Shown: in pieces, positions 1 through 64,000 of the stretch
Layout: every line of letters starts with the position of its first letter
How positions within the stretch are numbered: the first letter of the stretch is position 1
Assembly: GCA_021324735.1 (NCBI GenBank)
Contig: JAJPIO010000009.1
Location: 310,001-374,000, forward strand
Source of the DNA: Bacteroidota bacterium
Lineage (GTDB): Bacteria; Bacteroidota; Ignavibacteria; Palsa-1295
Length of the DNA: 64,000 nucleotides
Direction: 5' to 3'
Notes under the pieces: model-generated
The model's database searches: none
What the model was told of the DNA's origin: nothing
The model's input: the letters and a program-made list of their open reading frames with translations, nothing else
Made by a program: the position numbers and the translations under genes

Positions 1-47
1 AAAAATCCAATGAGGCAACGCTACAAAGCGGTGTTCCGCAGGACCAG

Positions 48-920
48 ATGCTCGCTGCTAAAGTGGCGCACACGAAGGACGTGCAGGAACGTCATACAGC
101 AGAGCTGCTAAAACATGAAGGAGTCATGGGAACAGGCGTTGGTCTGGAGGCCGATGGCTCGACGAGTCTTGTGGTCTTCGCCCGCCATGCGAAGCCCAGC
201 AATGTGCCTGCAACGGTAGAAGATCAACAGGTGCACGTCGAAGTAGTTGGAGATATTAAGCCCTTTAGCGGAGTATATACTGGATCCTACCGACCGGTAC
301 CGGCAGGCGTCAGCATCGGTAACAATAACGAGAACGCTGCCGGTACGCTGGGCTGCGCCGTCAATGTTGGCGGCTATGCTTACATTCTTAGCAATAACCA
401 TGTGCTTGCACGGCAGAATGCGGCTTCGATCGGGGAATCGATCGGCCAGCCAGGTCCGTACGATAATGGTGGTTATGTGGCTCCGCAGTGCGCGGTTCTC
501 AGCGCGTTCAAACCGATCTCCTTCACGTCGAACAATACGTTCGATGCCGCATTGGCCGGATACACGACAAATGGTTATGCGTCCGAGGTTAGCGGATATA
601 CGCCGAGCCATTACACTATGACACCGCAAGTTGGAATGTACGTAAAGAAAACGGGCCGCACGACCGGCTTAACGCACGGACAGATCGCTGCGGTTAACGT
701 AACGATACAAGTATCGTATAATCAAGGTACTGCGACATTCGTTAATCAGATCTATATTCCGGGTGCTTTCATTCAGCCCGGCGATAGCGGATCGCTGCTC
801 GTTACGGAATCTGGTAATTATCCAGTAGGACTTTGCTTTGCAGGATCGAGCACTGCATCGTTCGCGAATCCGATCCAGCCAATACTTTCGTATTGGGGAG
901 CCACGATCATTGGTTCATAA
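48..920 (+). CDS. Nal1-like trypsin-fold serine protease
   Basis: A 290-residue protein with a full trypsin-type catalytic triad in order: His118 in SNNHV, Asp166 in FDAAL and Ser247 in PGDSGS. The N-terminal part (VQERHTAELLKHEGVMGTGVG) and the RPVPAGVSIGN stretch are typical of the bacterial Nal1-like peptidase group, whose substrates are mostly unknown. No signal peptide is seen from this start. The frame is open back to the window edge (no stop from base 3), so the gene may begin upstream; ATG 48 has a short AGGA four bases before it. A strong terminator follows directly. The protease fold is well supported, the substrate is not. Confidence 0.8.
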   Translation: MLAAKVAHTKDVQERHTAELLKHEGVMGTGVGLEADGSTSLVVFARHAKPSNVPATVEDQQVHVEVVGDIKPFSGVYTGSYRPVPAGVSIGNNNENAAGTLGCAVNVGGYAYILSNNHVLARQNAASIGESIGQPGPYDNGGYVAPQCAVLSAFKPISFTSNNTFDAALAGYTTNGYASEVSGYTPSHYTMTPQVGMYVKKTGRTTGLTHGQIAAVNVTIQVSYNQGTATFVNQIYIPGAFIQPGDSGSLLVTESGNYPVGLCFAGSSTASFANPIQPILSYWGATIIGS

Positions 921-942
921 CCAAAGAAGCGTAAGACTAAAA

Positions 943-970
943 GGGACATGCACCGCATGTCCCTTTTTTT
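943..970. terminator. Rho-independent terminator, probably bidirectional
   Basis: Perfect 9-bp stem GGGACATGC / GCATGTCCC with a 3-base loop, followed by seven T on the + strand and preceded by four A (T on the - strand). It sits between the protease gene and the convergent RND permease gene and can serve both. Confidence 0.9.
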
Positions 971-971
971 A

Positions 972-3900
972 TTAATGTGTTTCAGAATGCTCGGCAGGCC
1001 CGAGGAGCTGATCCCGCGAACTGCCGCCTAATACCGGATCGGTCTCGAGGTTGAGTTTACGACGGAAGCGCTCTTCGAAGATCGTGTAGATCGTTGGTAC
1101 GAAGAAGAGCGTGAGCAGCGTAGAAAGTGAAAGGCCGCCAATAACCGCAATAGCCAATGGTGCTTGTGTCTTTTCACCGCCAATTCCGACCGCCATGGGG
1201 ATAAGTCCGAGTACGGTAGCAAGTGATGTCATGAGGATGGGCTTTAATCGCGTGCGTCCACCATCGATAACAGCATCTTTTAAGCTCTCGCCACGCATTC
1301 GCAAGTGATTTGTGTAGTCGATAAGAAGAATACCGTTGCTGACTACAATACCGACCATAACGATGATGCCCTGGAAGCTTGTGACCGAAAGCGTAGTATC
1401 GGTTAGAAAGAGCGCCCACAGTACACCGACAATTCCAAATGGTACCGTAAACATGATAATAAACGGATCGAGCAGCGATTGGAATTGCGAAGCCATGACG
1501 ACATAGACAAGAAGGATCGCCAAACCAAAAGCCATGGTAAGATCGCCAAACGTCTTTTGCTGCTGCTCGACGTTTCCACCGACCTTCACCTCGAATCCCG
1601 GAGGAATAGCGATCTGATCGAGCTTGGCCTGAATATCTTTTGCAACGCTGCCAAGATCGCGACCGCTTACTTCCGCCGTGACATCGATGATACGCTGCTG
1701 ATATTTACGATCTATTTGTACCGGCGATGCATCTTGTGTGATATCAGCTATGGAGCCGAGCAGTACTTGTTCTCCGCTCGGTGTCGTTAGCAGAAGCTTC
1801 TTTAGGTCGTCGATATTCTGCCTGTAATTTTCGCTTAACCGGACAAGGATATTGTATTGATTTCCCGTTACCGGATCTGTATAGAGTGACGCTACGGCGC
1901 CATTGATACCAGCATTGATGGTGTTCGAGATCTGCGCAACATCGATTCCCAGTATTCCGGCCTTATCTCGGTCGATATTCACTCGTAATTCAGGCAGGTT
2001 GTCTTCACGTGAAGATTGAGCATTCACAGCGCCTGGTGTCGAGCGTACAATGCCGAGCACTTGTTTCGCAAGGGCCGTACCCTGGTCGAGATCGAACCCG
2101 CGAATTTCTATATCGATCGGTGCCGCCGATCCGAAGTTCAGTAAGAACCGCAGGAATCCGCTTGGCGAAACATACACCGAAGCACCAGGGTAATTGGATA
2201 TCTTCGGTCGGATCGCGTTAATAATATCGAACACGGTGCGCTGCCGTTCATCAGGGGGAGTGAGCGAAATTTGGATATTCGCCGCGTGCGATCCAGAATT
2301 ACGACCGAAGAAATTGCCGCTTCGTGCCGATGGTACGCCGATATCGGATACCATCGCCTGCATTTCTGGAATATTCTTTTGTAGAATATTTTCCATATTA
2401 ACGACGGCCTTTTCCGTCTCTTCGACGCGAGTGCCGACCGGAAGCTTCATCGTTACGGTGAATACGCTTTCGTCCTGATCCGGGAAGAACTCCGTACCGA
2501 TAAACTTGAACAGGAACACCGAGGCTGCGGCAATTGCCAGGATCGAAACAATGATCGTTCGCCGATGCCCGAGCGCCCATTCCAGCATACGAGCATAGCC
2601 TTGATCGACTGCTTCCAATCGGTCGTGAAAGTAAACCCGCGTGCGATCGGAAAACTTTTGCGATCCACGATTTAGCTCTTTCTCCGGTGGTAAGAACTTG
2701 AGACAGAGGAGAGGAGTGATCGTTCGTGATACGAAGAAGGAGCCGAACAGCGCTACCGCGATCGTGATCGTAAGCGGCACAAAAAGCAGCTTCGCAATAC
2801 CGGTAAGGAAGACGACCGGCAAGAATACGATGACTGTCGTAAGCGTGGAAACGAAGATCGGAGTCGCTACTTCACTTGCTGCAGCGAGGGTCGCTTCGAT
2901 CTTCGATTGTCCCTTTTTCCGTTCATTGTAGTGTCTGCTTATAGCCTCCAATTCTACAATAGAGTCATCCACTAATCGGCCCACTGCGAGTGCCAGGCCA
3001 CCAAACGTCATGATGTTCAGCGTAATATTGCCAAAGCGGAACATGATGAACGTGATGAGAATGGAGAGTGGAATCGCCACGATGATAATGATCGTACCTC
3101 GAATATTCCGGAGGAAGATCATAATGATGAGCATCGCCAGCAGTGCACCGACGATAGCCTCACGGGAAAGACCATTAATGGTCTGGCGGATATAAAGCGA
3201 CTGATCGAAGGAGAGAGCGATATGAACGTTAGAAGGAATGCCGGTCAGCTTCGGAATTGCCTTCATTACATTATCGACCACTTCGACCGTATTGGCACCC
3301 GCGAGTTTTTGTACCCGAAGCGTAAGGCCTTCCGTACCATTTACTCGGATGATCTCAGTCTGCTCTTGATAGCTATCGTCGACGGTCGCAACGTCGCGAA
3401 TACGGATAGGCACACCGTTGATCGTTTTGATCACGATGTCACCCATCGGTTTTACGAGATTGAACTGGCTTTGCGTTTTAAGAGAATAATCGAAAACGCC
3501 GCTCTTAATATCGCCACTCGGAATGATAAGATTGGAGTTGGCGACTGCCTTTAACACATCGGTGATGGGAAGTGCAATGGCCTCGATTCGGCTGCGGTCC
3601 AGCGTGATGTGAATCTCACGAATTCGGCCACCGGTAACTTGCGCACTGGCAACGCCCGGCAAATGCTCGAGCTGAGGTTCGATTACATTATAGGCGAGAT
3701 CGTACATATCTCGCTGGTCCATGGTACCGGAGACAGCGAGGGTAATGACGGGAAGATTGGTGATATCAAATCGAAGGGCAATAGGAGTCGATACGCCCGT
3801 CGGGAGCTGTGTATAAATTCGATTGAGGCGTTGGATTACATCGATGAGTCCGACATCGACGTTCGCATTCCAGTTAAAGTTAATGCGGACCTGTGAAACA

Positions 3901-4160
3901 CCTTCGCGGGTGGTCGATTGCACATAATCGACATCATTTACCGACGTTACTCCTCGCTCGACGACCGCTGTTACCGATTGCTCCATGTCCATCGGGCCCG
4001 CACCCGGATAGTAGGTAATGGTCGTCACAACCGGTACGGTTATATTCGGCAGCAGGTCGATCGGCAACTGAGTTAAAGACACCCAGCCAAGAACGAGGAT
4101 GGTAAAGCCGATCAGGAAGGTCGAGATCGGATATTTAAGAGCTAATCTGGTTAACCACAT
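972..4160 (-). CDS. RND efflux permease (HAE1/AcrB-like)
   Basis: A 1062-residue inner-membrane proton-driven exporter subunit, the usual length of AcrB-type RND pumps. Visible features: N-terminal membrane segment (MWLTRLALKYPISTFLIG), the GRLVDDSIVELE segment of TM4 with the two conserved aspartates of the proton relay, a second cluster of membrane helices after about residue 860, and VGIVVSNGILLIDY in TM10, where AcrB has a lysine and this protein has Ser-Asn. It lies 39 bp after the adaptor gene, so both are probably one transcript. No TolC/OprM-type channel gene is in the window. Substrate cannot be read from sequence; heavy-metal CusA-type is less likely because no Met-rich motifs were seen. 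Confidence 0.95.
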   Translation of the reverse strand: MWLTRLALKYPISTFLIGFTILVLGWVSLTQLPIDLLPNITVPVVTTITYYPGAGPMDMEQSVTAVVERGVTSVNDVDYVQSTTREGVSQVRINFNWNANVDVGLIDVIQRLNRIYTQLPTGVSTPIALRFDITNLPVITLAVSGTMDQRDMYDLAYNVIEPQLEHLPGVASAQVTGGRIREIHITLDRSRIEAIALPITDVLKAVANSNLIIPSGDIKSGVFDYSLKTQSQFNLVKPMGDIVIKTINGVPIRIRDVATVDDSYQEQTEIIRVNGTEGLTLRVQKLAGANTVEVVDNVMKAIPKLTGIPSNVHIALSFDQSLYIRQTINGLSREAIVGALLAMLIIMIFLRNIRGTIIIIVAIPLSILITFIMFRFGNITLNIMTFGGLALAVGRLVDDSIVELEAISRHYNERKKGQSKIEATLAAASEVATPIFVSTLTTVIVFLPVVFLTGIAKLLFVPLTITIAVALFGSFFVSRTITPLLCLKFLPPEKELNRGSQKFSDRTRVYFHDRLEAVDQGYARMLEWALGHRRTIIVSILAIAAASVFLFKFIGTEFFPDQDESVFTVTMKLPVGTRVEETEKAVVNMENILQKNIPEMQAMVSDIGVPSARSGNFFGRNSGSHAANIQISLTPPDERQRTVFDIINAIRPKISNYPGASVYVSPSGFLRFLLNFGSAAPIDIEIRGFDLDQGTALAKQVLGIVRSTPGAVNAQSSREDNLPELRVNIDRDKAGILGIDVAQISNTINAGINGAVASLYTDPVTGNQYNILVRLSENYRQNIDDLKKLLLTTPSGEQVLLGSIADITQDASPVQIDRKYQQRIIDVTAEVSGRDLGSVAKDIQAKLDQIAIPPGFEVKVGGNVEQQQKTFGDLTMAFGLAILLVYVVMASQFQSLLDPFIIMFTVPFGIVGVLWALFLTDTTLSVTSFQGIIVMVGIVVSNGILLIDYTNHLRMRGESLKDAVIDGGRTRLKPILMTSLATVLGLIPMAVGIGGEKTQAPLAIAVIGGLSLSTLLTLFFVPTIYTIFEERFRRKLNLETDPVLGGSSRDQLLGPAEHSETH

Positions 4161-4199
4161 AAGACGATCGGTATCACTGGATGAATGGCGAGGAGCACC

Positions 4200-5306
4200 T
4201 TAGTAAGGATGGGAAGTGGTATCCATACCAGGTGCGCTTTTAGTGATAGTGATTTTGGCGTTAGGTTTGGCGAAATTTTGTCCGACGACGATGACCGGCT
4301 CAGTGCCATCGAGTCCTGATACGATCTCTGTCCTGCCGTTCTGGACGACCCCTGTTACCACGGGCTTACGACGAGCGATAGAATCCTGAGCGAGGAGAAC
4401 ATAAGCGCCTTCTCCATCCCGAAGGACTGCTTCCGTTGGAAGCGTGATCGCATCCGGATTTTCACCAAGGATCAGCGAAACATGAGCGAATGAACCCGGC
4501 TTGATCGCCTGATCCCGGTTCGGGATCATGATCTCGACGGGCATGGTGCGCGTGGTCAGGTTGATCGCTTGTGCCGACCGCGCAACGAATGCCGAGAACT
4601 CTCGATCGGGGAAAGCATCAAGCTTAACGACCGCGCGATGAATAGTTGGAATTTTTGGAATATCGCGGTCCAATACATTGATATCGACTTTCACCGTGTC
4701 AATATCCATGATGGTAAAGATGGTTGTATTGCTGCTATTGACGATCGGATTCGAGGAGACGATGGCGCCGGGGTCAAGCCAACGCTTCGTTACATAGCCG
4801 GAAAACGGAGCTGTAATACGGGAATAGCTTACTTGAATGCGAGCCGATTCATAGTTCGCTTCCGCCGTTCGCAGTGCAGCAATTGCATTGTCGAGGTCCT
4901 GCTGTGATGCAAGGTTCTTTTTCGTAAGATCGCGAGTCCGTTCTTCAATCGCCTTGGCATTTGCATAAGAAGCAGCAGCTTGCATTTCCGCCTGGTGGGC
5001 TTGCGCTGTATCGATCAGAGCAATAAGTTGTCCCTTCCGAACGGTATGCCCCATATCGGTATAAACCGCTTCGAGCAAGCCGGTCACACGGCTAAAGATA
5101 TTAGCCTGGAGTACGGGAATAACATCACCATCATAATCGAGTTTGTAAACGATCGACTGGTGAGTCGGTTGCGCAATTCGGACGATAGGGGTTGGTTGCT
5201 TTTTTGGCGGAGCAGGTTTCGCAGCTTCGATGATACGAAGTATAATAAAAACGAGCAAGGCCGCTCCCGCGAGAGCAAGCAACCCTATCTTGATTGATTT
5301 AGACAT
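4200..5306 (-). CDS. RND efflux periplasmic adaptor subunit (MFP)
   Basis: A 368-residue membrane-fusion protein that bridges an RND pump and an outer-membrane channel. It has an N-terminal membrane anchor (residues about 6-25), a biotinyl-lipoyl-like half-motif, an alpha-helical hairpin (about residues 100-160, rich in Ala/Glu/Arg with LASQQDLDNA), then the typical SRITAPFSGYVTKRWLDPGAIV lipoyl closing motif and beta-barrel domain. It is the first gene of a two-gene operon with the RND permease that follows 39 bp later. A 148-bp gap upstream (5307-5454) shows no gene and probably holds the promoter. Confidence 0.95.
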   Translation of the reverse strand: MSKSIKIGLLALAGAALLVFIILRIIEAAKPAPPKKQPTPIVRIAQPTHQSIVYKLDYDGDVIPVLQANIFSRVTGLLEAVYTDMGHTVRKGQLIALIDTAQAHQAEMQAAASYANAKAIEERTRDLTKKNLASQQDLDNAIAALRTAEANYESARIQVSYSRITAPFSGYVTKRWLDPGAIVSSNPIVNSSNTTIFTIMDIDTVKVDINVLDRDIPKIPTIHRAVVKLDAFPDREFSAFVARSAQAINLTTRTMPVEIMIPNRDQAIKPGSFAHVSLILGENPDAITLPTEAVLRDGEGAYVLLAQDSIARRKPVVTGVVQNGRTEIVSGLDGTEPVIVVGQNFAKPNAKITITKSAPGMDTTSHPY

Positions 5307-5454
5307 TCAAGAGAATCGATGTGTTGAGAGAGCATGCTCCAGTACATGCAAGTCCTTCTTCGGTCGCGAGCAGATAAATGACCGAAGTGCGCGTTGCAAC
5401 ACCTATTCGTAAATAAGTGCGCCCGCAATTAGGCGTCAATATGATTAGGAAAGT

Positions 5455-7305
5455 TTAATATAGAGGCAATTCTTCAACGTAGGCTTCCATAGCATGGTAA
5501 AATGGAAGGCCCAGGCGGTAGAATTTACGGGATGTTGCGGTATTGCGATCGGCGACACGTTGCCAGAACTCCCTCTCATCCGGCCCCGGGAACATAGCTC
5601 GGTCCTTTTGGGACTGATGCTTAAAGATCGCTTCGAGTTTCAGAGCAAGTTCGTTCTCACTCATGGGGACCAGAATATCGGCTTCATCCAGAGGCCACTC
5701 CTGCCACGCACCACGATAGAGCCAAACGATGGGACGCTCGTTTGCCGGTAAGCGTTTCAATGCTTCCCGAATGATCCACAAGCATACCCGGTGGGTGCCA
5801 TGCGGGTCGGAAAGATCGCCGGCAGCAAGGATTCGAGCCGGTTGTATTCTCTTGAGTAATTTGACCGTTTCTTCGATATCTGCGTCGCCGGGCGGAGCTT
5901 TTTCGATGGCGCCGGTTTGGTAGAATGGTAGGTTCATAAAGATGCAGTGGCTGCGGTCGAGCCCAACATGCATTGCTCCGCTCACCGCTTCTGCTTCACG
6001 GATAAACTGCTTGATGTGACCGACCTCCGGTATATCGACCTGGCCAGGCGCCTTATGACTAAAGAATTCTTCGATCGTCCGTTCAATCGCCTTATGCGAT
6101 GCGGCGTCGATCTTCATGGCCCCAAGATACTTGCCGACGAAATCAAGATATCGGAGCACGTCATGATCGAAAACGGCGATATTACCGCTCGTTTGATACG
6201 CGACGTAGAGATCGTTATCATTCTCTACCAGTTTACGAAAAATTCCTCCAGCCGAGATCACGTCATCATCAGGATGCGGGCTGAATAAGATGATCCGCTC
6301 GTTATGCGGTAAGCGGTCTCGATCGCGAATTTTTGTGGCGAGCGTACGTGCGGCCATTCGATTTAACTCGTCAGAATAGCGATCGATCACAAGTGACGCG
6401 AGCCCGTGAGAAGTATAGTCATCCTCTGACAATTCTACGATCGGTTTTCCGAGTAATTCCGCGAGCCAAATGATCGCTCGAAGTTCTTCACGTTTGCCTG
6501 CTGGTGAATCTTCAAATTCGTGGTATTGCGTAACGAGCCACGGTGTTTTTACTTTGGTAAGTTCTGCCGCGGCATCACAATCCAAATGGAAGGTTGCATT
6601 GGGATGACCTTGAAGCAGTGAAGCCGGCATTTCGATGGTACGAGGCCCTTCGATAGCCCGTGCCACTACACCTGATTTGTTCTCGCCCAACGCCGCCAAA
6701 ATGATCTCATGAGAAGCGAGTATCGTGGAGGTACCCATCGTGATTGCTTCTCTCGGCACATTCTTTTCACCGAAAAAATCGGCGGCTGCGTCGCGTCGGG
6801 TAAAGGGATGAATAAGTACAAGCCGGGTGATCGCATCTTCCGGTGTGCCCGGCTCGTTAAATCCAATATGCCCACTTCGGCCAATGCCTAATATCAACAG
6901 ATCAATGCCGCCGGCATCAGCGATCGCGCGCTCATAGTTAAGGCAATAATCGGGAATTTCATCGCGAGGAAGGTCGCCCCGGGGAATGTGAATATTCTCA
7001 GGCCGAATATTGACGTGGCGAAACAAATGTTGATGCATGAACCGGTGATAGCTCTGCAAGGCATCGGGTTCGATCGGATAATATTCATCGAGATTGAACG
7101 TCTGTACCCGCGAGAGATCGAGTCCTTGCTTGTGCAAGGCGATGAGTTCGCGGTAGATACCCTTTGGGGTCGATCCTGTCGGCAGACCAAGCACAGCGTT
7201 GGGTTTTGAGCGAACGAGTGCGGCTATGCGCTCGGCAACCGCCCGCGCGAGAGCGGTATGATTCTCGTGAATTACGACCGGTACTTTGGCAGGGTCCGTA
7301 GTCAT
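5455..7305 (-). CDS. nagB: Glucosamine-6-phosphate deaminase fused to PIG-L-type deacetylase domain
   Basis: Two-domain protein of about 616 residues. Residues 10-265 are NagB: GLPTGSTP phosphate loop, FNLDEYYPI with Asp74 and GHIGFNEPG (His147, Glu152), the active-site signature that isomerises and deaminates GlcN6P to Fru6P. From about residue 338 a PIG-L/LmbE zinc deacetylase domain follows, with SPHPDDD and DPHGTHR motifs. This fusion is known in Bacteroidota NagB proteins; the second domain would remove acetyl groups from GlcNAc-type sugars, which I infer rather than see. The ATG at 7305 is preferred to a GTG one codon upstream. A cytoplasmic role in amino-sugar recycling fits with NamZ at 36 kb. 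Confidence 0.93.
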   Translation of the reverse strand: MTTDPAKVPVVIHENHTALARAVAERIAALVRSKPNAVLGLPTGSTPKGIYRELIALHKQGLDLSRVQTFNLDEYYPIEPDALQSYHRFMHQHLFRHVNIRPENIHIPRGDLPRDEIPDYCLNYERAIADAGGIDLLILGIGRSGHIGFNEPGTPEDAITRLVLIHPFTRRDAAADFFGEKNVPREAITMGTSTILASHEIILAALGENKSGVVARAIEGPRTIEMPASLLQGHPNATFHLDCDAAAELTKVKTPWLVTQYHEFEDSPAGKREELRAIIWLAELLGKPIVELSEDDYTSHGLASLVIDRYSDELNRMAARTLATKIRDRDRLPHNERIILFSPHPDDDVISAGGIFRKLVENDNDLYVAYQTSGNIAVFDHDVLRYLDFVGKYLGAMKIDAASHKAIERTIEEFFSHKAPGQVDIPEVGHIKQFIREAEAVSGAMHVGLDRSHCIFMNLPFYQTGAIEKAPPGDADIEETVKLLKRIQPARILAAGDLSDPHGTHRVCLWIIREALKRLPANERPIVWLYRGAWQEWPLDEADILVPMSENELALKLEAIFKHQSQKDRAMFPGPDEREFWQRVADRNTATSRKFYRLGLPFYHAMEAYVEELPLY

Positions 7306-7395
7306 CACCTCATCCGACGAACAAAACTCGTGCGCGTCGTGTAATGTGCGGCTCCGATGTCGTGAATTTCTTGTTATTTCTGTGGGAGGCTGTTT

Positions 7396-8412
7396 TTGAA
7401 GATCAGAGTTATTTCGTTTTTTCTCGTTCTCGGAAGTATTTTGTTTGCTTCTACGGGGGAGGCAGCCATTGCGGTAGATACCTTGACGCCCCTAATCGAC
7501 TCGTCTGTTACAAAAACAGTACATGCGGCGGAAGATAGCACGAAGAAGACTGCGATAGAATCTTCGTTTCCATCGACCGATCGCCGGGTTGCCCCGCACA
7601 TTTGGGATATTGTGACCAATCTGCCATCGGATTGGCGGGACTGGGCCGTACAAAACGTACAGCTTAAATACTGGCCTCAAATGGCTCTCATTGCGGTTTC
7701 CACCACAGCTCTTGTTATATACGATCGCGATCTATTCAACCCGTTCGATAAGATCTATAACAATAACATAACTTACCAGCATACGGCGGATGTGTTTTCG
7801 TTCATGGGCGACGGAAAATTTCAGTTCGGTATCGCCGGAGTATTTGCGGGCTACGGCTTCATTGCCGGCGATAAACGAGCCTTACGAACGGCCGAGCAGA
7901 CATGTGAGGTCATTCTTGCCTGTGGTGGAGTGGTGCAGTTGCTGAAGCATGTAACGGGTCGCGAAAGTCCCTGCCGGGCTACGACTCCAACCGGCCGATG
8001 GGATCTCTTCCCCAACCAGATCGACTATGCGAACAAGACTCCAGCGTACGATGCATTTCCGTCGGGCCATCTGGCAACGGCGTTAGCAACACTCACCGTG
8101 GTCGCGAATAACTACGCCGAGCAGAAGTGGGTGAAGCCCGTGGGCTATGTGGTATGTGCTGGTATTGCGACCGGACTCGTCTCTCAGGGCATTCATTGGT
8201 GGAGCGATTTCCCGCTTTCGATCGCACTCGGAATTGGCTTTGGTAACCTTATTTCTCCTAATCCCGATGGCGATGTTTCTGTGACCGACTCGCCGGCAAA
8301 GAAGGATATGGGAGACAATCAAAGTACGATAAAGAAATTGCTTGACCAGGCAACTCTGTTGCCAACCTACGTGCCCGGTGGGACCGGTCTCGCGTTAAGC
8401 GTCCGCTTCTAA
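7396..8412 (+). CDS. PAP2-family membrane phosphatase-like protein with altered motifs
   Basis: A 338-residue protein with a signal peptide (MKIRVISFFLVLGSILFAST) and a PAP2 core. Start is TTG at 7396, chosen because GGGAGG lies just upstream and the reading frame begins with a clean signal peptide. Motif 2 is intact (FPSGH, 221-225) and motif 3 keeps His267 and Asp271 (GIHWWSD). Motif 1 is KHVTGRESP, where the canonical KX6RP arginine is Ser191, and the arginine normally six residues before the motif-3 histidine is Leu261. Both phosphate-binding arginines therefore look absent, so activity is uncertain. It ends two bases before the convergent neighbour's stop. Confidence 0.82.
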   Translation: MKIRVISFFLVLGSILFASTGEAAIAVDTLTPLIDSSVTKTVHAAEDSTKKTAIESSFPSTDRRVAPHIWDIVTNLPSDWRDWAVQNVQLKYWPQMALIAVSTTALVIYDRDLFNPFDKIYNNNITYQHTADVFSFMGDGKFQFGIAGVFAGYGFIAGDKRALRTAEQTCEVILACGGVVQLLKHVTGRESPCRATTPTGRWDLFPNQIDYANKTPAYDAFPSGHLATALATLTVVANNYAEQKWVKPVGYVVCAGIATGLVSQGIHWWSDFPLSIALGIGFGNLISPNPDGDVSVTDSPAKKDMGDNQSTIKKLLDQATLLPTYVPGGTGLALSVRF

Positions 8413-8413
8413 A

Positions 8414-9118
8414 CTATTCCGAATAGATCTGGTAAACGACCGAGCCGTGTCGGCGGATAGCTCGCATCCTTGCACGAGTGTTACCATTGGCGCGCATTTC
8501 GGCGAGTTTCTCTTCTGCTTCGAAGTTGCTTCTTGTTTCGAATGGTCGAGTTGTTGCTCCTTCGACCTGAGCTTCAGATGTTATTCCACTGGAGGAGGGC
8601 TTGCCGGAGGTCCCGGGCGGTTCTTCGCGTGGTACCACAAGCGCTTCCGGGGGTACTACATTCGGCCCGACATTCGATGGTGGTTGCGGTGGTGTTGAAG
8701 CGTTCTTCGCGGCATTATTAAGAATACTCTGAATTGTATCGACCGGCTTTACAATTTTCTTCTCTTCCCGTTGCTTGAAACAGCCATGCTGAAAAGATAA
8801 CGCCAGACCAAGGGCGATAAGAAGGATCGTTAAGAGGGCGAACATTAATCCGGCATGAATGCCCTTTTTGGGGGGCACTACCGGTTTAGGCGCTTCCGGG
8901 GTAACGCTCGGTATTTTAGCCGCTGCTTCTTCAATAGGCGCCCGGGGCGGCTCTGCCGGTGGTAGAATCGTTTCTGTCCCGATCTTCGAATAGGATTCGT
9001 GCGTGGACCGGAGCAAATTCTCTACCGACTCTTTGGTCATGCCGAATCGCTCGGCGAGGCGATCTACTCGCGAGGGGGTGGTGGATTCATCGGGACGTTC
9101 GGCCATACGAGCCTTCAA
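8414..9118 (-). CDS. Hypothetical single-pass membrane protein
   Basis: A 234-residue protein I do not recognise. The first 45 residues look like a small helical domain (RVDRLAERFGMTKESVENLLRS), followed by a Pro/Glu/Ala-rich linker, one transmembrane helix (about residues 88-108, AGLMFALLTILLIALGLALSF) and a low-complexity, probably periplasmic, tail rich in Pro, Ser, Thr and Glu. A second Met four codons in (9106) is an alternative start. It is the last gene of the leftward glycan/TPR operon, 30 bp after the barrel protein, so a structural role in the envelope complex is plausible but not shown. Confidence 0.7.
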   Translation of the reverse strand: MKARMAERPDESTTPSRVDRLAERFGMTKESVENLLRSTHESYSKIGTETILPPAEPPRAPIEEAAAKIPSVTPEAPKPVVPPKKGIHAGLMFALLTILLIALGLALSFQHGCFKQREEKKIVKPVDTIQSILNNAAKNASTPPQPPSNVGPNVVPPEALVVPREEPPGTSGKPSSSGITSEAQVEGATTRPFETRSNFEAEEKLAEMRANGNTRARMRAIRRHGSVVYQIYSE

Positions 9119-9148
9119 ACGGGAGCGGTTTGGGAGTTAGTTCGAACG

Positions 9149-11020
9149 TTAAAACGAATATCGGATCGATGCCCAAACGGATCGAGGGTATTCCGAATAT
9201 CCGGACCAGAAATCGCTTGCGCTTCCGAGGAGATTATCTATTCGGGCCGTTAATATCAGAGGCTTTGAAAGATTGGCTTGCGCTTCGAGGTCGAAGAAAG
9301 CAAATGTTGCGCCCGGCCGTGAGATCGACCGGAAGAACACGGAAGGCCAGACGTTTTCCCAGATGGAGTAAGAGTGATAACCGGCCGAGAACTGGAAGCT
9401 TGGCTCATACGGCAGCATGCGACTATCGGCCGTAACGGTTGCCGAACGCATGTCGAAGTTTGCAGTGATAATATCACGTTCGAAGAGCAAAAACTTTGCA
9501 TCGCCCGATAACTCGATCATGCGAATATCTTTTGGAGTGACTGTAAAAATAGTAGTAGAATCGACTGAAAGGCCGTCAAAGACCGGCGCTCGGCTTCGCT
9601 CGATATAACGCGCTTCAAAGTGAAGCACATTATCGGATGTCAGGAAGTAGTCTAAAAATGCTCCCAGGTTTATATCATCTATCACTACGGACCGAGCATC
9701 GATCGGTACAGTCGTAAGTTTCGATTGAACTACGATCTGAGGGGAGTAGAAAGGATTGGTCGCAAAGAGCGATCTCAGTGATGAGAGATGGACTTCTGGT
9801 TCGAAACTAGCGCCCACTTCGATCTCCGGTGTTATTTGTACACGCAGGCGGCCCACTGGTAAAACGGAAGAATATGAAGAGCCGTCTATACCCGCACCTC
9901 CTAAGTATTCAATGCCACCGAACCACTCGAGGTGATCTAATTTCTGTCCGAGAAGCGCTTTAATGTAGTCAAAACTCTCGCTGTGCGTGGCGCTCGCGTT
10001 TGCAACCACGGAAGTATCGACTTGAAGCGAAGCACGATCGTAAGCCGCCTGAATTACTCCGCGAAAGCTCGAAAGATTAAAATTCGTACCGAGCATCAGG
10101 GCTTGTGATGATTCGTGCAGGTTGTTTGCTATGTCATCACCAAGCTCGTGATCTTCAAAACTGGCATCATAATGCAGGTCTTTCGAAGCATCGCCCGTAT
10201 AGGAGAGAGAGCCGGTAAATTCTGAAAGTGTGCGGGAGGCAGTGCTAAAGCTATGGACCGCAACGGTCTTTGTCTTATACCCAAAACCTACTCTCAGATC
10301 CTGTGATCGAAATTGTGCGATCGCAGGATCGACACCTAGTTCGGCATCGAGCAAGGCATGTATATCGGCGTAGCTGTGAATAGCGGATTCACTTTGAGAC
10401 AGTGAGTGATACTCGCCATATCCTTGCACAACCGTCCGTTGGGAAAGTGACTGGGATGCCCATGCCGTTATCATCGGCAATTCAACGGTGCCGAGCCCTG
10501 CTTCAATAAATGCCTCATGTTTGACCGGTGGCGTAAGAGGCTGGGGCAAGGGAGACTGATCGAAAAATGGAAGATTCTCGAGCGTTACCGGATTCATTCG
10601 CTGGACCAGTGAAGAGTCGAATGGTACCGGATTGAGATCGGTCTCCGTCATGATCGACGGAGGATAGTTATAGTGCATATGAGTACCGACCCGAATAAGC
10701 TCCGGTATCTCGACCAGTTCGGAGTCAAGCCATTCTTTGTGAGAGAGAGGAACGGCAGTATCGTAGACCGCGACGGCTGAATCGGAAAATTCTCGTGCCG
10801 ACGAATCATTGAAATGTTGGCGTTCCAGATCGTTCGCTCGAATCGTATCGTGAAAACTTAGAGTTCTTGCTTTCTGTGACCTGCGAAGCTCGGAAATGAT
10901 CGACGGTGGCAGGGGACGCGTTTGTTGTATCGATGGAGCAGTGCTATCCGGCGCAAGCGATTGTGCTCTGATAGTGGCAGCAGCCACCACTATAAGAAGA
11001 AGCGCGATCACGATCTTCAT
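9149..11020 (-). CDS. Outer-membrane beta-barrel protein (TonB-dependent-receptor-like barrel)
   Basis: A 623-residue secreted protein with an N-terminal signal peptide (MKIVIALLLIVVAAATIRAQS), a periplasmic segment to about residue 165, and then many alternating aromatic/hydrophobic strands ending in SIRYSF; a terminal Phe after alternating residues is the outer-membrane barrel sorting signal. No TonB box or plug domain is evident, so it is probably not a classic receptor. Its start overlaps the stop of the 1166-residue TPR gene by four bases (ATGA), which implies translational coupling. With the TPR protein upstream it resembles a periplasm-to-surface pair; the exact role is unknown. Confidence 0.72.
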   Translation of the reverse strand: MKIVIALLLIVVAAATIRAQSLAPDSTAPSIQQTRPLPPSIISELRRSQKARTLSFHDTIRANDLERQHFNDSSAREFSDSAVAVYDTAVPLSHKEWLDSELVEIPELIRVGTHMHYNYPPSIMTETDLNPVPFDSSLVQRMNPVTLENLPFFDQSPLPQPLTPPVKHEAFIEAGLGTVELPMITAWASQSLSQRTVVQGYGEYHSLSQSESAIHSYADIHALLDAELGVDPAIAQFRSQDLRVGFGYKTKTVAVHSFSTASRTLSEFTGSLSYTGDASKDLHYDASFEDHELGDDIANNLHESSQALMLGTNFNLSSFRGVIQAAYDRASLQVDTSVVANASATHSESFDYIKALLGQKLDHLEWFGGIEYLGGAGIDGSSYSSVLPVGRLRVQITPEIEVGASFEPEVHLSSLRSLFATNPFYSPQIVVQSKLTTVPIDARSVVIDDINLGAFLDYFLTSDNVLHFEARYIERSRAPVFDGLSVDSTTIFTVTPKDIRMIELSGDAKFLLFERDIITANFDMRSATVTADSRMLPYEPSFQFSAGYHSYSIWENVWPSVFFRSISRPGATFAFFDLEAQANLSKPLILTARIDNLLGSASDFWSGYSEYPRSVWASIRYSF

Positions 11021-14000
11021 TTTTTATGCGCTCCTTTCTTTGTCTTGACCTTCGGAGCTGGCTGTAATGTCAGTAACATCGATTCCGCCGTCCCCCGAAC
11101 ATCACTTGGTGCCCCCCGTAACGAAAGAAGAGTATGCAGGTCCCGGACCGCATCAGCCTTCTTGCCTCGGCTTACATTAGCACGGGCGAGTCCTAGTAAC
11201 GCTCGAGCATCGGATTCAACCGCGAGCGAAAAGTCCTTTTGTGCCGAGGTAAACGATGTTGCTGCAGCGTTGGCATTGCCGTCGACAAGATACGATTCAC
11301 CGATACGAACCATCGCCGCTCCGCCTAACGCATCTTTAGGGTGGGCTGCAACAACCTTATTATATTCGCTGCGAGCCCTGTCCATTTTATGTGCTGCAAG
11401 GAGAATATCTCCTGCACGAATAAGACCACGAGCGCTGATAGAAGCCTCGATAGGATACCGGGTCGCTAATTGCTCGAAAAGGTCAATGGCACTATCAGTT
11501 TTCTTTTGTTCGGCGAGCATTTGCGCATATTCGAACATTGCTTGCGGAGCTGCATCGGCTGAATAATATTTATCCTGATACGCCTTCTGGAATTCCGAAG
11601 CGGCGCTATCGTATGATTTGTTATCCCTCTCGATCCGTGCCAGATCGAGGTGGGCTTGCGCGGCGACGTCGAGCGAGTCGTAATTCGTAATAACCGTTTG
11701 AAGCTGGATAACGGCCGCTGGCTGATTTCCGGCAGCGAATTGTGCTTCCCCGAGCAGCAATTCGGCGCGTGGCCTCGCTGGGTTTGTCGGATATTTCGAA
11801 ATAAAATCCTGAAAGGTTGCGATTGCTGCAGGCGCCTCATGTAATTTCATACGAAACTCACCGGCGCGCAACAATACCATCGGGCTGATCGGATTTTCCG
11901 GATTTCGGCGAACAAAGGTATCGGCCACGGCAAGCGCTTCAGGAATTCGCTTCAACTCTGCCAATGCGTCCTGCAAAGCAAACAAGGCGCTGCTTGCCTC
12001 GCGCGAGCGAGGATACTGATTCAGCACTTCCTCATAATAATGGAGAGCGCCTCGCGCATCACCTCGACGCACTCGTTCCTCTCCAGCCACAAACAACGCT
12101 CGCGGAGCGACCGCCGATTGTGGATACTGGCTTGCTATTTTTCGAACGATCTCTTCCGCGTCCGGCGTCAGGTTGATCGCGTACGCCGCAAGAGCAGCAT
12201 TAAAGTAAGCAAGATCGACGATATCACTCTTCGGATATTTAGTAGTAATATAGAGGAATTGATTCATCGAGCTACGCACACTATCGAGCTTCATTCGAGT
12301 AATGCCCAGCATGAGCAATGCCCGTGTCGTGCGAAGCTCATTGAAAGCGGGCCGGTCCACCGCCAAATTGTATAATCGGTCGGCCGAACGCATTTCGCCT
12401 AACGCATAATAGGAATCACCGGCACGTGCCAGAGCATCGTACGCATACCGGCTGATCGAATCAAGTTGAATTACGCGCTCGAACAGTGGCTCTGCAGCAG
12501 CGAAATCATTAGCTTCAAATAGACTCCAGGCGTAGGTGTAGGTCGCGTCTATATAACGAGGGCTTTGAGGGAATTCTGTAAGCAGCCTCGAAAATGTCAT
12601 CCGAGCGGAATCGTAATCACCCGCACGAAACTCTGCTTTACCAAGCCAGAACAACGCTTCGTCGGTACGACCGGGAATATGCTCGTGTGATTGACTTATA
12701 TATGTGGAAAGCTCATCGGCTGCGTCCTTCCATGCTCCGAGAGGAATAAGAGATAGGCCACGTTCCAAATGTGCCGTCGCCCGAATCTCTGTATCCTGAC
12801 GAGGGATGTTAGCAAAGGAATTCAGGAAATAGACTTCTGCTCGTTCATAAAATCCCCGTCGATATGCTAATTCGCCGAGAAGGAACGACGCATATCCCCC
12901 ACGAACGCTCTCTTCGTAGGCCAATGGTTCTAGCAGGCGCTGTGCTTCATAGCTATGCTCCGCAAAACGTATCAGTGCCAATTGATAGGTCGCTTCGCTG
13001 CTATACAGCATTGTTTTGTCGAGCGTCAATTTCTGCAGTTCATCGGCTGCTTCGGAGAGCATTCCGGCTCGAGCTAACGCAACGCCGGCATAATATCGCG
13101 AGCGCTCTGGAAAGTCGTTGTAAAGGAAGAATGTTGTATCGACGGTCGTTTTTGCAATGACAGAACGGTCGAGGACAGGCGGGTTTGAAAGCGTTATCGA
13201 ATCGTTAAGAAAAGGATCGTAATACAGTCCTTGCTCGCGAAGGGTGATGGTCGACTGCCTCAACAGCCGGTGACGGTGGTATCCCGTATCTTCAACGGCG
13301 AGCTGGAGGAATGCACCGGCGGCCTCTTTATACTTCGCTTGTTCGAACAGAGACCATGCACGCTCAAATCGAATAGCGTCGGAGACAAAACGTGCTTGCT
13401 CGACCAGAAACGGTCCGGCAGCGATAGAATCCCGCATTCCGTCGATCGCTTCATCGCCTGCCGTAAGGATGCCGGTCGCTTCATTATAGCGTCCCAGCTC
13501 AACCATTGCGCTGCCGCGAAGCAGTGCAATCTCGCTTATATAAAATGGCGAGACCATTTGTGGTCCTTCGGTTTGTGGGACGTTTGGCGTTGTGAGTAGT
13601 TCACTCAGTAACGGGGACACATACCGAAAATCGCGAGCGGAAGTCCGGACAACATGCGGTGTGACATGGAACAGTGCTTCGGCACTGTCCATAATGCGCA
13701 AGACACCGGTATAATCCTTTTCAGCGCGTTTAACTCCGCCCAGCCGTACTAAAGCAAGTAATCGTAACGGGCTTTCCTGGATTGATGCAACTCTTGCAAA
13801 TGCGGAGTCTGCCTCCAAATAGCGGCCTTCATATTCCAGCAATTCCGCAAGCCGGAAATCGGTCGTAGCTGTTAGGTCTCTTTGGTTCGAAGAACGCAAG
13901 GCGGCCAGATATTCCTTCTCAGCCGGGGCTAATTCGCCAAGTTCTCGGTAGCCTTCGGCTTTCCAGAAATGAACTTCGGTTTGTACGCTCGGTGCTGCAG

Positions 14001-14517
14001 CATCGATGTTTTGAATGCCATTTAGCCGTGCGACTCCTGCTTCAATATCACTGCGTTGAAGCGAAGACCGGGCATAAAATTCCAGTGCGCCCAGTAACGC
14101 AGCATTTACCGCCGTGCGGCTGGAAGGGATCGAATTTTCTACTAGATGGTCGACCTTTGCTTCGGCCTTGAAAGGGAGATCGCGGTAATAAGCAGCGAGC
14201 GAACCGAAGAGATCGAGCGATTCCAGTTCAGGACTTCGCGGATAATCATTGGCATGGATCGCTTGCAGGCGTTCTAACTGTGAGGCCCCTAACTGTACCT
14301 GTCCTTCATGTCGAAACGGATCTAACGATCGCTCGATCCTCTCTTCGATCGGAGGTGTAAATACGGAGGATAGTTTCTCCAGCGATGACGGCGCGTAATC
14401 ATCGCGCGGCTGTTGCGCGAGGGAATTTGTAATAAAAAGAAAAAACAGGAAACAGCATGCCGCCGGCAGTGTGATAAAAAGGTGAGTATGCTTTGTGCGG
14501 CTACGCGATTTGTACAT
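11017..14517 (-). CDS. Large secreted tetratricopeptide-repeat protein
   Basis: A 1166-residue protein with an N-terminal signal peptide or anchor (TLPAACCFLFFLFITNSLAQ) and TPR-type helical repeats along nearly its whole length; recurring patterns such as A-x-x-x-Y-x-x-A-x-x-x-F and YP-x-S are visible throughout, including FPQSPRY, YPKSDIVD, YPQSAVAP and YPRSREASS, as in YbgF/BamD-type repeats. This points to a periplasmic scaffold. It follows the HAD phosphatase by 49 bp and overlaps the barrel protein by four bases, so it belongs to the glycan operon and may organise export or assembly of the polymer. The C-terminus is lysine-rich (KVKTKKGAHKK). Confidence 0.85.
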   Translation of the reverse strand: MYKSRSRTKHTHLFITLPAACCFLFFLFITNSLAQQPRDDYAPSSLEKLSSVFTPPIEERIERSLDPFRHEGQVQLGASQLERLQAIHANDYPRSPELESLDLFGSLAAYYRDLPFKAEAKVDHLVENSIPSSRTAVNAALLGALEFYARSSLQRSDIEAGVARLNGIQNIDAAAPSVQTEVHFWKAEGYRELGELAPAEKEYLAALRSSNQRDLTATTDFRLAELLEYEGRYLEADSAFARVASIQESPLRLLALVRLGGVKRAEKDYTGVLRIMDSAEALFHVTPHVVRTSARDFRYVSPLLSELLTTPNVPQTEGPQMVSPFYISEIALLRGSAMVELGRYNEATGILTAGDEAIDGMRDSIAAGPFLVEQARFVSDAIRFERAWSLFEQAKYKEAAGAFLQLAVEDTGYHRHRLLRQSTITLREQGLYYDPFLNDSITLSNPPVLDRSVIAKTTVDTTFFLYNDFPERSRYYAGVALARAGMLSEAADELQKLTLDKTMLYSSEATYQLALIRFAEHSYEAQRLLEPLAYEESVRGGYASFLLGELAYRRGFYERAEVYFLNSFANIPRQDTEIRATAHLERGLSLIPLGAWKDAADELSTYISQSHEHIPGRTDEALFWLGKAEFRAGDYDSARMTFSRLLTEFPQSPRYIDATYTYAWSLFEANDFAAAEPLFERVIQLDSISRYAYDALARAGDSYYALGEMRSADRLYNLAVDRPAFNELRTTRALLMLGITRMKLDSVRSSMNQFLYITTKYPKSDIVDLAYFNAALAAYAINLTPDAEEIVRKIASQYPQSAVAPRALFVAGEERVRRGDARGALHYYEEVLNQYPRSREASSALFALQDALAELKRIPEALAVADTFVRRNPENPISPMVLLRAGEFRMKLHEAPAAIATFQDFISKYPTNPARPRAELLLGEAQFAAGNQPAAVIQLQTVITNYDSLDVAAQAHLDLARIERDNKSYDSAASEFQKAYQDKYYSADAAPQAMFEYAQMLAEQKKTDSAIDLFEQLATRYPIEASISARGLIRAGDILLAAHKMDRARSEYNKVVAAHPKDALGGAAMVRIGESYLVDGNANAAATSFTSAQKDFSLAVESDARALLGLARANVSRGKKADAVRDLHTLLSLRGAPSDVRGTAESMLLTLQPAPKVKTKKGAHKK

Positions 14518-14566
14518 TCGACGTGACCAAACCTAACGGATTACGTGAAACCGCGGTTTCGTTTGG

Positions 14567-15100
14567 TCAGATAAACTCGAGCAGTTCTTTCAGATCGTGG
14601 ATGATCTTCGTCGCGCGCGGGATCTCTTCTGAATGCTGAGTTACAAGATACGCGGTCTTCGTTCCGGCCCGCGCTCCGGCTTCTATATCGGACATCGAGT
14701 CACCGATCATCCAACTATTCGGGAGGTCAATGTTCCAACGCTCGGCAGCCTCGAGGAGCATAGTGGGGGCTGGTTTGCGCCGGCCGGGGCGGTCATCGAT
14801 GTCGCCGCAGAAAATTATATCATCGAATGTTACTCCGGCTTGGGCCCGCAACGTTTTTTGCAGTTCATTGTGGACGCTGTGCAAATCGGATTCACTCATA
14901 AGGCCCAACCCGATGCCTCGCTGATTGGTAATAATGATAGCGAGGAGGCCGCGGTTTTTTATCTCGTGCAGAACCTCGGCAACGCCTGGCAGCAATTCGA
15001 ACTCATTCCAATGCCTTACATATCCTCCTAGAATGCGGGCGTTGATCACACCATCACGGTCAAAAAAGATGGCTCGCGTTTGTTTCGAATCCGAACTCAC
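14567..15100 (-). CDS. HAD-IIIA phosphatase (GmhB/HisB-N-like)
   Basis: A 177-residue HAD hydrolase: FFDRDGVIN nucleophile motif, IIITNQRGIG motif 2, RRKPAP motif 3 lysine and IGDSMSDIEAGARAG motif 4. The pattern matches D,D-heptose 1,7-bisphosphate phosphatase / histidinol-phosphatase-type enzymes, but the four-Cys/His zinc loop of true GmhB is reduced to a single Cys (CGDIDDRPGRRKP), so the substrate is uncertain. The start is GTG, three bases after the sugar-transferase stop. Its position in a glycan operon supports a sugar-phosphate substrate, for example a nucleotide-heptose precursor. Confidence 0.85.
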   Translation of the reverse strand: MSSDSKQTRAIFFDRDGVINARILGGYVRHWNEFELLPGVAEVLHEIKNRGLLAIIITNQRGIGLGLMSESDLHSVHNELQKTLRAQAGVTFDDIIFCGDIDDRPGRRKPAPTMLLEAAERWNIDLPNSWMIGDSMSDIEAGARAGTKTAYLVTQHSEEIPRATKIIHDLKELLEFI

Positions 15101-15103
15101 GGT

Positions 15104-16618
15104 TTAATAGGCGTTAAAATCGCCGCGAAGAAGGCGAACGACGGTGCGAACGATGATCGTAAGGTCGAACAGGAACGACCAATTTTCGATATAGTACAGG
15201 TCGTGCTCGATACGGTGCTGCATCGCACTCTGCTCCCGTGTTTCGCCGCGGTATCCGTTGATCTGTGCCCAACCCGTTAAGCCCGGCTTAACAAAATGTC
15301 GCACCATGTACTGAGCAATAACATTGCGGTAATCTTCGGTGTGTTTTAGCATGTGAGGTCGAGGGCCCACCACCGACATATTCCCTTGCAGTACGTTCCA
15401 GAACTGTGGCAGCTCATCCAAGCTGGTGCGGCGTAATATACGACCAATGGCCGTTAGGCGAGGGTCGTTGCGCGTGGCTTGTACGGTATGTGCCTTACTA
15501 TCCTCCCGCATCGTCCGGAATTTATAGCAGATAAAGGTGCGGCCATCTTCGCCGGTGCGTGGCTGCTTAAAAAAGATCGGACCCGAGGAGGTAAGCTTTA
15601 TTAAAATTGCACTGACAAGCCAGACGATGGGGAAAACCGTTGTGAGAACAATGGCGCTAAATACAATATCAAATGCTCGCTTGAGAATACGGTTCGGGAG
15701 CCGGTCCAACGCCGATTCCTGCAAGTGAACGAGCGAAACATCGCCAATATATTCCGCAGTGCGGAAGCCGTTGAATGCCAGGTCGTTCTCGTACAGGAGG
15801 GCAACACGTACACACCTGTTCTCACATTGAGCGACGAGGGATGCGATCGTTTGCTTATCCGTGCCTGGAATTGCGAGGACTACCTCATCAATACTTTCTG
15901 AACCTAAGATTCGGTCGAGGTCATCCAGCTTTCCTTTAATAAGGCCTCTTACATCACTCTCTTTCCCGTCGTTATCGAGAAAGCCGTAAATGCGGTAGCC
16001 ATATCGTGGGTGCTTAGCGATCGCTTTATAAAATTGCGCTCCACTACTTCCAGCTCCGATCACCAGAACATTCTTCTTTGGTGACTGCTGTCGAACCGTG
16101 GTGATCGCCGCCTGCATAATAATTCGAATCCCAATGAGGACGAGCGGTGCCGCTGTTAAAAAGTATGCTAAAAATATTCGAGAGTAATAGTTATAGCCGC
16201 CACGAGCAACGATCGCAAGGAGTAATCCACCGGCGAGCAAAAGGGAAGCCCGGCCTACTGTTCGAATTTCCCGAAGGTTAGCTCCGAACCGTTCACCGGT
16301 ATGGACTTCTGCTTTTTTATAAACGCGCAGCATAATAGCGATCACCGTCCAAAGAATGTTGACGTAGATCTCAAGCTCGGGATACACTGACCAGGGGGCA
16401 TGCAACTGATCGTTGCCTACCGCGAAAAACGACCCGAACCGAATGTAAAGAACGAGATGATAGGTAAAGTTAAGCGCAACGAGATCGATAACGAACTGAA
16501 CGAACTTGAAAAGAGCACCCGTATTCCTCGAAACAGTAGAGCTGCCCACCATACCGTTCGACATGGTCGAGCGTTGGATCCGTAGCTCTTCCGACGCGAT
16601 AGTATTCGTTTCGATCAC
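15104..16618 (-). CDS. Polyprenyl-phosphate sugar phosphotransferase (WcaJ/WbaP-like)
   Basis: A 504-residue membrane enzyme that starts glycan assembly by moving a sugar-1-phosphate from a UDP-sugar to undecaprenyl phosphate. It has several N-terminal membrane helices, a central CoA-binding-like Rossmann domain (VLVIGAGSSGAQ, about residues 183-195) and the C-terminal bacterial sugar transferase domain with KRAFDIVFS, CYKFRTMREDS, DELPQFWNVLQGNMSVVGPRP and KPGLTGWAQING. The likely start is GTG at 16618, overlapping the upstream glycosyltransferase stop (GTGA); ATG at residue 19 is possible. First committed step of a surface polysaccharide pathway. Confidence 0.95.
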   Translation of the reverse strand: MIETNTIASEELRIQRSTMSNGMVGSSTVSRNTGALFKFVQFVIDLVALNFTYHLVLYIRFGSFFAVGNDQLHAPWSVYPELEIYVNILWTVIAIMLRVYKKAEVHTGERFGANLREIRTVGRASLLLAGGLLLAIVARGGYNYYSRIFLAYFLTAAPLVLIGIRIIMQAAITTVRQQSPKKNVLVIGAGSSGAQFYKAIAKHPRYGYRIYGFLDNDGKESDVRGLIKGKLDDLDRILGSESIDEVVLAIPGTDKQTIASLVAQCENRCVRVALLYENDLAFNGFRTAEYIGDVSLVHLQESALDRLPNRILKRAFDIVFSAIVLTTVFPIVWLVSAILIKLTSSGPIFFKQPRTGEDGRTFICYKFRTMREDSKAHTVQATRNDPRLTAIGRILRRTSLDELPQFWNVLQGNMSVVGPRPHMLKHTEDYRNVIAQYMVRHFVKPGLTGWAQINGYRGETREQSAMQHRIEHDLYYIENWSFLFDLTIIVRTVVRLLRGDFNAY

Positions 16619-17988
16619 GGCCCAACATGTTGATGTACCGAAACGGAAGACGATTTTGTATCCACCGTTCTAACAAATCCTGGCAGGCATTCCTGAAGGA
16701 TGTCATCGAATGCCCGGAAGACGTATTCCCAAGTATAGCGAGTCTCGATCAAGTTACGCGCATTCCGGGCCAGCCGGAGTGCTTTCTCATCATTTTTCAA
16801 AAGCGAGAGTGTCGCTTCGATGATCCCCTGATCGCTGGTGCGAACGAGCGCATGAACGTTGTCTTCCATTCCTTCAACGCCACTTGCGCCGACCGGCGTA
16901 GTAACGATCGGTGCTCCGGCCGCCATGGCCTCCAATAACTTGTTTTGAATACCAGCGCCCACGGTCTGCGCATGCACGAGAACTTTCGCACTACGAAGAT
17001 AGGGGATAATATCTTTTACATCCGGGTGTAATTCCGCTCCTTCGGTGTGCTTTACAAGCCGCTCCAGCTCTTTGCCCGGGGATTTACCAGCGATGACCAA
17101 TCGTGTGCCCGGGGAGACTTCGCGGATCTTAGGATAAATATCTTTCAGGAGCCGCTTAGCCATAAGAACATTATGATAGGTCCCTAAATGGCCGAAGAAG
17201 AGTAGTTTATCTTCGCGTTCACCGCCGAAAAATTCGTAATCCGGCAGCAACACACCGTTGGATAGTATGGCTGTGGGAAGCGAAGGATCGGCCGCCTGAA
17301 TACGCCGCTCGTCAACCTTCGAGACAAACGTGATCTTTTCAAAGCCTTGAGCCATAGCCTTCGGCTCGTATTCGCGAAGCCGATTTGCGTCGATCCTGCG
17401 AATGAGATATTGAATATGATCGACGGGGCGGCGGAATAAAGAGAATCGCTCGCTGGCTCGCTCTTCGAGGATCACCCGTGCATCTTCAGCGATAAGAAGC
17501 TTCGGCGTTTGTGTGTGATTTTTGACAAACAGAGCAGTGCGAAGGAAGAAGCAAATTACAAGATCGTAGGGCTTCTCTTCCAACGCTCGATCGACCGCCC
17601 TTTGCATGGCGGGATCGTTGTAATAGGCAAACTCTACCGGACTCGAACCTGGCATAGCCGCCAACGTTCGTACATAAGCTTTTCGCTTATTGAACGGGAC
17701 GACCTCAACAGTAGCAAATTTTTCCAGCTTATCGATGCCCTCTGGTGTCGCACTTCCGGCCTCGTCTAATGCAATAAGATCTACGTCCGCAAAGGTCGAT
17801 AAATGCCGGAGCAGATGGTAGGATTTAATTCGATCACCGCCGATCAAGGGGTAGGGGAATCGATAGGAAAGAAATAAAATACGAGGCTGCTTCTGACGGC
17901 TTGTGGCTAAGGTACCGCCTGCCACGTCAAAATCCATTCTGTTATCCACCATCCGATCGCGGTTATGATTCTGAAGACCTTGAGACAT
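16615..17988 (-). CDS. Glycosyltransferase family 4-type (Stp1/EpsH-associated-like)
   Basis: A 457-residue GT-B fold glycosyltransferase. The N-terminus RILFLSYRFPYPLIGGDRIKSYHLLRHLS is the typical acceptor-domain start of the Stp1-type transferases found with exopolysaccharide systems, and the C-terminal half carries the GT4 nucleotide-sugar site (GHLGTYHN, then LLEAMAAGAPIVTTPVGASGVEG). About 24 residues of extra sequence precede the core. It is the first gene of the leftward glycan operon and overlaps the sugar phosphotransferase by four bases. The transferred sugar cannot be told. Confidence 0.9.
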   Translation of the reverse strand: MSQGLQNHNRDRMVDNRMDFDVAGGTLATSRQKQPRILFLSYRFPYPLIGGDRIKSYHLLRHLSTFADVDLIALDEAGSATPEGIDKLEKFATVEVVPFNKRKAYVRTLAAMPGSSPVEFAYYNDPAMQRAVDRALEEKPYDLVICFFLRTALFVKNHTQTPKLLIAEDARVILEERASERFSLFRRPVDHIQYLIRRIDANRLREYEPKAMAQGFEKITFVSKVDERRIQAADPSLPTAILSNGVLLPDYEFFGGEREDKLLFFGHLGTYHNVLMAKRLLKDIYPKIREVSPGTRLVIAGKSPGKELERLVKHTEGAELHPDVKDIIPYLRSAKVLVHAQTVGAGIQNKLLEAMAAGAPIVTTPVGASGVEGMEDNVHALVRTSDQGIIEATLSLLKNDEKALRLARNARNLIETRYTWEYVFRAFDDILQECLPGFVRTVDTKSSSVSVHQHVGP

Positions 17989-18140
17989 TACGTTCGTTTC
18001 TAACTTATCTTTCTATCGAATATTGCTTTCTGCGCTTACATCAGGATGAACCACGAACCAAGTTGAAGTAACAGCGAAATGTGGTGAAAACAAGGGTAAA
18101 AGATAGTGCCCTGCTCGTCGAAAGTCGAGATAACAGCGTA

Positions 18141-18161
18141 AGAACGTTTACCTAACGTTCT
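18141..18161. promoter_or_regulatory. Inverted repeat, possible operator
   Basis: Arms AGAACGTT and AACGTTCT are perfect complements around a 5-base centre (TACCT). It lies about 150 bp upstream of the glycosyltransferase start in an otherwise empty region, with no T-run, so it is more like a protein-binding site than a terminator. Function is a guess. Confidence 0.3.
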
Positions 18162-18366
18162 CGGCAGGGTTCCAGGGTGTGTGGTAGCCAAACTGAACTC
18201 TAAACTGCGAAATCACTAAGATTCCTCCCGTTAGGCCTTATTATTCCAAAGAAAAGGTCTACAGTGCAGCGTGAGGTACGGGTCAGCTTCACAGTTGAAA
18301 ATCTCTATTAAAACGGTACAAAAATACCGGTTTTAAGGCGAAATTACAAGAGAGGCAATAATTTAT

Positions 18367-18388
18367 GACCTCAATGCTGATTGAGGTC
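18367..18388 (-). terminator. Hairpin after the small membrane-peptide genes
   Basis: GACCTCAAT / ATTGAGGTC, 9-bp stem with a GCTG loop, 25 bp past the stop of the 48-residue gene. On the minus strand it is followed by an AT-rich stretch rather than a clean T-run, so this is a weak terminator candidate. Confidence 0.45.
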
Positions 18389-18413
18389 TTTGGACTTAGA
18401 CTGCCTTTAAGCG

Positions 18414-18560
18414 CTATATCGGACGACGCCCCTGAATGATGCGCACGAGGACGGCTATGATCGCGAGAATAAAGAGGATATGAATAATGGCCCCGATATT
18501 CCAAACGGTATAGCCCAAAAGCCAGGCAATCAGGAGAAGGATGAGAATTGCCCAAAGCAT
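18414..18560 (-). CDS. lmo0937-family (DUF5670) membrane peptide, copy 1
   Basis: A 48-residue protein, MLWAILILLLIAWLLGYTVW then NIGAIIHILFILAIIAVLVR and IIQGRRPI. Two hydrophobic helices separated by a short Gly/His turn and a basic GRRP tail match the lmo0937 small membrane protein family, often linked to stress responses. Function is unknown. It is 17 bp downstream of a second copy on the same strand, so the two are probably co-transcribed. Confidence 0.85.
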   Translation of the reverse strand: MLWAILILLLIAWLLGYTVWNIGAIIHILFILAIIAVLVRIIQGRRPI

Positions 18561-18577
18561 ATCGTATGATGGTTATG

Positions 18578-18727
18578 TTAGGCTACCGGCCGACGCCCCG
18601 TGATAAGACGCACGAGCACGAGGATCACCGCGAGCACTAATAAAAGGTGGATCAAGCCTCCGACCACATGTGTCGCAAGACCGAGCACCCATAATACTAA
18701 TAAGATTGCAATTATTGTCCAAAGCAT
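18578..18727 (-). CDS. lmo0937-family (DUF5670) membrane peptide, copy 2
   Basis: A 49-residue paralogue of the next gene: MLWTIIAILLVLWVLGLATH, VVGGLIHLLLVLAVILVLVR, LITGRRPVA. Same MLW start, central Gly-x-x-H and GRRP end. It would be the first gene of the pair. The region to its right (18728-18869) separates it from the divergent DUF4139 gene and must hold both promoters. Confidence 0.85.
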   Translation of the reverse strand: MLWTIIAILLVLWVLGLATHVVGGLIHLLLVLAVILVLVRLITGRRPVA

Positions 18728-18869
18728 AATACCATCTATGCGACAATTACCATACCAGAATTAGCAATGCCCGATCGATTTAACATCTGCGCTCGAATGA
18801 GCTTCCTTTCATGTTCGTAACTTTTACTGATGGGCTTCGTCCGTTCAAACATTATCCAAACCTACTATT

Positions 18870-20243
18870 ATGACGATACACAAAACTCCTCACCTAATTG
18901 CGCTCACAGTCATACTAACCGTAGCGGTGTGCAGCGTCGCGCAAGCTCAGCCGAATGATCGCGACCGGCAATCGGTAGCGGTGACGGTATACAATAACGA
19001 TCTCGGGGTTGTGCGGGACGTTCGGAAGTTCGATCTACGAGAAGGAACATCCGACGTTCAAATGCGGGATGTACCTACACGGATCGATCCTACGACCGTT
19101 AAAATAACAGACGTGCAGCATCCGAAGGACATTGATGTCATAGAGCAGAATTATGAATACGACCTTGTAAACCAGCAAAAACTGCTTTCGAAGTACATCG
19201 ATAAAACGATCACTGTTACGGATGACAAGGGGATCAAGACGGAAGGGACGCTGCTAGCCGTCGAAGACGATAAACTGACGCTTTCGACACCGACCGGAAT
19301 TGTTATGCTTCCCAATCTTTCCCGGTATACGATGAGCGTGCCCCAACTTGCCGGTGGCCTCATTACCAAGCCTACGCTTGTGTGGAAATTGCATTCGGAC
19401 CGTGCGCTTTCGAATGAACCGCTTGAAGTACTTTACCAGACCGGCGGTATGAACTGGCATGCCGAATACATTGCATCGTTGGTGGATAATGATAAAACGC
19501 TCGATCTTACCGGATGGGTGAGCGTTGAAAATAACAGCGGTGCTTCATACCCGGATGCCAAGTTAAAACTGGTGGCCGGATCGCTGCACCGCGCCACGCA
19601 GCCACCCCGCCCGATGTATGGTGGAGCTGCGTTACGTGCAGATGCAGTACCGCAATTCGAAGAGCGAGGCCTCTTCGAATATCACGTTTACGATCTTGGT
19701 CGTCAAACCGATATTAATAACGGCGAAGTAAAACAGATCTCGCTTCTTTCTGCGAACGGCGTTAATGCGGAGAAACACTACACGTATGAAGGAGGAAAAA
19801 ACGTCGCGGTTACCGTCAATTTCCAGAATTCAGAAGCAAACCATCTCGGCATACCATTACCGATGGGCGTTATTCGTGTGATGAAGCGCGATAAAGATGG
19901 CTCGCTCGAATTCGTTGGCGAAGATCGAATCGATCATACCCCACGTGATGAAAAACTTACCTTGCATGTTGGTAACGCGTTCGATCTCGTTGGGGATCGG
20001 CAGGTTACCTCAGAGCGCAGTTTAGGGGAGCGGGCCAACGAAGAAACGGTCGAGATCACGCTGCACAATCATAAGGACGAGGACGTGACGATCGATGCCG
20101 TTGAAAATCTTGGAATGAATTGGGAGATCACCGCGCACTCTATGGATTACGAAAAGCGCAATGCTTCCACGATCGTATTTCATGTGCCAGTTAAAGCCCG
20201 TGGCGAACAGAAGATCAGCTATACGGTGCAACACCGCTGGTAG
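18870..20243 (+). CDS. DUF4139 domain secreted protein
   Basis: A 457-residue protein with a signal peptide (IALTVILTVAVCSVAQAQ) followed by the mucoidy-inhibitor-like arrangement of DUF4139 proteins: VAVTVYNNDLGVVRDVRKFDL near the N-terminus, W-x-x-EYIASL in the centre (MNWHAEYIASLVD), and a beta-rich C-terminal half ending in ARGEQKISYTVQHRW. The family is extracytoplasmic and of unknown function; it has been suggested to act in envelope maintenance. It ends four bases before the stop of the convergent DUF5686 gene. Confidence 0.88.
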   Translation: MTIHKTPHLIALTVILTVAVCSVAQAQPNDRDRQSVAVTVYNNDLGVVRDVRKFDLREGTSDVQMRDVPTRIDPTTVKITDVQHPKDIDVIEQNYEYDLVNQQKLLSKYIDKTITVTDDKGIKTEGTLLAVEDDKLTLSTPTGIVMLPNLSRYTMSVPQLAGGLITKPTLVWKLHSDRALSNEPLEVLYQTGGMNWHAEYIASLVDNDKTLDLTGWVSVENNSGASYPDAKLKLVAGSLHRATQPPRPMYGGAALRADAVPQFEERGLFEYHVYDLGRQTDINNGEVKQISLLSANGVNAEKHYTYEGGKNVAVTVNFQNSEANHLGIPLPMGVIRVMKRDKDGSLEFVGEDRIDHTPRDEKLTLHVGNAFDLVGDRQVTSERSLGERANEETVEITLHNHKDEDVTIDAVENLGMNWEITAHSMDYEKRNASTIVFHVPVKARGEQKISYTVQHRW

Positions 20244-20247
20244 TATC

Positions 20248-22635
20248 TCAAAAGCTGATCGCCATCGTTCCGGTCACATAAAAATTATGTTCGATTCGAT
20301 GTGTCAGCCGCCAGGACGCATCGAATCGAACCAGATTGAAGATATTGCCAAGTCCCACACCAGCTTCCACGTATGGCGCTCCGCTTAACGTTTGAATGAT
20401 CGTTGGAGACAGCGCTTGCGAAGCATTCGAGACCGTTGAACCAGCAGCATTGACAAAACCGAACCAGTGAAGTTCGGTTGGCAAATGAATGCCTAAAGCG
20501 CGTGTTGGAAGATCGTAGAAATTCTGCTCGAACATTGCCTGCCAGGTTTGATCGCCTTGAAACTCGAAGGGCGACATAGTCCGGAAGACCGAACGAGGAG
20601 CAACGATCGCATCGCGCGATTCGAAGAAGAATAATGCTTGTCTTGGAAGTGCACCGTGTGCAAGAGAGGAATATGCTCCCGAAAGCCGGGCCTTACCCCA
20701 ACCGCCCAGTTTCCCTTCGAGCGATAAATCGAGTGCCGCAGTAAGGTAAGAAAATTGGCTGCCGATCGTGGAATCGGAATAGCCGATATGCACACCTGCC
20801 GAAGACTGCCAATGACCGAGCGAGAACTCCGCTTTCGATGCTAACGAAAGTTCGTGTAGCCTGCCATCATTGATTTGCGGGTTTATTCGAAATGTGTTTT
20901 GGCGCAGCAATAAACTGAAATCGGTCACATTTGGCAGGCTTTGCTCTTGCTCATTTTTGAACGTCACGGTCGTACTCATAGTACGCGAAGGCGTATAGGA
21001 GTAATATAGATCGAAACCGTGTGCTCGGTAATATTCAGGATAATCGCTATGCAATACCAGGGCGGTTAGCGTATTGACCGTTGGGTCGTAGGCTTCTCCT
21101 CGTTTATCGATCCAATCGTAGATATTACCACCGACGGAAGATGTCACGATAGGAGCATTATGGCCAGCACCAAATCGCACGTCACCGCTCGCATCCATCT
21201 CGGCCGTAAACGCATTGTTTTGTTTCCAAGTGATACCCTGTTCGAAGCCAGCAAAATATTTCCATCGTTGGTCGCCCGTTCCATATGCTCCGTAGCCGGA
21301 AATGCTGAGCGGCCATGTTTCCGAGAGCTTGAACGTATGGCCGAATTCAAAATGTGATGCTTCGACGCGATTGAATTGGTATATGTTGAGGCCAGGAACA
21401 AGCTCGAACAGCAGACCCATAGGCGAGAAGCTTGGCTGAGCAGGTGGGATTCGCGAAAGGCTATCGAACATGTGGTATGCAGTGTCCTCATCGCGCGCGA
21501 GAGGAATGGTGCGCATTGCTGTCCAATGAAGAGAGTCTACGCTATCTGCCGTTGCAGCAACAGTATGCCGTTTTTCCGAAAAGATAGAATCTGCGATACC
21601 GCTGTTGATGATGTAATCTTGTAAGGTAGCGGTTTGATCGATCGTGAACTCCGGCACTATCGGTAATTCTAATTTTAGTCGACACCCAAAGTTCATTTGC
21701 GAAGGCATCCAATACTTGTTATCGACGAAAGAAAAGGTTTGTCGAAACGTAATGTCTTTGATCGGACCGAATTTCACTGCATCGTTTGGGCTTAGCTCTA
21801 AATATGCGATAGTATAATCGGTTTTATCGATCCAAAGCGTACCGGTAAAGCCCGGCGACAATGCGCCTTGCGGTTCGACCGATATCTTATAAACAGGAGA
21901 ACCGTTCAGTTCTCCTTCCCCTAAAAGATCGTAATCATACTCATCGAACGCATCATGCGCGACGGGACTAACGATATTATAATCACCGAATTGCAATCGG
22001 TCATTATAGAAATTGATGATTTCGAGCAAGGCAATGCGATTGAGATCCGCGGGAAGGTTCGCTGTTTCTTTTCGTGCGGTAATATGCTCGGCATATCCCT
22101 TATCACGCTTCCAAAAGCCTTCGGCAACCGATTCCATTACCATGAGCACGGCACTTGATGTGTCCTTCTTGCTCCGAACACCGAGGCGAGAGTATACACC
22201 GAACCGATAATCGCTGATCTGCGATTGCCACGCATCCTTCGTATCGATAACGCGGTGCATGATTCGCCGCGCTTCAGCTCTGGACGCATCGGCGGACACG
22301 GTGATCGTGGCCCCCAGTATTGGTGCGGAAGCTAGCCGGATTATCCGGCTCGAATCGCTGAGAAGAACGATCGATAGCGTATCCGGTTTATAACCGATAG
22401 CTGTTATGCGAATGCGATAGTGCTTTCCTCGTTCGAGTTCGAGCCGGTAACGCCCTTCGACGTTAGCTTTTGCTCCGTGTGATGTGCCGAGGATCGCGAG
22501 AGTTGCACCAGGTATCGATTCACCGGACGATTGTTCTTCGATCGTGCCACTTAAATGCACTGATTGCGCCATGGCAGTATCGATCGAAAAAAGAAGTATC
22601 AGAGAGAAAATAATAACAAGCCGTAAAGAAGACAT
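20248..22635 (-). CDS. DUF5686 outer-membrane protein with carboxypeptidase-regulatory-like domain
   Basis: About 795 residues. A signal peptide (MSSLRLVIIFSLILLFSIDT...AQS) is followed by a CarboxypepD_reg-like beta-sandwich (HLSGTIEEQSSGESIPGATL), a periplasmic DUF5686 segment with YRFGVYSRLGV and FWKRDKGYAEHI, and a long C-terminal barrel ending in TGTMAISF. I chose ATG 22635 over the TTG at 22680 because it starts the signal peptide exactly, and the upstream TTG sits on the edge of the neighbour's terminator. These proteins are common Bacteroidota envelope proteins of unknown substrate. Confidence 0.88.
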   Translation of the reverse strand: MSSLRLVIIFSLILLFSIDTAMAQSVHLSGTIEEQSSGESIPGATLAILGTSHGAKANVEGRYRLELERGKHYRIRITAIGYKPDTLSIVLLSDSSRIIRLASAPILGATITVSADASRAEARRIMHRVIDTKDAWQSQISDYRFGVYSRLGVRSKKDTSSAVLMVMESVAEGFWKRDKGYAEHITARKETANLPADLNRIALLEIINFYNDRLQFGDYNIVSPVAHDAFDEYDYDLLGEGELNGSPVYKISVEPQGALSPGFTGTLWIDKTDYTIAYLELSPNDAVKFGPIKDITFRQTFSFVDNKYWMPSQMNFGCRLKLELPIVPEFTIDQTATLQDYIINSGIADSIFSEKRHTVAATADSVDSLHWTAMRTIPLARDEDTAYHMFDSLSRIPPAQPSFSPMGLLFELVPGLNIYQFNRVEASHFEFGHTFKLSETWPLSISGYGAYGTGDQRWKYFAGFEQGITWKQNNAFTAEMDASGDVRFGAGHNAPIVTSSVGGNIYDWIDKRGEAYDPTVNTLTALVLHSDYPEYYRAHGFDLYYSYTPSRTMSTTVTFKNEQEQSLPNVTDFSLLLRQNTFRINPQINDGRLHELSLASKAEFSLGHWQSSAGVHIGYSDSTIGSQFSYLTAALDLSLEGKLGGWGKARLSGAYSSLAHGALPRQALFFFESRDAIVAPRSVFRTMSPFEFQGDQTWQAMFEQNFYDLPTRALGIHLPTELHWFGFVNAAGSTVSNASQALSPTIIQTLSGAPYVEAGVGLGNIFNLVRFDASWRLTHRIEHNFYVTGTMAISF

Positions 22636-22682
22636 AGGCTTAGGACGAGCTGTTGAAAAAAATGACGCTCTGCAATACAAGC

Positions 22683-22716
22683 AAAAAAGCGCGGAGAGGA
22701 GTGTCCGCGCTTTTTT
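22683..22716 (-). terminator. Strong Rho-independent terminator
   Basis: A 13-bp stem including A6/T6 flanks: AAAAAAGCGCGGA / TCCGCGCTTTTTT with an 8-base loop. It lies 20 bp past the stop of the leftward 1043-residue gene and insulates it from the DUF5686 gene. Confidence 0.92.
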
Positions 22717-22735
22717 GAAATTGCGTTAATTCTGC

Positions 22736-25700
22736 TTAATTCGAGAACAGTACCATTTTATTGATCACTGTGCCATTGTGTTCGGTCTCGACGGAATAGA
22801 AGTAGGCTCCGCTTGGTGCAACAGCCCCATCATCCGCGCGGCCATCCCAGAAGGCGTCCGGATCGCCGGGATTTTGGGAGACATGATCGAGCAGGGTCCG
22901 TACCAGTTTGCCGGTCGAGTTATAGACCTTGATCGTGACTACATCGGCATCGGGTAATTCATAGTGGATGCGAGTCTCTGGCCACGGGGAAGCATTGAGT
23001 GAACCATCGTTACCCAATGGATTAAATCCGACATTTGTCGATGGCGTCCCGATCACCAATGGATTCGGATAGTTTTGGGAAACGATAAGGCCGGTGGTGC
23101 CCCAGTGCAATTCGACCGCATTGGAAAAATGCGCTGAGCCGTCCAGATCGACCTGTTTTAGTTGGTACAGATACGTACCGGAAGCGTGGCTTGCATCAAA
23201 GTAACTGTAGTCGAGTCTTGTCGAGGAGTTACCATTTGGAGCCTGGGTTGGAATGCGAGCGACTTCTTCGAACGCAGCGCCATCGACACTTCGCTCGATA
23301 GCAAAGTATGCATCACCATGCTCGCTATCGGTATGCCACAAGAGATTTACACCGGTACCTTGATGGTTTGCATCGAATTGTTTTTGATATGTGAGCGAGG
23401 ATAGCTCGACCGGTAGCACAGTAGTATTCGCTTCCCACAATCCCCGCCCAAAAGTGGCTACTCGAATTGTCGTTTTATTAGCTTGAATCTGGACATCGCG
23501 GCACGGTGCGAGACCTAACCCTGCTCCCGCGATCGACCAATGCGCGCCCGAGTCGATCGTGTAGTAGATGCCATTATCGGTGGCCGCATACCAAATTCGC
23601 AATGGGTCGATACTATCGACAGCCACACAATTGACACCGACGAGCGGAAGTGCCGAACCCGAAGTACCGGAAGCGCCGCTCCAATGAGCACCTTTATCTG
23701 TCGTGCGCATTACTCGGTTGGCAGAACTACCGGGACTTGTATAAAAGCTGGCGAGCGCAAAATTTGTGTTGCGGCCGGTCGTAACGATAGAGGAAACGAT
23801 GGACGATGGCATTGCTGCACCGGTGGAGCTCCAATTGCTGCCACCATCGGTGGTAACAGAAATTTCACCACGAGTGCCCACATAGACCGTTTTTGCATCG
23901 ACCTGCGAAAGACCGATCGAATGAATATTGTCGTTGAACGTTGACGAAATGGTATCCCACGTGGTGCCATCATCGGTTGAGAGCCAGAGGTGCTGACGTC
24001 CTAAGTATAGCACGTGATAAGCGAGTATTCCATTCAGTGGCGAAATGCTCATCTTGAATGGTGTATTCCAGTCGGTGTAATCAGTAAAGATCGTTGGATC
24101 GACATGCACCCAATTGCCAAGATATTTTTTATAGATATCTCCATTGGGTAACTCTACATAGTAGGGGAGGTTTGTGTTGGCAAGATAGACCTGTGGCTGC
24201 ATACCATCGCCACCGAAGAGGTTAACGGTTGAGCCCCCGGTCGTAATGCTCCACGTTCCCTGATCTTGCGCTCCTATAAGAGATGTTTTCGAATCGTTCT
24301 TATCCAGTGCAACGTGATAGAAACGATTTGTTATCATCTGATTCGACCGATAACTCCACGAACCGGGAAAGCCTGCCTGATTAGACCAATATAACCCACC
24401 ATCGCAGCCATCATATACGATGGAAGGATCCGTCGGATTAAACGCCAGCGAATGATGGTCGACATGCGCGTAGGCCCAGGATGTGTTGTTGTAACAATAG
24501 CCTAACCAGCCATTTCCATCACTGTAGTTAACATACGCTTCGATACCGGCAATATAAATGGTGTCGGCACCCGAAGCCGAATTCGGAGTAACACCCAGTA
24601 CGCAATCATACCATCCCTGTGGGGGTTGCTGCGTACTCGGAGAAAAGAGTGTGGATGGTATTGCGATCGAACTCCAACTTAGTCCGTTGTTGGTCGTCAT
24701 GAAGAGTGAGCGGGTTGCGTTACCTCCTGATTTGCCGATCACATCTCCGCTTGGATTCGCAATAAGCGCAAAAACCCGCTCAGGATGAGCCACTGAGGCT
24801 GCGAGTGAACATCGACCGACGGTATCGCCACGAGGAAGGGCTGTTGTAGTAAACTTCGACCACGTTGCACCATCATCCACAGATTTATATAGTCCACATT
24901 CTTGCGACCCGCCGCCTGGATTATTGCCCTCTGCAAAATAAAGAAGAGGTATATTGCTGATAACGCCGCCGGCTACAATGTCCCATACGATTCCGGCAGC
25001 ATTCCCGGAAGACGGAAACACCTTGGTCCATGTGTTGCCGGAATCGGTTGAGCGGTAAACTCCTCGATTCGTACTGTAGAGCGAAGCGAAAATGACATTG
25101 CTCTTTAGAGGATCGACAAACACTTTGATCACAGTACCAGTGATGGTTGGCGAGCCGATTCTTGTCCAGGTACCGCCACCATCTTCGGATTTATACAGTC
25201 CTGTTCCTGATAATTCATCTACACTCGCATACCCATTCCCCGTACCGACATAGATCGTATTATGATGCTTTGGATCGATTGCGAGCGAGGCAACGGATTG
25301 ATTAGGAATTACAAGGTCCGTAAGAGATCTCCAATGTGCTCCAGCATCTGTTGATTTCCAAACTCCTCCACTTGTTGCGCCAACGTACATAGTGCTGGGG
25401 TTAGTAGGATCAAGCACAATAGCAGTCGTACAGCCTGCGCCGAATACTTTTGGTGGATTATTAACAGTATCCGTAATAAGGCCTATGTTCGTCCAAGCGG
25501 GGTTAGAAAAGGGCTGAACGTCATTTTCCCCAGATTTGAAGGCTACCGAACTTCTAAGGAGATCTTGTTGGGACTGCTCAAAGGCGCGAATTCGAGCGTC
25601 GACATCGTATTCGCCATTAGCGCCTGCTTTTCGGGTCATTTCACTTAGCGCTCGAGCAAAGGGCATGGAGTGTCTCACGCGTTCCGGTATTCCTTGAAGC

Positions 25701-25867
25701 TGTTCGTAGAGACCTACCGGCGGTGGCAGTTCGATAGGTTTTGCGAGAGTCTCACGTTCAGTGCTCTCACTTTCCTGCGCTTGAACAACGGTGGCGCTTG
25801 AAAATGACAAAACCAGGCATAAAATGAGGGATACTGCGAGAAATGCAGGACGGGATCCTAAGTTCAT
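22736..25867 (-). CDS. T9SS-secreted BNR/sortilin-type repeat protein
   Basis: A 1043-residue secreted protein: signal peptide (PAFLAVSLILCLVLSFSSATVVQAQ), then many BNR/Asp-box repeats of the S-x-D-x-G-x-T-W type (KSTDAGAHW, KSEDGGGTW, RSTDSGNTW, KSVDDGATW, LSTDDGTTW, VTTDGGSNW) that build a VPS10/YCF48-like beta-propeller, a Fn3-like region (TYQKQFDANHQGTGVNLLW) and a C-terminal FlgD-like/type A sorting domain (SQNYPNPLVIG ... GAYFYSVETEHNGTVINKMVLFSN). The sorting domain marks export through the outer membrane by T9SS. The ligand is unknown; hydrolase activity is not implied by the Asp-boxes alone. Confidence 0.92.
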   Translation of the reverse strand: MNLGSRPAFLAVSLILCLVLSFSSATVVQAQESESTERETLAKPIELPPPVGLYEQLQGIPERVRHSMPFARALSEMTRKAGANGEYDVDARIRAFEQSQQDLLRSSVAFKSGENDVQPFSNPAWTNIGLITDTVNNPPKVFGAGCTTAIVLDPTNPSTMYVGATSGGVWKSTDAGAHWRSLTDLVIPNQSVASLAIDPKHHNTIYVGTGNGYASVDELSGTGLYKSEDGGGTWTRIGSPTITGTVIKVFVDPLKSNVIFASLYSTNRGVYRSTDSGNTWTKVFPSSGNAAGIVWDIVAGGVISNIPLLYFAEGNNPGGGSQECGLYKSVDDGATWSKFTTTALPRGDTVGRCSLAASVAHPERVFALIANPSGDVIGKSGGNATRSLFMTTNNGLSWSSIAIPSTLFSPSTQQPPQGWYDCVLGVTPNSASGADTIYIAGIEAYVNYSDGNGWLGYCYNNTSWAYAHVDHHSLAFNPTDPSIVYDGCDGGLYWSNQAGFPGSWSYRSNQMITNRFYHVALDKNDSKTSLIGAQDQGTWSITTGGSTVNLFGGDGMQPQVYLANTNLPYYVELPNGDIYKKYLGNWVHVDPTIFTDYTDWNTPFKMSISPLNGILAYHVLYLGRQHLWLSTDDGTTWDTISSTFNDNIHSIGLSQVDAKTVYVGTRGEISVTTDGGSNWSSTGAAMPSSIVSSIVTTGRNTNFALASFYTSPGSSANRVMRTTDKGAHWSGASGTSGSALPLVGVNCVAVDSIDPLRIWYAATDNGIYYTIDSGAHWSIAGAGLGLAPCRDVQIQANKTTIRVATFGRGLWEANTTVLPVELSSLTYQKQFDANHQGTGVNLLWHTDSEHGDAYFAIERSVDGAAFEEVARIPTQAPNGNSSTRLDYSYFDASHASGTYLYQLKQVDLDGSAHFSNAVELHWGTTGLIVSQNYPNPLVIGTPSTNVGFNPLGNDGSLNASPWPETRIHYELPDADVVTIKVYNSTGKLVRTLLDHVSQNPGDPDAFWDGRADDGAVAPSGAYFYSVETEHNGTVINKMVLFSN

Positions 25868-25960
25868 TGCACAGCGCGAAAAGTTGATATACCAGCCATT
25901 TGGCTTAGGGCGAATAAAAGGATTTCGAGAAGGGTTCAGTTTCGAAACCAGGAATCAGCG

Positions 25961-27313
25961 ATGCCAACGAATAGAAAGAAGATCGCCAAAAATCAAGGCC
26001 AGACGGAAATGAACGACGTAAGCGGCCGAGAGCTCTTTGCACCCTTGGCCGAACGATTGCGTCCGCAAAGGCTGGATGAGATCGTGGGGCAGAAGTCGCT
26101 GGTAGGGCCGGGAAAGCCCTTGCGAGTGATGATCGAGCGGGGGAAGCTTCATTCCATGATCCTTTGGGGGCCACCGGGCTCCGGCAAAACAACGATCGCG
26201 AATATTTTAGCAAAAAGCGTCGATGCTCCTTTCTTCTCGCTCTCAGCGATCAGTGCAGGGGTAAAGGACTTGCGCGATGCGATTGAGCAGGCCCGAGAGG
26301 CGAACAAGACCGCTCAGGACCGTAGCGTGCTTTTTATCGATGAGGTCCACCGGTTTTCGAAATCGCAGCAGGATGCGCTGCTCGGTGCGGTCGAGCATGG
26401 TATTGTAACGCTCATCGGTGCCACGACGGAGAACCCTTCGTTCGAGGTAATATCGCCGCTCCTTAGCCGAGCGCGAGTATTCGTTCTCGAAAGCCTTTCA
26501 CGCGAAGACCTCGAAACGTTGCTCGATCGAGCACTGCTGGAAGATGAAGAATTAAAGAAGCAAAACATTGAATTAACCGAAGATGTGAGACGAGCCCTCA
26601 TGGCTCTCTCTGGTGGTGATGCGAGGAAAATGCTGAATGCCCTTGAACTGGCGGTACAGCTTGGCGGTCCCGGACACCCCATTACCATCGAAACGATAGA
26701 AGCTGCGTTTGGGCGCAAGGCGTCAAGATATGATAAAGCGGGGGAAGAGCATTATAATATTATTAGCGCCTTCATAAAGTCGATGCGAGGTTCGGATCCC
26801 AATGCTGCGCTCTACTGGTGCGCCCGCATGATCGAATCGGGCGAGGACCTCGAATTCATTGCTCGCCGGATGATAATATTTGCGAGCGAAGATATTGGTA
26901 ATGCCGATCCCAATGCATTATTACTGGCCACCGCTTGCTGGGATGCGGTGCGCGCGGTGGGATATCCCGAAGCGACGATCATTTTCGGACATGTGGTAAG
27001 TTACCTCGCGTCTGCTCAAAAGTCCAATGCAGCGTATAAGGGAATATTCAATGCGATCGATGACGCGCAGAAGAACCCCGATCAGCCAGTGCCATTGCAT
27101 TTGCGCAACGCTCCGACAAAGCTGATGAAGTCACTCGGTTACCACGAAGGATACCGGTATGCCCACAGCGAAGAAGGTCATTTCGCACGAGGCATGACCT
27201 ATTTACCCGAAGGCTTCGAGGATAAAGTGTATTACCATCCCACCGAGCAAGGCCGCGAAAAAACGATCCTGGACCGGCTGAAAATGCTGTGGCCCGAGAA
27301 ATACGGGAAATAA
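25961..27313 (+). CDS. rarA: Replication-associated recombination protein RarA (MgsA)
   Basis: A 450-residue AAA+ ATPase of the clamp-loader-like family that acts at stalled replication forks. Walker A GPPGSGKT (70-77), Walker B LFIDEVHRF (Asp127-Glu128), sensor-1 IGATTENPSF, arginine-finger region LLSRARVF, and the RarA C-terminal tetramerisation half (AFIKSMRGSDPNAALYW, RRMIIFASEDIGNADP). ATG 25961 gives a basic extension; the Met at residue 17 (26009) is an equally likely start. It is a monocistronic gene divergent from the 1043-residue secreted protein. Confidence 0.97.
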   Translation: MPTNRKKIAKNQGQTEMNDVSGRELFAPLAERLRPQRLDEIVGQKSLVGPGKPLRVMIERGKLHSMILWGPPGSGKTTIANILAKSVDAPFFSLSAISAGVKDLRDAIEQAREANKTAQDRSVLFIDEVHRFSKSQQDALLGAVEHGIVTLIGATTENPSFEVISPLLSRARVFVLESLSREDLETLLDRALLEDEELKKQNIELTEDVRRALMALSGGDARKMLNALELAVQLGGPGHPITIETIEAAFGRKASRYDKAGEEHYNIISAFIKSMRGSDPNAALYWCARMIESGEDLEFIARRMIIFASEDIGNADPNALLLATACWDAVRAVGYPEATIIFGHVVSYLASAQKSNAAYKGIFNAIDDAQKNPDQPVPLHLRNAPTKLMKSLGYHEGYRYAHSEEGHFARGMTYLPEGFEDKVYYHPTEQGREKTILDRLKMLWPEKYGK

Positions 27314-27354
27314 CCGTCAATATTCTCCGCTGTCGGAATGGATAGATCGAGGTT

Positions 27355-28446
27355 CTATTCCAGCACAATCGGACACACCTGTCTCACGGTGTGACCGTTT
27401 GCATCTTCTCCGGTCAGGATCAGGAAGTATGTTCCATGTGGTACCGTATAGTTGCCGGATGCTCTGCGATCCCACATCCAATCGCCGGTGAAATCTTCAT
27501 TGTCGAGAATCTCACCCAGCACGTTCGTTAATTGGAAATGAGTGTGGACGAAATCAGAATGGATTCTAACGGGTCCGGATGATGGATTCGGATATACCCA
27601 GAAATGTGTTGGCTCATTATTCGATGTCTCCAAGATGGATGCATCCGGTGTATAGAGACCCTGAAGTGATATAGAGGGAAGAATTGGATGGTCCGGCATT
27701 GTAATATAAAGCCTATCCCTCACAAATCTTTCGATAGGCCCTATTGACTTGAAGGAAATATGTATAGGCAGTGAATCTCCAAACGCAAGAACGATCGGGA
27801 AAGAGGGGTGACCTAAGATATGAAAGAAGGTATTTCCTTCAGTGGTCAAATTGGTAATAGTGTCCGTTTGCTCTTGATTGTTTTTTATGAAGAACAATAC
27901 ATTCGCACTATCCTTGGTGTACTTCAGCGCAATCGTCGAATATGCTATATTAGATAATAATATAGATGAAGAGTCTTTCGTCGGAGCGATACCGGAAGAA
28001 AAGAGAGTAACTCTTGCAGAATCGCCATGAAACCGTATCGTTGCCAATCCTGTGAACGAGGAAGGAGAGGAGAGGGGCTTAATTGTTACGACAAAAGGAT
28101 AGGGATGACTGGCGCTGTCGATCACAAAGATGGAATCCATAGGTACCAGTTCGGAATCGCCAGAGTACGAAATCCTAATTGTATCGTTAACCTCCAAGGT
28201 ATCCCGAATGTACAGGGTGTCCTCTACACTCTTTGCGCCTATCAATACAGGACTAAGTGTCACGCCCACCGAATCATTCGGTCTTAATGTATACGTGAGC
28301 TTCTGGGCCTTTGCCGATGAAAAAAAGGCTACATTCAGGAGCACGAACGTACATAATGCGTATTTGCACATACGGAGAGACCGGTAACAAGGCAAGAAGC
28401 ATAGCATCCTTGCAAAGTTACGCTCTAAAATTCTACCGTGCTTCAT
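27355..28446 (-). CDS. T9SS type A sorting-domain secreted protein
   Basis: About 363 residues. ATG 28446 is chosen for GGAGAG four bases upstream; the signal peptide core then starts near the internal Met of MCKYALCTFVLLNVAFFSSA, so an even later start (28371) is possible. The middle is beta-rich, with PFVVTIKPLSSPSSFTG and DSLPIHISFKSIG resembling Ig-like/choice-of-anchor repeats. The end (FWVYPNPSSGPVRIHSDF ... GTYFLILTGEDANGHTVRQV) is a type A sorting domain. The start overlaps the end of the TPR-LuxR regulator gene, so regulator and cargo are co-transcribed. Binding partner unknown. Confidence 0.82.
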   Translation of the reverse strand: MKHGRILERNFARMLCFLPCYRSLRMCKYALCTFVLLNVAFFSSAKAQKLTYTLRPNDSVGVTLSPVLIGAKSVEDTLYIRDTLEVNDTIRISYSGDSELVPMDSIFVIDSASHPYPFVVTIKPLSSPSSFTGLATIRFHGDSARVTLFSSGIAPTKDSSSILLSNIAYSTIALKYTKDSANVLFFIKNNQEQTDTITNLTTEGNTFFHILGHPSFPIVLAFGDSLPIHISFKSIGPIERFVRDRLYITMPDHPILPSISLQGLYTPDASILETSNNEPTHFWVYPNPSSGPVRIHSDFVHTHFQLTNVLGEILDNEDFTGDWMWDRRASGNYTVPHGTYFLILTGEDANGHTVRQVCPIVLE

Positions 28447-30112
28447 TTGTCTCTCCAAAGGCTATCAAAAATGAGACAAGGTTATCTTCCCCCTTTAGTT
28501 TGAGTTTGCGTCGAATGGCCTGACGATGATTCTCTACGGTCCGCTGCGATAAGCAGAGAAGATTAGCGATCGACTTGGTAGGAAGGTCCAACTTGATCAA
28601 GACCGCTATCTTTAGCTCGGTCGGAGTTAAGGCCGGATAAGAAGAAGAAAGCTGTTTTAGAAAATCTCGGTGTACCTGATTGAACTGGTGCTCGAAGGTC
28701 TCCCAGTCGCGGTCGCTCTTTACATGATTATCGATCTTTTCCAGCAAAGACTTTGCTTTGCGAGACGATTTTACGGCTGGCTCTATTTCGTTCTTCAAAT
28801 TGCATAGGAATTCATTTCGCTCAACAAGCTCGAGCGCGAGCGTCGTCAGCTCCTGCGATTGCCGCTCCGTCTCTTTTCGTAGTAATTCAGCTCGTTCGTT
28901 TGCATCTTTCGCAAGCTGTTCCATCCTTGCACGTTCGCGATCCGCTTTTTCAATTTCGACCCTTGCCGAAATTTCGACTAGAGCCCGCTGCTTTTGTCGG
29001 GCATGAACTTCAGAATTCAGCTCAATAAAATGATTGTAAAATCCAATTGACGTTTTTAAATCACCTGCCTTCTCAAATGCTTTTGCCAGTAAACTTGAAC
29101 AATTACACTCTTGTGTAAGTATACCGGAGTCGCGGCTGATTTGGAAAGCCTCCTGAAGAACAGCAATCCCTTGTTCTATTTTGCTCAGTTCGAGAAGAGA
29201 ACGACCTTTCCCAACTAGAGCAGCGGTCAATACAATTTGTAATTCTATCGCACTTGCCAGCTCTTGGGCCCGGTCAAAGTGCCTTATGGCCCGCTTTGGA
29301 TTGCCGGCATCCAGTTCGATTTCTCCTAAGGTATTCTCAATGTATGCAAGAGATTCTTCTCGGTGAATGGAAGAGGCGAGAGAATAAGCTTCATCCAGGA
29401 GTTGCTTCGCAAGTGCTAAATTATCGTTTCTGTTTGCTAGAATTGCACGATTATAAATCGCACTAATCAATCCTGCTGTATCGCCAATTTCTTTCTTAAT
29501 TGTGGAGGCTTGGGTGAAAAAGTTATCTGCCTTTACATAATCTTCTACGTCGAAATAAATGCGTCCAATATTTAATAAGATGACGGAGCGTCGTAGCAGA
29601 TCATTTTTATCTTCAATCAATGCAAGACTTTGATACTGATACTCCAACGCTTTTGGATAATCACCCTGTTCAAGAGCGGCATTGCCCAGCGCCCCTAGAA
29701 TATCGATCTCCGTCTTACTCTTATGCTCGCGGCTTATAGCAAGAGCACGATGATAATATTCGATCGCTTCTCTGTATTTACCCTGCTGGGCAAGTGCTAG
29801 GCCCAAAGAGAAAATAGGACTTTCCAGTAGTGCACCGTTTTTGTCAAGTTCGATCGCTGTCGTAAACTCTTTCGTTGCGGCCGGATAATTACATAACTGA
29901 AAAAGCGTGCAGCCGATACGGTAATGCGCTCTCGCAATGGCTTCTTTCTCTTTGAGCTTTTTAGCGAGTGTAAGAGCTTCGCGCGCCCATTGTTCTGCAT
30001 CTTTAGGGGCAGTCCGGTAGAACTCATAGCTTTTTTCCAACAGCAAGCGAAGGCGCGCCTCTGGTGAGCGCGTCTTCGCTAGTTGTCGTTTTGCTTCTTC
30101 AAGATCGAGCAT
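28433..30112 (-). CDS. TPR / coiled-coil / LuxR-type HTH regulator
   Basis: About 559 residues. TPR repeats fill residues about 20-350 (YPAATKEFTTAIELD, YREAIEYYHRALAIS, YPKALEYQYQSLALI), then a coiled coil rich in Glu/Arg (VEIEKADRERARMEQLAKDA), then a C-terminal LuxR/GerE HTH (LTPTELKIAVLIKLDLPTKS, LCLSQRTVENHRQAIRRKL). No receiver or membrane segment is seen. This architecture is common in Bacteroidota regulators that sense by protein interaction. ATG 30112 is preferred over a TTG 19 codons upstream, which has no ribosome site. It lies between two T9SS cargo genes on the same strand. Confidence 0.87.
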   Translation of the reverse strand: MLDLEEAKRQLAKTRSPEARLRLLLEKSYEFYRTAPKDAEQWAREALTLAKKLKEKEAIARAHYRIGCTLFQLCNYPAATKEFTTAIELDKNGALLESPIFSLGLALAQQGKYREAIEYYHRALAISREHKSKTEIDILGALGNAALEQGDYPKALEYQYQSLALIEDKNDLLRRSVILLNIGRIYFDVEDYVKADNFFTQASTIKKEIGDTAGLISAIYNRAILANRNDNLALAKQLLDEAYSLASSIHREESLAYIENTLGEIELDAGNPKRAIRHFDRAQELASAIELQIVLTAALVGKGRSLLELSKIEQGIAVLQEAFQISRDSGILTQECNCSSLLAKAFEKAGDLKTSIGFYNHFIELNSEVHARQKQRALVEISARVEIEKADRERARMEQLAKDANERAELLRKETERQSQELTTLALELVERNEFLCNLKNEIEPAVKSSRKAKSLLEKIDNHVKSDRDWETFEHQFNQVHRDFLKQLSSSYPALTPTELKIAVLIKLDLPTKSIANLLCLSQRTVENHRQAIRRKLKLKGEDNLVSFLIAFGETNEAR

Positions 30113-30175
30113 AGTTAAAACCAGTCGAAGCAGAGGGATTCGAGTGGATACGAAATCCCTCCGCTTCAAACAGTG

Positions 30176-32278
30176 CTATCGTTCGAGAACGAGGCGCTTC
30201 GAAATAACGAACGGAGTGCCATTTATATCCATACCATCGGCCCGGACGATATAGGACCCATTCGGTAGCCCTTCCGAATTCCAATTATAGAGCGATGTAT
30301 TTGGAATCTGAAGCAGACGGGTACCGAGCATGTCAAAGATCTCGAGAGTGGATCGTTGAGCATTTGCGACGTCGATCCTAACTGGTCCTTCTGCTGGATT
30401 CGGGGTCAACAAAAGTGTTACCGGCGTGTGCGTGGGGTTATTTACTCCTGCGGATTGTGCCCTTATCCCTTCCAGATTAAAGACGGCCGTTGGTGCGCCA
30501 TCTTTTCCTTTGAAGATCAACGAGTCATGATAGAAGCCATTGCTTGCCGCATCGAATTCAACGATAACTGTAAGTGAGCCATTTGTCCGAAGGGTATCAT
30601 AGCCGGTCGAGGAATGCGGTGTGATCCCTTTTACGCTGAAATGAGAGCCTTCCGCAAGAGCTACACTATTTATAATAATATCCTTACCGAGGCTATTCTG
30701 AATACTGAATATCTTAGTAGTGGAGTTTGTGTTGCCCTTCATTGCAAGGAGAGGCAATTTGCCATTATCGATCTTGACCGTTGACGAGGTATCGATTGCG
30801 TAACCAACGAAGACGATCTGTGCGGAACAGGTGCCTAAGCGTAATGGAATGGCCGAGCTGAACCAACCAGAAGAATCGAGAGTGGGAGTTGTTCGAAACG
30901 TTATTGTTACGCTATCACCTGCATGCACGGATTTTGGAAGGCTTGGACTAAGGATTGTAACAGTGCTATTCCAACTATAACTTGAATCCGCACGCAATGT
31001 GCCGTTCCTTCTAACGACAAAAGTCTGAGAGGCGTCTTCGTACCCCCCGAGGATCACATCATCGAGCGTAACCGTATCGCTCTTAGGCTCGATACATTCC
31101 GGTACATGCGCGCGTGCCGATGTGTTGATGGAGAGATACCAGCCAGACGGAGCATCATGGTACCCGACGTTTATAGGATAGGTGTAGTCACCGCCGGTAT
31201 AGCTACTATCCGGATGGAAACATAATTGGAAGGAGACGCTATCGTTCGCATCGATGATATACGGTAAGTGAGGTAAGTTATGAAATCTCCATGCTGGTCC
31301 ATAACTCATAAGATTGATCGCACCGATCGTATCAGGAATAGAGTGCGGATTGTAGATCCAAACATCTCCGCAGACACTGTCTCCGATATTAATGACTCCC
31401 AGATCGGGCGCAGTTACAATGGGTGCCATCAAACCTAGTTTTTGATAGTAGATGGTTACCTGTGACAATTGATGATGAGGATAATTGCACTCCAAATAGG
31501 CAATGACGCTATCTCGGGTCAGTCCGTGCGGAGTGTATCCAAAAACTGCCCACTTGTAAACGGACTGAGATCCACCGATGGAATCGATCCATAAGGTAAA
31601 AGAACCGTGATGTATGCTGTCGCCCATTTGGTAAGCACTCCAGTATGTGCTATCAGCTACCCATATATGTATGGAGATAGGTACATGCTGACGGTTGCCA
31701 ATCTGATTACTGATAGCTAGCCCTGAAGTATCGTATAAGAAATTTTTAGTCCATTGAACGCTGAAATCGAGGCTATCCGGATTTGGAGGAGGTGGAGTTG
31801 AAGTATCTTTTCCATAGCCGGTCAGCGATATAGTATCCGAGTGGTGACTATCGTGCAAAATAAGCACCGCATTGCTCGTATCATTGTGATACGAAGCGAA
31901 GGTCACGTAAAGGCAGTGGGCTGTATCCCATCTCCAGGCACTATCGTGTGCGGTATCATTCCAATGGATGGGTGCCCAACTCAAACCGAAATTCGAGCTG
32001 CCGGTGAGAGTTGCATATACAGTCAGAGAATCATACCCACCAGTACGTGATACGCAGACTGATCGGCCACCACTGCTGGTCCAGGTGAGTGTATGTGACC
32101 CTATCAGCGAGTAGGTGGTTGCGCGGGCTTTCGGGCCTGATACAGCGATAAGTGAAAGAAAAACAATCAGTTTTGCCAGGTTCGCTGTAACCTGTCGAAC
32201 ACGACCACTCCGAGACAATTGTATTGAGGAGACCATGATGAATTGATGTTTAGTGAAATCCATCATGGAAACCCGCAT
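30176..32278 (-). CDS. T9SS type A sorting-domain secreted protein, Ig-like repeats
   Basis: A 700-residue protein. A hydrophobic signal segment (LAKLIVFLSLIAVSGPKARA) lies about 35 residues in, so the true start may be one of the later Met codons (for example 32236). The body has repeated beta-sandwich modules typical of choice-of-anchor / ASPM-SPD-2-like repeats (DLGVINIGDSVCGDVWIYNP, GNTNSTTKIFSIQNSLGKDI). It ends in LLLTPNPAEGPVRIDVANAQ ... GSYIVRADGMDINGTPFVIS, a type A sorting domain. It is the first gene of the three-gene set with the TPR-LuxR regulator. Confidence 0.85.
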   Translation of the reverse strand: MRVSMMDFTKHQFIMVSSIQLSRSGRVRQVTANLAKLIVFLSLIAVSGPKARATTYSLIGSHTLTWTSSGGRSVCVSRTGGYDSLTVYATLTGSSNFGLSWAPIHWNDTAHDSAWRWDTAHCLYVTFASYHNDTSNAVLILHDSHHSDTISLTGYGKDTSTPPPPNPDSLDFSVQWTKNFLYDTSGLAISNQIGNRQHVPISIHIWVADSTYWSAYQMGDSIHHGSFTLWIDSIGGSQSVYKWAVFGYTPHGLTRDSVIAYLECNYPHHQLSQVTIYYQKLGLMAPIVTAPDLGVINIGDSVCGDVWIYNPHSIPDTIGAINLMSYGPAWRFHNLPHLPYIIDANDSVSFQLCFHPDSSYTGGDYTYPINVGYHDAPSGWYLSINTSARAHVPECIEPKSDTVTLDDVILGGYEDASQTFVVRRNGTLRADSSYSWNSTVTILSPSLPKSVHAGDSVTITFRTTPTLDSSGWFSSAIPLRLGTCSAQIVFVGYAIDTSSTVKIDNGKLPLLAMKGNTNSTTKIFSIQNSLGKDIIINSVALAEGSHFSVKGITPHSSTGYDTLRTNGSLTVIVEFDAASNGFYHDSLIFKGKDGAPTAVFNLEGIRAQSAGVNNPTHTPVTLLLTPNPAEGPVRIDVANAQRSTLEIFDMLGTRLLQIPNTSLYNWNSEGLPNGSYIVRADGMDINGTPFVISKRLVLER

Positions 32279-32318
32279 TTGGAAAGCAGGTTACACTTGA
32301 CCACTACTCAATTTCTAC

Positions 32319-32362
32319 TTAGAAGGCTGGGATATAAAAGTTAGAAGGCGGGGATATAAAAG
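32319..32362. repeat. 22-bp tandem duplication
   Basis: Two adjacent 22-base units (32319-32340 and 32341-32362) starting TTAGAAGGC and ending GATATAAAAG differ at one base. They sit 41 bp upstream of the 700-residue T9SS gene start and next to a terminator. Confidence 0.85.
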
Positions 32363-32363
32363 C

Positions 32364-32386
32364 AAAGCCCTCATTACGAGGGCTTT
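32364..32386 (-). terminator. Rho-independent terminator
   Basis: Perfect 9-bp stem AAAGCCCTC / GAGGGCTTT with loop ATTAC, 45 bp past the stop of the leftward 155-residue gene; followed on the minus strand by GCTTTTATA. Confidence 0.75.
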
Positions 32387-32431
32387 TGCAGCGTTGCGAG
32401 AGAACCAAAATCGTAGTCTCGTCAAACTTCT

Positions 32432-32899
32432 TTAGTCTCCATCGTGATCGCCATCACCGTGGCCGTTCTTTTCCCAGCCTTTGTGTTTGCCACGATCGTG
32501 GCGCCCGTTCGACGCATAGCCCTGATTGTAATAGGGCTGTGTATAGACCGGCTGGGTCGGTGCGGTCATCGCCGCTAATTGATTGCGAAGGTTTCGCTCC
32601 TGCTGGTGCAATTGCTCGAGTTGCGCGCGTAACTGCGCTTCCTGTTGCTGAACAGCATTTAACTGAGCTTGAACCTGATTGTAATTATTATAAGTAGGAT
32701 TGTATGGTGTATATGGAGCATTGGGCGTATACGGAGCCGGTGCGCTCGGAACGTACGGCGGTGTATACGTCGGTACTGTGGTCGTACTCGGAGTGGTGGT
32801 TTTCGGACGCCACGCTGGTCCACCCGTTTGAGCGACAGCGTATCCTCCAGCCAACACTACGATGAAAGAGAGTAATATGATCGTTGCAATTCGTCTCAT
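32432..32899 (-). CDS. Secreted proline-rich, coiled-coil protein
   Basis: A 155-residue protein, not recognised as a family. A signal peptide (MRRIATIILLSFIVVLAGGYAVAQ) is followed by a Pro/Thr/Tyr-rich low-complexity segment (about 25-70), a short coiled coil (QAQLNAVQQQEAQLRAQLEQ) and a tail rich in His, Gly and Asp (GKHKGWEKNGHGDGDHDGD), which could bind metal. Periplasmic or surface location is inferred from the signal peptide. It has its own terminator. Confidence 0.7.
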   Translation of the reverse strand: MRRIATIILLSFIVVLAGGYAVAQTGGPAWRPKTTTPSTTTVPTYTPPYVPSAPAPYTPNAPYTPYNPTYNNYNQVQAQLNAVQQQEAQLRAQLEQLHQQERNLRNQLAAMTAPTQPVYTQPYYNQGYASNGRHDRGKHKGWEKNGHGDGDHDGD

Positions 32900-33050
32900 G
32901 GCAAATACATTTTAAGTGATACACCGCTATTCGTACAATGACCGTTCCTCGTTTCATTCAACGTGCTTAATAGTGATTCACCTTAATTACTGTTCACGTA
33001 CGCGTTAAAGGCAAGGCTTTTGTACTGCTTTTCGAAAAACAGTAAAGCCT

Positions 33051-33755
33051 ATGCGTACGATTTATTCTATCTCATTTGCACTACTATTATCGCTTTTCTC
33101 ACTTCCCGTATTGGCTCAGCGCTCTACGCTATATCCACGCACGATACAGCCGAGTACTATGATCGGTGTGCGAGGAGGACTGGGAATAGCCGGTGAATCC
33201 ATTACACCACCATTCTCCGATTTTACATTAGGTACTCATACTGGATTTTTATTAGGGGGACAGCTCGATTACTGGTTCGATCCACAGTGGGCGCTTAGTG
33301 TACAAGCGCTGTACGATCAGAAAGGCGCAAGCCTGCAATCCATTAGCAACGGTGGTGTACAGAACGAAACGGACGATCTGACACTCGGGTATTTGGAAGT
33401 ACCTGTCCTTGCTAAAGTACAGTTTGGATCGAGCTCGGTGAGGCCCTATCTATTTGCAGGGCCGTCATTAGGGTTTTTGCTCTCCGCTAATACGCACCAA
33501 GTGATCACTTCATACGGTCAAACAACATCGGATCAGACGTTCGACGAAACTAATACTTTCCAGACGTTCGATCTATCATTGTTATTCGGAGCAGGAGCTT
33601 CCTATCAGCTTACCGGTGGCACACAACTCTTCCTCGACGCTGGTTATGCGCTCGGACTTATCAATGTAGAGAAGAATGCGAATACCGGCACAAGCGAAAC
33701 GATCGGTTCGCGCGATATTCGCATCGCTGCCGGAGCGATGTTCCCGCTGCAATAA
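33051..33755 (+). CDS. PorT-family outer-membrane beta-barrel protein
   Basis: A 234-residue small barrel with signal peptide (ISFALLLSLFSLPVLAQ), then GVRGGLGIAG and LGGQLDYWFDPQWALSVQAL, the characteristic start of PorT/OMP_b-brl domains in Bacteroidota, and a barrel end (IRIAAGAMFPLQ). No Shine-Dalgarno is seen. PorT itself is a T9SS component, but this broad family is also used for other porin-like proteins, so a T9SS role is only possible. It is followed by a perfect terminator. Confidence 0.85.
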   Translation: MRTIYSISFALLLSLFSLPVLAQRSTLYPRTIQPSTMIGVRGGLGIAGESITPPFSDFTLGTHTGFLLGGQLDYWFDPQWALSVQALYDQKGASLQSISNGGVQNETDDLTLGYLEVPVLAKVQFGSSSVRPYLFAGPSLGFLLSANTHQVITSYGQTTSDQTFDETNTFQTFDLSLLFGAGASYQLTGGTQLFLDAGYALGLINVEKNANTGTSETIGSRDIRIAAGAMFPLQ

Positions 33756-33772
33756 AATTGAAAAGTTAGAAA

Positions 33773-33811
33773 ACAAAAGAGGTAAGGACTCAGGGTTCTT
33801 ACCTCTTTTGT
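33773..33811. terminator. Bidirectional terminator
   Basis: A 14-bp stem (ACAAAAGAGGTAAG / CTTACCTCTTTTGT) with an 11-base loop between convergent genes; T-rich on the plus side and, by the A4, on the minus side. Confidence 0.9.
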
Positions 33812-33842
33812 ATTTGCAAATTTTTGTGTTAGAAAAACTAAC

Positions 33843-34442
33843 TTAAAACAGATGACGGCCTAAGACGGAAGGGACAAACATTGCAGTTGCAATGCTCGTG
33901 GCGATCCAGCTAATGACGGCCATAAGCACTCCTATAACGACGATACTTACAATTACATAAACGGCTTTCTTATCTTCGGGTACACTCATCGCTTCACTTA
34001 CGTGCTGCCAAAAGAGCATAATACCGTAGATACCGCCAGCGATCATGCCGAGCCAACCAATGACCGGGATAATACCCAGCATCGAGCCGATCCATACCGG
34101 CGTCATTGTAAAGACGTACAACTTTGTCGCGTTCATCGAGTTATTCTGGCCACCGAAGGAGGGCGCCAGCGTCCCGAGAATCTGTGGAATAAAGTAGAGC
34201 GTCGCGATTGCCAGGACTAATTGCACGGCTTCGAGCGCAGCAAAATAGGATATGCCAAAGCTGAACGCGCCGAACAGCGAATTCGCTAAAAAGGCACTGC
34301 CAATGAAGGTTGCCAGATGAGAAACGACGGTTAAAATAATACCGTACTTGATATAGCTTTGCCGCTCTTCGTTTTCGCCGAGTATTCTCGACCATTCGGA
34401 TTGTTGCTGAAGCAGGATGGACTTTGCTTGTGAGATTTGCAT
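33843..34442 (-). CDS. Yip1-domain membrane protein
   Basis: A 199-residue integral membrane protein with five hydrophobic helices after a 30-residue cytoplasmic N-terminus. The arrangement, with NATKLYVFTMTPVWIGSMLG and IPVIGWLGMIAGGIYGIML in the middle, matches the Yip1/DUF family of bacteria. Function unknown; in eukaryotes Yip1 proteins act in vesicle traffic, which cannot be transferred here. The region upstream (34443-34600) shows no gene. Confidence 0.85.
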   Translation of the reverse strand: MQISQAKSILLQQQSEWSRILGENEERQSYIKYGIILTVVSHLATFIGSAFLANSLFGAFSFGISYFAALEAVQLVLAIATLYFIPQILGTLAPSFGGQNNSMNATKLYVFTMTPVWIGSMLGIIPVIGWLGMIAGGIYGIMLFWQHVSEAMSVPEDKKAVYVIVSIVVIGVLMAVISWIATSIATAMFVPSVLGRHLF

Positions 34443-34604
34443 AGGTTTTTATTCGAGTTTTGAAGTGGTCTCGTGTGTGGTGGAAGGTGAGTACTAATAT
34501 ACAATCAAAACCGAGCGTCCATGTCATTTTGTGCAGGGAGAAAAAGGCGTATCGGGTAAACCCTGCTATAATATGAGTCGAGTAAGCTCTGCCATATAAA
34601 CGAA

Positions 34605-34625
34605 AACCCCAGTATTCCTGGGGTT
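34605..34625 (-). terminator. Rho-independent terminator
   Basis: AACCCCAG / CTGGGGTT, 8-bp stem with a TATTC loop; followed by TT on the minus strand (four T in all counting the stem). It lies 24 bp past the stop of the LTXXQ-type gene. Confidence 0.75.
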
Positions 34626-34648
34626 CTGCAGTAAGATGATCGTGTCAC

Positions 34649-35059
34649 TTATTTCTGAAGCCGTTGTTTTTGGCGCTCGAGCCGTTTTTCTCTTCGTTCG
34701 ATCTGCATAAGCCGCATTTTCTTGAACTTTGCGAGTTGGTCCGGAGTAAGTACGCCTTTTAACTGATCCATCATCGACTTGCGATCGCTGATGAGCTGTT
34801 TTTTAGCATCCTTCTTGGCGTCTCCTTTTGCAGCATTTTCTACTGCCTCGCGATCGGCTTGCAGCTTTGCCATATTCTGTTCGAGAATGGTCTTAAGCTG
34901 CGCCGTTTGTTGATCGCTGAGCCCGAGACGCTTTTGCAAATGTGCGAGGCGTTTCTCGATCTTTTGTTGTGGCGTGAGCGGAGTTTGCGCTTGCAGGACT
35001 CCGGCAAATAGGATGGATGCACCAAAAATGAGCGTGAGGAATAGAGTTTTGCATTTCAT
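34649..35059 (-). CDS. LTXXQ / Spy-CpxP-like periplasmic protein
   Basis: A 136-residue helical protein with a signal peptide (MKCKTLFLTLIFGASILFAG...QAQ) and two LTxxQ motifs (LTPQQKIEKRL, VLTPDQLAKFKKM) separated by a helix with alternating Lys/Gln/Asp, as in Spy/CpxP ATP-independent periplasmic chaperones. Rich in Lys/Arg at the end. Family role is stress chaperone or metal response; the specific role here is inferred. Confidence 0.82.
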   Translation of the reverse strand: MKCKTLFLTLIFGASILFAGVLQAQTPLTPQQKIEKRLAHLQKRLGLSDQQTAQLKTILEQNMAKLQADREAVENAAKGDAKKDAKKQLISDRKSMMDQLKGVLTPDQLAKFKKMRLMQIERREKRLERQKQRLQK

Positions 35060-35197
35060 GGAGGTCTCCTTAAGTCAAATTATTGAATAACTGAATATTA
35101 GAGGAGGAAGGAAGCCGAGAGTTTAACAAGTCGCGTTTAAAAGTTATTCACGTTTATCCCCTCAGAACCAAATGAGGATGTCGACCATTAAACTCTT

Positions 35198-35506
35198 ATG
35201 CTGCCAACTTCTTTCGAAGACTTAATTGCGACGAGTGACGTCCCAGTCTTTGTGGATTTTTGGGCGGAGTGGTGTGGTCCGTGCCGAATGATGTCGCCAT
35301 CGGTGAAGCAACTTGCTTCCGAATTTAAAGGAAGGCTTTTGGTAGTAAAGGTCAATGTCGATGATCGGCCACAGATCGCCGCGCAATATGGAATTCAGTC
35401 CATTCCTACCTTAATGGTATTCAAAGCTGGCAAACCAGTTTGGCGTATTGCTGGTGCGATGAATTACGATCAGCTAAGATCGCAAGTGCTGCCGTACCTT
35501 CAGTGA
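35198..35506 (+). CDS. trxA: Thioredoxin
   Basis: A 102-residue cytoplasmic thioredoxin with active site WAEWCGPCR (Cys26, Cys29), VKVNVDDRP, and the cis-proline motif IQSIPTLMVFKAGK. No signal peptide. It is an electron donor for disulphide reduction. The last seven bases overlap the end of the convergent NamZ-like gene. Confidence 0.97.
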   Translation: MLPTSFEDLIATSDVPVFVDFWAEWCGPCRMMSPSVKQLASEFKGRLLVVKVNVDDRPQIAAQYGIQSIPTLMVFKAGKPVWRIAGAMNYDQLRSQVLPYLQ

Positions 35507-36747
35507 TAGAGCAGGAACGGCTCCCGCTCTTTCCGGAAGTTGTTATCATCTTGTTTCCAGGATTCAAAGATCGGGCGCAGGTCTTCGCAGCGCTTCAAAG
35601 AATCGAGCAAGCCGTGCATTCCAGTCACTTTTTCGAACATTGTGTTGACTGATGCCGGAAGAGCATCGAAGCTTGCTCGAAAGGCGGTATCCTTCAGTAA
35701 ATTTTCCAGCAATTGGAATTGAGGTTCATATAGATTGGATACCGAACTTAATGTGGCTGGGAAATCAATGTTTACTCCGTGATAGGTCTTTGTGCCTGCG
35801 CTCGTAGTTGCCGTATAATCTTCTGAAGAGAGAGTGAGAGAAGGCGGAAACGATAATGTTGCAATTCGCAACAGCTCTGAACGTTCGATGAGTGTCGAGC
35901 CAATTCGTGTAAAAGGCCGGTCGCTGCCAACCCCTACCGATAGATTTCCTAATTCGCCGGTTGCACCGAGCATTGCCAGACCCACATCGTTCGGAAACGC
36001 CGGTACATTAGGGCTTGGAGCGATCCAGTTGAGACCTGTTTCCATCCAATACATCGATCGTTTCCAGCCATGCATTGGTATAACCGTGAGGTTGAGTTTA
36101 GCGGCTTTGTTGAACCACCCCTTCGCCTTCGCCATCATTGCGAGTTCTCCGAGTGTCATGCCATGCAAGTAGGGCACCGGTAATACTCCGACAAAGCTTT
36201 TAAGACTGGGATCGAGCACGTTACCTTCGATCCGATCGCCCGAAAGGGGATCTGGCCGGTCGAGCACATAGAACGCAATACCCTGTTCGGCTGCAGCTTC
36301 CATAGCATTCACCATCGTAGAGACGTAGGTGTATGGGCGAACGCCGGCATCCTGAATATCGAAAACAAGCGTATTGATACCGCGAAGCATTGCTTTCGTG
36401 GGCTTTCGTGTCGAGCCATAAAGAGAATAGACGGGGATACCTTGATATTGTTCGGGCGTATCACTTGGTACGCCCGCAGGGCGGGTCCCGAGTATTCCAT
36501 GTTCCGGAGCGAATAACGCGACCAACGTAAACGATCTTTGTCGGATGAATACGTCTGCAGCCAATTCGCCATTGCGCGTGCGGCCAGTTTGATTCGTGAT
36601 AAGGCCAACATGCCTCCCTTTGAGCGGCGCGAAATGTTCATCAATTAAGTTATCGAGCCCGATCGAAACTTGCGCCATTCCGGGGCGCGCAAAAATTATT
36701 GCGGCGATAAAAAGTAGAGCAATAAAAAAGGTGTATCTTCGTTTCAT
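35500..36747 (-). CDS. NamZ-like exo-beta-N-acetylmuramidase (DUF1343)
   Basis: About 415 residues with signal peptide (MKRRYTFFIALLFIAAIIFA). ATG 36747 is chosen because it starts the signal peptide; GGAG lies ten bases before it. An upstream start would run into the divergent GH76 gene. The sequence LKGRHVGLITNQTGRTRNGE and FAPEHGILGTRPAGVPSDT is the hallmark of DUF1343, now known as NamZ, which releases MurNAc from peptidoglycan fragments. The divergent neighbour is a GH76-like hydrolase, and NagB is 30 kb away, so amino-sugar salvage is a reasonable inference. Confidence 0.88.
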   Translation of the reverse strand: MKRRYTFFIALLFIAAIIFARPGMAQVSIGLDNLIDEHFAPLKGRHVGLITNQTGRTRNGELAADVFIRQRSFTLVALFAPEHGILGTRPAGVPSDTPEQYQGIPVYSLYGSTRKPTKAMLRGINTLVFDIQDAGVRPYTYVSTMVNAMEAAAEQGIAFYVLDRPDPLSGDRIEGNVLDPSLKSFVGVLPVPYLHGMTLGELAMMAKAKGWFNKAAKLNLTVIPMHGWKRSMYWMETGLNWIAPSPNVPAFPNDVGLAMLGATGELGNLSVGVGSDRPFTRIGSTLIERSELLRIATLSFPPSLTLSSEDYTATTSAGTKTYHGVNIDFPATLSSVSNLYEPQFQLLENLLKDTAFRASFDALPASVNTMFEKVTGMHGLLDSLKRCEDLRPIFESWKQDDNNFRKEREPFLLYH

Positions 36748-36771
36748 AATATCGTTACTCCGATAAGACAT

Positions 36772-37860
36772 ATGAAGCAAATCTTAATTCCCATCTTAAT
36801 ACTCGTATTTCTGTTCCAAAGCAAAGTCGATGCACAAAAGAAGGTGTGGTCCGACCGGATGATGGCAACGATGGAGTATATGCAGAAGCACATGTGGAAT
36901 GCTTCGACGGGCAATTTTGTGCGCCGTGCCGATCAACCGAACGCCCCCGGAAGTGATGCATGGGGAATTACGATCGTCCTCGATGCTTATGCGTATATGG
37001 TCGAAGACGGCTTTGTAAAGCCGGATGAGCTTAAACGCTATTTTATGTCGTCTTCAGGCTTATATGAAAAGACCGGCGGCGATCATGGTGCCAGGATTCT
37101 TGCGCGTCATGGCGACCAGATCTATGTCGGCGGCGACGACGACCTTCAATGGTGTGCCGCTCTTATACACTGCTATGAAGCGACGAAAGATTCAGAGTAT
37201 TTGAATGCTGCTAAATGGGATTTCAATGCCCTGATCGATATGAATTTCTGGATCGATGGAGCATCGAAAGGTTGGGCTTGGAATTCCGCAGATCGACGAC
37301 CGAATGGTGTCAGCTCAGCGTATGGAGCGCTTGCCGCAGCCCGGCTTTATAAGGCTACGGGTGATAATACGTATAAACAGTGGGTAATTGCTGCTCTTAA
37401 GGCGCTAAACACTCCGCAGGTTGGATTTTTTCCGCGCGATATGATGGTCGCTGCCGACGCCGCCCTTACCACCTACGAACGATCGCACGACGAAACACTT
37501 CTGAGTCGAGCAAAAGAATTGGAATCGAGAGCGGTCGCTGAGGGGATGGTGTTCTTGCATCATGATGGGGAAGGCACCCGAAATCCAACGGACATTGGGG
37601 ATCTCGCCGATGGACTTTATCACTTTAGCGAGGTCACAAAGAAGCCGACGTACAAGGCGCAGGCACAGACGTTTGTCGACTTTTTCGTTGGACATCGCAC
37701 AGTAGCCGACCTTGCTGAGCATGGATTTTACTCTCGTTACGATACTAAAGGTCAGCCGGTGATGAACGGTTCGTATCTTGGCGTTCCACAATCGGTGCCG
37801 TTCCTGCCTGAGGTTGCCGAGATGCTGAAGCTCTTTGCGATCGCGTACAAATACAATTAA
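36772..37860 (+). CDS. Glycoside hydrolase family 76-like secreted protein
   Basis: A 362-residue protein with signal peptide (MKQILIPILILVFLFQSKVDA) and an (alpha/alpha)6-type helical repeat. The motif GGDDDLQWCAALIHCYEATKD matches the GH76 catalytic DDxxW sequence (Asp123-Asp124, Trp127), and further repeat blocks (YGALAAARLYKATGDNTYKQW, TYERSHDETLLSRAKELE) resemble alpha-1,6-mannanase relatives. Divergent from the NamZ-like gene; the starts are 24 bp apart, so they share one regulatory region. The sugar polymer it cuts is not determined. Confidence 0.8.
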   Translation: MKQILIPILILVFLFQSKVDAQKKVWSDRMMATMEYMQKHMWNASTGNFVRRADQPNAPGSDAWGITIVLDAYAYMVEDGFVKPDELKRYFMSSSGLYEKTGGDHGARILARHGDQIYVGGDDDLQWCAALIHCYEATKDSEYLNAAKWDFNALIDMNFWIDGASKGWAWNSADRRPNGVSSAYGALAAARLYKATGDNTYKQWVIAALKALNTPQVGFFPRDMMVAADAALTTYERSHDETLLSRAKELESRAVAEGMVFLHHDGEGTRNPTDIGDLADGLYHFSEVTKKPTYKAQAQTFVDFFVGHRTVADLAEHGFYSRYDTKGQPVMNGSYLGVPQSVPFLPEVAEMLKLFAIAYKYN

Positions 37861-37891
37861 AAATTACAATTAAAATCGCGGCACGAAAAGA

Positions 37892-37915
37892 ATATTTAGA
37901 CGGTTGTCTAAATAT
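37892..37915. promoter_or_regulatory. Inverted-repeat operator of the ArsR/SdpR-like repressor
   Basis: Perfect 10-bp arms ATATTTAGAC / GTCTAAATAT around a GGTT centre, ending seven bases before the repressor's ATG. AT-rich palindromes of this kind overlapping the promoter are the usual ArsR-family binding site, so autoregulation of the repressor plus the fusion gene is likely. Confidence 0.8.
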
Positions 37916-37922
37916 CTAATCA

Positions 37923-38195
37923 ATGAACCGTGTTTTTCACGCCTTGGATGATCCGACGCGTCGCCGGATCCTGGAATTGCTTAAAAAGCGAGATATGGCA
38001 GCGGGTGATATTGCCTCGGAATTCAACATGACAAAACCGAGCATTTCGCACCACCTCGATATTCTCAAGCAGGCTGGGTTAGTCGTGTCCGTTAGGAAAG
38101 GGCAATTTCAGGTCTACTCGCTGAATTTGACCGTCTTGGAAGAGGCGCTGTCATGGCTCATTGGTCTCAATCAAAAATCGAAACGCAAATCTTAA
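37923..38195 (+). CDS. ArsR/SdpR-type winged-helix repressor
   Basis: A 90-residue ArsR-family regulator: LDDPTRRRILELLKKRDMAAGDIASEFNMTKPSISHHLDILKQAGLV with the winged HTH and a wing (RKGQFQVYSL). It lacks the metal-binding Cys motifs and matches the SdpR subgroup, whose partner is the SdpI-like immunity/membrane protein. Here the next gene, six bases downstream, starts with exactly such an SdpI-like domain. A perfect palindrome overlaps the likely promoter. Confidence 0.93.
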   Translation: MNRVFHALDDPTRRRILELLKKRDMAAGDIASEFNMTKPSISHHLDILKQAGLVVSVRKGQFQVYSLNLTVLEEALSWLIGLNQKSKRKS

Positions 38196-38201
38196 GTCGC
38201 C

Positions 38202-40334
38202 ATGTCTCGATTCTTAAAAAATGAGTGGTTGCAACTCATCATTCTCGCCGTTCCCTTCGTCCTTATTGCGATCTTTTGGAATCAAATCCCCGACCGGGTG
38301 CCGATCCACTGGAATTACGAGGGCCATGCCGATAACTTCGGGTCAAAGGCGGTAGGATTATTCATTGTGCCCTTGGTCAATATCGGTGTTGCCGCTCTTT
38401 TGGGAGGTTTGGGTCGAATCGATCCTAAATATCTCAATATGAATGTGCCCGGTGTCGTGCTGCGACCGATCCGCTTGATCGTCACAATATTTCTAACTGC
38501 GTTATTTATTGTGACCACCTTGCCGATGGCAGGAATTCCGATCAACATAGGGGATTCAATGCAGCTCGGCTTACCGGTTCTTCTCTTTTTCATCGGTAAT
38601 TACTTGCAGACGATAAAGCCTAATTATTTTATCGGCGTTCGTACACCATGGACCTTAGAAGATCCGGAAAATTGGCGAAGGACTCACCAGTTTGCTGGCC
38701 GCATTTGGATGGCTGTGTCGGTGGTCTATATTATAGCCGTGCTTCTTCTTCGCTTCGATGTTCCCAAATGGATGTTCTGGTCCTATCTGGGCATCATAGG
38801 TGTTTTGCCGATCGCATTTTCTTTTATTATCTTTCAAAAGGGTAAAAGTACGAAGCTGGATACTCGTTCGCTCGCCATCATTCTCGTCCTGATTCTTTTT
38901 ATGCCACGGTCTTCGTCGGCTCAAGTTAATATGGCGTTGGCACCGTGGCTAACTTCTAATCTTATCCAGTCTGGGCAAAGCAATTTGCGAGCGTCTACCG
39001 ATACTTCTCTTTCGGCTCGCTTGCAAGCGGCGCTTGAAAGCACGTATCAACTAACTCCGTTATACGACAGACATGGTGTTGCTGCAAGCGTTATTGTGCC
39101 GGGTTATCCGCAATGGAGTGGGGCCGCCGGCACAAAAGATGGCCACAATCCGATGTCTGCCTCCTTAAGTTTTGAGATCGGGAGCAGTACCAAGTCGTTC
39201 GTTTCGGCTCTTATCTTCGCTCTTCGTGATGAGGGAAAGCTTTCGCTTAAGGATTCCATTCGTAAGTATTTGCCGCATTATCCGAATGTCGATTCCACAA
39301 TCACAATCCAGCAGCTTCTCAATCACTCGAGTGGTCTATACGATTATTTGAATGACGATCCGAGTACGACGCTTTTGAATGATGCCTATGCGACCGATCC
39401 TTCACACCATTGGACACCAGGCGAAATTCTTTCCGAATTTGTAGGCACTGAAAATTTTAAGCCGGGCAAAGGATACCGGTATTCGAACACCGATTATTTA
39501 CTTCTGGGCGAGATCGCTGATTCCATCGAACATCTACCGGTAAGCGAGCAGATTCATACGCGCTTTCTTGCGCCGTTGGGTCTTACACATACACTCTGTT
39601 CGTGGGATGATACTATTCCCACGAACTTCCCGCATGATTATTCGAATGCGACGGCTCAAATAGCTGCAACCGATTGGTTCGGGGTTGACAAAACGGCGCA
39701 ACTCAGTGAAACGAATGCCGCTGGTGGGATGGTATCTGTACCCGAAGAGCTTGCACGGTGGTCTCAAGCGCTATACACCGGGAAAGTATTATCGAAAACT
39801 TCAACTGCGGCGTTATTAAATCTCTCCAATTTCCATCAGCTCACCAATGGACTTCTCTATGGCCTTGGCGATGTGTTTCTTGGTTACTCGTATGATAACC
39901 AGCCTATCTTCGGGCATCCTGGATCCATGTTAGGTTTTGTCACCTTTATGCTTACCGTGCCTCATGACTCGATCTCAATGGTCGTATATCTCAACTCGCT
40001 TACCGATACGATCATTTGTGCAAATTATGTAAATGCCCTCCTGTGGGAGATCTATCATCCGGCGGCCAATAACGTAGTAGAAGCAAATCAAGCTGTGGTG
40101 TCGTCCATCTGCTATCCAAACCCATTTGGGGATCATCTTACGATTTCGCAAGGCTCGGAACAGGAAGGCGAATTCATATTATACGATGCACTCGGCAGGG
40201 AAGTAAAAAGTGCGCCTGTGTCAGCGTCTAAGCCTTCGTTTGAAATGGATACCCATGATCTCAGAGCTGGAATTTACTATTACGTGTTGCGACGCGGGGC
40301 AAACTACGAAAGAGGCCAATTGGTAAAAAACTAG
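38202..40334 (+). CDS. SdpI-like membrane domain fused to secreted serine hydrolase with T9SS sorting domain
   Basis: A 710-residue single frame with three parts. Residues 1-215 are an SdpI/DUF1648 membrane protein (QIPDRVPIHWNYEGHADNFGS, then IGVRTPWTLEDPENWRRTHQFAGR), normally a complete gene beside SdpR. Residues 219-240 form an internal signal peptide (SLAIILVLILFMPRSSSAQ). Residues 250-620 are a beta-lactamase/serine-hydrolase fold with SxxK at 328-331 (SSTK), YSN at 427-429 and HPG at 572-574. Residues 638-710 are a type A sorting domain (YPNPFGDHLTISQ). No stop separates the parts. The middle signal peptide suggests two former genes joined by loss of a stop; a sequencing error cannot be excluded. 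Confidence 0.8.
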   Translation: MSRFLKNEWLQLIILAVPFVLIAIFWNQIPDRVPIHWNYEGHADNFGSKAVGLFIVPLVNIGVAALLGGLGRIDPKYLNMNVPGVVLRPIRLIVTIFLTALFIVTTLPMAGIPINIGDSMQLGLPVLLFFIGNYLQTIKPNYFIGVRTPWTLEDPENWRRTHQFAGRIWMAVSVVYIIAVLLLRFDVPKWMFWSYLGIIGVLPIAFSFIIFQKGKSTKLDTRSLAIILVLILFMPRSSSAQVNMALAPWLTSNLIQSGQSNLRASTDTSLSARLQAALESTYQLTPLYDRHGVAASVIVPGYPQWSGAAGTKDGHNPMSASLSFEIGSSTKSFVSALIFALRDEGKLSLKDSIRKYLPHYPNVDSTITIQQLLNHSSGLYDYLNDDPSTTLLNDAYATDPSHHWTPGEILSEFVGTENFKPGKGYRYSNTDYLLLGEIADSIEHLPVSEQIHTRFLAPLGLTHTLCSWDDTIPTNFPHDYSNATAQIAATDWFGVDKTAQLSETNAAGGMVSVPEELARWSQALYTGKVLSKTSTAALLNLSNFHQLTNGLLYGLGDVFLGYSYDNQPIFGHPGSMLGFVTFMLTVPHDSISMVVYLNSLTDTIICANYVNALLWEIYHPAANNVVEANQAVVSSICYPNPFGDHLTISQGSEQEGEFILYDALGREVKSAPVSASKPSFEMDTHDLRAGIYYYVLRRGANYERGQLVKN

Positions 40335-40441
40335 GCGTTGCTTTTTTGGAGTAAGGTGGGCGCTGAAATTGTTTATCGTCAGGTTAATAATGCAATATCT
40401 TTTACGACTCACCGTCTTCACAGACGCAAAGAATACCGCCC

Positions 40442-41410
40442 ATGAAGCAGCTTTGGACCCTTCCTCTTCTGGCAGCCTCCCTCCTCGCATGGGGTTGCAA
40501 CGGTAAAGAGAATACAAATGAGATAACCGCCAGTGGTACGATCGAAGCGATCGATGTGAACGTCGCTGCCAAAGTGCCGGCACAGATCGTCGCATTATAT
40601 GTAGATGAAGGTACTCGCCTCGATTCTGGTAGCCTGATCGCGAAACAGGACCGTAGTGCACTCGATATTCAATTGAGGCAAGCGCAGGCGGCGCTGGACG
40701 CTGCCCGTTCGCAGCTTACGCTCACCGAGAAAGGGGCTCGCCCGGAAGACATTAAGCAGGCAGAAGAAGCCGTCCAACAAGCGGAGACAAGCCGAAAGCT
40801 TGCGGCAGATGATTACGAGCGAGTCCGTAATCTTGTGGCTGGCGGTGCTGCAACAAAACAACAGCTCGATCAGGCTGAAACTCAATTTAAAGTCGCACAA
40901 AGCCAATTGGCGCAGGCCGAACAAAATGCTGCCAAGGCAAAACATCTTTCACGACCGGAAGAGATAAGCGCTGCTGCAGCTCACGTGCAGCAATTAGAAG
41001 CTGTTCGTGATGCAGTTCAAAAGACCATTGACGATTCTTATATCATTTCCCCAGTAAAAGGAATTGTCACACATAAAGTCGCGGAGCAAGGGGAATTGGT
41101 CGCACAGGGAGCTACGGTCGCCACCGTGACCGATCTCTCCAGCGTCTATTTAATGATCTACGTGACCGAAGAAGAGCTGCCTCACGTAAAGCTTGGTGAA
41201 AAGGTTGATGTAAAAGTCGACGGATTACCCAATAAGACCTTTACCGGTACCGTTACCTATATCTCGCCCGAAGCCGAGTTTACACCAAAGAATATACAGA
41301 CTAAAGACGATCGTGTTAAGCTCGTCTTCGGTGTAAAAGTGGAAATCCCAAATCCGACTGGAGAATTGAAAAAAGGTTTGCCCGCGGATGCGACGGTCCA
41401 TCTTCGATAA
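40442..41410 (+). CDS. HlyD-family adaptor lipoprotein (YbhG-like)
   Basis: A 322-residue membrane-fusion protein with a lipoprotein signal (LLAASLLAWGC, Cys19). It has the lipoyl half-motif (EAIDVNVAAKVPAQIVALYVDEG), a long coiled coil (residues about 75-175), and the closing SYIISPVKGIVTHKVAEQGE motif. It heads the ABC exporter operon and would link the two ABC ATPase/permease pairs to an outer-membrane channel. No channel gene lies nearby. Confidence 0.93.
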   Translation: MKQLWTLPLLAASLLAWGCNGKENTNEITASGTIEAIDVNVAAKVPAQIVALYVDEGTRLDSGSLIAKQDRSALDIQLRQAQAALDAARSQLTLTEKGARPEDIKQAEEAVQQAETSRKLAADDYERVRNLVAGGAATKQQLDQAETQFKVAQSQLAQAEQNAAKAKHLSRPEEISAAAAHVQQLEAVRDAVQKTIDDSYIISPVKGIVTHKVAEQGELVAQGATVATVTDLSSVYLMIYVTEEELPHVKLGEKVDVKVDGLPNKTFTGTVTYISPEAEFTPKNIQTKDDRVKLVFGVKVEIPNPTGELKKGLPADATVHLR

Positions 41411-41414
41411 TACG

Positions 41415-41861
41415 ATGCAGATACGACCTGCAGCCGAGGCCGACGCGGCGGCGTGGCTTGAAATGCGTCGCGATCTTTGGCCAGATTCCGATACCGATCA
41501 CGAGCGTGACGTTATGCGGTATTTTCAAGGCGATCTTCGTGAACCGACAGAAGTACTCGTAGCGGAGTCAGTCGATGGCAGGCTCCTGGGATTTGCAGAG
41601 TTGTTCATTCGAAATAATGTGAACGGGTGCCATTCTGGGAACGTCGCTTATCTCGAAGGTTGGTATGTTAGAGCAGACGCCAGACGGCAGGGAATTGGCC
41701 GCGCCCTCGTCCAGGCGGCAGAAGCTTGGGGACGGCAACAGGGCTGTACCGAGTTTGCATCGGATGTTGAGCTCGACAACGAAGGAAGCATTCGTGCACA
41801 TGAAGCTCTCGGTTTTGAAGAAACGGATCGCGTCGTGTGCTTTCGAAAAGATATTGGGTAA
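41415..41861 (+). CDS. GNAT acetyltransferase, AAC(6')-like
   Basis: A 148-residue GNAT enzyme (start ATG 41415, four bases after the HlyD stop). Its pattern follows aminoglycoside 6'-N-acetyltransferases: RRDLWPDSDTDHERDV, YLEGWYVRADARRQGIGRAL, CTEFASDVELDNEGSIRAHE and ALGFEETDRVVCFRK are close to the motifs of AAC(6')-I enzymes. The acetyl-CoA loop is RRQGIGRAL. It sits inside an exporter operon. Substrate is inferred from motif similarity only; activity on aminoglycosides has to be tested. Confidence 0.85.
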   Translation: MQIRPAAEADAAAWLEMRRDLWPDSDTDHERDVMRYFQGDLREPTEVLVAESVDGRLLGFAELFIRNNVNGCHSGNVAYLEGWYVRADARRQGIGRALVQAAEAWGRQQGCTEFASDVELDNEGSIRAHEALGFEETDRVVCFRKDIG

Positions 41862-41876
41862 GTCTTTGCCGCAATA

Positions 41877-42824
41877 ATGATCGACCCCTCTAACACTGCA
41901 ATCGCTATTAACGGCTTGAAGAAGAGCTTCGAAGAGACCGAAGCGGTACGAGGTGTCAATCTTACCATCTCCAAAGGGGAGATGTTTGGACTAGTTGGTC
42001 CCGATGGTGCGGGAAAGACCACGCTCATTCGTATGCTCTGTGGCATTTTAGTACCAACCGAAGGAAATGCTACGATTCTTGGCTACGATCTGGCAACGGA
42101 GCTTAATAGTATTAAGCCAAAGATCGGCTATCTTTCACAGCGGTTCAGTTTATACCCAGATCTTAGTATCGATGAAAATATCGAGTTCTTCGCGGAGATT
42201 CACGAAGTAAAAGGCTATGAAGCCCGCCGAAATGAGTTGCTCGAGTTTACCAGGCTCACTCCGTTTCGCGATCGTCTTGCCGATAAGCTCTCCGGAGGAA
42301 TGAAGCAGAAACTAGCGCTCGCTGCGACGCTCATTCATAAGCCGGAAATCATTTTTTTAGATGAGCCGACCACCGGCGTTGATCCGGTTTCCCGAAGGGA
42401 ATTTTGGAAGATCCTCTCTTCACTTCTCGAAGAGGGTATCACTATCTTAATGGCCACGCCTTATCTCGATGAAGCAGAACGTTGCTCGCGTGTGGGACTG
42501 ATGAGCAACGGCCAAATCCTTCTGGCCGATACACCGCAGCAGGTCAAACGGCAAATGAAGGGGAGCGTGCTCGAAGTTATTCCTTCCAATTTAAATAAAG
42601 CGACGGATACCTTAAAAAAATATTCGGAAGTCATCGAAGTGCAGACCTTCGGGGATCGCATTAATGTCGTGGTCGAAGGAAATGTAGCAGCGGATACCCT
42701 AACTGGCTGGCTGAGCAAGGCCGGTGTTGAGACGAAAATGATACGCAACATTCAGCCGTCACTTGAAAATGTCTTTATAGCATTGTTGCGTGAACGCTCA
42801 GAAGAGGAGCCTGCTCATGCCTGA
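41877..42824 (+). CDS. ABC exporter ATP-binding protein 1 (YbhF-like)
   Basis: A 315-residue ABC-2 type ATPase with Walker A GPDGAGKTT, Q-loop LSQRFSLYPDLS, signature LSGGMKQKLAL, Walker B IIFLDEPTTGVDP, and a C-terminal regulatory domain typical of drug/ion exporters. Its stop overlaps the start of the second ATPase gene. Together with that gene it corresponds to the two halves of the fused YbhF. Confidence 0.94.
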   Translation: MIDPSNTAIAINGLKKSFEETEAVRGVNLTISKGEMFGLVGPDGAGKTTLIRMLCGILVPTEGNATILGYDLATELNSIKPKIGYLSQRFSLYPDLSIDENIEFFAEIHEVKGYEARRNELLEFTRLTPFRDRLADKLSGGMKQKLALAATLIHKPEIIFLDEPTTGVDPVSRREFWKILSSLLEEGITILMATPYLDEAERCSRVGLMSNGQILLADTPQQVKRQMKGSVLEVIPSNLNKATDTLKKYSEVIEVQTFGDRINVVVEGNVAADTLTGWLSKAGVETKMIRNIQPSLENVFIALLRERSEEEPAHA

Positions 42825-43761
42825 CGTTGCGATCGAAGCCAAAGAACTCACCAAACGCTTCGGCGACTTCATCGCGGTAGACCATATTTCCTTTTCCGTC
42901 AATGGGGGAGAAATATTCGGCTTTCTCGGCGCGAATGGCTCTGGAAAATCGACGACGATCCGCATGCTCTGCGGTTTATTACAATCGAGCGGAGGCTCGG
43001 CAACCGTAGCTGGATTCGACATCAACTCACAAGCTGATAGCGTCAAGGAAAATATCGGCTATATGTCGCAGAAGTTTTCGCTCTACGATGATCTGACGGT
43101 GACAGAGAACATTCGGTTCTGGGGCGGCATCTACGGTCTTTCCGATGAGATGATCGCCAAACGCCAGGCTTGGGCGATCGGTATTGCGGGTCTCGAAGGA
43201 CGAGAAAAAAGTTTACCTCGAGAATTGCCCGGTGGATTCAAGCAACGACTTGCACTCGCGTGTGCGATGCTTCATTCGCCTAAAGTAGTATTCTTAGATG
43301 AGCCAACGGGTGGCGTCGATCCCATTATGCGTCGCCGATTTTGGGATCTCATTCGTCAACTTGCTGAAGAAGGCACTACCGTTTTTGTCACGACTCACTA
43401 TCTCGACGAAGCGGAATATTGCAATCGGATCATGCTGATCCATGCTGGCCGAATGATAGCGGTCGGTACGCCGGAGCAGTTAAAGAAAGAATACATTCGA
43501 ACACCAGTATTAGAAGTGGAGACCGAGCGGATCATCGAAGCGATGGCACTTCTCGATGAAGACGATCGAGTCGAAGAAACGTCGGTCTTTGGTACATTTC
43601 TGCATGTAAGTATAGCCGAACGATACAACGCCGAAAAGGTGATCCGCGAGGTTTTGGGCGCCCATAATATTTCGCCTTCTCGTATCGAGCCGATCGTACC
43701 ATCCTTAGAAGATGTATTCATTCACTTGATCGACCGGCAGGAGGCCGAGCAAAAAAGATGA
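42817..43761 (+). CDS. ABC exporter ATP-binding protein 2 (YbhF-like)
   Basis: A 314-residue ATPase. ATG 42817 is preferred because GAGGAG stands seven bases before it, and it overlaps the previous stop by eight bases. Walker A GANGSGKST, Walker B VVFLDEPTGGVDP; the signature is the variant LPGGFKQRLAL. It pairs with the preceding ATPase and the two permeases that follow (the next ATG overlaps this stop as ATGA). Confidence 0.94.
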   Translation: MPDVAIEAKELTKRFGDFIAVDHISFSVNGGEIFGFLGANGSGKSTTIRMLCGLLQSSGGSATVAGFDINSQADSVKENIGYMSQKFSLYDDLTVTENIRFWGGIYGLSDEMIAKRQAWAIGIAGLEGREKSLPRELPGGFKQRLALACAMLHSPKVVFLDEPTGGVDPIMRRRFWDLIRQLAEEGTTVFVTTHYLDEAEYCNRIMLIHAGRMIAVGTPEQLKKEYIRTPVLEVETERIIEAMALLDEDDRVEETSVFGTFLHVSIAERYNAEKVIREVLGAHNISPSRIEPIVPSLEDVFIHLIDRQEAEQKR

Positions 43762-44900
43762 TATCGGTCCATCGAATACGTCCTATTATTCGGAAGGAAT
43801 TCCGGCAGATCATGCGGGATCGACGCTCGCTCGGTGTGCTGCTCGTGGTGCCTGCCTTTATGCTCATCATGTTTGGTTATGCTCTGAATTATGATGTCCA
43901 GCATATTCCACTTGCGGTCTATGACCAGGATCGCTCGACGATGAGCCGTGAGTTCATTCAACAGTTCATCCATTCCGAGTATTTTGATTTTGCTGGCTCG
44001 ATCTCGAGCGAACAGGAGATCGATACGGTCATTCCTTCCCAGAAAGCGCGCGTAGTCGTGGTTATTCCACCACGATTCTCGGAAGATTTGCTGGCGAACC
44101 GATCGGTGAGTATACAAGTCCTGGTCGATGGTGCGAATGCTACGACAGCCGCCACAGCCGCTGGTTATCTCGTCGCGATGACGCAGGATTACTCTACGAA
44201 TATTTCGCTGCAGGCATTACAGCGTTTCGGCATGAGCAAACCCACGCTGCCGATCGACTACCGGCCACGAATCTGGTTCAATCCCGAGCTAAAGAGCGCG
44301 AAGTTCATGGTGCCAGGACTTATCGGCTTTATTCTCATGATGAGTACGGTCGTTTCAACTTCCCTTTCCATTGTTCGCGAGCGTGAAAAAGGGACGATAG
44401 AGCAAATCAGTGTCTCGCCGATCCACCCGATGGAATTGCTGGTCGGTAAGACGATGCCGTACGTCCTTATCTCTCTCATCGCAACGGTCCTGATTCTTAT
44501 TACAGGGTACGCATTATTCAATGTGGTCGTGCGTGGGAGTATGCTGCTCCTCTTCCTTGAGACTCTCATCTTCACGTTCTGCGGACTTGGCCTTGGTATG
44601 TGGGTCTCTACAGTCGCTAATAAACAGGACGAAGCATTTCAGCTTGCAACGCTGGTCTCGTTTTTGCCGACCTTTATGCTTTCGGGCTTTGCTTTCCCGA
44701 TCGCCAATATGCCGAAGGTGATCCAATGGATCACGTTTATTAACCCAGCGCGCTATTTTCTATTCATACTTCGCTCGATCATCTTAAAAGGAGTTGGATT
44801 ATCCGCGCTCTGGCAGGAGACACTGTTTATGACTCTCTTTGCTCTCGGCATTACGGCGATCAGTTGGAATAAGATGAGGAAATCCGTTTTTCGAGTATAA
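43758..44900 (+). CDS. ABC-2 type exporter permease 1 (YbhS-like)
   Basis: A 380-residue membrane protein of the ABC2_membrane_3 type: KEFRQIMRDRRSLGVLLVVP start, first helix with FGYALNYDVQ, a large extracytoplasmic domain (residues about 45-175), then five membrane helices with FMLSGFAFPIANMPKVIQWI. Overlaps the ATPase stop (ATGA). Acts as a heterodimer with the next gene. Confidence 0.93.
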   Translation: MISVHRIRPIIRKEFRQIMRDRRSLGVLLVVPAFMLIMFGYALNYDVQHIPLAVYDQDRSTMSREFIQQFIHSEYFDFAGSISSEQEIDTVIPSQKARVVVVIPPRFSEDLLANRSVSIQVLVDGANATTAATAAGYLVAMTQDYSTNISLQALQRFGMSKPTLPIDYRPRIWFNPELKSAKFMVPGLIGFILMMSTVVSTSLSIVREREKGTIEQISVSPIHPMELLVGKTMPYVLISLIATVLILITGYALFNVVVRGSMLLLFLETLIFTFCGLGLGMWVSTVANKQDEAFQLATLVSFLPTFMLSGFAFPIANMPKVIQWITFINPARYFLFILRSIILKGVGLSALWQETLFMTLFALGITAISWNKMRKSVFRV

Positions 44901-44913
44901 GCTCCTAGAGAAG

Positions 44914-46044
44914 ATGAGAACTCTGCTTCACATGCTAAGAAAAGAATTTCTGCAACTGCGCCGCGATCCGCGCATTGTGCAGCTTATTCTTATTGGTCCC
45001 ATCGCGCAGCTTCTTCTGTTTGGCTATGCGATCAACATGGATGTGAATACGGTCCCCGTGGTGGTTTGCGATATGGACCATTCGATAGAGAGTCACGATC
45101 TCATCGCCCGTTTTTCGAATTCCGGTTATTTTCCGATCGTAGGGTATGTCGATAAGCTTTCGGATGTCGATCCCTATATCGATAGAAGTAAAGCCTCTCT
45201 CGCGCTGATCATCCCCGAAAATTTTGGTCGGGATATTAAACGAAATGCAAGTGTACCACTGCCGGTGATCGTAGATGGCTCCGAAAGCAACTCCGCTTCG
45301 GTCGGACTCAATTATGCCGGAGCGATCATTGCGGGATATTCGCAAAATATTTTGGTCCAGAATTTTTCTCGCCGTGGGTTTGGCGGTTTGCACCCTATCC
45401 AAGTGATCCCGGAAGTTCGCGTCTGGTATAATCCAGAACTTAAGAGTAGAAACTTCCTCGTTCCTGGCATTCTCGGTACGCTGCTATTGCAAGCAACAGT
45501 CTTGTTAACGGCGCTTGCGATAGTAAAGGAAAAGGAATCTGGTACCATGGAGCAGCTTATCGTCACGCCGATTAAACCGTACCAGATCATCATTGGGAAG
45601 CTGGCGCCGTTCTTTATTATCGGTGCGATCGATATTGTGCTCGCTATTGCCGGTACCACGATCGTTCTTGGGATTCCCGTTCGCGGCAGCATTTGGCTTC
45701 TTGGCGGACTTTCCCTGCTCTTTATCATGACGACGCTCGGCCTTGGCTTGTTCGTTTCGACCGTCAGTCAAACTCAGCAGCAGGCCATGATGACCACCAT
45801 ATTTTTCCTCATCATGCCGATGAATTTTCTATCGGGCTTCATTTTCCCGATCGAAAACATGCCGAAGATCATCCAATACGTCACGTATCTTTTGCCGTTG
45901 CGCTACTTTTTCGAGATCATCCGGGATGTTTTTTTGCGCGGCGTCGGATTCGATGTTCTGTGGCCTCAGGCGCTTGCCTTATTTATTTTCGGCGTTTGTA
46001 TCTTAACTCTTGCCTCTTTACGGTTCAGGAAGAAACTGGCATAG
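44914..46044 (+). CDS. ABC-2 type exporter permease 2 (YbhR-like)
   Basis: A 376-residue paralogue of the upstream permease: KEFLQLRRDPRIVQLILIGP, FGYAINMDVN, the same extracytoplasmic domain and FLSGFIFPIENMPKIIQYV. It starts 13 bp after the first permease. The pair plus two ATPases and HlyD form a complete inner-membrane exporter of the YbhGFSR type; the exported compound is not known. Confidence 0.93.
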   Translation: MRTLLHMLRKEFLQLRRDPRIVQLILIGPIAQLLLFGYAINMDVNTVPVVVCDMDHSIESHDLIARFSNSGYFPIVGYVDKLSDVDPYIDRSKASLALIIPENFGRDIKRNASVPLPVIVDGSESNSASVGLNYAGAIIAGYSQNILVQNFSRRGFGGLHPIQVIPEVRVWYNPELKSRNFLVPGILGTLLLQATVLLTALAIVKEKESGTMEQLIVTPIKPYQIIIGKLAPFFIIGAIDIVLAIAGTTIVLGIPVRGSIWLLGGLSLLFIMTTLGLGLFVSTVSQTQQQAMMTTIFFLIMPMNFLSGFIFPIENMPKIIQYVTYLLPLRYFFEIIRDVFLRGVGFDVLWPQALALFIFGVCILTLASLRFRKKLA

Positions 46045-46065
46045 TATAAGTATAAAGCATGAGTT

Positions 46066-46434
46066 ATGAAGCACGAAGAAAAAGAGAATTTCTTTTTTAG
46101 CCGCCGACTGGCTGTTCCAATACTTTGTGCTTTTTACTTCACACTTCTGTTCGCCGGTTGCAACAAGATATTCCCGGTTGACGTCGGGGTGAGCAGTGGG
46201 CGGGGGATCGTGCGGAGGATCGACTTCGAGCATCACCAGGTGACGCTGGCGCACGGCACAATTCCTAATTTACTTCATCCGATGACCTACGCCTATCCCG
46301 TCAAGAGCGATGCTGTGATGAAAAGCGTGAAGGAAGGCGATACCGTTAGCTTTACGATCGAGGAGCAAAAGCCGGGCGAATTTCAAATTCTCTCGATGAA
46401 GAAGATCCACCCGTTACCACGTCAGCGGCGGTAG
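46066..46434 (+). CDS. CusF-like copper-binding lipoprotein
   Basis: A 122-residue protein with a lipobox (TLLFAGC) and the small CusF/SenC-associated OB-like domain: GRGIVRRIDFEHHQVTLAHG, then MTYAYPVKSDAVMKSVKEGD and VSFTIEEQ. The Met/His positions (HPMTYAY in place of the usual WPAMTM) suggest Cu(I) binding but are not complete. It begins 21 bp after the second permease, so it is likely the last gene of the exporter operon. Confidence 0.75.
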   Translation: MKHEEKENFFFSRRLAVPILCAFYFTLLFAGCNKIFPVDVGVSSGRGIVRRIDFEHHQVTLAHGTIPNLLHPMTYAYPVKSDAVMKSVKEGDTVSFTIEEQKPGEFQILSMKKIHPLPRQRR

Positions 46435-46437
46435 ATA

Positions 46438-46905
46438 TTACCAGCCCCGCTGCTTTCTCAGGCTCAAAATCTGCTCGACGTGATTTCTGCCGTGAGCCGA
46501 ATAAATATTGAGCAGGTCATCGAGCGTCATCGTGCCGTTTTCCGGGTGGTTCGCTGAGCGAGACCAATCCGATTCCGCAGCGGTGTTTAGCAAGTCCGTC
46601 ATTCGCAGTTGGAGGCCCGCAATGATCGAAAGGGAGGTTGCGATATTCGAACGATAATCCGGCGCTTTGGCCCACGCATCCTGATCGTACGTTTTGAAGG
46701 TCGGATTATCCTCGGTGAGGAGAAGCTTCATTCGCACGAACGCATTCATGTGGGAATCGGCCAAATGGTGGATGATCTGCTTCGGGCTCCAACCGCCTTC
46801 GCGATACGGCGTATCCAGTTGAGCATCATTTAGGCCGGAAATGGCCTTTAGAAGCTCCTCCGGGAGCGTGCGAATCGCTTGTATTTTTTCTGCTCGTTCC
46901 GACAT
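46438..46905 (-). CDS. DinB/YfiT-family putative metal-dependent transferase
   Basis: A 155-residue four-helix protein of the YfiT/BstA group: YREGGWSPKQIIHHLADSHMNAF and MTLDDLLNIYSAHGRNHVEQI hold the three His of the metal site. In firmicutes this family includes bacillithiol S-transferases and hydrolases; here the thiol cofactor is unknown. The start lies 13 bp before the 3' end of tRNA-Ser. Confidence 0.9.
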   Translation of the reverse strand: MSERAEKIQAIRTLPEELLKAISGLNDAQLDTPYREGGWSPKQIIHHLADSHMNAFVRMKLLLTEDNPTFKTYDQDAWAKAPDYRSNIATSLSIIAGLQLRMTDLLNTAAESDWSRSANHPENGTMTLDDLLNIYSAHGRNHVEQILSLRKQRGW

Positions 46906-46918
46906 GACTCAAACCTTG

Positions 46919-47006
46919 CGGAGAGGGAGAGATTCGAACTCTCGGTACGCTTTTAACGTACAGCCGCTTTCCAGGCGACCCAGTTAAACCACTCCTGCAC
47001 CTCTCC
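46919..47006 (-). tRNA. tRNA-Ser (GGA)
   Basis: An 88-base class II tRNA. The acceptor stem GGAGAGG / CCTCTCC, anticodon loop CTGGAAA with GGA anticodon, a variable arm (TGTACGTT...AGCGTACC), and T-loop GAGTTCGAATC are visible on the minus strand. CCA is not encoded. Serine UCC/UCU decoding. Confidence 0.95.
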
Positions 47007-47012
47007 AATTTA

Positions 47013-47066
47013 ATAATCTGCGAGCGCGCCTAACATCGCGTCAATCGGGGTCGTGCCAGCCATTTT
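47013..47066 (-). other. Short coding-like tail beside a tandem repeat
   Basis: On the minus strand, after the 24-bp repeats, the frame reads PKMAGTTPIDAMLGALADY and stops at 47010-47012. It has coding character but no gene body: upstream of it the frame is only repeat. It may be the tail of a lost gene, or a 17-residue peptide. No function is proposed. Confidence 0.3.
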
Positions 47067-47162
47067 CGGTGGCCGGCCGCTTTTTACGCTACAACGCCGG
47101 CCGCTTCTTACGCTACGACGCCGGCTGCTTTTTACGCTACGACGCCGGCTGCTTTTTACGCT
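47067..47162. repeat. 24-bp tandem repeat, about four units
   Basis: Four consecutive near-copies of a unit with core CGCCGGCTGCTTTTTACGCT plus a short ACGA spacer; the units differ at two to three positions. It runs into the last codons of the B12-binding subunit gene on the minus strand. Confidence 0.85.
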
Positions 47163-47578
47163 ACCGACGACACCCGGTGCTCCGCGACCCACGTGCGAAT
47201 ATATTCCGCGATGGCCGACATTGGCGCGCCGGGCGTGAAGAGTTGGCCGACGCCCATTTTTTTCAGTTCTTCGATATCCTCGTTCGACATGATGCCGCCG
47301 CCGGTAAGCAGGACGTCATCCAGGCCGCGATCTTTCAGCAGTTTGAGGACCCGTGGGAAGATCGTCATGTGGGCGCCGGAGAGCATCGAAATACCGACTA
47401 CATCGACGTCTTCCTGGAGCGCCGCTTCCGCGATCATCTCCGGGGTTTGACGAAGGCCGGTGTAAATGACTTCCATTCCGGCATCCCGCAGGGCAGCGGC
47501 AATAACCTTGGCGCCGCGGTCGTGACCATCCAAACCGGCTTTAGCGATGAGAACTCTGATTTTTTTCACGCCTGACAA
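47156..47578 (-). CDS. Methylmalonyl-CoA mutase B12-binding subunit
   Basis: A 140-residue cobalamin-binding domain protein: [20 protein letters not shown] carries the DxHxxG B12 lower-ligand motif, followed by SMLSGAH and [18 protein letters not shown], as in stand-alone B12 subunits of acyl-CoA mutases. The large catalytic subunit is not in the window. Its last codons are formed by the flanking tandem repeat, so the true C-terminus may have been altered. Works on short acyl-CoAs, consistent with the nearby thiolase and 3-hydroxyacyl-CoA dehydrogenase. Confidence 0.92.
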
Positions 47579-47633
47579 ACAGCGCTTCTTAATTAATAAT
47601 TACGAATTAAGAATTACGAGTTGGTCGGGTGTA

Positions 47634-47655
47634 CTGGCGATCTCCGGATCGCCAG
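47634..47655. repeat. Palindromic hairpin
   Basis: Perfect 9-bp stem CTGGCGATC / GATCGCCAG, loop TCCG. REP-like; no T-run on the plus side. Confidence 0.7.
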
Positions 47656-47762
47656 CCAGGCGGGCCGAGCAAAAAGTCCCATCGCATAGTACACTGCAAC
47701 AGGACACAATCAATTTCCAACGAACGACGGCCACCTTAGGAGTTAGCGCACCGCGCGCGTAG

Positions 47763-47782
47763 GTCGAGCGTCCCCGCTCGAC
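47763..47782. repeat. Palindromic hairpin
   Basis: Perfect 8-bp stem GTCGAGCG / CGCTCGAC with TCCC loop. REP-like. Confidence 0.7.
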
Positions 47783-48131
47783 AATCCGTGGGGTGGTAGG
47801 CCGGTGCATTACTGTCTCCGTAATAGGACTCCGTAACGCACGGAAGTAAGCGACGATCTATCTTCTAAACGGGAGGGATCACGCGTAGCTCTAATTTCTA
47901 GATGTCTGTACTGACAGAGGCGTGTTTCACCAGGTAGGATCGGGACCGCTTAGCGGTCTGATAGCAACTCACTTTCTCAAGCAAACATACCGAACCGCGA
48001 AATAATAGAACATAATAACGAGGTCAAAAAGTTCCCAATAATAGCGGATATTTTGATAATTATATACTTTAAGAGAATGTCGAGCGCGGGACCCTCAACC
48101 TGCGCGCAAAAGCTTCAAAGTAAAGGTTTTG

Positions 48132-48150
48132 TCAATGCCGAAGGCATTGA
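48132..48150 (-). terminator. UUCG-type hairpin
   Basis: TCAATGCC / GGCATTGA around GAA; on the minus strand the loop closes as a CTTCGG tetraloop. It lies about 70 bp past the stop of the 120-residue gene, without a T-run, so terminator use is unsure. Confidence 0.4.
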
Positions 48151-48220
48151 AGGAAGTAGCTCCGGTCGGGTACTGTTCTAATATGAAAGCCCGGTGAGAC
48201 GGGGTTTGTGGTTTTTGATA

Positions 48221-48583
48221 TTACCTAATTCGTCGGTTTCGTTTAAGGCGTTCGAGCTTGTATTCGAGATCGGAGATTAAGCCCCTAACTACCTGCTCAT
48301 CCAATTCATCCGTTGGCATATAGAGAGATTCTGTACGATCCGCGTTATTATCGAGCGAACAGATTCCCAAAAGTGACACTCGATTATGCTCTGGAATCTC
48401 TGTGGCTATAAGAAGATAACCAAACGTATGTTCTCCGGACTTCTCCTTCATGGATAATCTTCGCATCACTCCTTCCGGTTTTAGAATTTCCGCAGAATGA
48501 TTCTCTCCCCTTGCTTCCCATTCGTATTTTAGAAATTCAAAGATTGGAAGTAGGACCCTTTGGTAGAAATTATCGTTGTCCAT
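48221..48583 (-). CDS. Hypothetical protein in accessory block
   Basis: A 120-residue soluble, charged protein, MDNDNFYQRVLLPIFEFLKY at the start and a basic tail (LERLKRNRRIR). No family recognised. It lies 19 bp downstream of the 182-residue membrane protein gene on the same strand, so the pair is probably co-transcribed. The central part (HTFGYLLIATEIPEHNRVSL) looks beta-rich. Context is next to a defence operon. Confidence 0.6.
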   Translation of the reverse strand: MDNDNFYQRVLLPIFEFLKYEWEARGENHSAEILKPEGVMRRLSMKEKSGEHTFGYLLIATEIPEHNRVSLLGICSLDNNADRTESLYMPTDELDEQVVRGLISDLEYKLERLKRNRRIR

Positions 48584-48602
48584 GCGTTCTGCTTATCATT
48601 AT

Positions 48603-49151
48603 TTAGCTGATTGAACGGATGCTTTCTTCCTCCCTTATGGGTCTATCTCCTATTGCATCCCATCTCGCAATAAGTTCATAAAGAAGGCGCTCGCCAGGAA
48701 TTGCTTCATATTCGAAACGTACGAGTATGTAATAGTGATTGCCCTCGGTTAAATGAGTTCGTTCTTCGTCGTCTATCGGGATTGCCTTAACTGTGTCCGT
48801 CTGCGGATAGAGCACTAAGGGTTCGGCTCCATGCTCCACTTGCGATAGGAGCATGTCGCGATCAAAACTTCCAGCAACCACAAGTATCCTTCCGTTCGCG
48901 GTTAGATTGCCACCGTTTTTGAGAACTACGTCAATCTCCATATCTTCTGACTCAGGGACGGGCCTTGTTCTTATAGACTGCACATAAACAATGGCCTTAT
49001 TCAACAAGGTAAATTGTTTACGTTGTTCGTCGAGTTGACGTAGTGCAGCTCGCCAGAGAAAAAGCGTCAATAACGCAAGAGCGATTGTCCCAACGGCGGT
49101 CCATGCTGCCGCATCGAGGCATAAAAACGTGCATGAACAATCGAGAATCAT
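48603..49151 (-). CDS. Hypothetical single-pass membrane protein in accessory block
   Basis: A 182-residue protein with one N-terminal transmembrane helix (WTAVGTIALALLTLFLWRAAL) and a cytoplasmic beta-rich domain. The short helical linker LRQLDEQRKQF follows the helix. I recognise no family. First of a two-gene pair; its start faces that of the 83-residue gene 41 bp away, so they share a promoter region. Confidence 0.65.
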   Translation of the reverse strand: MILDCSCTFLCLDAAAWTAVGTIALALLTLFLWRAALRQLDEQRKQFTLLNKAIVYVQSIRTRPVPESEDMEIDVVLKNGGNLTANGRILVVAGSFDRDMLLSQVEHGAEPLVLYPQTDTVKAIPIDDEERTHLTEGNHYYILVRFEYEAIPGERLLYELIARWDAIGDRPIREEESIRSIS

Positions 49152-49192
49152 GTCCTACGGAACGGCTGAGTCGGGAGGGTCGTTCGCCGTGT

Positions 49193-49444
49193 ATGACGTA
49201 CAAACTAACAGAAGTAAAAGGCACGTCGTACTGGTACGATTCAGGTGACTCAAACGAATCTATCGAACAGATACTGAAGGAATTTGAAGCGCAGGACTCC
49301 GCACCTCAGTCTGTAGTGCCCAACCGGTTATCGAGATTCCTTTCATATTTAGAAATCTCGAAAGGATTCAAGTCTCGGATGCCGATGGACCGAGCGGACG
49401 AGTATTTTTCGCTGCCGGCCACCTATCGCACCACGTTTGACTAA
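49193..49444 (+). CDS. Small hypothetical protein
   Basis: An 83-residue acidic protein, MTYKLTEVKGTSYWYDSGDS at the start. The frame is open upstream to 49043, but the ATG at 49193 gives a cleaner start that does not overlap the divergent gene. No family recognised; base use is like its neighbours. Moderately supported only. Confidence 0.45.
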   Translation: MTYKLTEVKGTSYWYDSGDSNESIEQILKEFEAQDSAPQSVVPNRLSRFLSYLEISKGFKSRMPMDRADEYFSLPATYRTTFD

Positions 49445-49553
49445 ATAAAAACCCCGCTAACGTTGGCGCGTTGCAGGGCTGGAAAAACTGAATTGAGTTG
49501 ATGCTGCTCGGAAGCAGTAAGGTAATGTATTCTTTAAACTTTCTAAGAATCGG

Positions 49554-49838
49554 TTATGCATTCGGATTTGTCTCCGGTTCGGAAGACTGTTCAGACACTT
49601 TAGCGCCTGAACCCCGAATACCATACCCAGCCGCTCCACCAGCAGTAAACGCGGCCATCATCTTAATCACTTCGAATGCGACATCCTTATAGCCTGACAG
49701 TAGCGCAATGGTCGTGAATACTAAAAACAGCAGTATAACGCCACCTATCGTGACGCTCCGAATGACGTTTACTTTTCTGAAGTGTTCGCGTGAATTCCGC
49801 TGATCGTCCGTCTTCGCCTTGAGCGTCCGGTCGAGCAT
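49554..49838 (-). CDS. Small two-helix membrane protein
   Basis: A 94-residue protein with a charged N-terminal 25 residues (TDDQRNSREHFRKVN), two hydrophobic helices (about 30-50 and 58-76) and a Ser/Glu-rich tail. Holin-like in layout but no family is recognised. A nine-C run lies 30 bp upstream of its start. Divergent from the TIR gene with 152 bp between. Confidence 0.55.
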   Translation of the reverse strand: MLDRTLKAKTDDQRNSREHFRKVNVIRSVTIGGVILLFLVFTTIALLSGYKDVAFEVIKMMAAFTAGGAAGYGIRGSGAKVSEQSSEPETNPNA

Positions 49839-49868
49839 CGGCGCCCAAATGAATACCCCGGCAAGTCT

Positions 49869-49877
49869 CCCCCCCCC
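49869..49877. repeat. C9 homopolymer
   Basis: Nine consecutive C upstream of both the small membrane protein and the TIR/Argonaute operon. Slippage-prone, so it could vary in length between cells. Confidence 0.9.
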
Positions 49878-49884
49878 GGTCGGT

Positions 49885-49910
49885 TGCTTAAACTAGCACT
49901 GGTTTAAGCA
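49885..49910. promoter_or_regulatory. Inverted repeat upstream of the TIR/Argonaute operon
   Basis: Perfect 9-bp arms TGCTTAAAC / GTTTAAGCA around TAGCACTG, 80 bp before the TIR start codon. Could be an operator or a hairpin; no T-run. Confidence 0.5.
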
Positions 49911-49990
49911 GTTGAATTGCGATCTACTCGCGAAGAATTAAAGTAGTATTCCGAAAGCTATTTTGAGCTGTTTGTGTTTCACGTAATAGA

Positions 49991-51367
49991 ATGGCGCCCG
50001 AATATGATATTTTTATCTCCCATCGAACAGCCGACGACAATCTCGCCGTTAAGCTAGCTAAAGATCTGGCCACAATTAAAATAAATGGCCCAAATATTCG
50101 GGTATGGATTGATAATTCTAATTTAGAAAAAACATCTAGTACAGTTGCGCAGATTAATAGTGCGCTTGAGAAGTCCCGTTTCGTCTTGTTACTAATGACT
50201 CCTTCTTATTTCGAAGAAGGGAGTGGCTGGACAGAGGCTGAGTGGATGGCAACGATTGCCTCTGATCCAATGAATCGGGCCCATCGAATCATTCCTGTGT
50301 TAGCAGAAAATTGTCCATATATTCCTGCTCTGATTGGGCACCTCAACTACATTGACCTTCGTGGTAAGGAGTACAAAAGCGGCGTCAAAGAGATTGGCAA
50401 ATTGCTCTCATCTGTGGAGACTCTAAAAAGCTCTATTCCAAAGAACAAACTTGCAGGTGTCAAAATTGAAGGGGATAATATTTCAGAAGAACTGCGACTA
50501 AATCTTCTTAAGGTTGAAGCACTGCCTAAATGGATTTATGTTGCCCCTTTGCTCCCGCTTTCGAATGGAAAAATCCCAACTAAGAATGAAATGGTAGAGA
50601 TGCTTATTGAGGACATCGGGTTCGCACCTGCATTTCGCGTTCTTGCAGATCATCTTATTTCATTTCACGATCCCAGGTCTGACCAAGTCGGGCTAGACGC
50701 GTTCACAAAACACTCGGAAACCATTCAATATTTAACCGAGGACTACATCGCAAATGAACACAAAGTGGTCATTTCTTTGCTAAATATGGAATTGACCAAG
50801 CACTTTAGGCCATTCTATGTTTTTCCCGATAAAGAGAAACGAGGTCGATACCATTTTGCCGCCAATCCAGGCCCAGCTGAAAGGAAGATTTCATGGTTTG
50901 CAGGACACCGTTCCACCGAAAGAACAGTCGTTAAAGCATTGAGAGCGCAGGACGATACAATTGAATCTTGGCTTCATCAGTCTGCATACGTTTCTTTTCT
51001 TATGATCGACGAAAGCTTTTACCTTAAGCTTAGGCCGACATGGGTTTTAACAACGAATGGTGAGGAGATCAAGACTGGACCTTTGATCGGTAAATTAATC
51101 AGCAAGTGGACCAATGCTGAAAGAAATGAGAGTGTATTTTATCATCTCCATTTTTGGGCAGCCTATTTAGCGCGCAAACAAGATACCGCAAAGACATTTA
51201 GTATTAGGTGCGGGAGTCAAAAGTGTATAATCCGAAGGAACCTCTGCGCTGTTGAAATTCCGTCAGGAATTTCGTGGGATTACCAAGAGCCTTCGGATTC
51301 TTTAGAACGTGCTGCTTCCGAGATCGAAGAAACATTTGGCATTTTGCCAGGCTTGGATATCGAATAG
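49991..51367 (+). CDS. TIR-domain protein with APAZ-like C-terminal region (SPARTA effector)
   Basis: A 458-residue protein. Residues 5-140 are a TIR domain: YDIFISHRTADDNLAVKLAK, a D-N-S loop and the WTEAEW helix in which Glu84 lies where the NADase catalytic Glu is found. The remaining about 310 residues match in length and position the APAZ region that binds a short Argonaute in TIR-APAZ proteins, although I see no diagnostic motif for APAZ. The next gene, three bases downstream, is a short Argonaute. Family knowledge: guide/target binding triggers NAD+ depletion and cell death. The TIR call is strong; APAZ is inferred. Confidence 0.85.
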   Translation: MAPEYDIFISHRTADDNLAVKLAKDLATIKINGPNIRVWIDNSNLEKTSSTVAQINSALEKSRFVLLLMTPSYFEEGSGWTEAEWMATIASDPMNRAHRIIPVLAENCPYIPALIGHLNYIDLRGKEYKSGVKEIGKLLSSVETLKSSIPKNKLAGVKIEGDNISEELRLNLLKVEALPKWIYVAPLLPLSNGKIPTKNEMVEMLIEDIGFAPAFRVLADHLISFHDPRSDQVGLDAFTKHSETIQYLTEDYIANEHKVVISLLNMELTKHFRPFYVFPDKEKRGRYHFAANPGPAERKISWFAGHRSTERTVVKALRAQDDTIESWLHQSAYVSFLMIDESFYLKLRPTWVLTTNGEEIKTGPLIGKLISKWTNAERNESVFYHLHFWAAYLARKQDTAKTFSIRCGSQKCIIRRNLCAVEIPSGISWDYQEPSDSLERAASEIEETFGILPGLDIE

Positions 51368-51369
51368 CT

Positions 51370-52911
51370 ATGATCCCGACCACCAGATCAAAACGAGAAA
51401 CAGACTTCGACGCGGGCATTTTCGACGAGCCGTTTATTCTATTCGGAGATTCCCGTAGGCATGTTGATCCCAAATTTGGATTAATGCAATTCGGCCCCTT
51501 CAGCCTTCCCGGACAACCTCGATCCCTTTCGCAAATAAGAGTGGGAATAATCGGTTCAGCCACTCTCGTTTCTGACATGCAATTGTGGTTGACTCAGTGT
51601 GCGAACCCCATCTACAATGATGGTGGGCAACCTCACGGTGCTCCTTATTTCCCAGGCTTTAATTCCTCACACCCTTTTTATTGCTCCATTTTTACAAATC
51701 CGTCTTTAAACGTCGTCCTTAAAGAAGCAGAGCTTAAGAAGTTGTTGCTTGCTCCTAATTTCGATGAACGGGTCACTAAGATAGTAAAGTTTTATTCGGA
51801 CGCACTGCAAGTGCTAGCTGGACGAGAGCCTCAACCTGACGTTGTGATTTGCTGTCTCCCCCAGGAAGTTGTCGACACGTGTGTTGTAGACAGAAAGAAA
51901 CCCAGAAAGAACAAGTGGTGGAAAAAATTCGGGCGAAGGAAAAAAGAGGATCAGTTCGATCTCTTTCTGCCGTCGGTTGAACCTTCGGAAGAAGAAGAAC
52001 TTCTAGAGCATTCCAATTTGCGCCGCGGGTTAAAAGGAGCAGCAATGTTTCATAATTTCCCCATTCAAATTGTATGGCCTAAAACCATCGCTCAGAGGAA
52101 CAGCACCGCGACGGGCAAGAGTACGCAGGATGCAGCTACTAGGGCTTGGAATCTCATGACCGCTCTTTATTACAAGGCCGGTGGTACACCATGGAGAGCC
52201 GATGGGCTTGATGAAAGTACTTGCTATGTAGGCGTCTCTTTCTTTCATGATGCGACTGAGCAGTCGCTTGTAAGGACTAGCATGGCTCAGACTTTTTCTG
52301 CGAGTGGACACGGATACGTTTTACGTGGCAGTGCATTTGAGTGGAACAGCGAAGAAAATGGTAACAGCCCCCATCTTGATAAGAATAGTGCTACGCAACT
52401 CTTAAGGGATGCCATAGCGCTTTATACAAAGCAAAATGGCGGTGCCTCACCCTCCCGGGTCGTTGTTCATAAATCTTCAAAATACTGGCAGGAAGAGCTT
52501 GCAGGATTCAAGGAAGCACTCACTGATATTCCTAATTATGATCTTGTCGCATTTGACTCTTCCGGTTCTTTGCAATTGGTTCGGAGCGGTCTCTACGCAC
52601 CACTAAGAGGCACATACGTAAAGCTTGGCATTCAAAAATTCCTCTTATATACGGTAGGATATACTCCATTCTTAAAAACATATCAAGGGCCGAGGATTCC
52701 CATGCCTTTGCAGGTCATTGAACATTACGGGGATACTCCTTGGAGCGAACTTCTTGCAGAAGTTCTTTGCCTTACAAAAATGAACTGGAATTCGGCTAAC
52801 TTCGCATCTTCAGACCCTATAACTCTGGCTTTTTCAAAAAAAGTTGGAGAAATTCTTTCAGAATTGGCGGTCGAGATTACACCGCGGCCTGAGTATCGAT
52901 TTTATATGTAG
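51370..52911 (+). CDS. Short prokaryotic Argonaute (MID-PIWI), catalytically inactive
   Basis: A 513-residue protein, the usual length of short pAgo. PIWI hallmarks: PSRVVVHKSSKYWQEELAGF, RSGLYAPLRGTYVKLG, FLLYTVGYTPFLKTYQGPRI, PLQVIEHYGD and EVLCLTKMNWNSANF. The first catalytic-Asp position is Ser290 (CYVGVSFF), so slicing is not expected. A MID-like region precedes it (GLKGAAMFHNFPIQIVWPK). ATG 51370 starts three bases after the TIR stop; a longer frame overlaps that gene but lacks similarity. With the TIR-APAZ gene it forms a SPARTA-type operon. Confidence 0.9.
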   Translation: MIPTTRSKRETDFDAGIFDEPFILFGDSRRHVDPKFGLMQFGPFSLPGQPRSLSQIRVGIIGSATLVSDMQLWLTQCANPIYNDGGQPHGAPYFPGFNSSHPFYCSIFTNPSLNVVLKEAELKKLLLAPNFDERVTKIVKFYSDALQVLAGREPQPDVVICCLPQEVVDTCVVDRKKPRKNKWWKKFGRRKKEDQFDLFLPSVEPSEEEELLEHSNLRRGLKGAAMFHNFPIQIVWPKTIAQRNSTATGKSTQDAATRAWNLMTALYYKAGGTPWRADGLDESTCYVGVSFFHDATEQSLVRTSMAQTFSASGHGYVLRGSAFEWNSEENGNSPHLDKNSATQLLRDAIALYTKQNGGASPSRVVVHKSSKYWQEELAGFKEALTDIPNYDLVAFDSSGSLQLVRSGLYAPLRGTYVKLGIQKFLLYTVGYTPFLKTYQGPRIPMPLQVIEHYGDTPWSELLAEVLCLTKMNWNSANFASSDPITLAFSKKVGEILSELAVEITPRPEYRFYM

Positions 52912-52961
52912 TCTTGGTGGCTAAGGAAGTTATTACTCACTTTTTGGATATCGCTCCAAAA

Positions 52962-53249
52962 TCACTTACGGTCGTAGAGCTCTTCGCGTGTCAAAGGTTT
53001 TGCGCCTGGGGCGATGAATGGATGTTCGCGCATTAACTTAGCCGACTCGGGTTCTCGTCGTTCGGTGCTCACGGTAATATGCACCTCTTTCTTCTTCGCA
53101 AGTCGCTTAACGGCCACCGATTCTTCGCTTCGCTCAGAATGTGCGCTTTTTGCAAGGTTCGGTCCTTCCAGAGGTTGAATTCCTCTCGGGACAAAATCCT
53201 CCACACCCTTGTTTTCGCGCCGGTTCTTACGCTCGAATATTCTTAGCAC
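52962..53249 (-). pseudogene. Doubtful small ORF containing an interspersed repeat
   Basis: A 95-residue frame starting at a GTG that sits inside the TTAGCACT repeats. Its middle carries the peptide HSERSEESVA, the read-through of a widespread intergenic element (53119-53141). The end REHPFIAPGAKPLTREELYDRK has protein-like character, so this may be a broken or repeat-invaded gene. I do not assign a function. Confidence 0.3.
53119..53141. repeat. HSERSEES-type interspersed element
   Basis: A 23-base unit beginning GATTCTTCGCTTCG, which reads HSERSEES on the other strand. Such elements are found scattered between genes in many bacterial genomes. Only one copy is seen here. Confidence 0.6.
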
Positions 53250-53282
53250 TCAGGACTTTAGCACTTAGCACTGTTTAGCACT
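53243..53282. repeat. TTAGCACT iterated repeat
   Basis: Four copies of the octamer TTAGCACT at 53243, 53258, 53265 and 53275, just upstream of the thiolase start. Confidence 0.85.
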
Positions 53283-53295
53283 CTTTAAGACTTCT

Positions 53296-54468
53296 ATGAA
53301 ACCAGTCATCCTCCGCGGCGCACGCACTCCTATTGGTACATTTCTCGGCTCTCTGGCAGACGTTTCGGCGCCGAAGCTCGGTTCGATCGCTATCAAGGCA
53401 GCCCTCGAACGCTCCGGCGTTCGCCCCGATCAGGTCGATGAGGTGTACATGGGCTGCGTACTTACGGCGGGAGTCGGCCAGGCGCCGGCGCGCCAGGCGG
53501 CGATCGGCGCGGGCATTCCGGTCAGCGCACCCTGCACGACGATCAACAAAGTATGCGGCTCGGGCATGAAGGCCGTAATGATGGCAGCACAGAATGTCAT
53601 GCTTGGCGATGCTGACGTTGTCGTTGCCGGCGGCATGGAGTCGATGTCCAACGCGCCGTATCTTCTCGGCCGCGCTCGCACCGGTTACAAAATGGGCAAC
53701 GGCGAACTCATCGACGAGATGATCAAGGATGGCCTGTGGGATGTCTACAATGATTTCCACATGGGCAATGCGGCGGAGCTTTGCGCCGATGAATGTGCGG
53801 TGCCGCGTACCGCGCAGGATGAGTTTGCGATCCGCAGTTTCAAGCTGGCGAACGAGTCAATCGATAACGGCGCGTTCAAGAGCGAGATCGTGCCGGTGCA
53901 GGTCGTACGCGGCAAAGAAACGGTCGAGGTTTCCGAAGACGAAAATCCTCGCAAGGTTAAGTACGATAAGATCCCGACGCTCAAGCCGGTCTTCAAAAAG
54001 GATGGCACGGTAACGGCCGCGAATGCGAGCTCGATCAATGATGGCGGCGCGGCGTTGGTCGTTGCCGGTGATGAGGTGGCAAAAGCGCACGGCTGGAAGC
54101 CCTCGGCGCGCATTATCGCCTATTCGTCGCACGCGCAGGAGCCGGCGAAATTCACCACCGCGCCGATCCACTCGATCAAGTCGGTACTGAAGCGTGCGAA
54201 CATGTCGCTGGATGATATCGACCTGTTCGAGGTCAACGAAGCGTTTGCGGTCGTAGCATTAGCGACGCAGAACCAACTCGGAATTCCGCTCGAGAAGCTC
54301 AATGTTTTAGGCGGCGCGATCGCACTCGGACATCCTATTGGCGCCAGCGGCACGCGCATTCTTATTACGCTCCTGAATGCTCTCGAGCGCAAGAACAAGC
54401 GTATCGGCCTTGCCTCGATCTGCATCGGCGGCGGCGAAGCCACGAGCATGATCGTTGAACGACTCTAA
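53296..54468 (+). CDS. Acetyl-CoA C-acetyltransferase (thiolase)
   Basis: A 390-residue thiolase with the acylated Cys87 (NKVCGSGMKAV), YLLGRARTGYKMG, HPIGASG with the catalytic His and CIGGGEA with the second Cys. It joins or cleaves acetoacetyl-CoA/3-ketoacyl-CoA. Codons are richer in G/C at third positions than in the neighbours, which is unusual for this window. With the 3-hydroxyacyl-CoA dehydrogenase 3 kb downstream it would cover two consecutive steps of butyrate/3-hydroxybutyrate metabolism or beta-oxidation. Confidence 0.96.
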   Translation: MKPVILRGARTPIGTFLGSLADVSAPKLGSIAIKAALERSGVRPDQVDEVYMGCVLTAGVGQAPARQAAIGAGIPVSAPCTTINKVCGSGMKAVMMAAQNVMLGDADVVVAGGMESMSNAPYLLGRARTGYKMGNGELIDEMIKDGLWDVYNDFHMGNAAELCADECAVPRTAQDEFAIRSFKLANESIDNGAFKSEIVPVQVVRGKETVEVSEDENPRKVKYDKIPTLKPVFKKDGTVTAANASSINDGGAALVVAGDEVAKAHGWKPSARIIAYSSHAQEPAKFTTAPIHSIKSVLKRANMSLDDIDLFEVNEAFAVVALATQNQLGIPLEKLNVLGGAIALGHPIGASGTRILITLLNALERKNKRIGLASICIGGGEATSMIVERL

Positions 54469-54473
54469 AAATA

Positions 54474-54652
54474 GTGGATAGAGGATAGGGGATAGTGGAT
54501 AGAGAAGAGAGGATAGTCAAATCAAAGTTGTGAAACCACTATCATCTATCCTCTATTCGTTATAAACTGTCCACTATCCACTATCAGCTATCTACGGAGA
54601 ACGGAGAGAGTAGCGTGGATAGTTAAATCAAAGTCGTGAAAGCACTATCCAC
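54474..54652. repeat. GTGGATAG / CTATCCAC repeat cluster
   Basis: GTGGATAG occurs at 54474, 54495 and 54615, and its complement CTATCCAC at 54574 and 54645. A 33-base unit (54511-54543) recurs at 54617-54649 with three changes. It fills the gap before the next gene. Confidence 0.85.
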
Positions 54653-56249
54653 TGTCCACTCTTCGTTATCCACTAAGAGCCTCTCTTCCCGCACTGTTTT
54701 GCTGCTGACGGTAGTCGGCGCGGCGATCCTTCTTTTCCCAACGATCTTCTGGCCTTTCGATTACGACCAGGGGACCTTCGCGTACGGCGGCTCAGCAATC
54801 CTACACGGCGCAAAACCGTATATCGACTTTTGGGACATCAAGCCGCCCAATATATTCTATACCTACGCCACGGCCTTCGCGATCTTTGGCAATAGCGTCC
54901 AGGCCATCCGCATTTTCGATTACCTGAATGCGCTGCTCACAGTCGCGCTTATCGTGGCGCTCGCATTTCGATTGTGGAAGAACACACCGTGGCGTCTATT
55001 CTCCGCTGTCTTCGCCTCGCTGATCTATGTCATTCAATATTATATCTTCGGGCATTGGGATACCGCTCAGGCAGAGACATATTGCGTCCCGCTCGTTTTA
55101 GCCGCGCTTTTGCTCGTCGTTCCTCGACGCGCGAAGTTCGAAAGCGAGCGATTATTGACGCGAGCGCTGTTCGCGGGAGTATTGGTTGGCGCCACGTTTT
55201 ACTTTAAGTATCCGAACGCGCTTTTTTTGATGCCGATCGCTGCGGCGCTCTGGCAGCATTCCGGTCACGACCGATATGCGGTGGTAAAAGCGCTCTCGAT
55301 GATGGTGGTGGGATTCCTCGCTGTCATTGGTGTGCAAAGCCTTTATCTCTATCTTAACGGTGAGCTCGGGCCGCTCTACCAGCTAACGATGTCGTCGACG
55401 GCATCGTACGTCTCGACGAATTATTCCGGGAAGTTTACGCTATTTCAAAACCTGAGGACGGCATCGCAGGTGGTCGATCTCGTGTGGATCGCTGCCGCCG
55501 CTTTCGGATGGAGCATCTGGATCACAGATCGCAAGCAAAGCGCGAAGCACAATTTTAATGTCTTTCGCTCGCTGATACTGTTATTGCTCGGCGCGACGGT
55601 CGCATTGCTGGTTGTCCAACTTCAGAATAAAGGATATAAGTATCACTATGCGGTATTGCTGCCGTGGGTCGATCTGTTGATTGGTGCGGGCGTTGGCCAT
55701 ATTGTTAAAGCGATGTCCAGTTTGGATTGGCTGCCCAAAGCAGTAAATTCGGTCCTTGTTGCTGTTGGCTTGGTCGTGCTTTGTTATATATGGACGTCTT
55801 TCCATCCTTTGCACGAACGAGTAGAGGAGTTGGTAAAAATATCAGAAGGGAAGCAGCCCGCCAACGGATATATTGCCGGAGATTCGATCGCCAATTATGT
55901 GAGCAGCCATACACGTCCCAGCGACCGCATCTTTATTTTTGGATTTCAGCCGTATGTGTATTGGAAGACCGGTCGCGTGCCGGCAACAAAATTCTTAAAT
56001 ACCATCCACTTTAAGCCGATCGCTCCTCCGCACGAAGAACGGGATGAATTAGTGCATAGTCTTTTGGGTAACCCTCCGACGCTTTTCCTTGTTGAGACCG
56101 ATGACCGGTATACGTCACAAGGAAATACTAACGATGACAGCCGGACTACTATCCGGCTGCGTTTTCCCGAACTTGAACAGCTTCTTGACTACCAATACTG
56201 GCCCGAGGATACGATACAGCACACCATCATCTATCGGCTTCGGCCTTAG
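54636..56249 (+). CDS. GT-C type membrane glycosyltransferase (ArnT/PMT-like)
   Basis: A 537-residue protein with about 10 hydrophobic helices. The first periplasmic loop carries FDYDQGTFAYGGSAILHGAK and FWDIKPPNIFY, typical of GT39/GT83-type enzymes that use polyprenyl-phosphate sugars. The GTG start is inside the second copy of a 33-base repeat; the real start could be TTG 54699, which begins the first helix directly. The next gene makes a polyprenyl-phosphate sugar, so the two are a plausible donor/transferase pair. Confidence 0.83.
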   Translation: MKALSTVHSSLSTKSLSSRTVLLLTVVGAAILLFPTIFWPFDYDQGTFAYGGSAILHGAKPYIDFWDIKPPNIFYTYATAFAIFGNSVQAIRIFDYLNALLTVALIVALAFRLWKNTPWRLFSAVFASLIYVIQYYIFGHWDTAQAETYCVPLVLAALLLVVPRRAKFESERLLTRALFAGVLVGATFYFKYPNALFLMPIAAALWQHSGHDRYAVVKALSMMVVGFLAVIGVQSLYLYLNGELGPLYQLTMSSTASYVSTNYSGKFTLFQNLRTASQVVDLVWIAAAAFGWSIWITDRKQSAKHNFNVFRSLILLLLGATVALLVVQLQNKGYKYHYAVLLPWVDLLIGAGVGHIVKAMSSLDWLPKAVNSVLVAVGLVVLCYIWTSFHPLHERVEELVKISEGKQPANGYIAGDSIANYVSSHTRPSDRIFIFGFQPYVYWKTGRVPATKFLNTIHFKPIAPPHEERDELVHSLLGNPPTLFLVETDDRYTSQGNTNDDSRTTIRLRFPELEQLLDYQYWPEDTIQHTIIYRLRP

Positions 56250-56253
56250 GCCC

Positions 56254-57036
56254 ATGCAATTACTGGACGATTGCGATCTTTCCATAGTCATTCCCTGCTA
56301 CAACGAGGCGAACCGTCTCCCGCGGACGCTCGAGCGTACGATCCAATATCTTTCGACCAAACCAGGCCGGCATGAGATCATCGTTGTCAGCGATGGCAGC
56401 ACCGATGGTACGACCGATGTGGCAGCACGGGCCTTTCAGGAATTGCCATTCAATGTTCGCGGTAAGTGGTTCGGATATACCCCGAATGGCGGAAAAGGCA
56501 AAGCGATCAAGTTCGGGATGAAGCAAGCGACCGGCAAGCGCGTCCTGTTTATGGATGCCGATTATGCCGTGCCGCTGGAAGACCTCGTTCGCGCTGAGGC
56601 GCTTCTCGATCAGGGCTATGACATCGCGATCGGTTCGCGTGCGGTGGAGGATACCACAATAGTACAGCACCAATCATTTATTCGCGAACGAGTTGCGAAG
56701 TTGTTCGGATTTATCCAGCGCAATTATCTCGGGCTCAAATTAAAAGATACCCAGTGTGGGTTCAAGCTTTTTACTCACGAAGCCACACACGAAATTTTCT
56801 CGAGGATCAAGCTCACTTCGGTGATCTTCGATGGCGAAGTGCTGTGGCTCGCTAAGCGGATGAAGTTCAAAGTCACCGAATTCCCGGTCGAGTGGACGCA
56901 CGATCCCGATACGCGTATTACGTATAATTTCGTTCGCTCGCTTAAGGTCCTGAAAGACATGCTCTCGATCCCGTTTTTGCATCTCAAGACCGAGCGTACA
57001 AGAGAACGAGTGCTCCAAGGCCAAACGCAAGGTTAG
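56254..57036 (+). CDS. Dolichyl/polyprenyl-phosphate glycosyltransferase (GT2, Alg5/DPM-like)
   Basis: A 260-residue GT2 enzyme starting four bases after the previous stop: LSIVIPCYNEANRLPRTLE, VSDGSTDGT, MDADYAVPL and GSRAVEDT, then FTHEATHEIFSRI, matching Alg5-type dolichyl-phosphate sugar synthases. No C-terminal membrane helices. Makes a lipid-linked sugar donor from a nucleotide sugar; likely supplies the GT-C enzyme encoded just upstream. Confidence 0.93.
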   Translation: MQLLDDCDLSIVIPCYNEANRLPRTLERTIQYLSTKPGRHEIIVVSDGSTDGTTDVAARAFQELPFNVRGKWFGYTPNGGKGKAIKFGMKQATGKRVLFMDADYAVPLEDLVRAEALLDQGYDIAIGSRAVEDTTIVQHQSFIRERVAKLFGFIQRNYLGLKLKDTQCGFKLFTHEATHEIFSRIKLTSVIFDGEVLWLAKRMKFKVTEFPVEWTHDPDTRITYNFVRSLKVLKDMLSIPFLHLKTERTRERVLQGQTQG

Positions 57037-57151
57037 CGAAGCAAGGCACGGAGTTTTTGCCGCTTTCTATTCGTTTTACATCGTGACCATAGCATGGCAG
57101 CTTGGTCTGTTCTCCACGTATCACGATTTTTCCCTCATAGTTAACAGCTCC

Positions 57152-58003
57152 ATGTCGATCAAGAATATTTCTGTTATTGGCGCCGGTACCATGGGTAATG
57201 GTATTGCGCACGTCTTCGCACAAAATGGGTATGACGTTACACTCGTCGATGTCGGCCAGCAGGCGCTCGATCGCGCCATTGCAACCATCACAGCGAATCT
57301 CGGCCGTCAGGTGAAGAAGGGAGCGATCACCGAAGACGATCAGAAGAATACGCTCGCTCATATCAAGACGGAGACGCAGCTTGCTACATCCGTAAAGGCA
57401 GCAGACTTTGTTATTGAAGCTGCGACCGAGCGATATGATTTGAAAAAGGAGATCTTCCAAACGCTCGACAATAATGCTCGCGAAGGTGTGATCCTGGCTT
57501 CCAATACCAGTTCGATCTCGGTTACCGAGCTTGCCGCAACAACGAAACGCGCGAGTCATGTCATCGGCATGCACTTCTTCAATCCGGTACCGGTGATGAA
57601 ACTGGTGGAGATCATTCGCGGTCTTGCGACAACGGATGAGGTCTATTCGACGGTAAAGGCGTTATCCGAAAAAGTTGGAAAGACGCCGGTCGAAGTAAAT
57701 GATGCACCGGGATTCGTCTCGAATCGCATTCTGATGCCGATGATCAATGAAGCGATCTACACGCTGATGGAAGGCGTCGCGAAGGCAGAAGACATTGATA
57801 CAGTGATGAAGCTCGGAATGGCACACCCCATGGGGCCACTACAACTCGCGGATTTTATCGGCCTGGATGTGTGCCTCGCCATTATGAATGTGCTTCACGA
57901 TGGCTTGGGTGATTCCAAGTATCGTGCATGTCCGCTTCTAAAGAAGATGGTGGCAGCCGGAATGCTCGGCAAAAAGAGTGGGCGGGGCTTCTACAAGTAC
58001 TGA
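57152..58003 (+). CDS. 3-hydroxybutyryl-CoA / 3-hydroxyacyl-CoA dehydrogenase
   Basis: A 283-residue NAD-dependent dehydrogenase: VIGAGTMGNG (residues 8-17) nucleotide-binding loop, SNTSSISVTELA, HVIGMHFFNPVPVMKLVEII with the catalytic His, VNDAPGFVSNRI and the C-terminal domain to GRGFYKY. Start ATG 57152 fits the usual N-terminus. Reduces acetoacetyl-CoA to 3-hydroxybutyryl-CoA, or the reverse. Paired functionally with the thiolase at 53.3 kb. Confidence 0.96.
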   Translation: MSIKNISVIGAGTMGNGIAHVFAQNGYDVTLVDVGQQALDRAIATITANLGRQVKKGAITEDDQKNTLAHIKTETQLATSVKAADFVIEAATERYDLKKEIFQTLDNNAREGVILASNTSSISVTELAATTKRASHVIGMHFFNPVPVMKLVEIIRGLATTDEVYSTVKALSEKVGKTPVEVNDAPGFVSNRILMPMINEAIYTLMEGVAKAEDIDTVMKLGMAHPMGPLQLADFIGLDVCLAIMNVLHDGLGDSKYRACPLLKKMVAAGMLGKKSGRGFYKY

Positions 58004-58017
58004 GTTTTAGTATCGCA

Positions 58018-58899
58018 TCAATACGATTCCGATTCATTAGGGAAACGTCCTTTTTTGATATCGGAATCGTATTTGCGTATAGCGGTTCGTACGGTCTCCG
58101 CGAGCGTTGCATACCGGCGAACAAAACGCGGATGAAATTCCTCGGTCAGTCCCAGAAGGTCGTGCATAACAAGGACCTGCCCATCACAATGTTTACCGGC
58201 GCCAATCCCGATCGTTGAAACGGTAAGCATCTCCGTAATCTCTTTTGCAAGCGAAGCCGGTACTTTTTCGAGAACAATAGCAAAAACTCCGGCATCCTGC
58301 AATGCTTTTGCATCCTGCTTGATCCGATTAGCTTCGTCCTTCGTGATGCCGCGAGTGCGATAGGTACCAAACTGATGGATCGATTGTGGCGTGAGGCCTA
58401 AGTGACCCATGACCGGAATGCCAGCCTCGCTCATACGTCGAACGTGATCGGTAACGCGCTCGCCTCCTTCGATCTTGATCCCTCCGGCACCGGTTTCCTT
58501 CATAATACGCCCGGCATTACGAAAGCCTTCTTCGACAGAGACCTGGAAGCTCATAAAGGGCATATCGCAGATGACCATCGCATGTTCGCGAACGCCGCGC
58601 ACGACAAGCCGAGCATGATAGATCATCTCATCGAGCGTCACAGGAATTGTCGTTTCATTTCCCTGAATGACATTCGAGAGAGAATCACCAACGAGCAGTA
58701 CATCGGCTCCGGCGTCATCGAAAAGACGTGCGAACGTAAAATCGTAGGCGGTAACCATCGTTACTTTTTCGCCACGCTTTTTCATTTCGCGGATCGTGCG
58801 CGTGGTCACACGCCGGGTTTCCGCCGGTGCGTTGGCTATGCTCGATGCGGATCCGTTCGTTAGGGGTCTGGCAGTAGTGGTCTTCGTTCGGGACTTCAT
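58018..58899 (-). CDS. panB: 3-methyl-2-oxobutanoate hydroxymethyltransferase (PanB)
   Basis: About 293 residues. It has the PanB core: MVTAYDFTFARLFDDAGADV, VLLVGDSLSNVIQG with the metal-binding Asp, SVEEGFRNAGRIMKETG and GHLGLTPQSIHQFG. The first step of pantothenate/CoA synthesis (ketopantoate from alpha-ketoisovalerate). An N-terminal extension of about 40 residues precedes the core; ATG 58899 is chosen over an upstream TTG. Convergent with the dehydrogenase, 14 bp apart. Confidence 0.96.
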   Translation of the reverse strand: MKSRTKTTTARPLTNGSASSIANAPAETRRVTTRTIREMKKRGEKVTMVTAYDFTFARLFDDAGADVLLVGDSLSNVIQGNETTIPVTLDEMIYHARLVVRGVREHAMVICDMPFMSFQVSVEEGFRNAGRIMKETGAGGIKIEGGERVTDHVRRMSEAGIPVMGHLGLTPQSIHQFGTYRTRGITKDEANRIKQDAKALQDAGVFAIVLEKVPASLAKEITEMLTVSTIGIGAGKHCDGQVLVMHDLLGLTEEFHPRFVRRYATLAETVRTAIRKYDSDIKKGRFPNESESY

Positions 58900-58959
58900 C
58901 CGTTTTGCGTTATCCGAAACTAACAATTCAGGAGAGAAAATAAGCCATCCAACGAACGG

Positions 58960-60627
58960 TTATTTTTGGATCGTAATAATGGCCCGAGGCCCAATAACGT
59001 CATCAAAATCGAGAGTATGGCTGGATTCCCGTCCTGCTATACCGGACTGGGCTATGCGAGTTTGCAGCCAGCCGGGGAATCCTGAGCGATCGAAGAAATA
59101 GTCAATGCTTGTTTGCTTAGCAGGCAATAGCTCGTGCATTTTTTGGCAAAGACGATTTACCGTTATCATTTGTGAAGAATCGGCAAGTAGCACAAAGCGT
59201 GTAACGGTGGGGGCTGTCGTCTGGTCTCCTCCGGAGAGCCCAAGATGTAAGGTGTCGCTGGCCGTTATTTGTGAGCCGAAGTTATCACTAGCATACAGCG
59301 TCGCAACGATGGGAGAGTTATTACTGGCACGAATGCCATCTAACGATAACGTACCTTCATGTCCATCCGCAATAGTAGTGACCGGCCCATTTTGTTGTTC
59401 GACCGTAATATGCCAGGAATTTGCTGAACCTGTTTTGACCGAATGCTCCAGGCCGATCTCGCGTAACAAGTAGCTTCGTTCGATCCACTGGGTTACAGCA
59501 GGCGATAGGAGAGAATTTGATAGAGGATCGATCGCAACGTGTTCCAAACGGTCTTCTCTGTTTGCGAGTGTGACCTGGTTTTGAGGAATGCTGAAAATAT
59601 GTTGCAGGTAATCGGTTATCTCATGGGCTGCGATCGAATCCTTTGCCTTTAATAGGATGGACTGGGCCGCATCTGCTTTCAACCGCATACCAATTAAGTT
59701 TGGTAATTCAGCAAAAAGCTGATCTTCGGACAATCGTGCAAGGGAGTCGATGGAAAATCGTGTTGCTTCTTCTTGCGTAAGATGGTGGTAAGAGTTGGGC
59801 AGATAAGAGGGGAGCATTGCGTATTGCCGAAAGATCGTATCCTGCGGCTCGATAAGCACTTTCTCTCCCGGTCGAATCGGATGACCTTGATAAACAAAGT
59901 GAACCTGAGCTTCTAATTGCCTCCCACTATTTTCTGAAATAGGTATGCTTGTTATAGTGTCTGGCATTGCCGACATAAAACTCCATTGCAGGCCTATACC
60001 AATAGAAGCGGCTTGGCCAAGCGATACTTCCGGTTGACGATACGCTCCGAGATCAAATTCCGAGAACAGCCGAGGATAGAGGGGAAGCGAAGAAATTACT
60101 CGATCGGTAAGCCCAATCTCCAATTTCAATCCAAACGGGATCGACGAGTATAATAGAGAGTTGTCCGAACGTGTTGTACCCTGCGAAGTCACGGCTTCTG
60201 TCAACGATTGTGACAGTGGTAGATCGAGCCACGCTCCAATTCCAAGCTCAGTGCCTGGAAAAGAATGGGAGAGATCGGCTCCAAACCGAAGAAAGGTTGC
60301 GGTATGGGAAAGAGAAAAAGCGCCATCACTTGCCGCAAAACTCCCTAGCGATTGAAAGAGGCCTGCTTTCCCATCAATATTAAGATTGTTCTGAAATACG
60401 GAAGTGATTGTTCTGCTATAGCCGATGCCGAATGTATTTTCTCGACTAAGTCCTTCGCCGGAGCCGCTGTAGTTTTGATTGATAACATTCGGAGCGTGCG
60501 TTGCAGCTTTAAGAAGACCGAAGCGATAATCCAATTCGACGTGCGATTGCGCCTGACCAAAAGAATTGGCCGCTGATAGTTCTAGCAGGATCAGGACAAT
60601 CAGTTGTAGACGGAACGAGCAAAGCAA
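58960..60627 (-). CDS. Secreted envelope protein with barrel-like N-terminal half
   Basis: A 555-residue protein with signal peptide (LQLIVLILLELSAANSFG). Residues 30-220 alternate as beta strands (LRFGADLSHSFPGTELGIGA, KLEIGLTDRV), as in PorP/barrel proteins; the rest includes modules resembling OmpA-C-type halves (DYLQHIFSIPQNQVTLANR and DYFFDRSGFPGWLQTRIAQ) but without a clear peptidoglycan motif. The start is TTG, right before a signal peptide. Function unknown. Confidence 0.65.
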   Translation of the reverse strand: MLCSFRLQLIVLILLELSAANSFGQAQSHVELDYRFGLLKAATHAPNVINQNYSGSGEGLSRENTFGIGYSRTITSVFQNNLNIDGKAGLFQSLGSFAASDGAFSLSHTATFLRFGADLSHSFPGTELGIGAWLDLPLSQSLTEAVTSQGTTRSDNSLLYSSIPFGLKLEIGLTDRVISSLPLYPRLFSEFDLGAYRQPEVSLGQAASIGIGLQWSFMSAMPDTITSIPISENSGRQLEAQVHFVYQGHPIRPGEKVLIEPQDTIFRQYAMLPSYLPNSYHHLTQEEATRFSIDSLARLSEDQLFAELPNLIGMRLKADAAQSILLKAKDSIAAHEITDYLQHIFSIPQNQVTLANREDRLEHVAIDPLSNSLLSPAVTQWIERSYLLREIGLEHSVKTGSANSWHITVEQQNGPVTTIADGHEGTLSLDGIRASNNSPIVATLYASDNFGSQITASDTLHLGLSGGDQTTAPTVTRFVLLADSSQMITVNRLCQKMHELLPAKQTSIDYFFDRSGFPGWLQTRIAQSGIAGRESSHTLDFDDVIGPRAIITIQK

Positions 60628-60728
60628 GATATTCGGGTGCTAAAAAGTTTAGTCCGAAACACTCCCTTTATTTAAAATCTCTCCTAAATATAGATTTCCA
60701 AAAATATCAGTTGGAACAAAGAAGAACG

Positions 60729-60750
60729 GCGCCGCACGGGTATGCGGCGC
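60729..60750 (-). terminator. GC-rich hairpin terminator
   Basis: Perfect 8-bp stem GCGCCGCA / TGCGGCGC with a 6-base loop, 27 bp past the stop of the leftward YCF48-like gene; on the minus strand it is followed by CGTTCTTCTTT. Confidence 0.75.
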
Positions 60751-60776
60751 AGTTCATTTGAAAAAGATCGACTGTT

Positions 60777-61835
60777 TTAGTGCTGTAAATCCCGAGTGTA
60801 AATGCGGCCATTCTGACCTACGACGATCGCCCTGGTCGAGTTAATATACCGGATATCGATCCATCGATAATTGCCGGCTTTCTCCTGGTTCCAGGTGGAG
60901 CCGCCATCGGTTGACTCATAGACGATCCCGCCATAGCCCACCGCAGTGACCGTGTTATTTCCGTTGAATGAAATACCCTGAAGGCCAAACGGTACCGATT
61001 TGATCGTATGCCAGTTGTGTCCGCCGTCGGTAGATTTAAGAATATAGCCCAGGCTCTCATTTTCCATCGCCACGGCAAAGGCCGTCGAAGGATTTGTAAA
61101 CGCCGAGCGATAAATAACGGCATTCGGAACGTCCGAAGAACCCGGATTCCACGAAGTACCATTATCATTGGTCCAGTAATTTACACCGAAACGTCCTTGC
61201 GCCACACCGTTCGAGCCAAGGAAATCGATGTTATAAATACCACCGTGGGTAGTGAATGTGGGAATCCAGGACTGGCCGCCGTCCGTGGTCTTACAGATCG
61301 AGCCAGAAGGAGCAGCATACGCATCCGAAGTACCGATAAAGCCGATCCCTGAAGTTACAAAACGGATCGATCGAATCAGGTCAGTTGTAGGGACAGCAAG
61401 CGTGTTCATCGAATTCCAGGATTGACCTCCATCCATGCTTTGAACGATCATGCGCTGATCGCCGGCGGCGAACAACGAAAGAGAATCGGCAAAGCTTAAT
61501 CCATAGACGGCCCCGGGGCCGTAGGACGAGTTAAAGACCGGTGCTGAACTTGCAGATTGCCAGGTATTGCCGGCGTCGTTCGTTTGCAACATCACGCCAT
61601 GAGTGCCGCCGACGAAGCCAGCGCCACCCTTAAAGGCACCTATAACGAGGTCTTCGGTGGTATTCGTACTGCGGCTGACCCAAAGAGCGGAGTCAGGACA
61701 ATGGATCGTGTCATGCACGACAAGCGTATCCCACTGAGTGATCGTTTTATCGCGGCAACTATTGAGTGTCAGTGCTGAAAAGCCAGCAAGCACTATACAA
61801 CACACAACTATGATACGAGCGGCTGAATTGTTCAT
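60777..61835 (-). CDS. YCF48/BNR-repeat lipoprotein, paralogue 1
   Basis: A 352-residue lipoprotein (lipobox LTLNSC, Cys in SCRDKTITQ) with a beta-propeller of YCF48/HCF136-like repeats: FVGGTHGVMLQTNDAGNTW, AGDQRMIVQSMDGGQSW, GFIGTSDAYA, GGIVYESTDGGSTW. The N-terminal Met region carries ACCIVLAGFSALT-type hydrophobic stretch. The next gene upstream is a paralogue with the same design. YCF48 proteins assist photosystem II assembly in phototrophs, but in other bacteria the function is unknown. Confidence 0.88.
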   Translation of the reverse strand: MNNSAARIIVVCCIVLAGFSALTLNSCRDKTITQWDTLVVHDTIHCPDSALWVSRSTNTTEDLVIGAFKGGAGFVGGTHGVMLQTNDAGNTWQSASSAPVFNSSYGPGAVYGLSFADSLSLFAAGDQRMIVQSMDGGQSWNSMNTLAVPTTDLIRSIRFVTSGIGFIGTSDAYAAPSGSICKTTDGGQSWIPTFTTHGGIYNIDFLGSNGVAQGRFGVNYWTNDNGTSWNPGSSDVPNAVIYRSAFTNPSTAFAVAMENESLGYILKSTDGGHNWHTIKSVPFGLQGISFNGNNTVTAVGYGGIVYESTDGGSTWNQEKAGNYRWIDIRYINSTRAIVVGQNGRIYTRDLQH

Positions 61836-61907
61836 ATCGGTGATAAAAAATGTGAAGGTATTCGTCTCTTATAACGAACGACCGATGGTCAGCCTGACAC
61901 CAGGTTA

Positions 61908-63032
61908 TTACTTATCGCGTGTTGCTATTCTTCCGCTCTTTCCGACCAGAATCGTCCGGTCGACGCTTGAATAGACGACATCGATCCAGCGGATCGTCCC
62001 TATCTGGGATTCCTTCCACGTTGTACCACCATCCGTGGATTCGGAAATATTGCCACCCCAGCCACAAGCAGTGACCATACCATTGCCATTGGTAGCAATA
62101 CCTTGTAACAAGAACGGAGTGCTGCGGATCGTTTGCCACGAGTGGCCGGCATCATCGGTGCGAAGTATTACACCGTGCGCAGTATCGATATAGCCAACGG
62201 CAAAACCTGTATTGGCGCTCGTAAAAACACACTTGTTGAGTACACCGCCAGGGAGATCCGAAGTGCCGGGCTTCCAGGTGGTGCCACCGTCCGAAGTCCA
62301 GAACGCTGTTCCATATCTGCCGATTGCGACGCCATTAGTGGAATTGATAAAGCGGATGTACATGATTCCGCCGCTCCCGATAGGAGTTGAGGTCCAATTT
62401 TTACCTCCGTTATGTGTTGCAAAGATCTGCCCATAGTGCCCGGGGCCAGGATAAGGGCCAGTGGATATAACGGAAGGATCACTCGTACCGATAAAACCAT
62501 TGTTGGCATCCAAAAAGCAAGTTGTGCGAAGGAAGTAAGTGGTATTCACGAGCGTCGAATCCCAGTGGAAACCACCGTCTATGGTATGATAGACATAGTT
62601 GCCATCTCCGACCGCCCAACCGGTAAGAAGATCGAGGAAAGATAACCCATAGATGACCGTTCCACCGTTTCCTTCGGTACCCAAATAGTTGTGAGTATTC
62701 CAATTAATGCCGCCATTGGCGGTGCCGAGAATGATTCCATGGCTGCCGCCAATATATCCGTTGTTCTGATCGGGAAATTGGACAATTACAAGATCGTCCG
62801 TTGTACCCGAGGCTCTGTACACCCAAACGGAAGAGTCGTCGAGGTCGACCGTATCGTGGATAACTACTCGGGTAGTATCCGGTACGGTACGGATGGTGTC
62901 ATGGTGAATGATGGTATCCGGTGCCTGCGTAATAAATTTGTCTTTACAGCTATTTAAGCTCATCGCTGAAAATACGGCGATCGCCAGTAGAGCGAGGAGG
63001 ACGAGGCGGGCACTCAGGTTTTGCATGATCAT
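61908..63032 (-). CDS. YCF48/BNR-repeat lipoprotein, paralogue 2
   Basis: A 374-residue lipoprotein (lipobox MSLNSC, SCKDKFITQ) with the same order of repeats as its downstream paralogue: IGGSHGIILGTANGGINW, AVGDGNYVYHTIDGGFHW, GFIGTSDPSV, WGGNISESTDGGTTW. It carries an extra linker after the lipid anchor. Starts 55 bp from the first bases open upstream of the divergent sigma-factor gene; only 73 bp lie between the two paralogues, so they are probably one operon. Confidence 0.88.
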   Translation of the reverse strand: MIMQNLSARLVLLALLAIAVFSAMSLNSCKDKFITQAPDTIIHHDTIRTVPDTTRVVIHDTVDLDDSSVWVYRASGTTDDLVIVQFPDQNNGYIGGSHGIILGTANGGINWNTHNYLGTEGNGGTVIYGLSFLDLLTGWAVGDGNYVYHTIDGGFHWDSTLVNTTYFLRTTCFLDANNGFIGTSDPSVISTGPYPGPGHYGQIFATHNGGKNWTSTPIGSGGIMYIRFINSTNGVAIGRYGTAFWTSDGGTTWKPGTSDLPGGVLNKCVFTSANTGFAVGYIDTAHGVILRTDDAGHSWQTIRSTPFLLQGIATNGNGMVTACGWGGNISESTDGGTTWKESQIGTIRWIDVVYSSVDRTILVGKSGRIATRDK

Positions 63033-63198
63033 TATCTCAGGATTCTTGCCATTATAACGAATTAGGACCGTTTAGCCTGACATTTATTCATTGGGCTGTC
63101 AGGGCATACCACGGAAATTCGTTTTAAGACCAGGACACTCACAATATGGAAGTCTGGGAACGCCCCAGGAGAACGGTGTGATTCCTTCGGAGCCATAC

Positions 63199-63852
63199 AT
63201 GACCGCCGAACTAACAGCCGATGTGCACTCGACGGCACACCACAGCGTAGTACAATACGATGAAGTATTTACTCGCATGTTGCGTGGCGATGACTCTGCG
63301 TTCGAATTACTATTTGTTGCGTTCGATGCCAAACTTCGCCGGTATCTGAGCCGACAAATTGGGACAGCATCCACCGGGCCTCTCGTAGAGGATATGTTGC
63401 AGGAAGTGTGGATCCGATTTATCAATCTTCGGAAACAACCTCCTTCCAAAGTTAACGCTCCCTTTCACGTGCAGGCGTTTCTCTTCCGTGTCGCTCACAA
63501 CATGGTGATCGACCGAAGACGGACCTGGAAGCAGCACACCTCGATCGACTCGCTCGATGAGCATCAGCATCCGGTCACTCGGCATCATACCGCACTCGAT
63601 GCAGAAGAGATCGTCGAACGAGCGTTCGCGCAACTACCGGACGATTTTCGTGAAGTCCTTGAATTGAATCTCCACCTTGGATATCGTTTCGACGAGATCG
63701 CTGAAATGTTAGATAAGACACCAGAAGCCATTTGGCAGCGGGCCTCCCGCGCCCGAGCAAAACTGCGGCATCTCGTCGTGGAGATCGCTAAGAAAGAAGG
63801 CGTGAGCCTCAGCAAGTTTACGTCACCAGTGGCCGAAAGGAAATCACTATGA
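63199..63852 (+). CDS. ECF-type RNA polymerase sigma factor
   Basis: A 217-residue sigma-70 family protein of ECF layout: region 2 (FTRMLRGDDSAFELLFVAFD, EDMLQEVWIRFINLRKQ, FLFRVAHNMVIDRRR) and region 4 (FAQLPDDFREVLELNLHLGY, DEIAEMLDKTPEAIWQRASR). ATG 63199 begins about 12 residues before the core. Its stop overlaps the next gene's ATG by four bases, the usual ECF-anti-sigma arrangement. Confidence 0.95.
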   Translation: MTAELTADVHSTAHHSVVQYDEVFTRMLRGDDSAFELLFVAFDAKLRRYLSRQIGTASTGPLVEDMLQEVWIRFINLRKQPPSKVNAPFHVQAFLFRVAHNMVIDRRRTWKQHTSIDSLDEHQHPVTRHHTALDAEEIVERAFAQLPDDFREVLELNLHLGYRFDEIAEMLDKTPEAIWQRASRARAKLRHLVVEIAKKEGVSLSKFTSPVAERKSL

Positions 63853-64000
63853 CAGACCATGATCGTACACCACTATCGTCGGTAGATCGGTCGATCGACC
63901 GCTTTATATCCGGTGAAATGTTAGAGGACGAACGGGCCGCCTTTGAAGCGCGTCTCGTTAACGACCCCGAAGCGGCAGAACTGCTCGAAGCCGAGCGCTT
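63849..64000 (+). CDS. Probable anti-sigma factor (partial, cut by window end)
   Basis: The first 50 residues begin MTDHDRTPLSSVDRSIDRFI and continue with ERAAFEARLVNDPEAAELLE, the typical start of ECF anti-sigma factors (a short linker followed by an E-R-x-x-F-E-A-R-L helix). The C-terminal membrane part lies outside the window. It overlaps the sigma gene as ATGA, so it is translated with it. Confidence 0.75.
   Translation, partial: MTDHDRTPLSSVDRSIDRFISGEMLEDERAAFEARLVNDPEAAELLEAER

Follow-up and report, generated by a model that had tools for sequence, protein, structure and literature searches.

A conserved palindrome as the putative core of an autoregulatory operator in front of an sdpR-type gene of a Bacteroidota bacterium

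The sdpR gene, its neighbor and the repeat upstream

The window analyzed here, a stretch of 64,000 nucleotides from a Bacteroidota bacterium, carries a small gene for an ArsR-type protein followed on the same strand by a larger one, with an inverted repeat (P1) just upstream of both (Table 1). The small protein is recognized by the NCBIfam model of SdpR, NF033789 (124.3 bits against a cut-off of 100, with residues 4-80 aligned to positions 1-77 of the 79 in the model), and by the HTH_5 domain (61.4 bits against a cut-off of 22), which places it in the ArsR/SmtB superfamily; judged by the curated model, this 90-residue protein is an autorepressor of the SdpR family. Its complete lack of cysteines excludes cysteine-based sensing of metals or thiols and rules out a metal sensor of the cysteine-site ArsR/SmtB type; histidines occur only at positions 6, 43 and 44, and the metal site of CzrA is made up of histidine and acidic residues. 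The distribution of SdpR above the cut-off is patchy: four of 61 genomes, the source genome included, and three of the seven in the genus.

Table 1. Features of the sdpR locus (coordinates are positions in the window)
Feature	Coordinates	Strand	Description
Inverted repeat P1, putative operator core	37892..37915	.	ATATTTAGAC-ggtt-GTCTAAATAT; conserved core
Half-site 1	37896..37901	+	TTAGAC, offset 0; from alignment of loci
Half-site 2	37906..37911	+	GTCTAA, offset +10, inverted relative to half-site 1; from alignment
Half-site 3	37914..37919	+	ATCTAA, offset +18; direct repeat of half-site 2 at 8 bp
sdpR	37923..38195	+	90-aa ArsR-type protein, SdpR family, no cysteine; domain and family models
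SdpI part	38202..38846	+	DUF1648 residues 13-59, SdpI/YfhL 138-206; end at residue 215 is our choice
Hydrophobic junction segment	38871..38927	+	residues 224-242; signal-peptide-like or further membrane segment
Serine hydrolase	39063..40004	+	Pfam Beta-lactamase, residues 288-601; domain match
C-terminal type IX secretion sorting domain	40113..40331	+	residues 638-710; model match

The gene directly after sdpR matches the Pfam families SdpI (68.9 bits) and DUF1648 (63.5 bits), and its reading frame of 710 residues (38202-40334) starts six bases after the sdpR stop codon, which makes a single transcription unit of both genes likely. The serine hydrolase part contains SSTK at 328, YSN at 427 and HPG at 572, which would fit the catalytic motifs. 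By hydropathy, five segments of the SdpI part rise above the chosen threshold, and a membrane-like one lies at residues 224-242; six membrane segments have been reported for the SdpI of Bacillus subtilis in the available part of PMC11995493. An open frame that joins SdpI and hydrolase occurs in the source genome only (1/13 of the family). One match in genome G002 that reaches residue 275 contains three stops, and both the nearest hydrolase homologue (58%, in G006) and the nearest SdpI homologues (in G003 and G004) are separate genes. In the fusion frame from codon 201 on, the only ATG, GTG or TTG ahead of the ATG at codon 234 is a TTG at 202, inside SdpI; the ATG itself falls inside the hydrophobic segment. 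Since the hydrolase has no alternative start codon near the junction, the sequence favors a true in-frame fusion of SdpI to the hydrolase and its secretion tail, although a single-base sequencing error could mimic it, because a TAA lies in another frame at 38843. The model of the SdpC toxin (TIGR04032) has no match in the source genome, and only B. subtilis matched it among 14 controls; of a complete Sdp system (SdpC, SdpI and SdpR), an SdpC-type toxin is the member not found in this genome.

P1 sits in a 62-nt intergenic gap downstream of a gene that ends on the same strand at 37860. Its arms (37892-37901 and 37906-37915) are 10 nt long and 100% complementary with 4 nt between them, and seven bases (37916-37922) separate it from the ATG of sdpR at 37923; the perfect 10-bp repeat with a four-base center described by the first-pass annotation is exact. 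Perfect repeats of this kind (arms of at least 10, loop of at most 12) appeared in 41 of 20,000 sequences simulated for the 62-nt gap with a first-order Markov model; the whole window holds six of them, whereas 20 simulations of it averaged 0.9. Other repeats were seen in the window as well: two tandem 13-base copies, 92% alike, at 37849-37874 span the stop codon that ends the upstream gene, and at 33773-33811, 22682-22717 and 939-967 there are inverted repeats whose arms of 13-14 bases match perfectly and which have the look of putative terminators. A search for sigma-70-like promoters found none between 37600 and 38300, and thus none near P1.

The pattern TTTAGAC-N4-GTCTAAA has a single zero-mismatch copy in the whole 3.55-Mb genome. 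With two mismatches there are seven further places, about as many as for the reversed control pattern (6), and a second target in this genome was rejected because the exact site is present only once. The full 10-bp symmetry is particular to the source genome, the arms being different in both genus-mates that have the gene; what is kept across relatives is TTAGAY/RTCTAA with A/T flanks, rather than the full 10-bp arms.

Conservation at close orthologues and a third half-site

Upstream regions of sdpR genes were compared in a sample of the phylum (395 genomes, 42 of them with an SdpR match) and in a named set of 61 loci that reaches other phyla. The stretch from -150 to +21 of each start was scored for TTAGAY-N4-RTCTAA over its 12 positions, calling a site at 11 or more matches, and a close orthologue was defined by at least 95 bits to the protein of the window. 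A search for the palindrome at other sdpR-type genes had been proposed by the first-pass annotation, which named its absence from orthologous promoters as evidence against an operator. The half-site pattern was framed after viewing these regions, so the scores on them are partly descriptive; read in this way, the site is present in 36 of the 38 close orthologues of the phylum, window included, and in 23 of the 27 of the named set. Of the two misses in the phylum, L188 has a perfect copy just beyond the scanned stretch and L172 reaches 10 of 12 matches. The four of the named set (L047, L064, L066 and L067) show 9 or 10 of 12, and L064 and L066 retain a palindrome whose arms match perfectly around a four-base loop. 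At 70-95 bits the site is found in none of four phylum loci and eight of 22 named ones (8/26), and below 70 bits in one of 12.

Other ArsR-type genes behave differently, with no site among the 26 loci that gave a usable match out of 29 taken as controls (a set that includes L013, itself SdpR-like though distant and with an SdpI match next to it) and 10 of 12 positions matched in just two of the 26. Random pieces of the same loci reach 11 of 12 in 12 cases out of 2728, and shuffling 57 upstream regions gives 0.25 sites expected against 52 observed. Together with the simulations of the gap, these shuffles and the controls at other genes led us to reject a chance origin of P1.

The element accompanies sdpR in loci titled Bacteroidetes, Paenibacillus, Betaproteobacteria, Frateuria, Collinsella and Spirochaetaceae. 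Among plasmid loci (12 of 31 matching records), two reach 11 of 12 (L200 and L206); the six that carry an SdpR annotation (L195-L199 and L201) all fall short of it. Since distant and plasmid loci are mostly without it, the exact element marks a branch of close orthologues, not all genes named SdpR. In L195 and L199 the spacing appears kept and the letters changed, as judged by eye only; the first of these, a Staphylococcus simulans plasmid, encodes SdpR, SdpI and an annotated toxin of the sporulation-delaying-protein family, with an upstream grid that looks degenerate by eye. Repeats sought irrespective of their sequence in 25 motif-less SdpR loci (L188 having been removed by hand and five plasmid loci added) show an enrichment of even loops, with nine loops of 4 observed against 1.28 expected and odd loops observed zero to two times, and these repeats are not all one site. 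A separate case is that of L074 and L077 (Ktedonobacter), where perfect palindromes with arms of 19 and 21 bases and no loop stand upstream of the SdpR-like gene.

Alignment of the loci also brought out a third half-site. RTCTAA, with at least five of its six bases, occurs exactly 18 bases after the start of half-site 1 in 55 of 61 aligned loci, and from offset -30 to +49 no position other than the two arms and +18 exceeds 8/61. The last four bases of half-site 3 fall outside 37892-37915, an interval that the first-pass annotation drew correctly for the palindrome and too short for the conserved element, which runs to 37919. When both sets are summed (68 sites, no two of them identical over 80 bases), half-site 3 is kept in 61 at the threshold of at least five of six bases, and a flanking half-site exists on one side or the other in 64; half-site 3 is absent from seven, and four have no flanking half-site on either side at this threshold. 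The arrangement is mirrored in G007, with the three-part pattern on the strand opposite to the gene, and in L049 and L065 every position of the grid (-8, 0, +10 and +18) is occupied by a half-site. The same four-half-site grid is found with TTTGAT in L067 (titled Thermoanaerobaculia), as a repeat with 13-bp arms upstream of sdpR.

The sites can also be set beside the proteins, in a descriptive comparison with no statistical test. TTAGAY sites pair mostly with a conserved recognition-helix region, (T/S)KPSISHHLDxL, and proteins with (S/A)QPTLSHHLDIL have other repeats upstream, which resemble TATATGTA in L010 and L070 and are less clear in L009 and L013. The Ktedonobacter loci L074 and L077, with TRSLLSHHLTIL, have TTTCAAT palindromes, and most other loci of Ktedonobacter type have no clear site. 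The gammaproteobacterial L072, L073, L078, L079, L084 and L086 have the helix region xxASLSHHFAVL, yet their sites are near to TTAGAY.

At the scale of genomes, the three-part pattern was searched in 40 that have close orthologues; for 39 of these, completeness is 90% or higher and contamination 5% or lower. This set comprises 38 of the 42 genomes with an SdpR match plus G003 and G004, leaving out G024, G029, G271 and G335 (60-81 bits). Of the 35 places found, 32 are at sdpR, one each in 32 genomes, and three lie away from it (two in G353 and one in G103); eight of the 40 genomes have no exact three-part match, and the reversed control pattern gave 12 matches in eight of the 40. With 32 of 35 places there, the three-part site is nearly confined to sdpR in these genomes.

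The gene order is conserved too. SdpI is encoded no more than 700 nt from sdpR, and on its strand, in all 38 close orthologues of the phylum and in 26 of the 27 of the named set. A hydrolase match within 1500 nt is the case of a minority, two of the 38 (window included) and two of the 27; a separate serine hydrolase gene stands directly 3′ of sdpR-sdpI in G007, Flavobacterium enshiense and F. amnicola (L005, L051, L059).

A proposed autoregulatory switch

The autoregulation of the repressor and the fused gene, as suggested by the first-pass annotation, gains support from the conservation at orthologues, the 32 of 35 places at sdpR, the SdpR model and the order of the genes. We consider it highly probable (roughly 0.88) that P1 is the core of the SdpR operator and that SdpR would repress its own unit, composed of sdpR and the SdpI-hydrolase gene.

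Other readings of the same element deserve consideration. A repeat placed directly 5′ of a start codon could act as a hairpin in a leader RNA, through translational control or attenuation, and a perfect 10-bp stem would be possible if it were transcribed; however, pairing is lost at the variable arm positions (18/68 at 5/10 and 23/68 at -1/16), the conserved third half-site falls outside the stem, and just two of the ten stem pairs are G-C, with no terminator-like site found. Arm positions 6/9, -2/17 and -3/18 are nearly invariant over the 68 sites and say nothing about pairing. Such a hairpin is highly improbable, and we rejected it because pairing is not preserved where the arms vary. Neither is the association of a site with a gene a proof that the product of this gene binds it, and AbrB, for example, also represses sdpRI in B. 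subtilis according to the available part of PMC1626106. Nevertheless, another regulator of sdpR-sdpI would need to travel with sdpR across the phyla where P1 accompanies it, and would have the three-part site at sdpR in 32 of its 35 places in 40 genomes, which makes this possibility very unlikely.

A third reading takes the conserved sequence as mainly a promoter element that is palindromic by accident. The -7 box of Bacteroidota is TAnnTTTG, and a core nAnnTTTG close to it occurs in 32 of the 68 sites, the full box in none of them; a TTTG some 19-21 nt upstream, counted separately from these cores, is present in 17 of the 68. The element is found outside Bacteroidota as well, and in the genomes searched other genes do not generally carry it, two observations against a promoter element that leave this reading extremely improbable.

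For an operator bound by SdpR, we infer the following course of events. One SdpR dimer would sit on half-sites 1 and 2 (37896-37911), and half-site 3 (37914-37919) would probably recruit or stabilize a second one, the operator being perhaps bound by more than one dimer. SdpR at its operator would block RNA polymerase, since the site immediately precedes the start codon, in the region that should hold the promoter and the start of transcription; in some relatives, such as the 17 of 68 with the upstream TTTG, the site overlies promoter-like elements. A low basal expression would keep a little SdpI in the membrane, and an envelope signal engaging SdpI would then lead to the capture of SdpR at the membrane, by analogy with B. 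subtilis. The operator thus freed would allow more repressor, SdpI and attached hydrolase to be made. The inducer of B. subtilis is not simply transferable to this model, because the SdpC toxin model found no counterpart in the source genome.

A more complete picture, which we regard as tentative and rather less probable than its opposite, would combine two proposals: a conserved, asymmetric operator of 24 bp, retained by one branch of the family in different phyla, whose three half-sites keep constant positions (0, +10 inverted, +18) and which takes up two SdpR dimers at overlapping sites to act as a single-promoter switch, and an SdpI that is here a receptor-enzyme fusion, sending a serine hydrolase to the surface upon envelope attack. 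The fixed third half-site offers a testable prediction on the number of repressor dimers bound. An operator that is almost always single per genome and located at sdpR, as in the 40 genomes, would moreover provide a direct reporter for the SdpI signal, useful in Bacteroidota and others, and the operator helps to separate close SdpR genes from other ArsR-type genes.

Comparison with known Sdp and ArsR-type systems

Autorepression by SdpR is itself already known. In B. subtilis, SdpR is likewise an autorepressor of ArsR type whose gene forms a two-gene operon with that of SdpI, which captures the repressor at the membrane (available parts of PMC1626106 and PMC3210768); differently from that system, no SdpC-type toxin was found here, and SdpI shares one reading frame with a serine hydrolase and its secretion tail. 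A paper of 2025 presents the B. subtilis SdpI as the sole characterized member of its family (PMC11995493, available part). No sequence of an SdpR operator was found in the available parts of PMC6818787, PMC1626106, PMC3210768, PMC11995493 and PMC4746229. Neither an operator of the three-part form nor any of six exact 16-base forms of the site was found in the open-licence literature searched.

The SdpR of Nocardia terpenica, likened to ours by name, also binds the promoter of its own gene, where two sites were footprinted, but its SdpR box (from MEME) has 14 nt, it binds the promoters of an antibiotic cluster too, and SdpI goes unmentioned in the available text (PMC12185567). Rv2034 of Mycobacterium tuberculosis is another ArsR-type autorepressor, and its own gene is likewise immediately preceded by a palindrome with 4 nt between the arms, half of this palindrome being enough for weaker binding; its half-site is, in contrast, CCGTAAGT, and no third one is described in the available part of the report (PMC3338718). 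Finally, the rhizobial NolR is a global regulator of symbiosis whose site differs in spacing by about one base, with no link to SdpI described in the part available, but it shares with SdpR the ArsR fold and a TTAG half-site, in the form (A/T)TTAG-N9-A(T/A), for which a DNA-bound structure exists (PMC8960804).

Follow-up and report, generated by a model that had tools for sequence, protein, structure and literature searches.

The window analysed here is a 64,000-nucleotide stretch of the genome of a Bacteroidota bacterium from the class Ignavibacteria (contig JAJPIO010000009.1, positions 310,001 to 374,000). Within this window, positions 38202-40334 of the forward strand form one continuous reading frame of 710 amino acids, which begins with an ATG 6 nt past the end of an sdpR-like gene and has no internal stop codon (Table 1). 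According to Pfam, the encoded protein has four domains, all of which exceed the curated cut-offs: (i) DUF1648 (PF07853; residues 13-59, E 1.4e-17, 63.5 bits against a cut-off of 28.7); (ii) SdpI (PF13630; residues 138-206, E 4e-19, 68.9 bits against 28.2); (iii) Beta-lactamase (PF00144; residues 288-601, E 1.1e-44, 153.4 bits against 27); and (iv) Por_Secre_tail (PF18962; residues 638-700, E 8e-8, 33 bits against 27), where TIGR04183 also matched. A signal-peptide-like segment is internal (residues 217-240) and not N-terminal. The original prediction that a single frame joins an SdpI/DUF1648 part, an internal signal, a hydrolase and a type IX tail is thus borne out. The fused SdpI is the only SdpI gene found in the source genome, in which no second close copy of the S12 hydrolase was found. 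A search of plasmid records returned none that spans 80% of the query, and a search of an anti-phage library gave no match.

Table 1. Features of the sdpR-sdpI-hydrolase-exporter locus (positions within the window).
Feature	Position	Strand	Evidence
sdpR-like ArsR autorepressor	37923..38195	+	NCBIfam NF033789 SdpR family, 124 bits, cut-off 100
SdpI part, residues 1-215, DUF1648 + SdpI, six predicted membrane helices	38202..38846	+	Pfam, AlphaFold2, 46-52% identity to separate SdpI of G003 and G004
Internal signal-peptide-like segment, residues 217-240, starts ACG (Thr217), predicted cut SSSA240|Q	38850..38921	+	Sequence, hydropathy, junction alignment of independent fusions
S12/PF00144 serine hydrolase domain, residues 288-601	39063..40004	+	Pfam, nearest solved chains
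Type IX secretion C-terminal sorting domain, residues 636-710	40107..40331	+	PF18962, TIGR04183
HlyD/MFP adaptor gene	40442..41410	+	78% identity to G004 counterpart in synteny, which directly follows sdpI there
AAC(6')-type aminoglycoside acetyltransferase-like gene	41388..41861	+	NF043067, 159.6 bits, cut-off 140
Two DrrA-like ABC ATPase genes and two ABC-2-type permease genes	41877..46044	+	71-79% identity to G004 for three

The hydrolase part carries S328-S-T-K331, Y427-S-N429 and H572-P-G574, that is, the SxxK, Y/SxN and third (K/H)xG motifs of the S12 family (PF00144). By sequence, its nearest solved chains are a DD-carboxypeptidase (9s7k), an alkaline D-peptidase (4y7p) and a DD-peptidase (1cef), which share with it catalytic-domain similarity as well as the SxxK, YxN and HxG motifs, while AmpC enzymes rank behind. 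These three enzymes are secreted and, unlike the protein described here, lack an SdpI part. An AmpC class C beta-lactamase was rejected, since the corresponding NCBIfam model reaches 43.7 bits against a cut-off of 415 and HPG stands in place of KTG. The earlier description of the domain as class C beta-lactamase-like therefore holds for the fold, but not for the identity of the enzyme.

In an AlphaFold2 model, which is a prediction only, the SdpI part forms six long helices within residues 1-215, followed by a low-confidence helix (221-233), a disordered linker to about residue 264, the hydrolase and the tail. Hydropathy places a hydrophobic segment at residues 224-242, which is preceded by the basic stretch KGKSTKLDTR and ends in SSSA|Q, with cleavage predicted after SSSA240. 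Codon 217 (38850) is ACG, as had been claimed, and the stretch that separates the SdpI homology from the signal helix has no in-frame ATG, GTG or TTG. It had been argued that a polytopic membrane protein tied to a type IX cargo makes little topological sense unless the internal signal is cleaved. However, six SdpI helices are expected to leave the SdpI C-terminus (and N-terminus) in the cytoplasm, so that the internal signal can export the enzyme, cleaved or not. Type IX secretion is available to the host, as its genome encodes SprA (SprA_N) and about 150 type IX sorting tails.

The suggestion that two former genes have merged was supported by close relatives, in which split genes were looked for and found: both halves occur separately in the same genus. 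In G004, the gene order is NamZ, glycosidase-like, SdpR, SdpI, HlyD, ABC, ABC and permease, with 46-79% identity for the pairs. The G004 SdpI is a separate protein of 219 aa with its own stop after FQKSKRA, at the junction point, and the HlyD gene follows 55 nt on. This locus contains neither the hydrolase nor the AAC(6')-like gene, which in the source genome lies between the HlyD and ABC genes. The closest hydrolases are separate, unlinked genes with their own signal peptides, among others those of G006 (57-58%) and G003 (46-47%), both from the same genus. Given the synteny with G004 and the unlinked hydrolases of G006 and G003, a hydrolase of this particular family lies between sdpI and the exporter genes, and is fused to sdpI, in the source genome only, among the genomes searched. 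The simplest reading is a gain of the hydrolase in the source lineage rather than a loss in G004, although it may instead have been lost there. Upstream of the sdpR-like gene, positions 35500-37860 hold a divergent gene pair, a NamZ exo-N-acetylmuramidase gene (35500-36780) and a GH88/GH76-like gene, both of which are conserved beside SdpRI in G004.

Conservation of the same fusion among close relatives was also considered and is ruled out, as it is absent from the other 390 genomes of a class sample of 391, including those of the genus and the family. Long frames with PF13630 matches were examined in G034, G617 and G414, and those of G679 and G046, which have weak matches, were left out. In G034, a 656-aa open frame surrounds an SdpI match, but the ORF holding the match has 170 aa and there is no fusion; the G617 frame, with a weak match, is a transporter; and the G414 frame is not an SdpI-hydrolase fusion.

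Similar fusions are found in another family of the phylum. The phylum sample gave an SdpI fused to an exported alpha/beta hydrolase in G670, and six genomes belonging to a single other Bacteroidota family carry SdpI::alpha/beta-hydrolase (Hydrolase_4) fusions (L125-L130), five in one genus and one in another. In 19 other loci of this family, SdpI and hydrolase genes stand side by side; the six fused and nineteen unfused loci were chosen as best matches to the fused protein, and their proportion is not a survey. In the six fusions, the junction directly follows the SdpI tail (LFRKG, LFKQG, LYRKQ), and next come a run of hydrophobic residues and a site of small residues ending A|Q; this is the junction geometry of the S12 fusion gene. 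Like that gene, they combine SdpI, an internal signal helix and an exported serine hydrolase, with SdpR nearby; they differ in that the enzyme is an alpha/beta hydrolase and not of the S12 type, and in that no T9SS tail was found in them by Pfam scans. The hydrolase tree of this family favours two fusion events, the single clade being rejected (AU p 0.028), and the SdpI tree, in which branches are long, is compatible with one. With the S12 fusion included, there are two or three independent fusions, involving two unrelated hydrolase folds. In three of the nineteen unfused loci (L131, L132, and L133), one TAA and about 24 nt part the SdpI gene from an alpha/beta hydrolase gene that continues in its frame, a short step from fusion.

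The two genes are also frequent neighbors. Among 74 loci drawn from the phylum, class and order samples, 39 have a same-strand exported hydrolase downstream of SdpI (usually an alpha/beta hydrolase), whereas a single locus has one upstream, on the other strand. Both sides were searched with one hydrolase profile; it was built from some of the partners, so that the count is not blind. The count took in hydrolases of two kinds (S12 and alpha/beta) and flanks of about 1.46 kb downstream and 1.09 kb upstream; an earlier upstream control (<=300 nt) was too weak, as sdpR occupies that slot, and was recounted over the whole flank. By genus, and with a gap of <=300 nt, pairing was seen in 11/16, 6/11 and 2/12 genera of the phylum, class and order samples, respectively. 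The link between SdpI and a hydrolase is frequent, then, but not universal. Many loci show a 1-4 nt overlap between the two genes. The partners that were examined with Pfam belong to Hydrolase_4 and have a hydrophobic N-terminus, and an SdpR-like gene lies near SdpI in 29 of the 30 phylum-sample loci. What is new here is this recurrent pairing of SdpI with an exported hydrolase across the sampled Bacteroidota, together with the similar fusions elsewhere in the phylum; a literature search, which is weak in that most subscription papers fall outside its coverage, found no paper on SdpI-hydrolase pairing in Bacteroidota. Since similar joins arose independently in other Bacteroidota, in which both genes usually adjoin, the fusion appears to be genuine, a merger of partner genes that has occurred repeatedly.

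SdpI of B. subtilis is an immunity protein as well as a receptor, which sequesters SdpR when SdpC is present (PMC1626106), and is stated to have six helices (PMC11995493). As at the locus described here, an SdpR-type autorepressor directly precedes a six-helix SdpI in B. subtilis SdpRI (PMC1626106), but no hydrolase is found in the operon or fused to SdpI. The yfhLM operon, which contains an SdpI paralogue, protects against SdpC (PMC8144471) and belongs to the sigma-W regulon of B. subtilis (PMC8144471, PMC3498285). It provides a parallel in that an SdpI paralogue is co-transcribed with a second gene and linked to SdpC protection; on the other hand, its genes are separate and under another regulator. 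YfhM is an alpha/beta hydrolase for which export is not known. For the architecture of the fusion, a counterpart is the FbcH cytochrome b/c1 polyprotein of Bradyrhizobium japonicum, a polytopic membrane protein whose internal signal is cleaved and whose periplasmic domain is freed. Both proteins have a polytopic part and an internal signal before an exported domain (cleavage in the S12 fusion is only predicted), but FbcH belongs to a respiratory complex and its domains are unrelated.

On these grounds, it is considered fairly likely that sdpI has truly merged, in frame, with the gene of a T9SS-exported S12 hydrolase, within an sdpR-sdpI-hydrolase-exporter cluster, and that the signal of the fusion protein is cleaved and its role is in envelope defence. 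The fusion product would insert through the six SdpI helices, with the SdpI tail staying in the cytoplasm, and the hydrolase signal peptide, which is retained, would use the basic tail QKGKSTKLDTR as its n-region. The hydrolase part would cross via Sec, signal peptidase I would cut after SSSA240, and the freed enzyme would pass to the T9SS, so that the outcome would be as from two genes, at one-to-one amounts. SdpI could then serve as a membrane immunity protein and as the sensor that relieves SdpR repression, while the exported hydrolase could attack a membrane- or envelope-active compound or repair the envelope from outside. The reading as an envelope-defence operon draws on the immunity and receptor role of SdpI, on the protection given by yfhLM, and on the neighboring HlyD/ABC exporter and AAC(6')-like genes, which suit a resistance cluster. 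With SdpRI and YfhLM as analogues, the locus is likely to defend the cell against a compound acting on its membrane or envelope, and the fusion protein is probably a two-part envelope immunity unit that is split by signal peptidase.

Cleavage is the step on which another reading differs. If the internal segment were to persist as a seventh helix, the hydrolase would stay anchored beside SdpI on the periplasmic side of the inner membrane, sensing and hydrolysis would be joined in one complex, and the T9SS tail would be a relic. The topology permits this, as a helix added to the six would have its C-terminal side outside, and the six alpha/beta fusions, in which Pfam scans find no such tail, would need no release. 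However, a small-residue cleavage motif ending A|Q is kept in all of the fused proteins and the S12 fusion keeps a tail above cut-off, which is useful only once released; these features favour cleavage, and an uncleaved tether is regarded as unlikely. A peptidoglycan role is likewise improbable: the S12 enzyme would then be linked to the divergent NamZ gene and act as a DD- or muropeptide-directed peptidase or amidase, and its position behind sdpI would be incidental. This would agree with the DD-carboxypeptidases and D-peptidases that are its closest solved relatives by sequence and with the nearby exo-muramidase gene, but the G004 locus has the NamZ and GH genes alongside SdpR and SdpI and lacks the hydrolase, and elsewhere SdpI pairs with unrelated alpha/beta hydrolases.

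The merger itself could also be apparent, if an assembly artefact or a very recent frame change, namely a missing base at the end of sdpI, masked two adjacent genes. A base inserted in codons 213-214 ends SdpI at a TAA and matches the lengths of its relatives, and many single-base insertions near this end yield two overlapping frames. Moreover, the fusion is a singleton, present in one genome of the class sample, so that conservation gives no support, and adjacent separate genes are the rule elsewhere. Yet most insertions leave the hydrolase with only a GTG/TTG start that lies within sdpI, 22-24 codons ahead of the signal helix, and none of 252 single substitutions near the junction restored two proper genes. 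The frame also agrees with the relatives through FQKGK, and another family has fusions of the same geometry in six genomes, of which five belong to one genus. An artefact is regarded as quite improbable, as a simple error would mostly give the hydrolase a poor start.

SdpI-family proteins are common and largely unexplained outside B. subtilis. That an exported hydrolase is a recurrent partner of SdpI, and has repeatedly merged with it, suggests that both act on the same thing, and the pairing makes it possible to test what SdpRI operons do in Bacteroidota. The fusions are, in addition, candidates for naturally occurring processing of an internal signal peptide within a polytopic bacterial protein. 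A more tentative proposal, which is possible though doubtful at present, is that SdpR, SdpI and an exported hydrolase make up a two-part immunity module that is widespread in Bacteroidota and so far undescribed. SdpI would sense and resist a toxin, which the outer enzyme would destroy or modify. At least two lineages would make the two proteins as one polyprotein, which signal peptidase would separate into the membrane receptor and the secreted enzyme, and the enzyme could come from unrelated hydrolase folds.

Two further arrangements were observed among the relatives. In G007, from the family of the source genome, SdpR and SdpI are followed by a different, unfused S12/PF00144 hydrolase (L042, 4041-6347). 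In addition, the same small gene (62% identity) lies in convergent orientation after SdpI in G002 (L040, 5312-5749) and after the unfused hydrolase in G003 (L046, 6263-6703), which hints at an older link between the SdpI and hydrolase loci.
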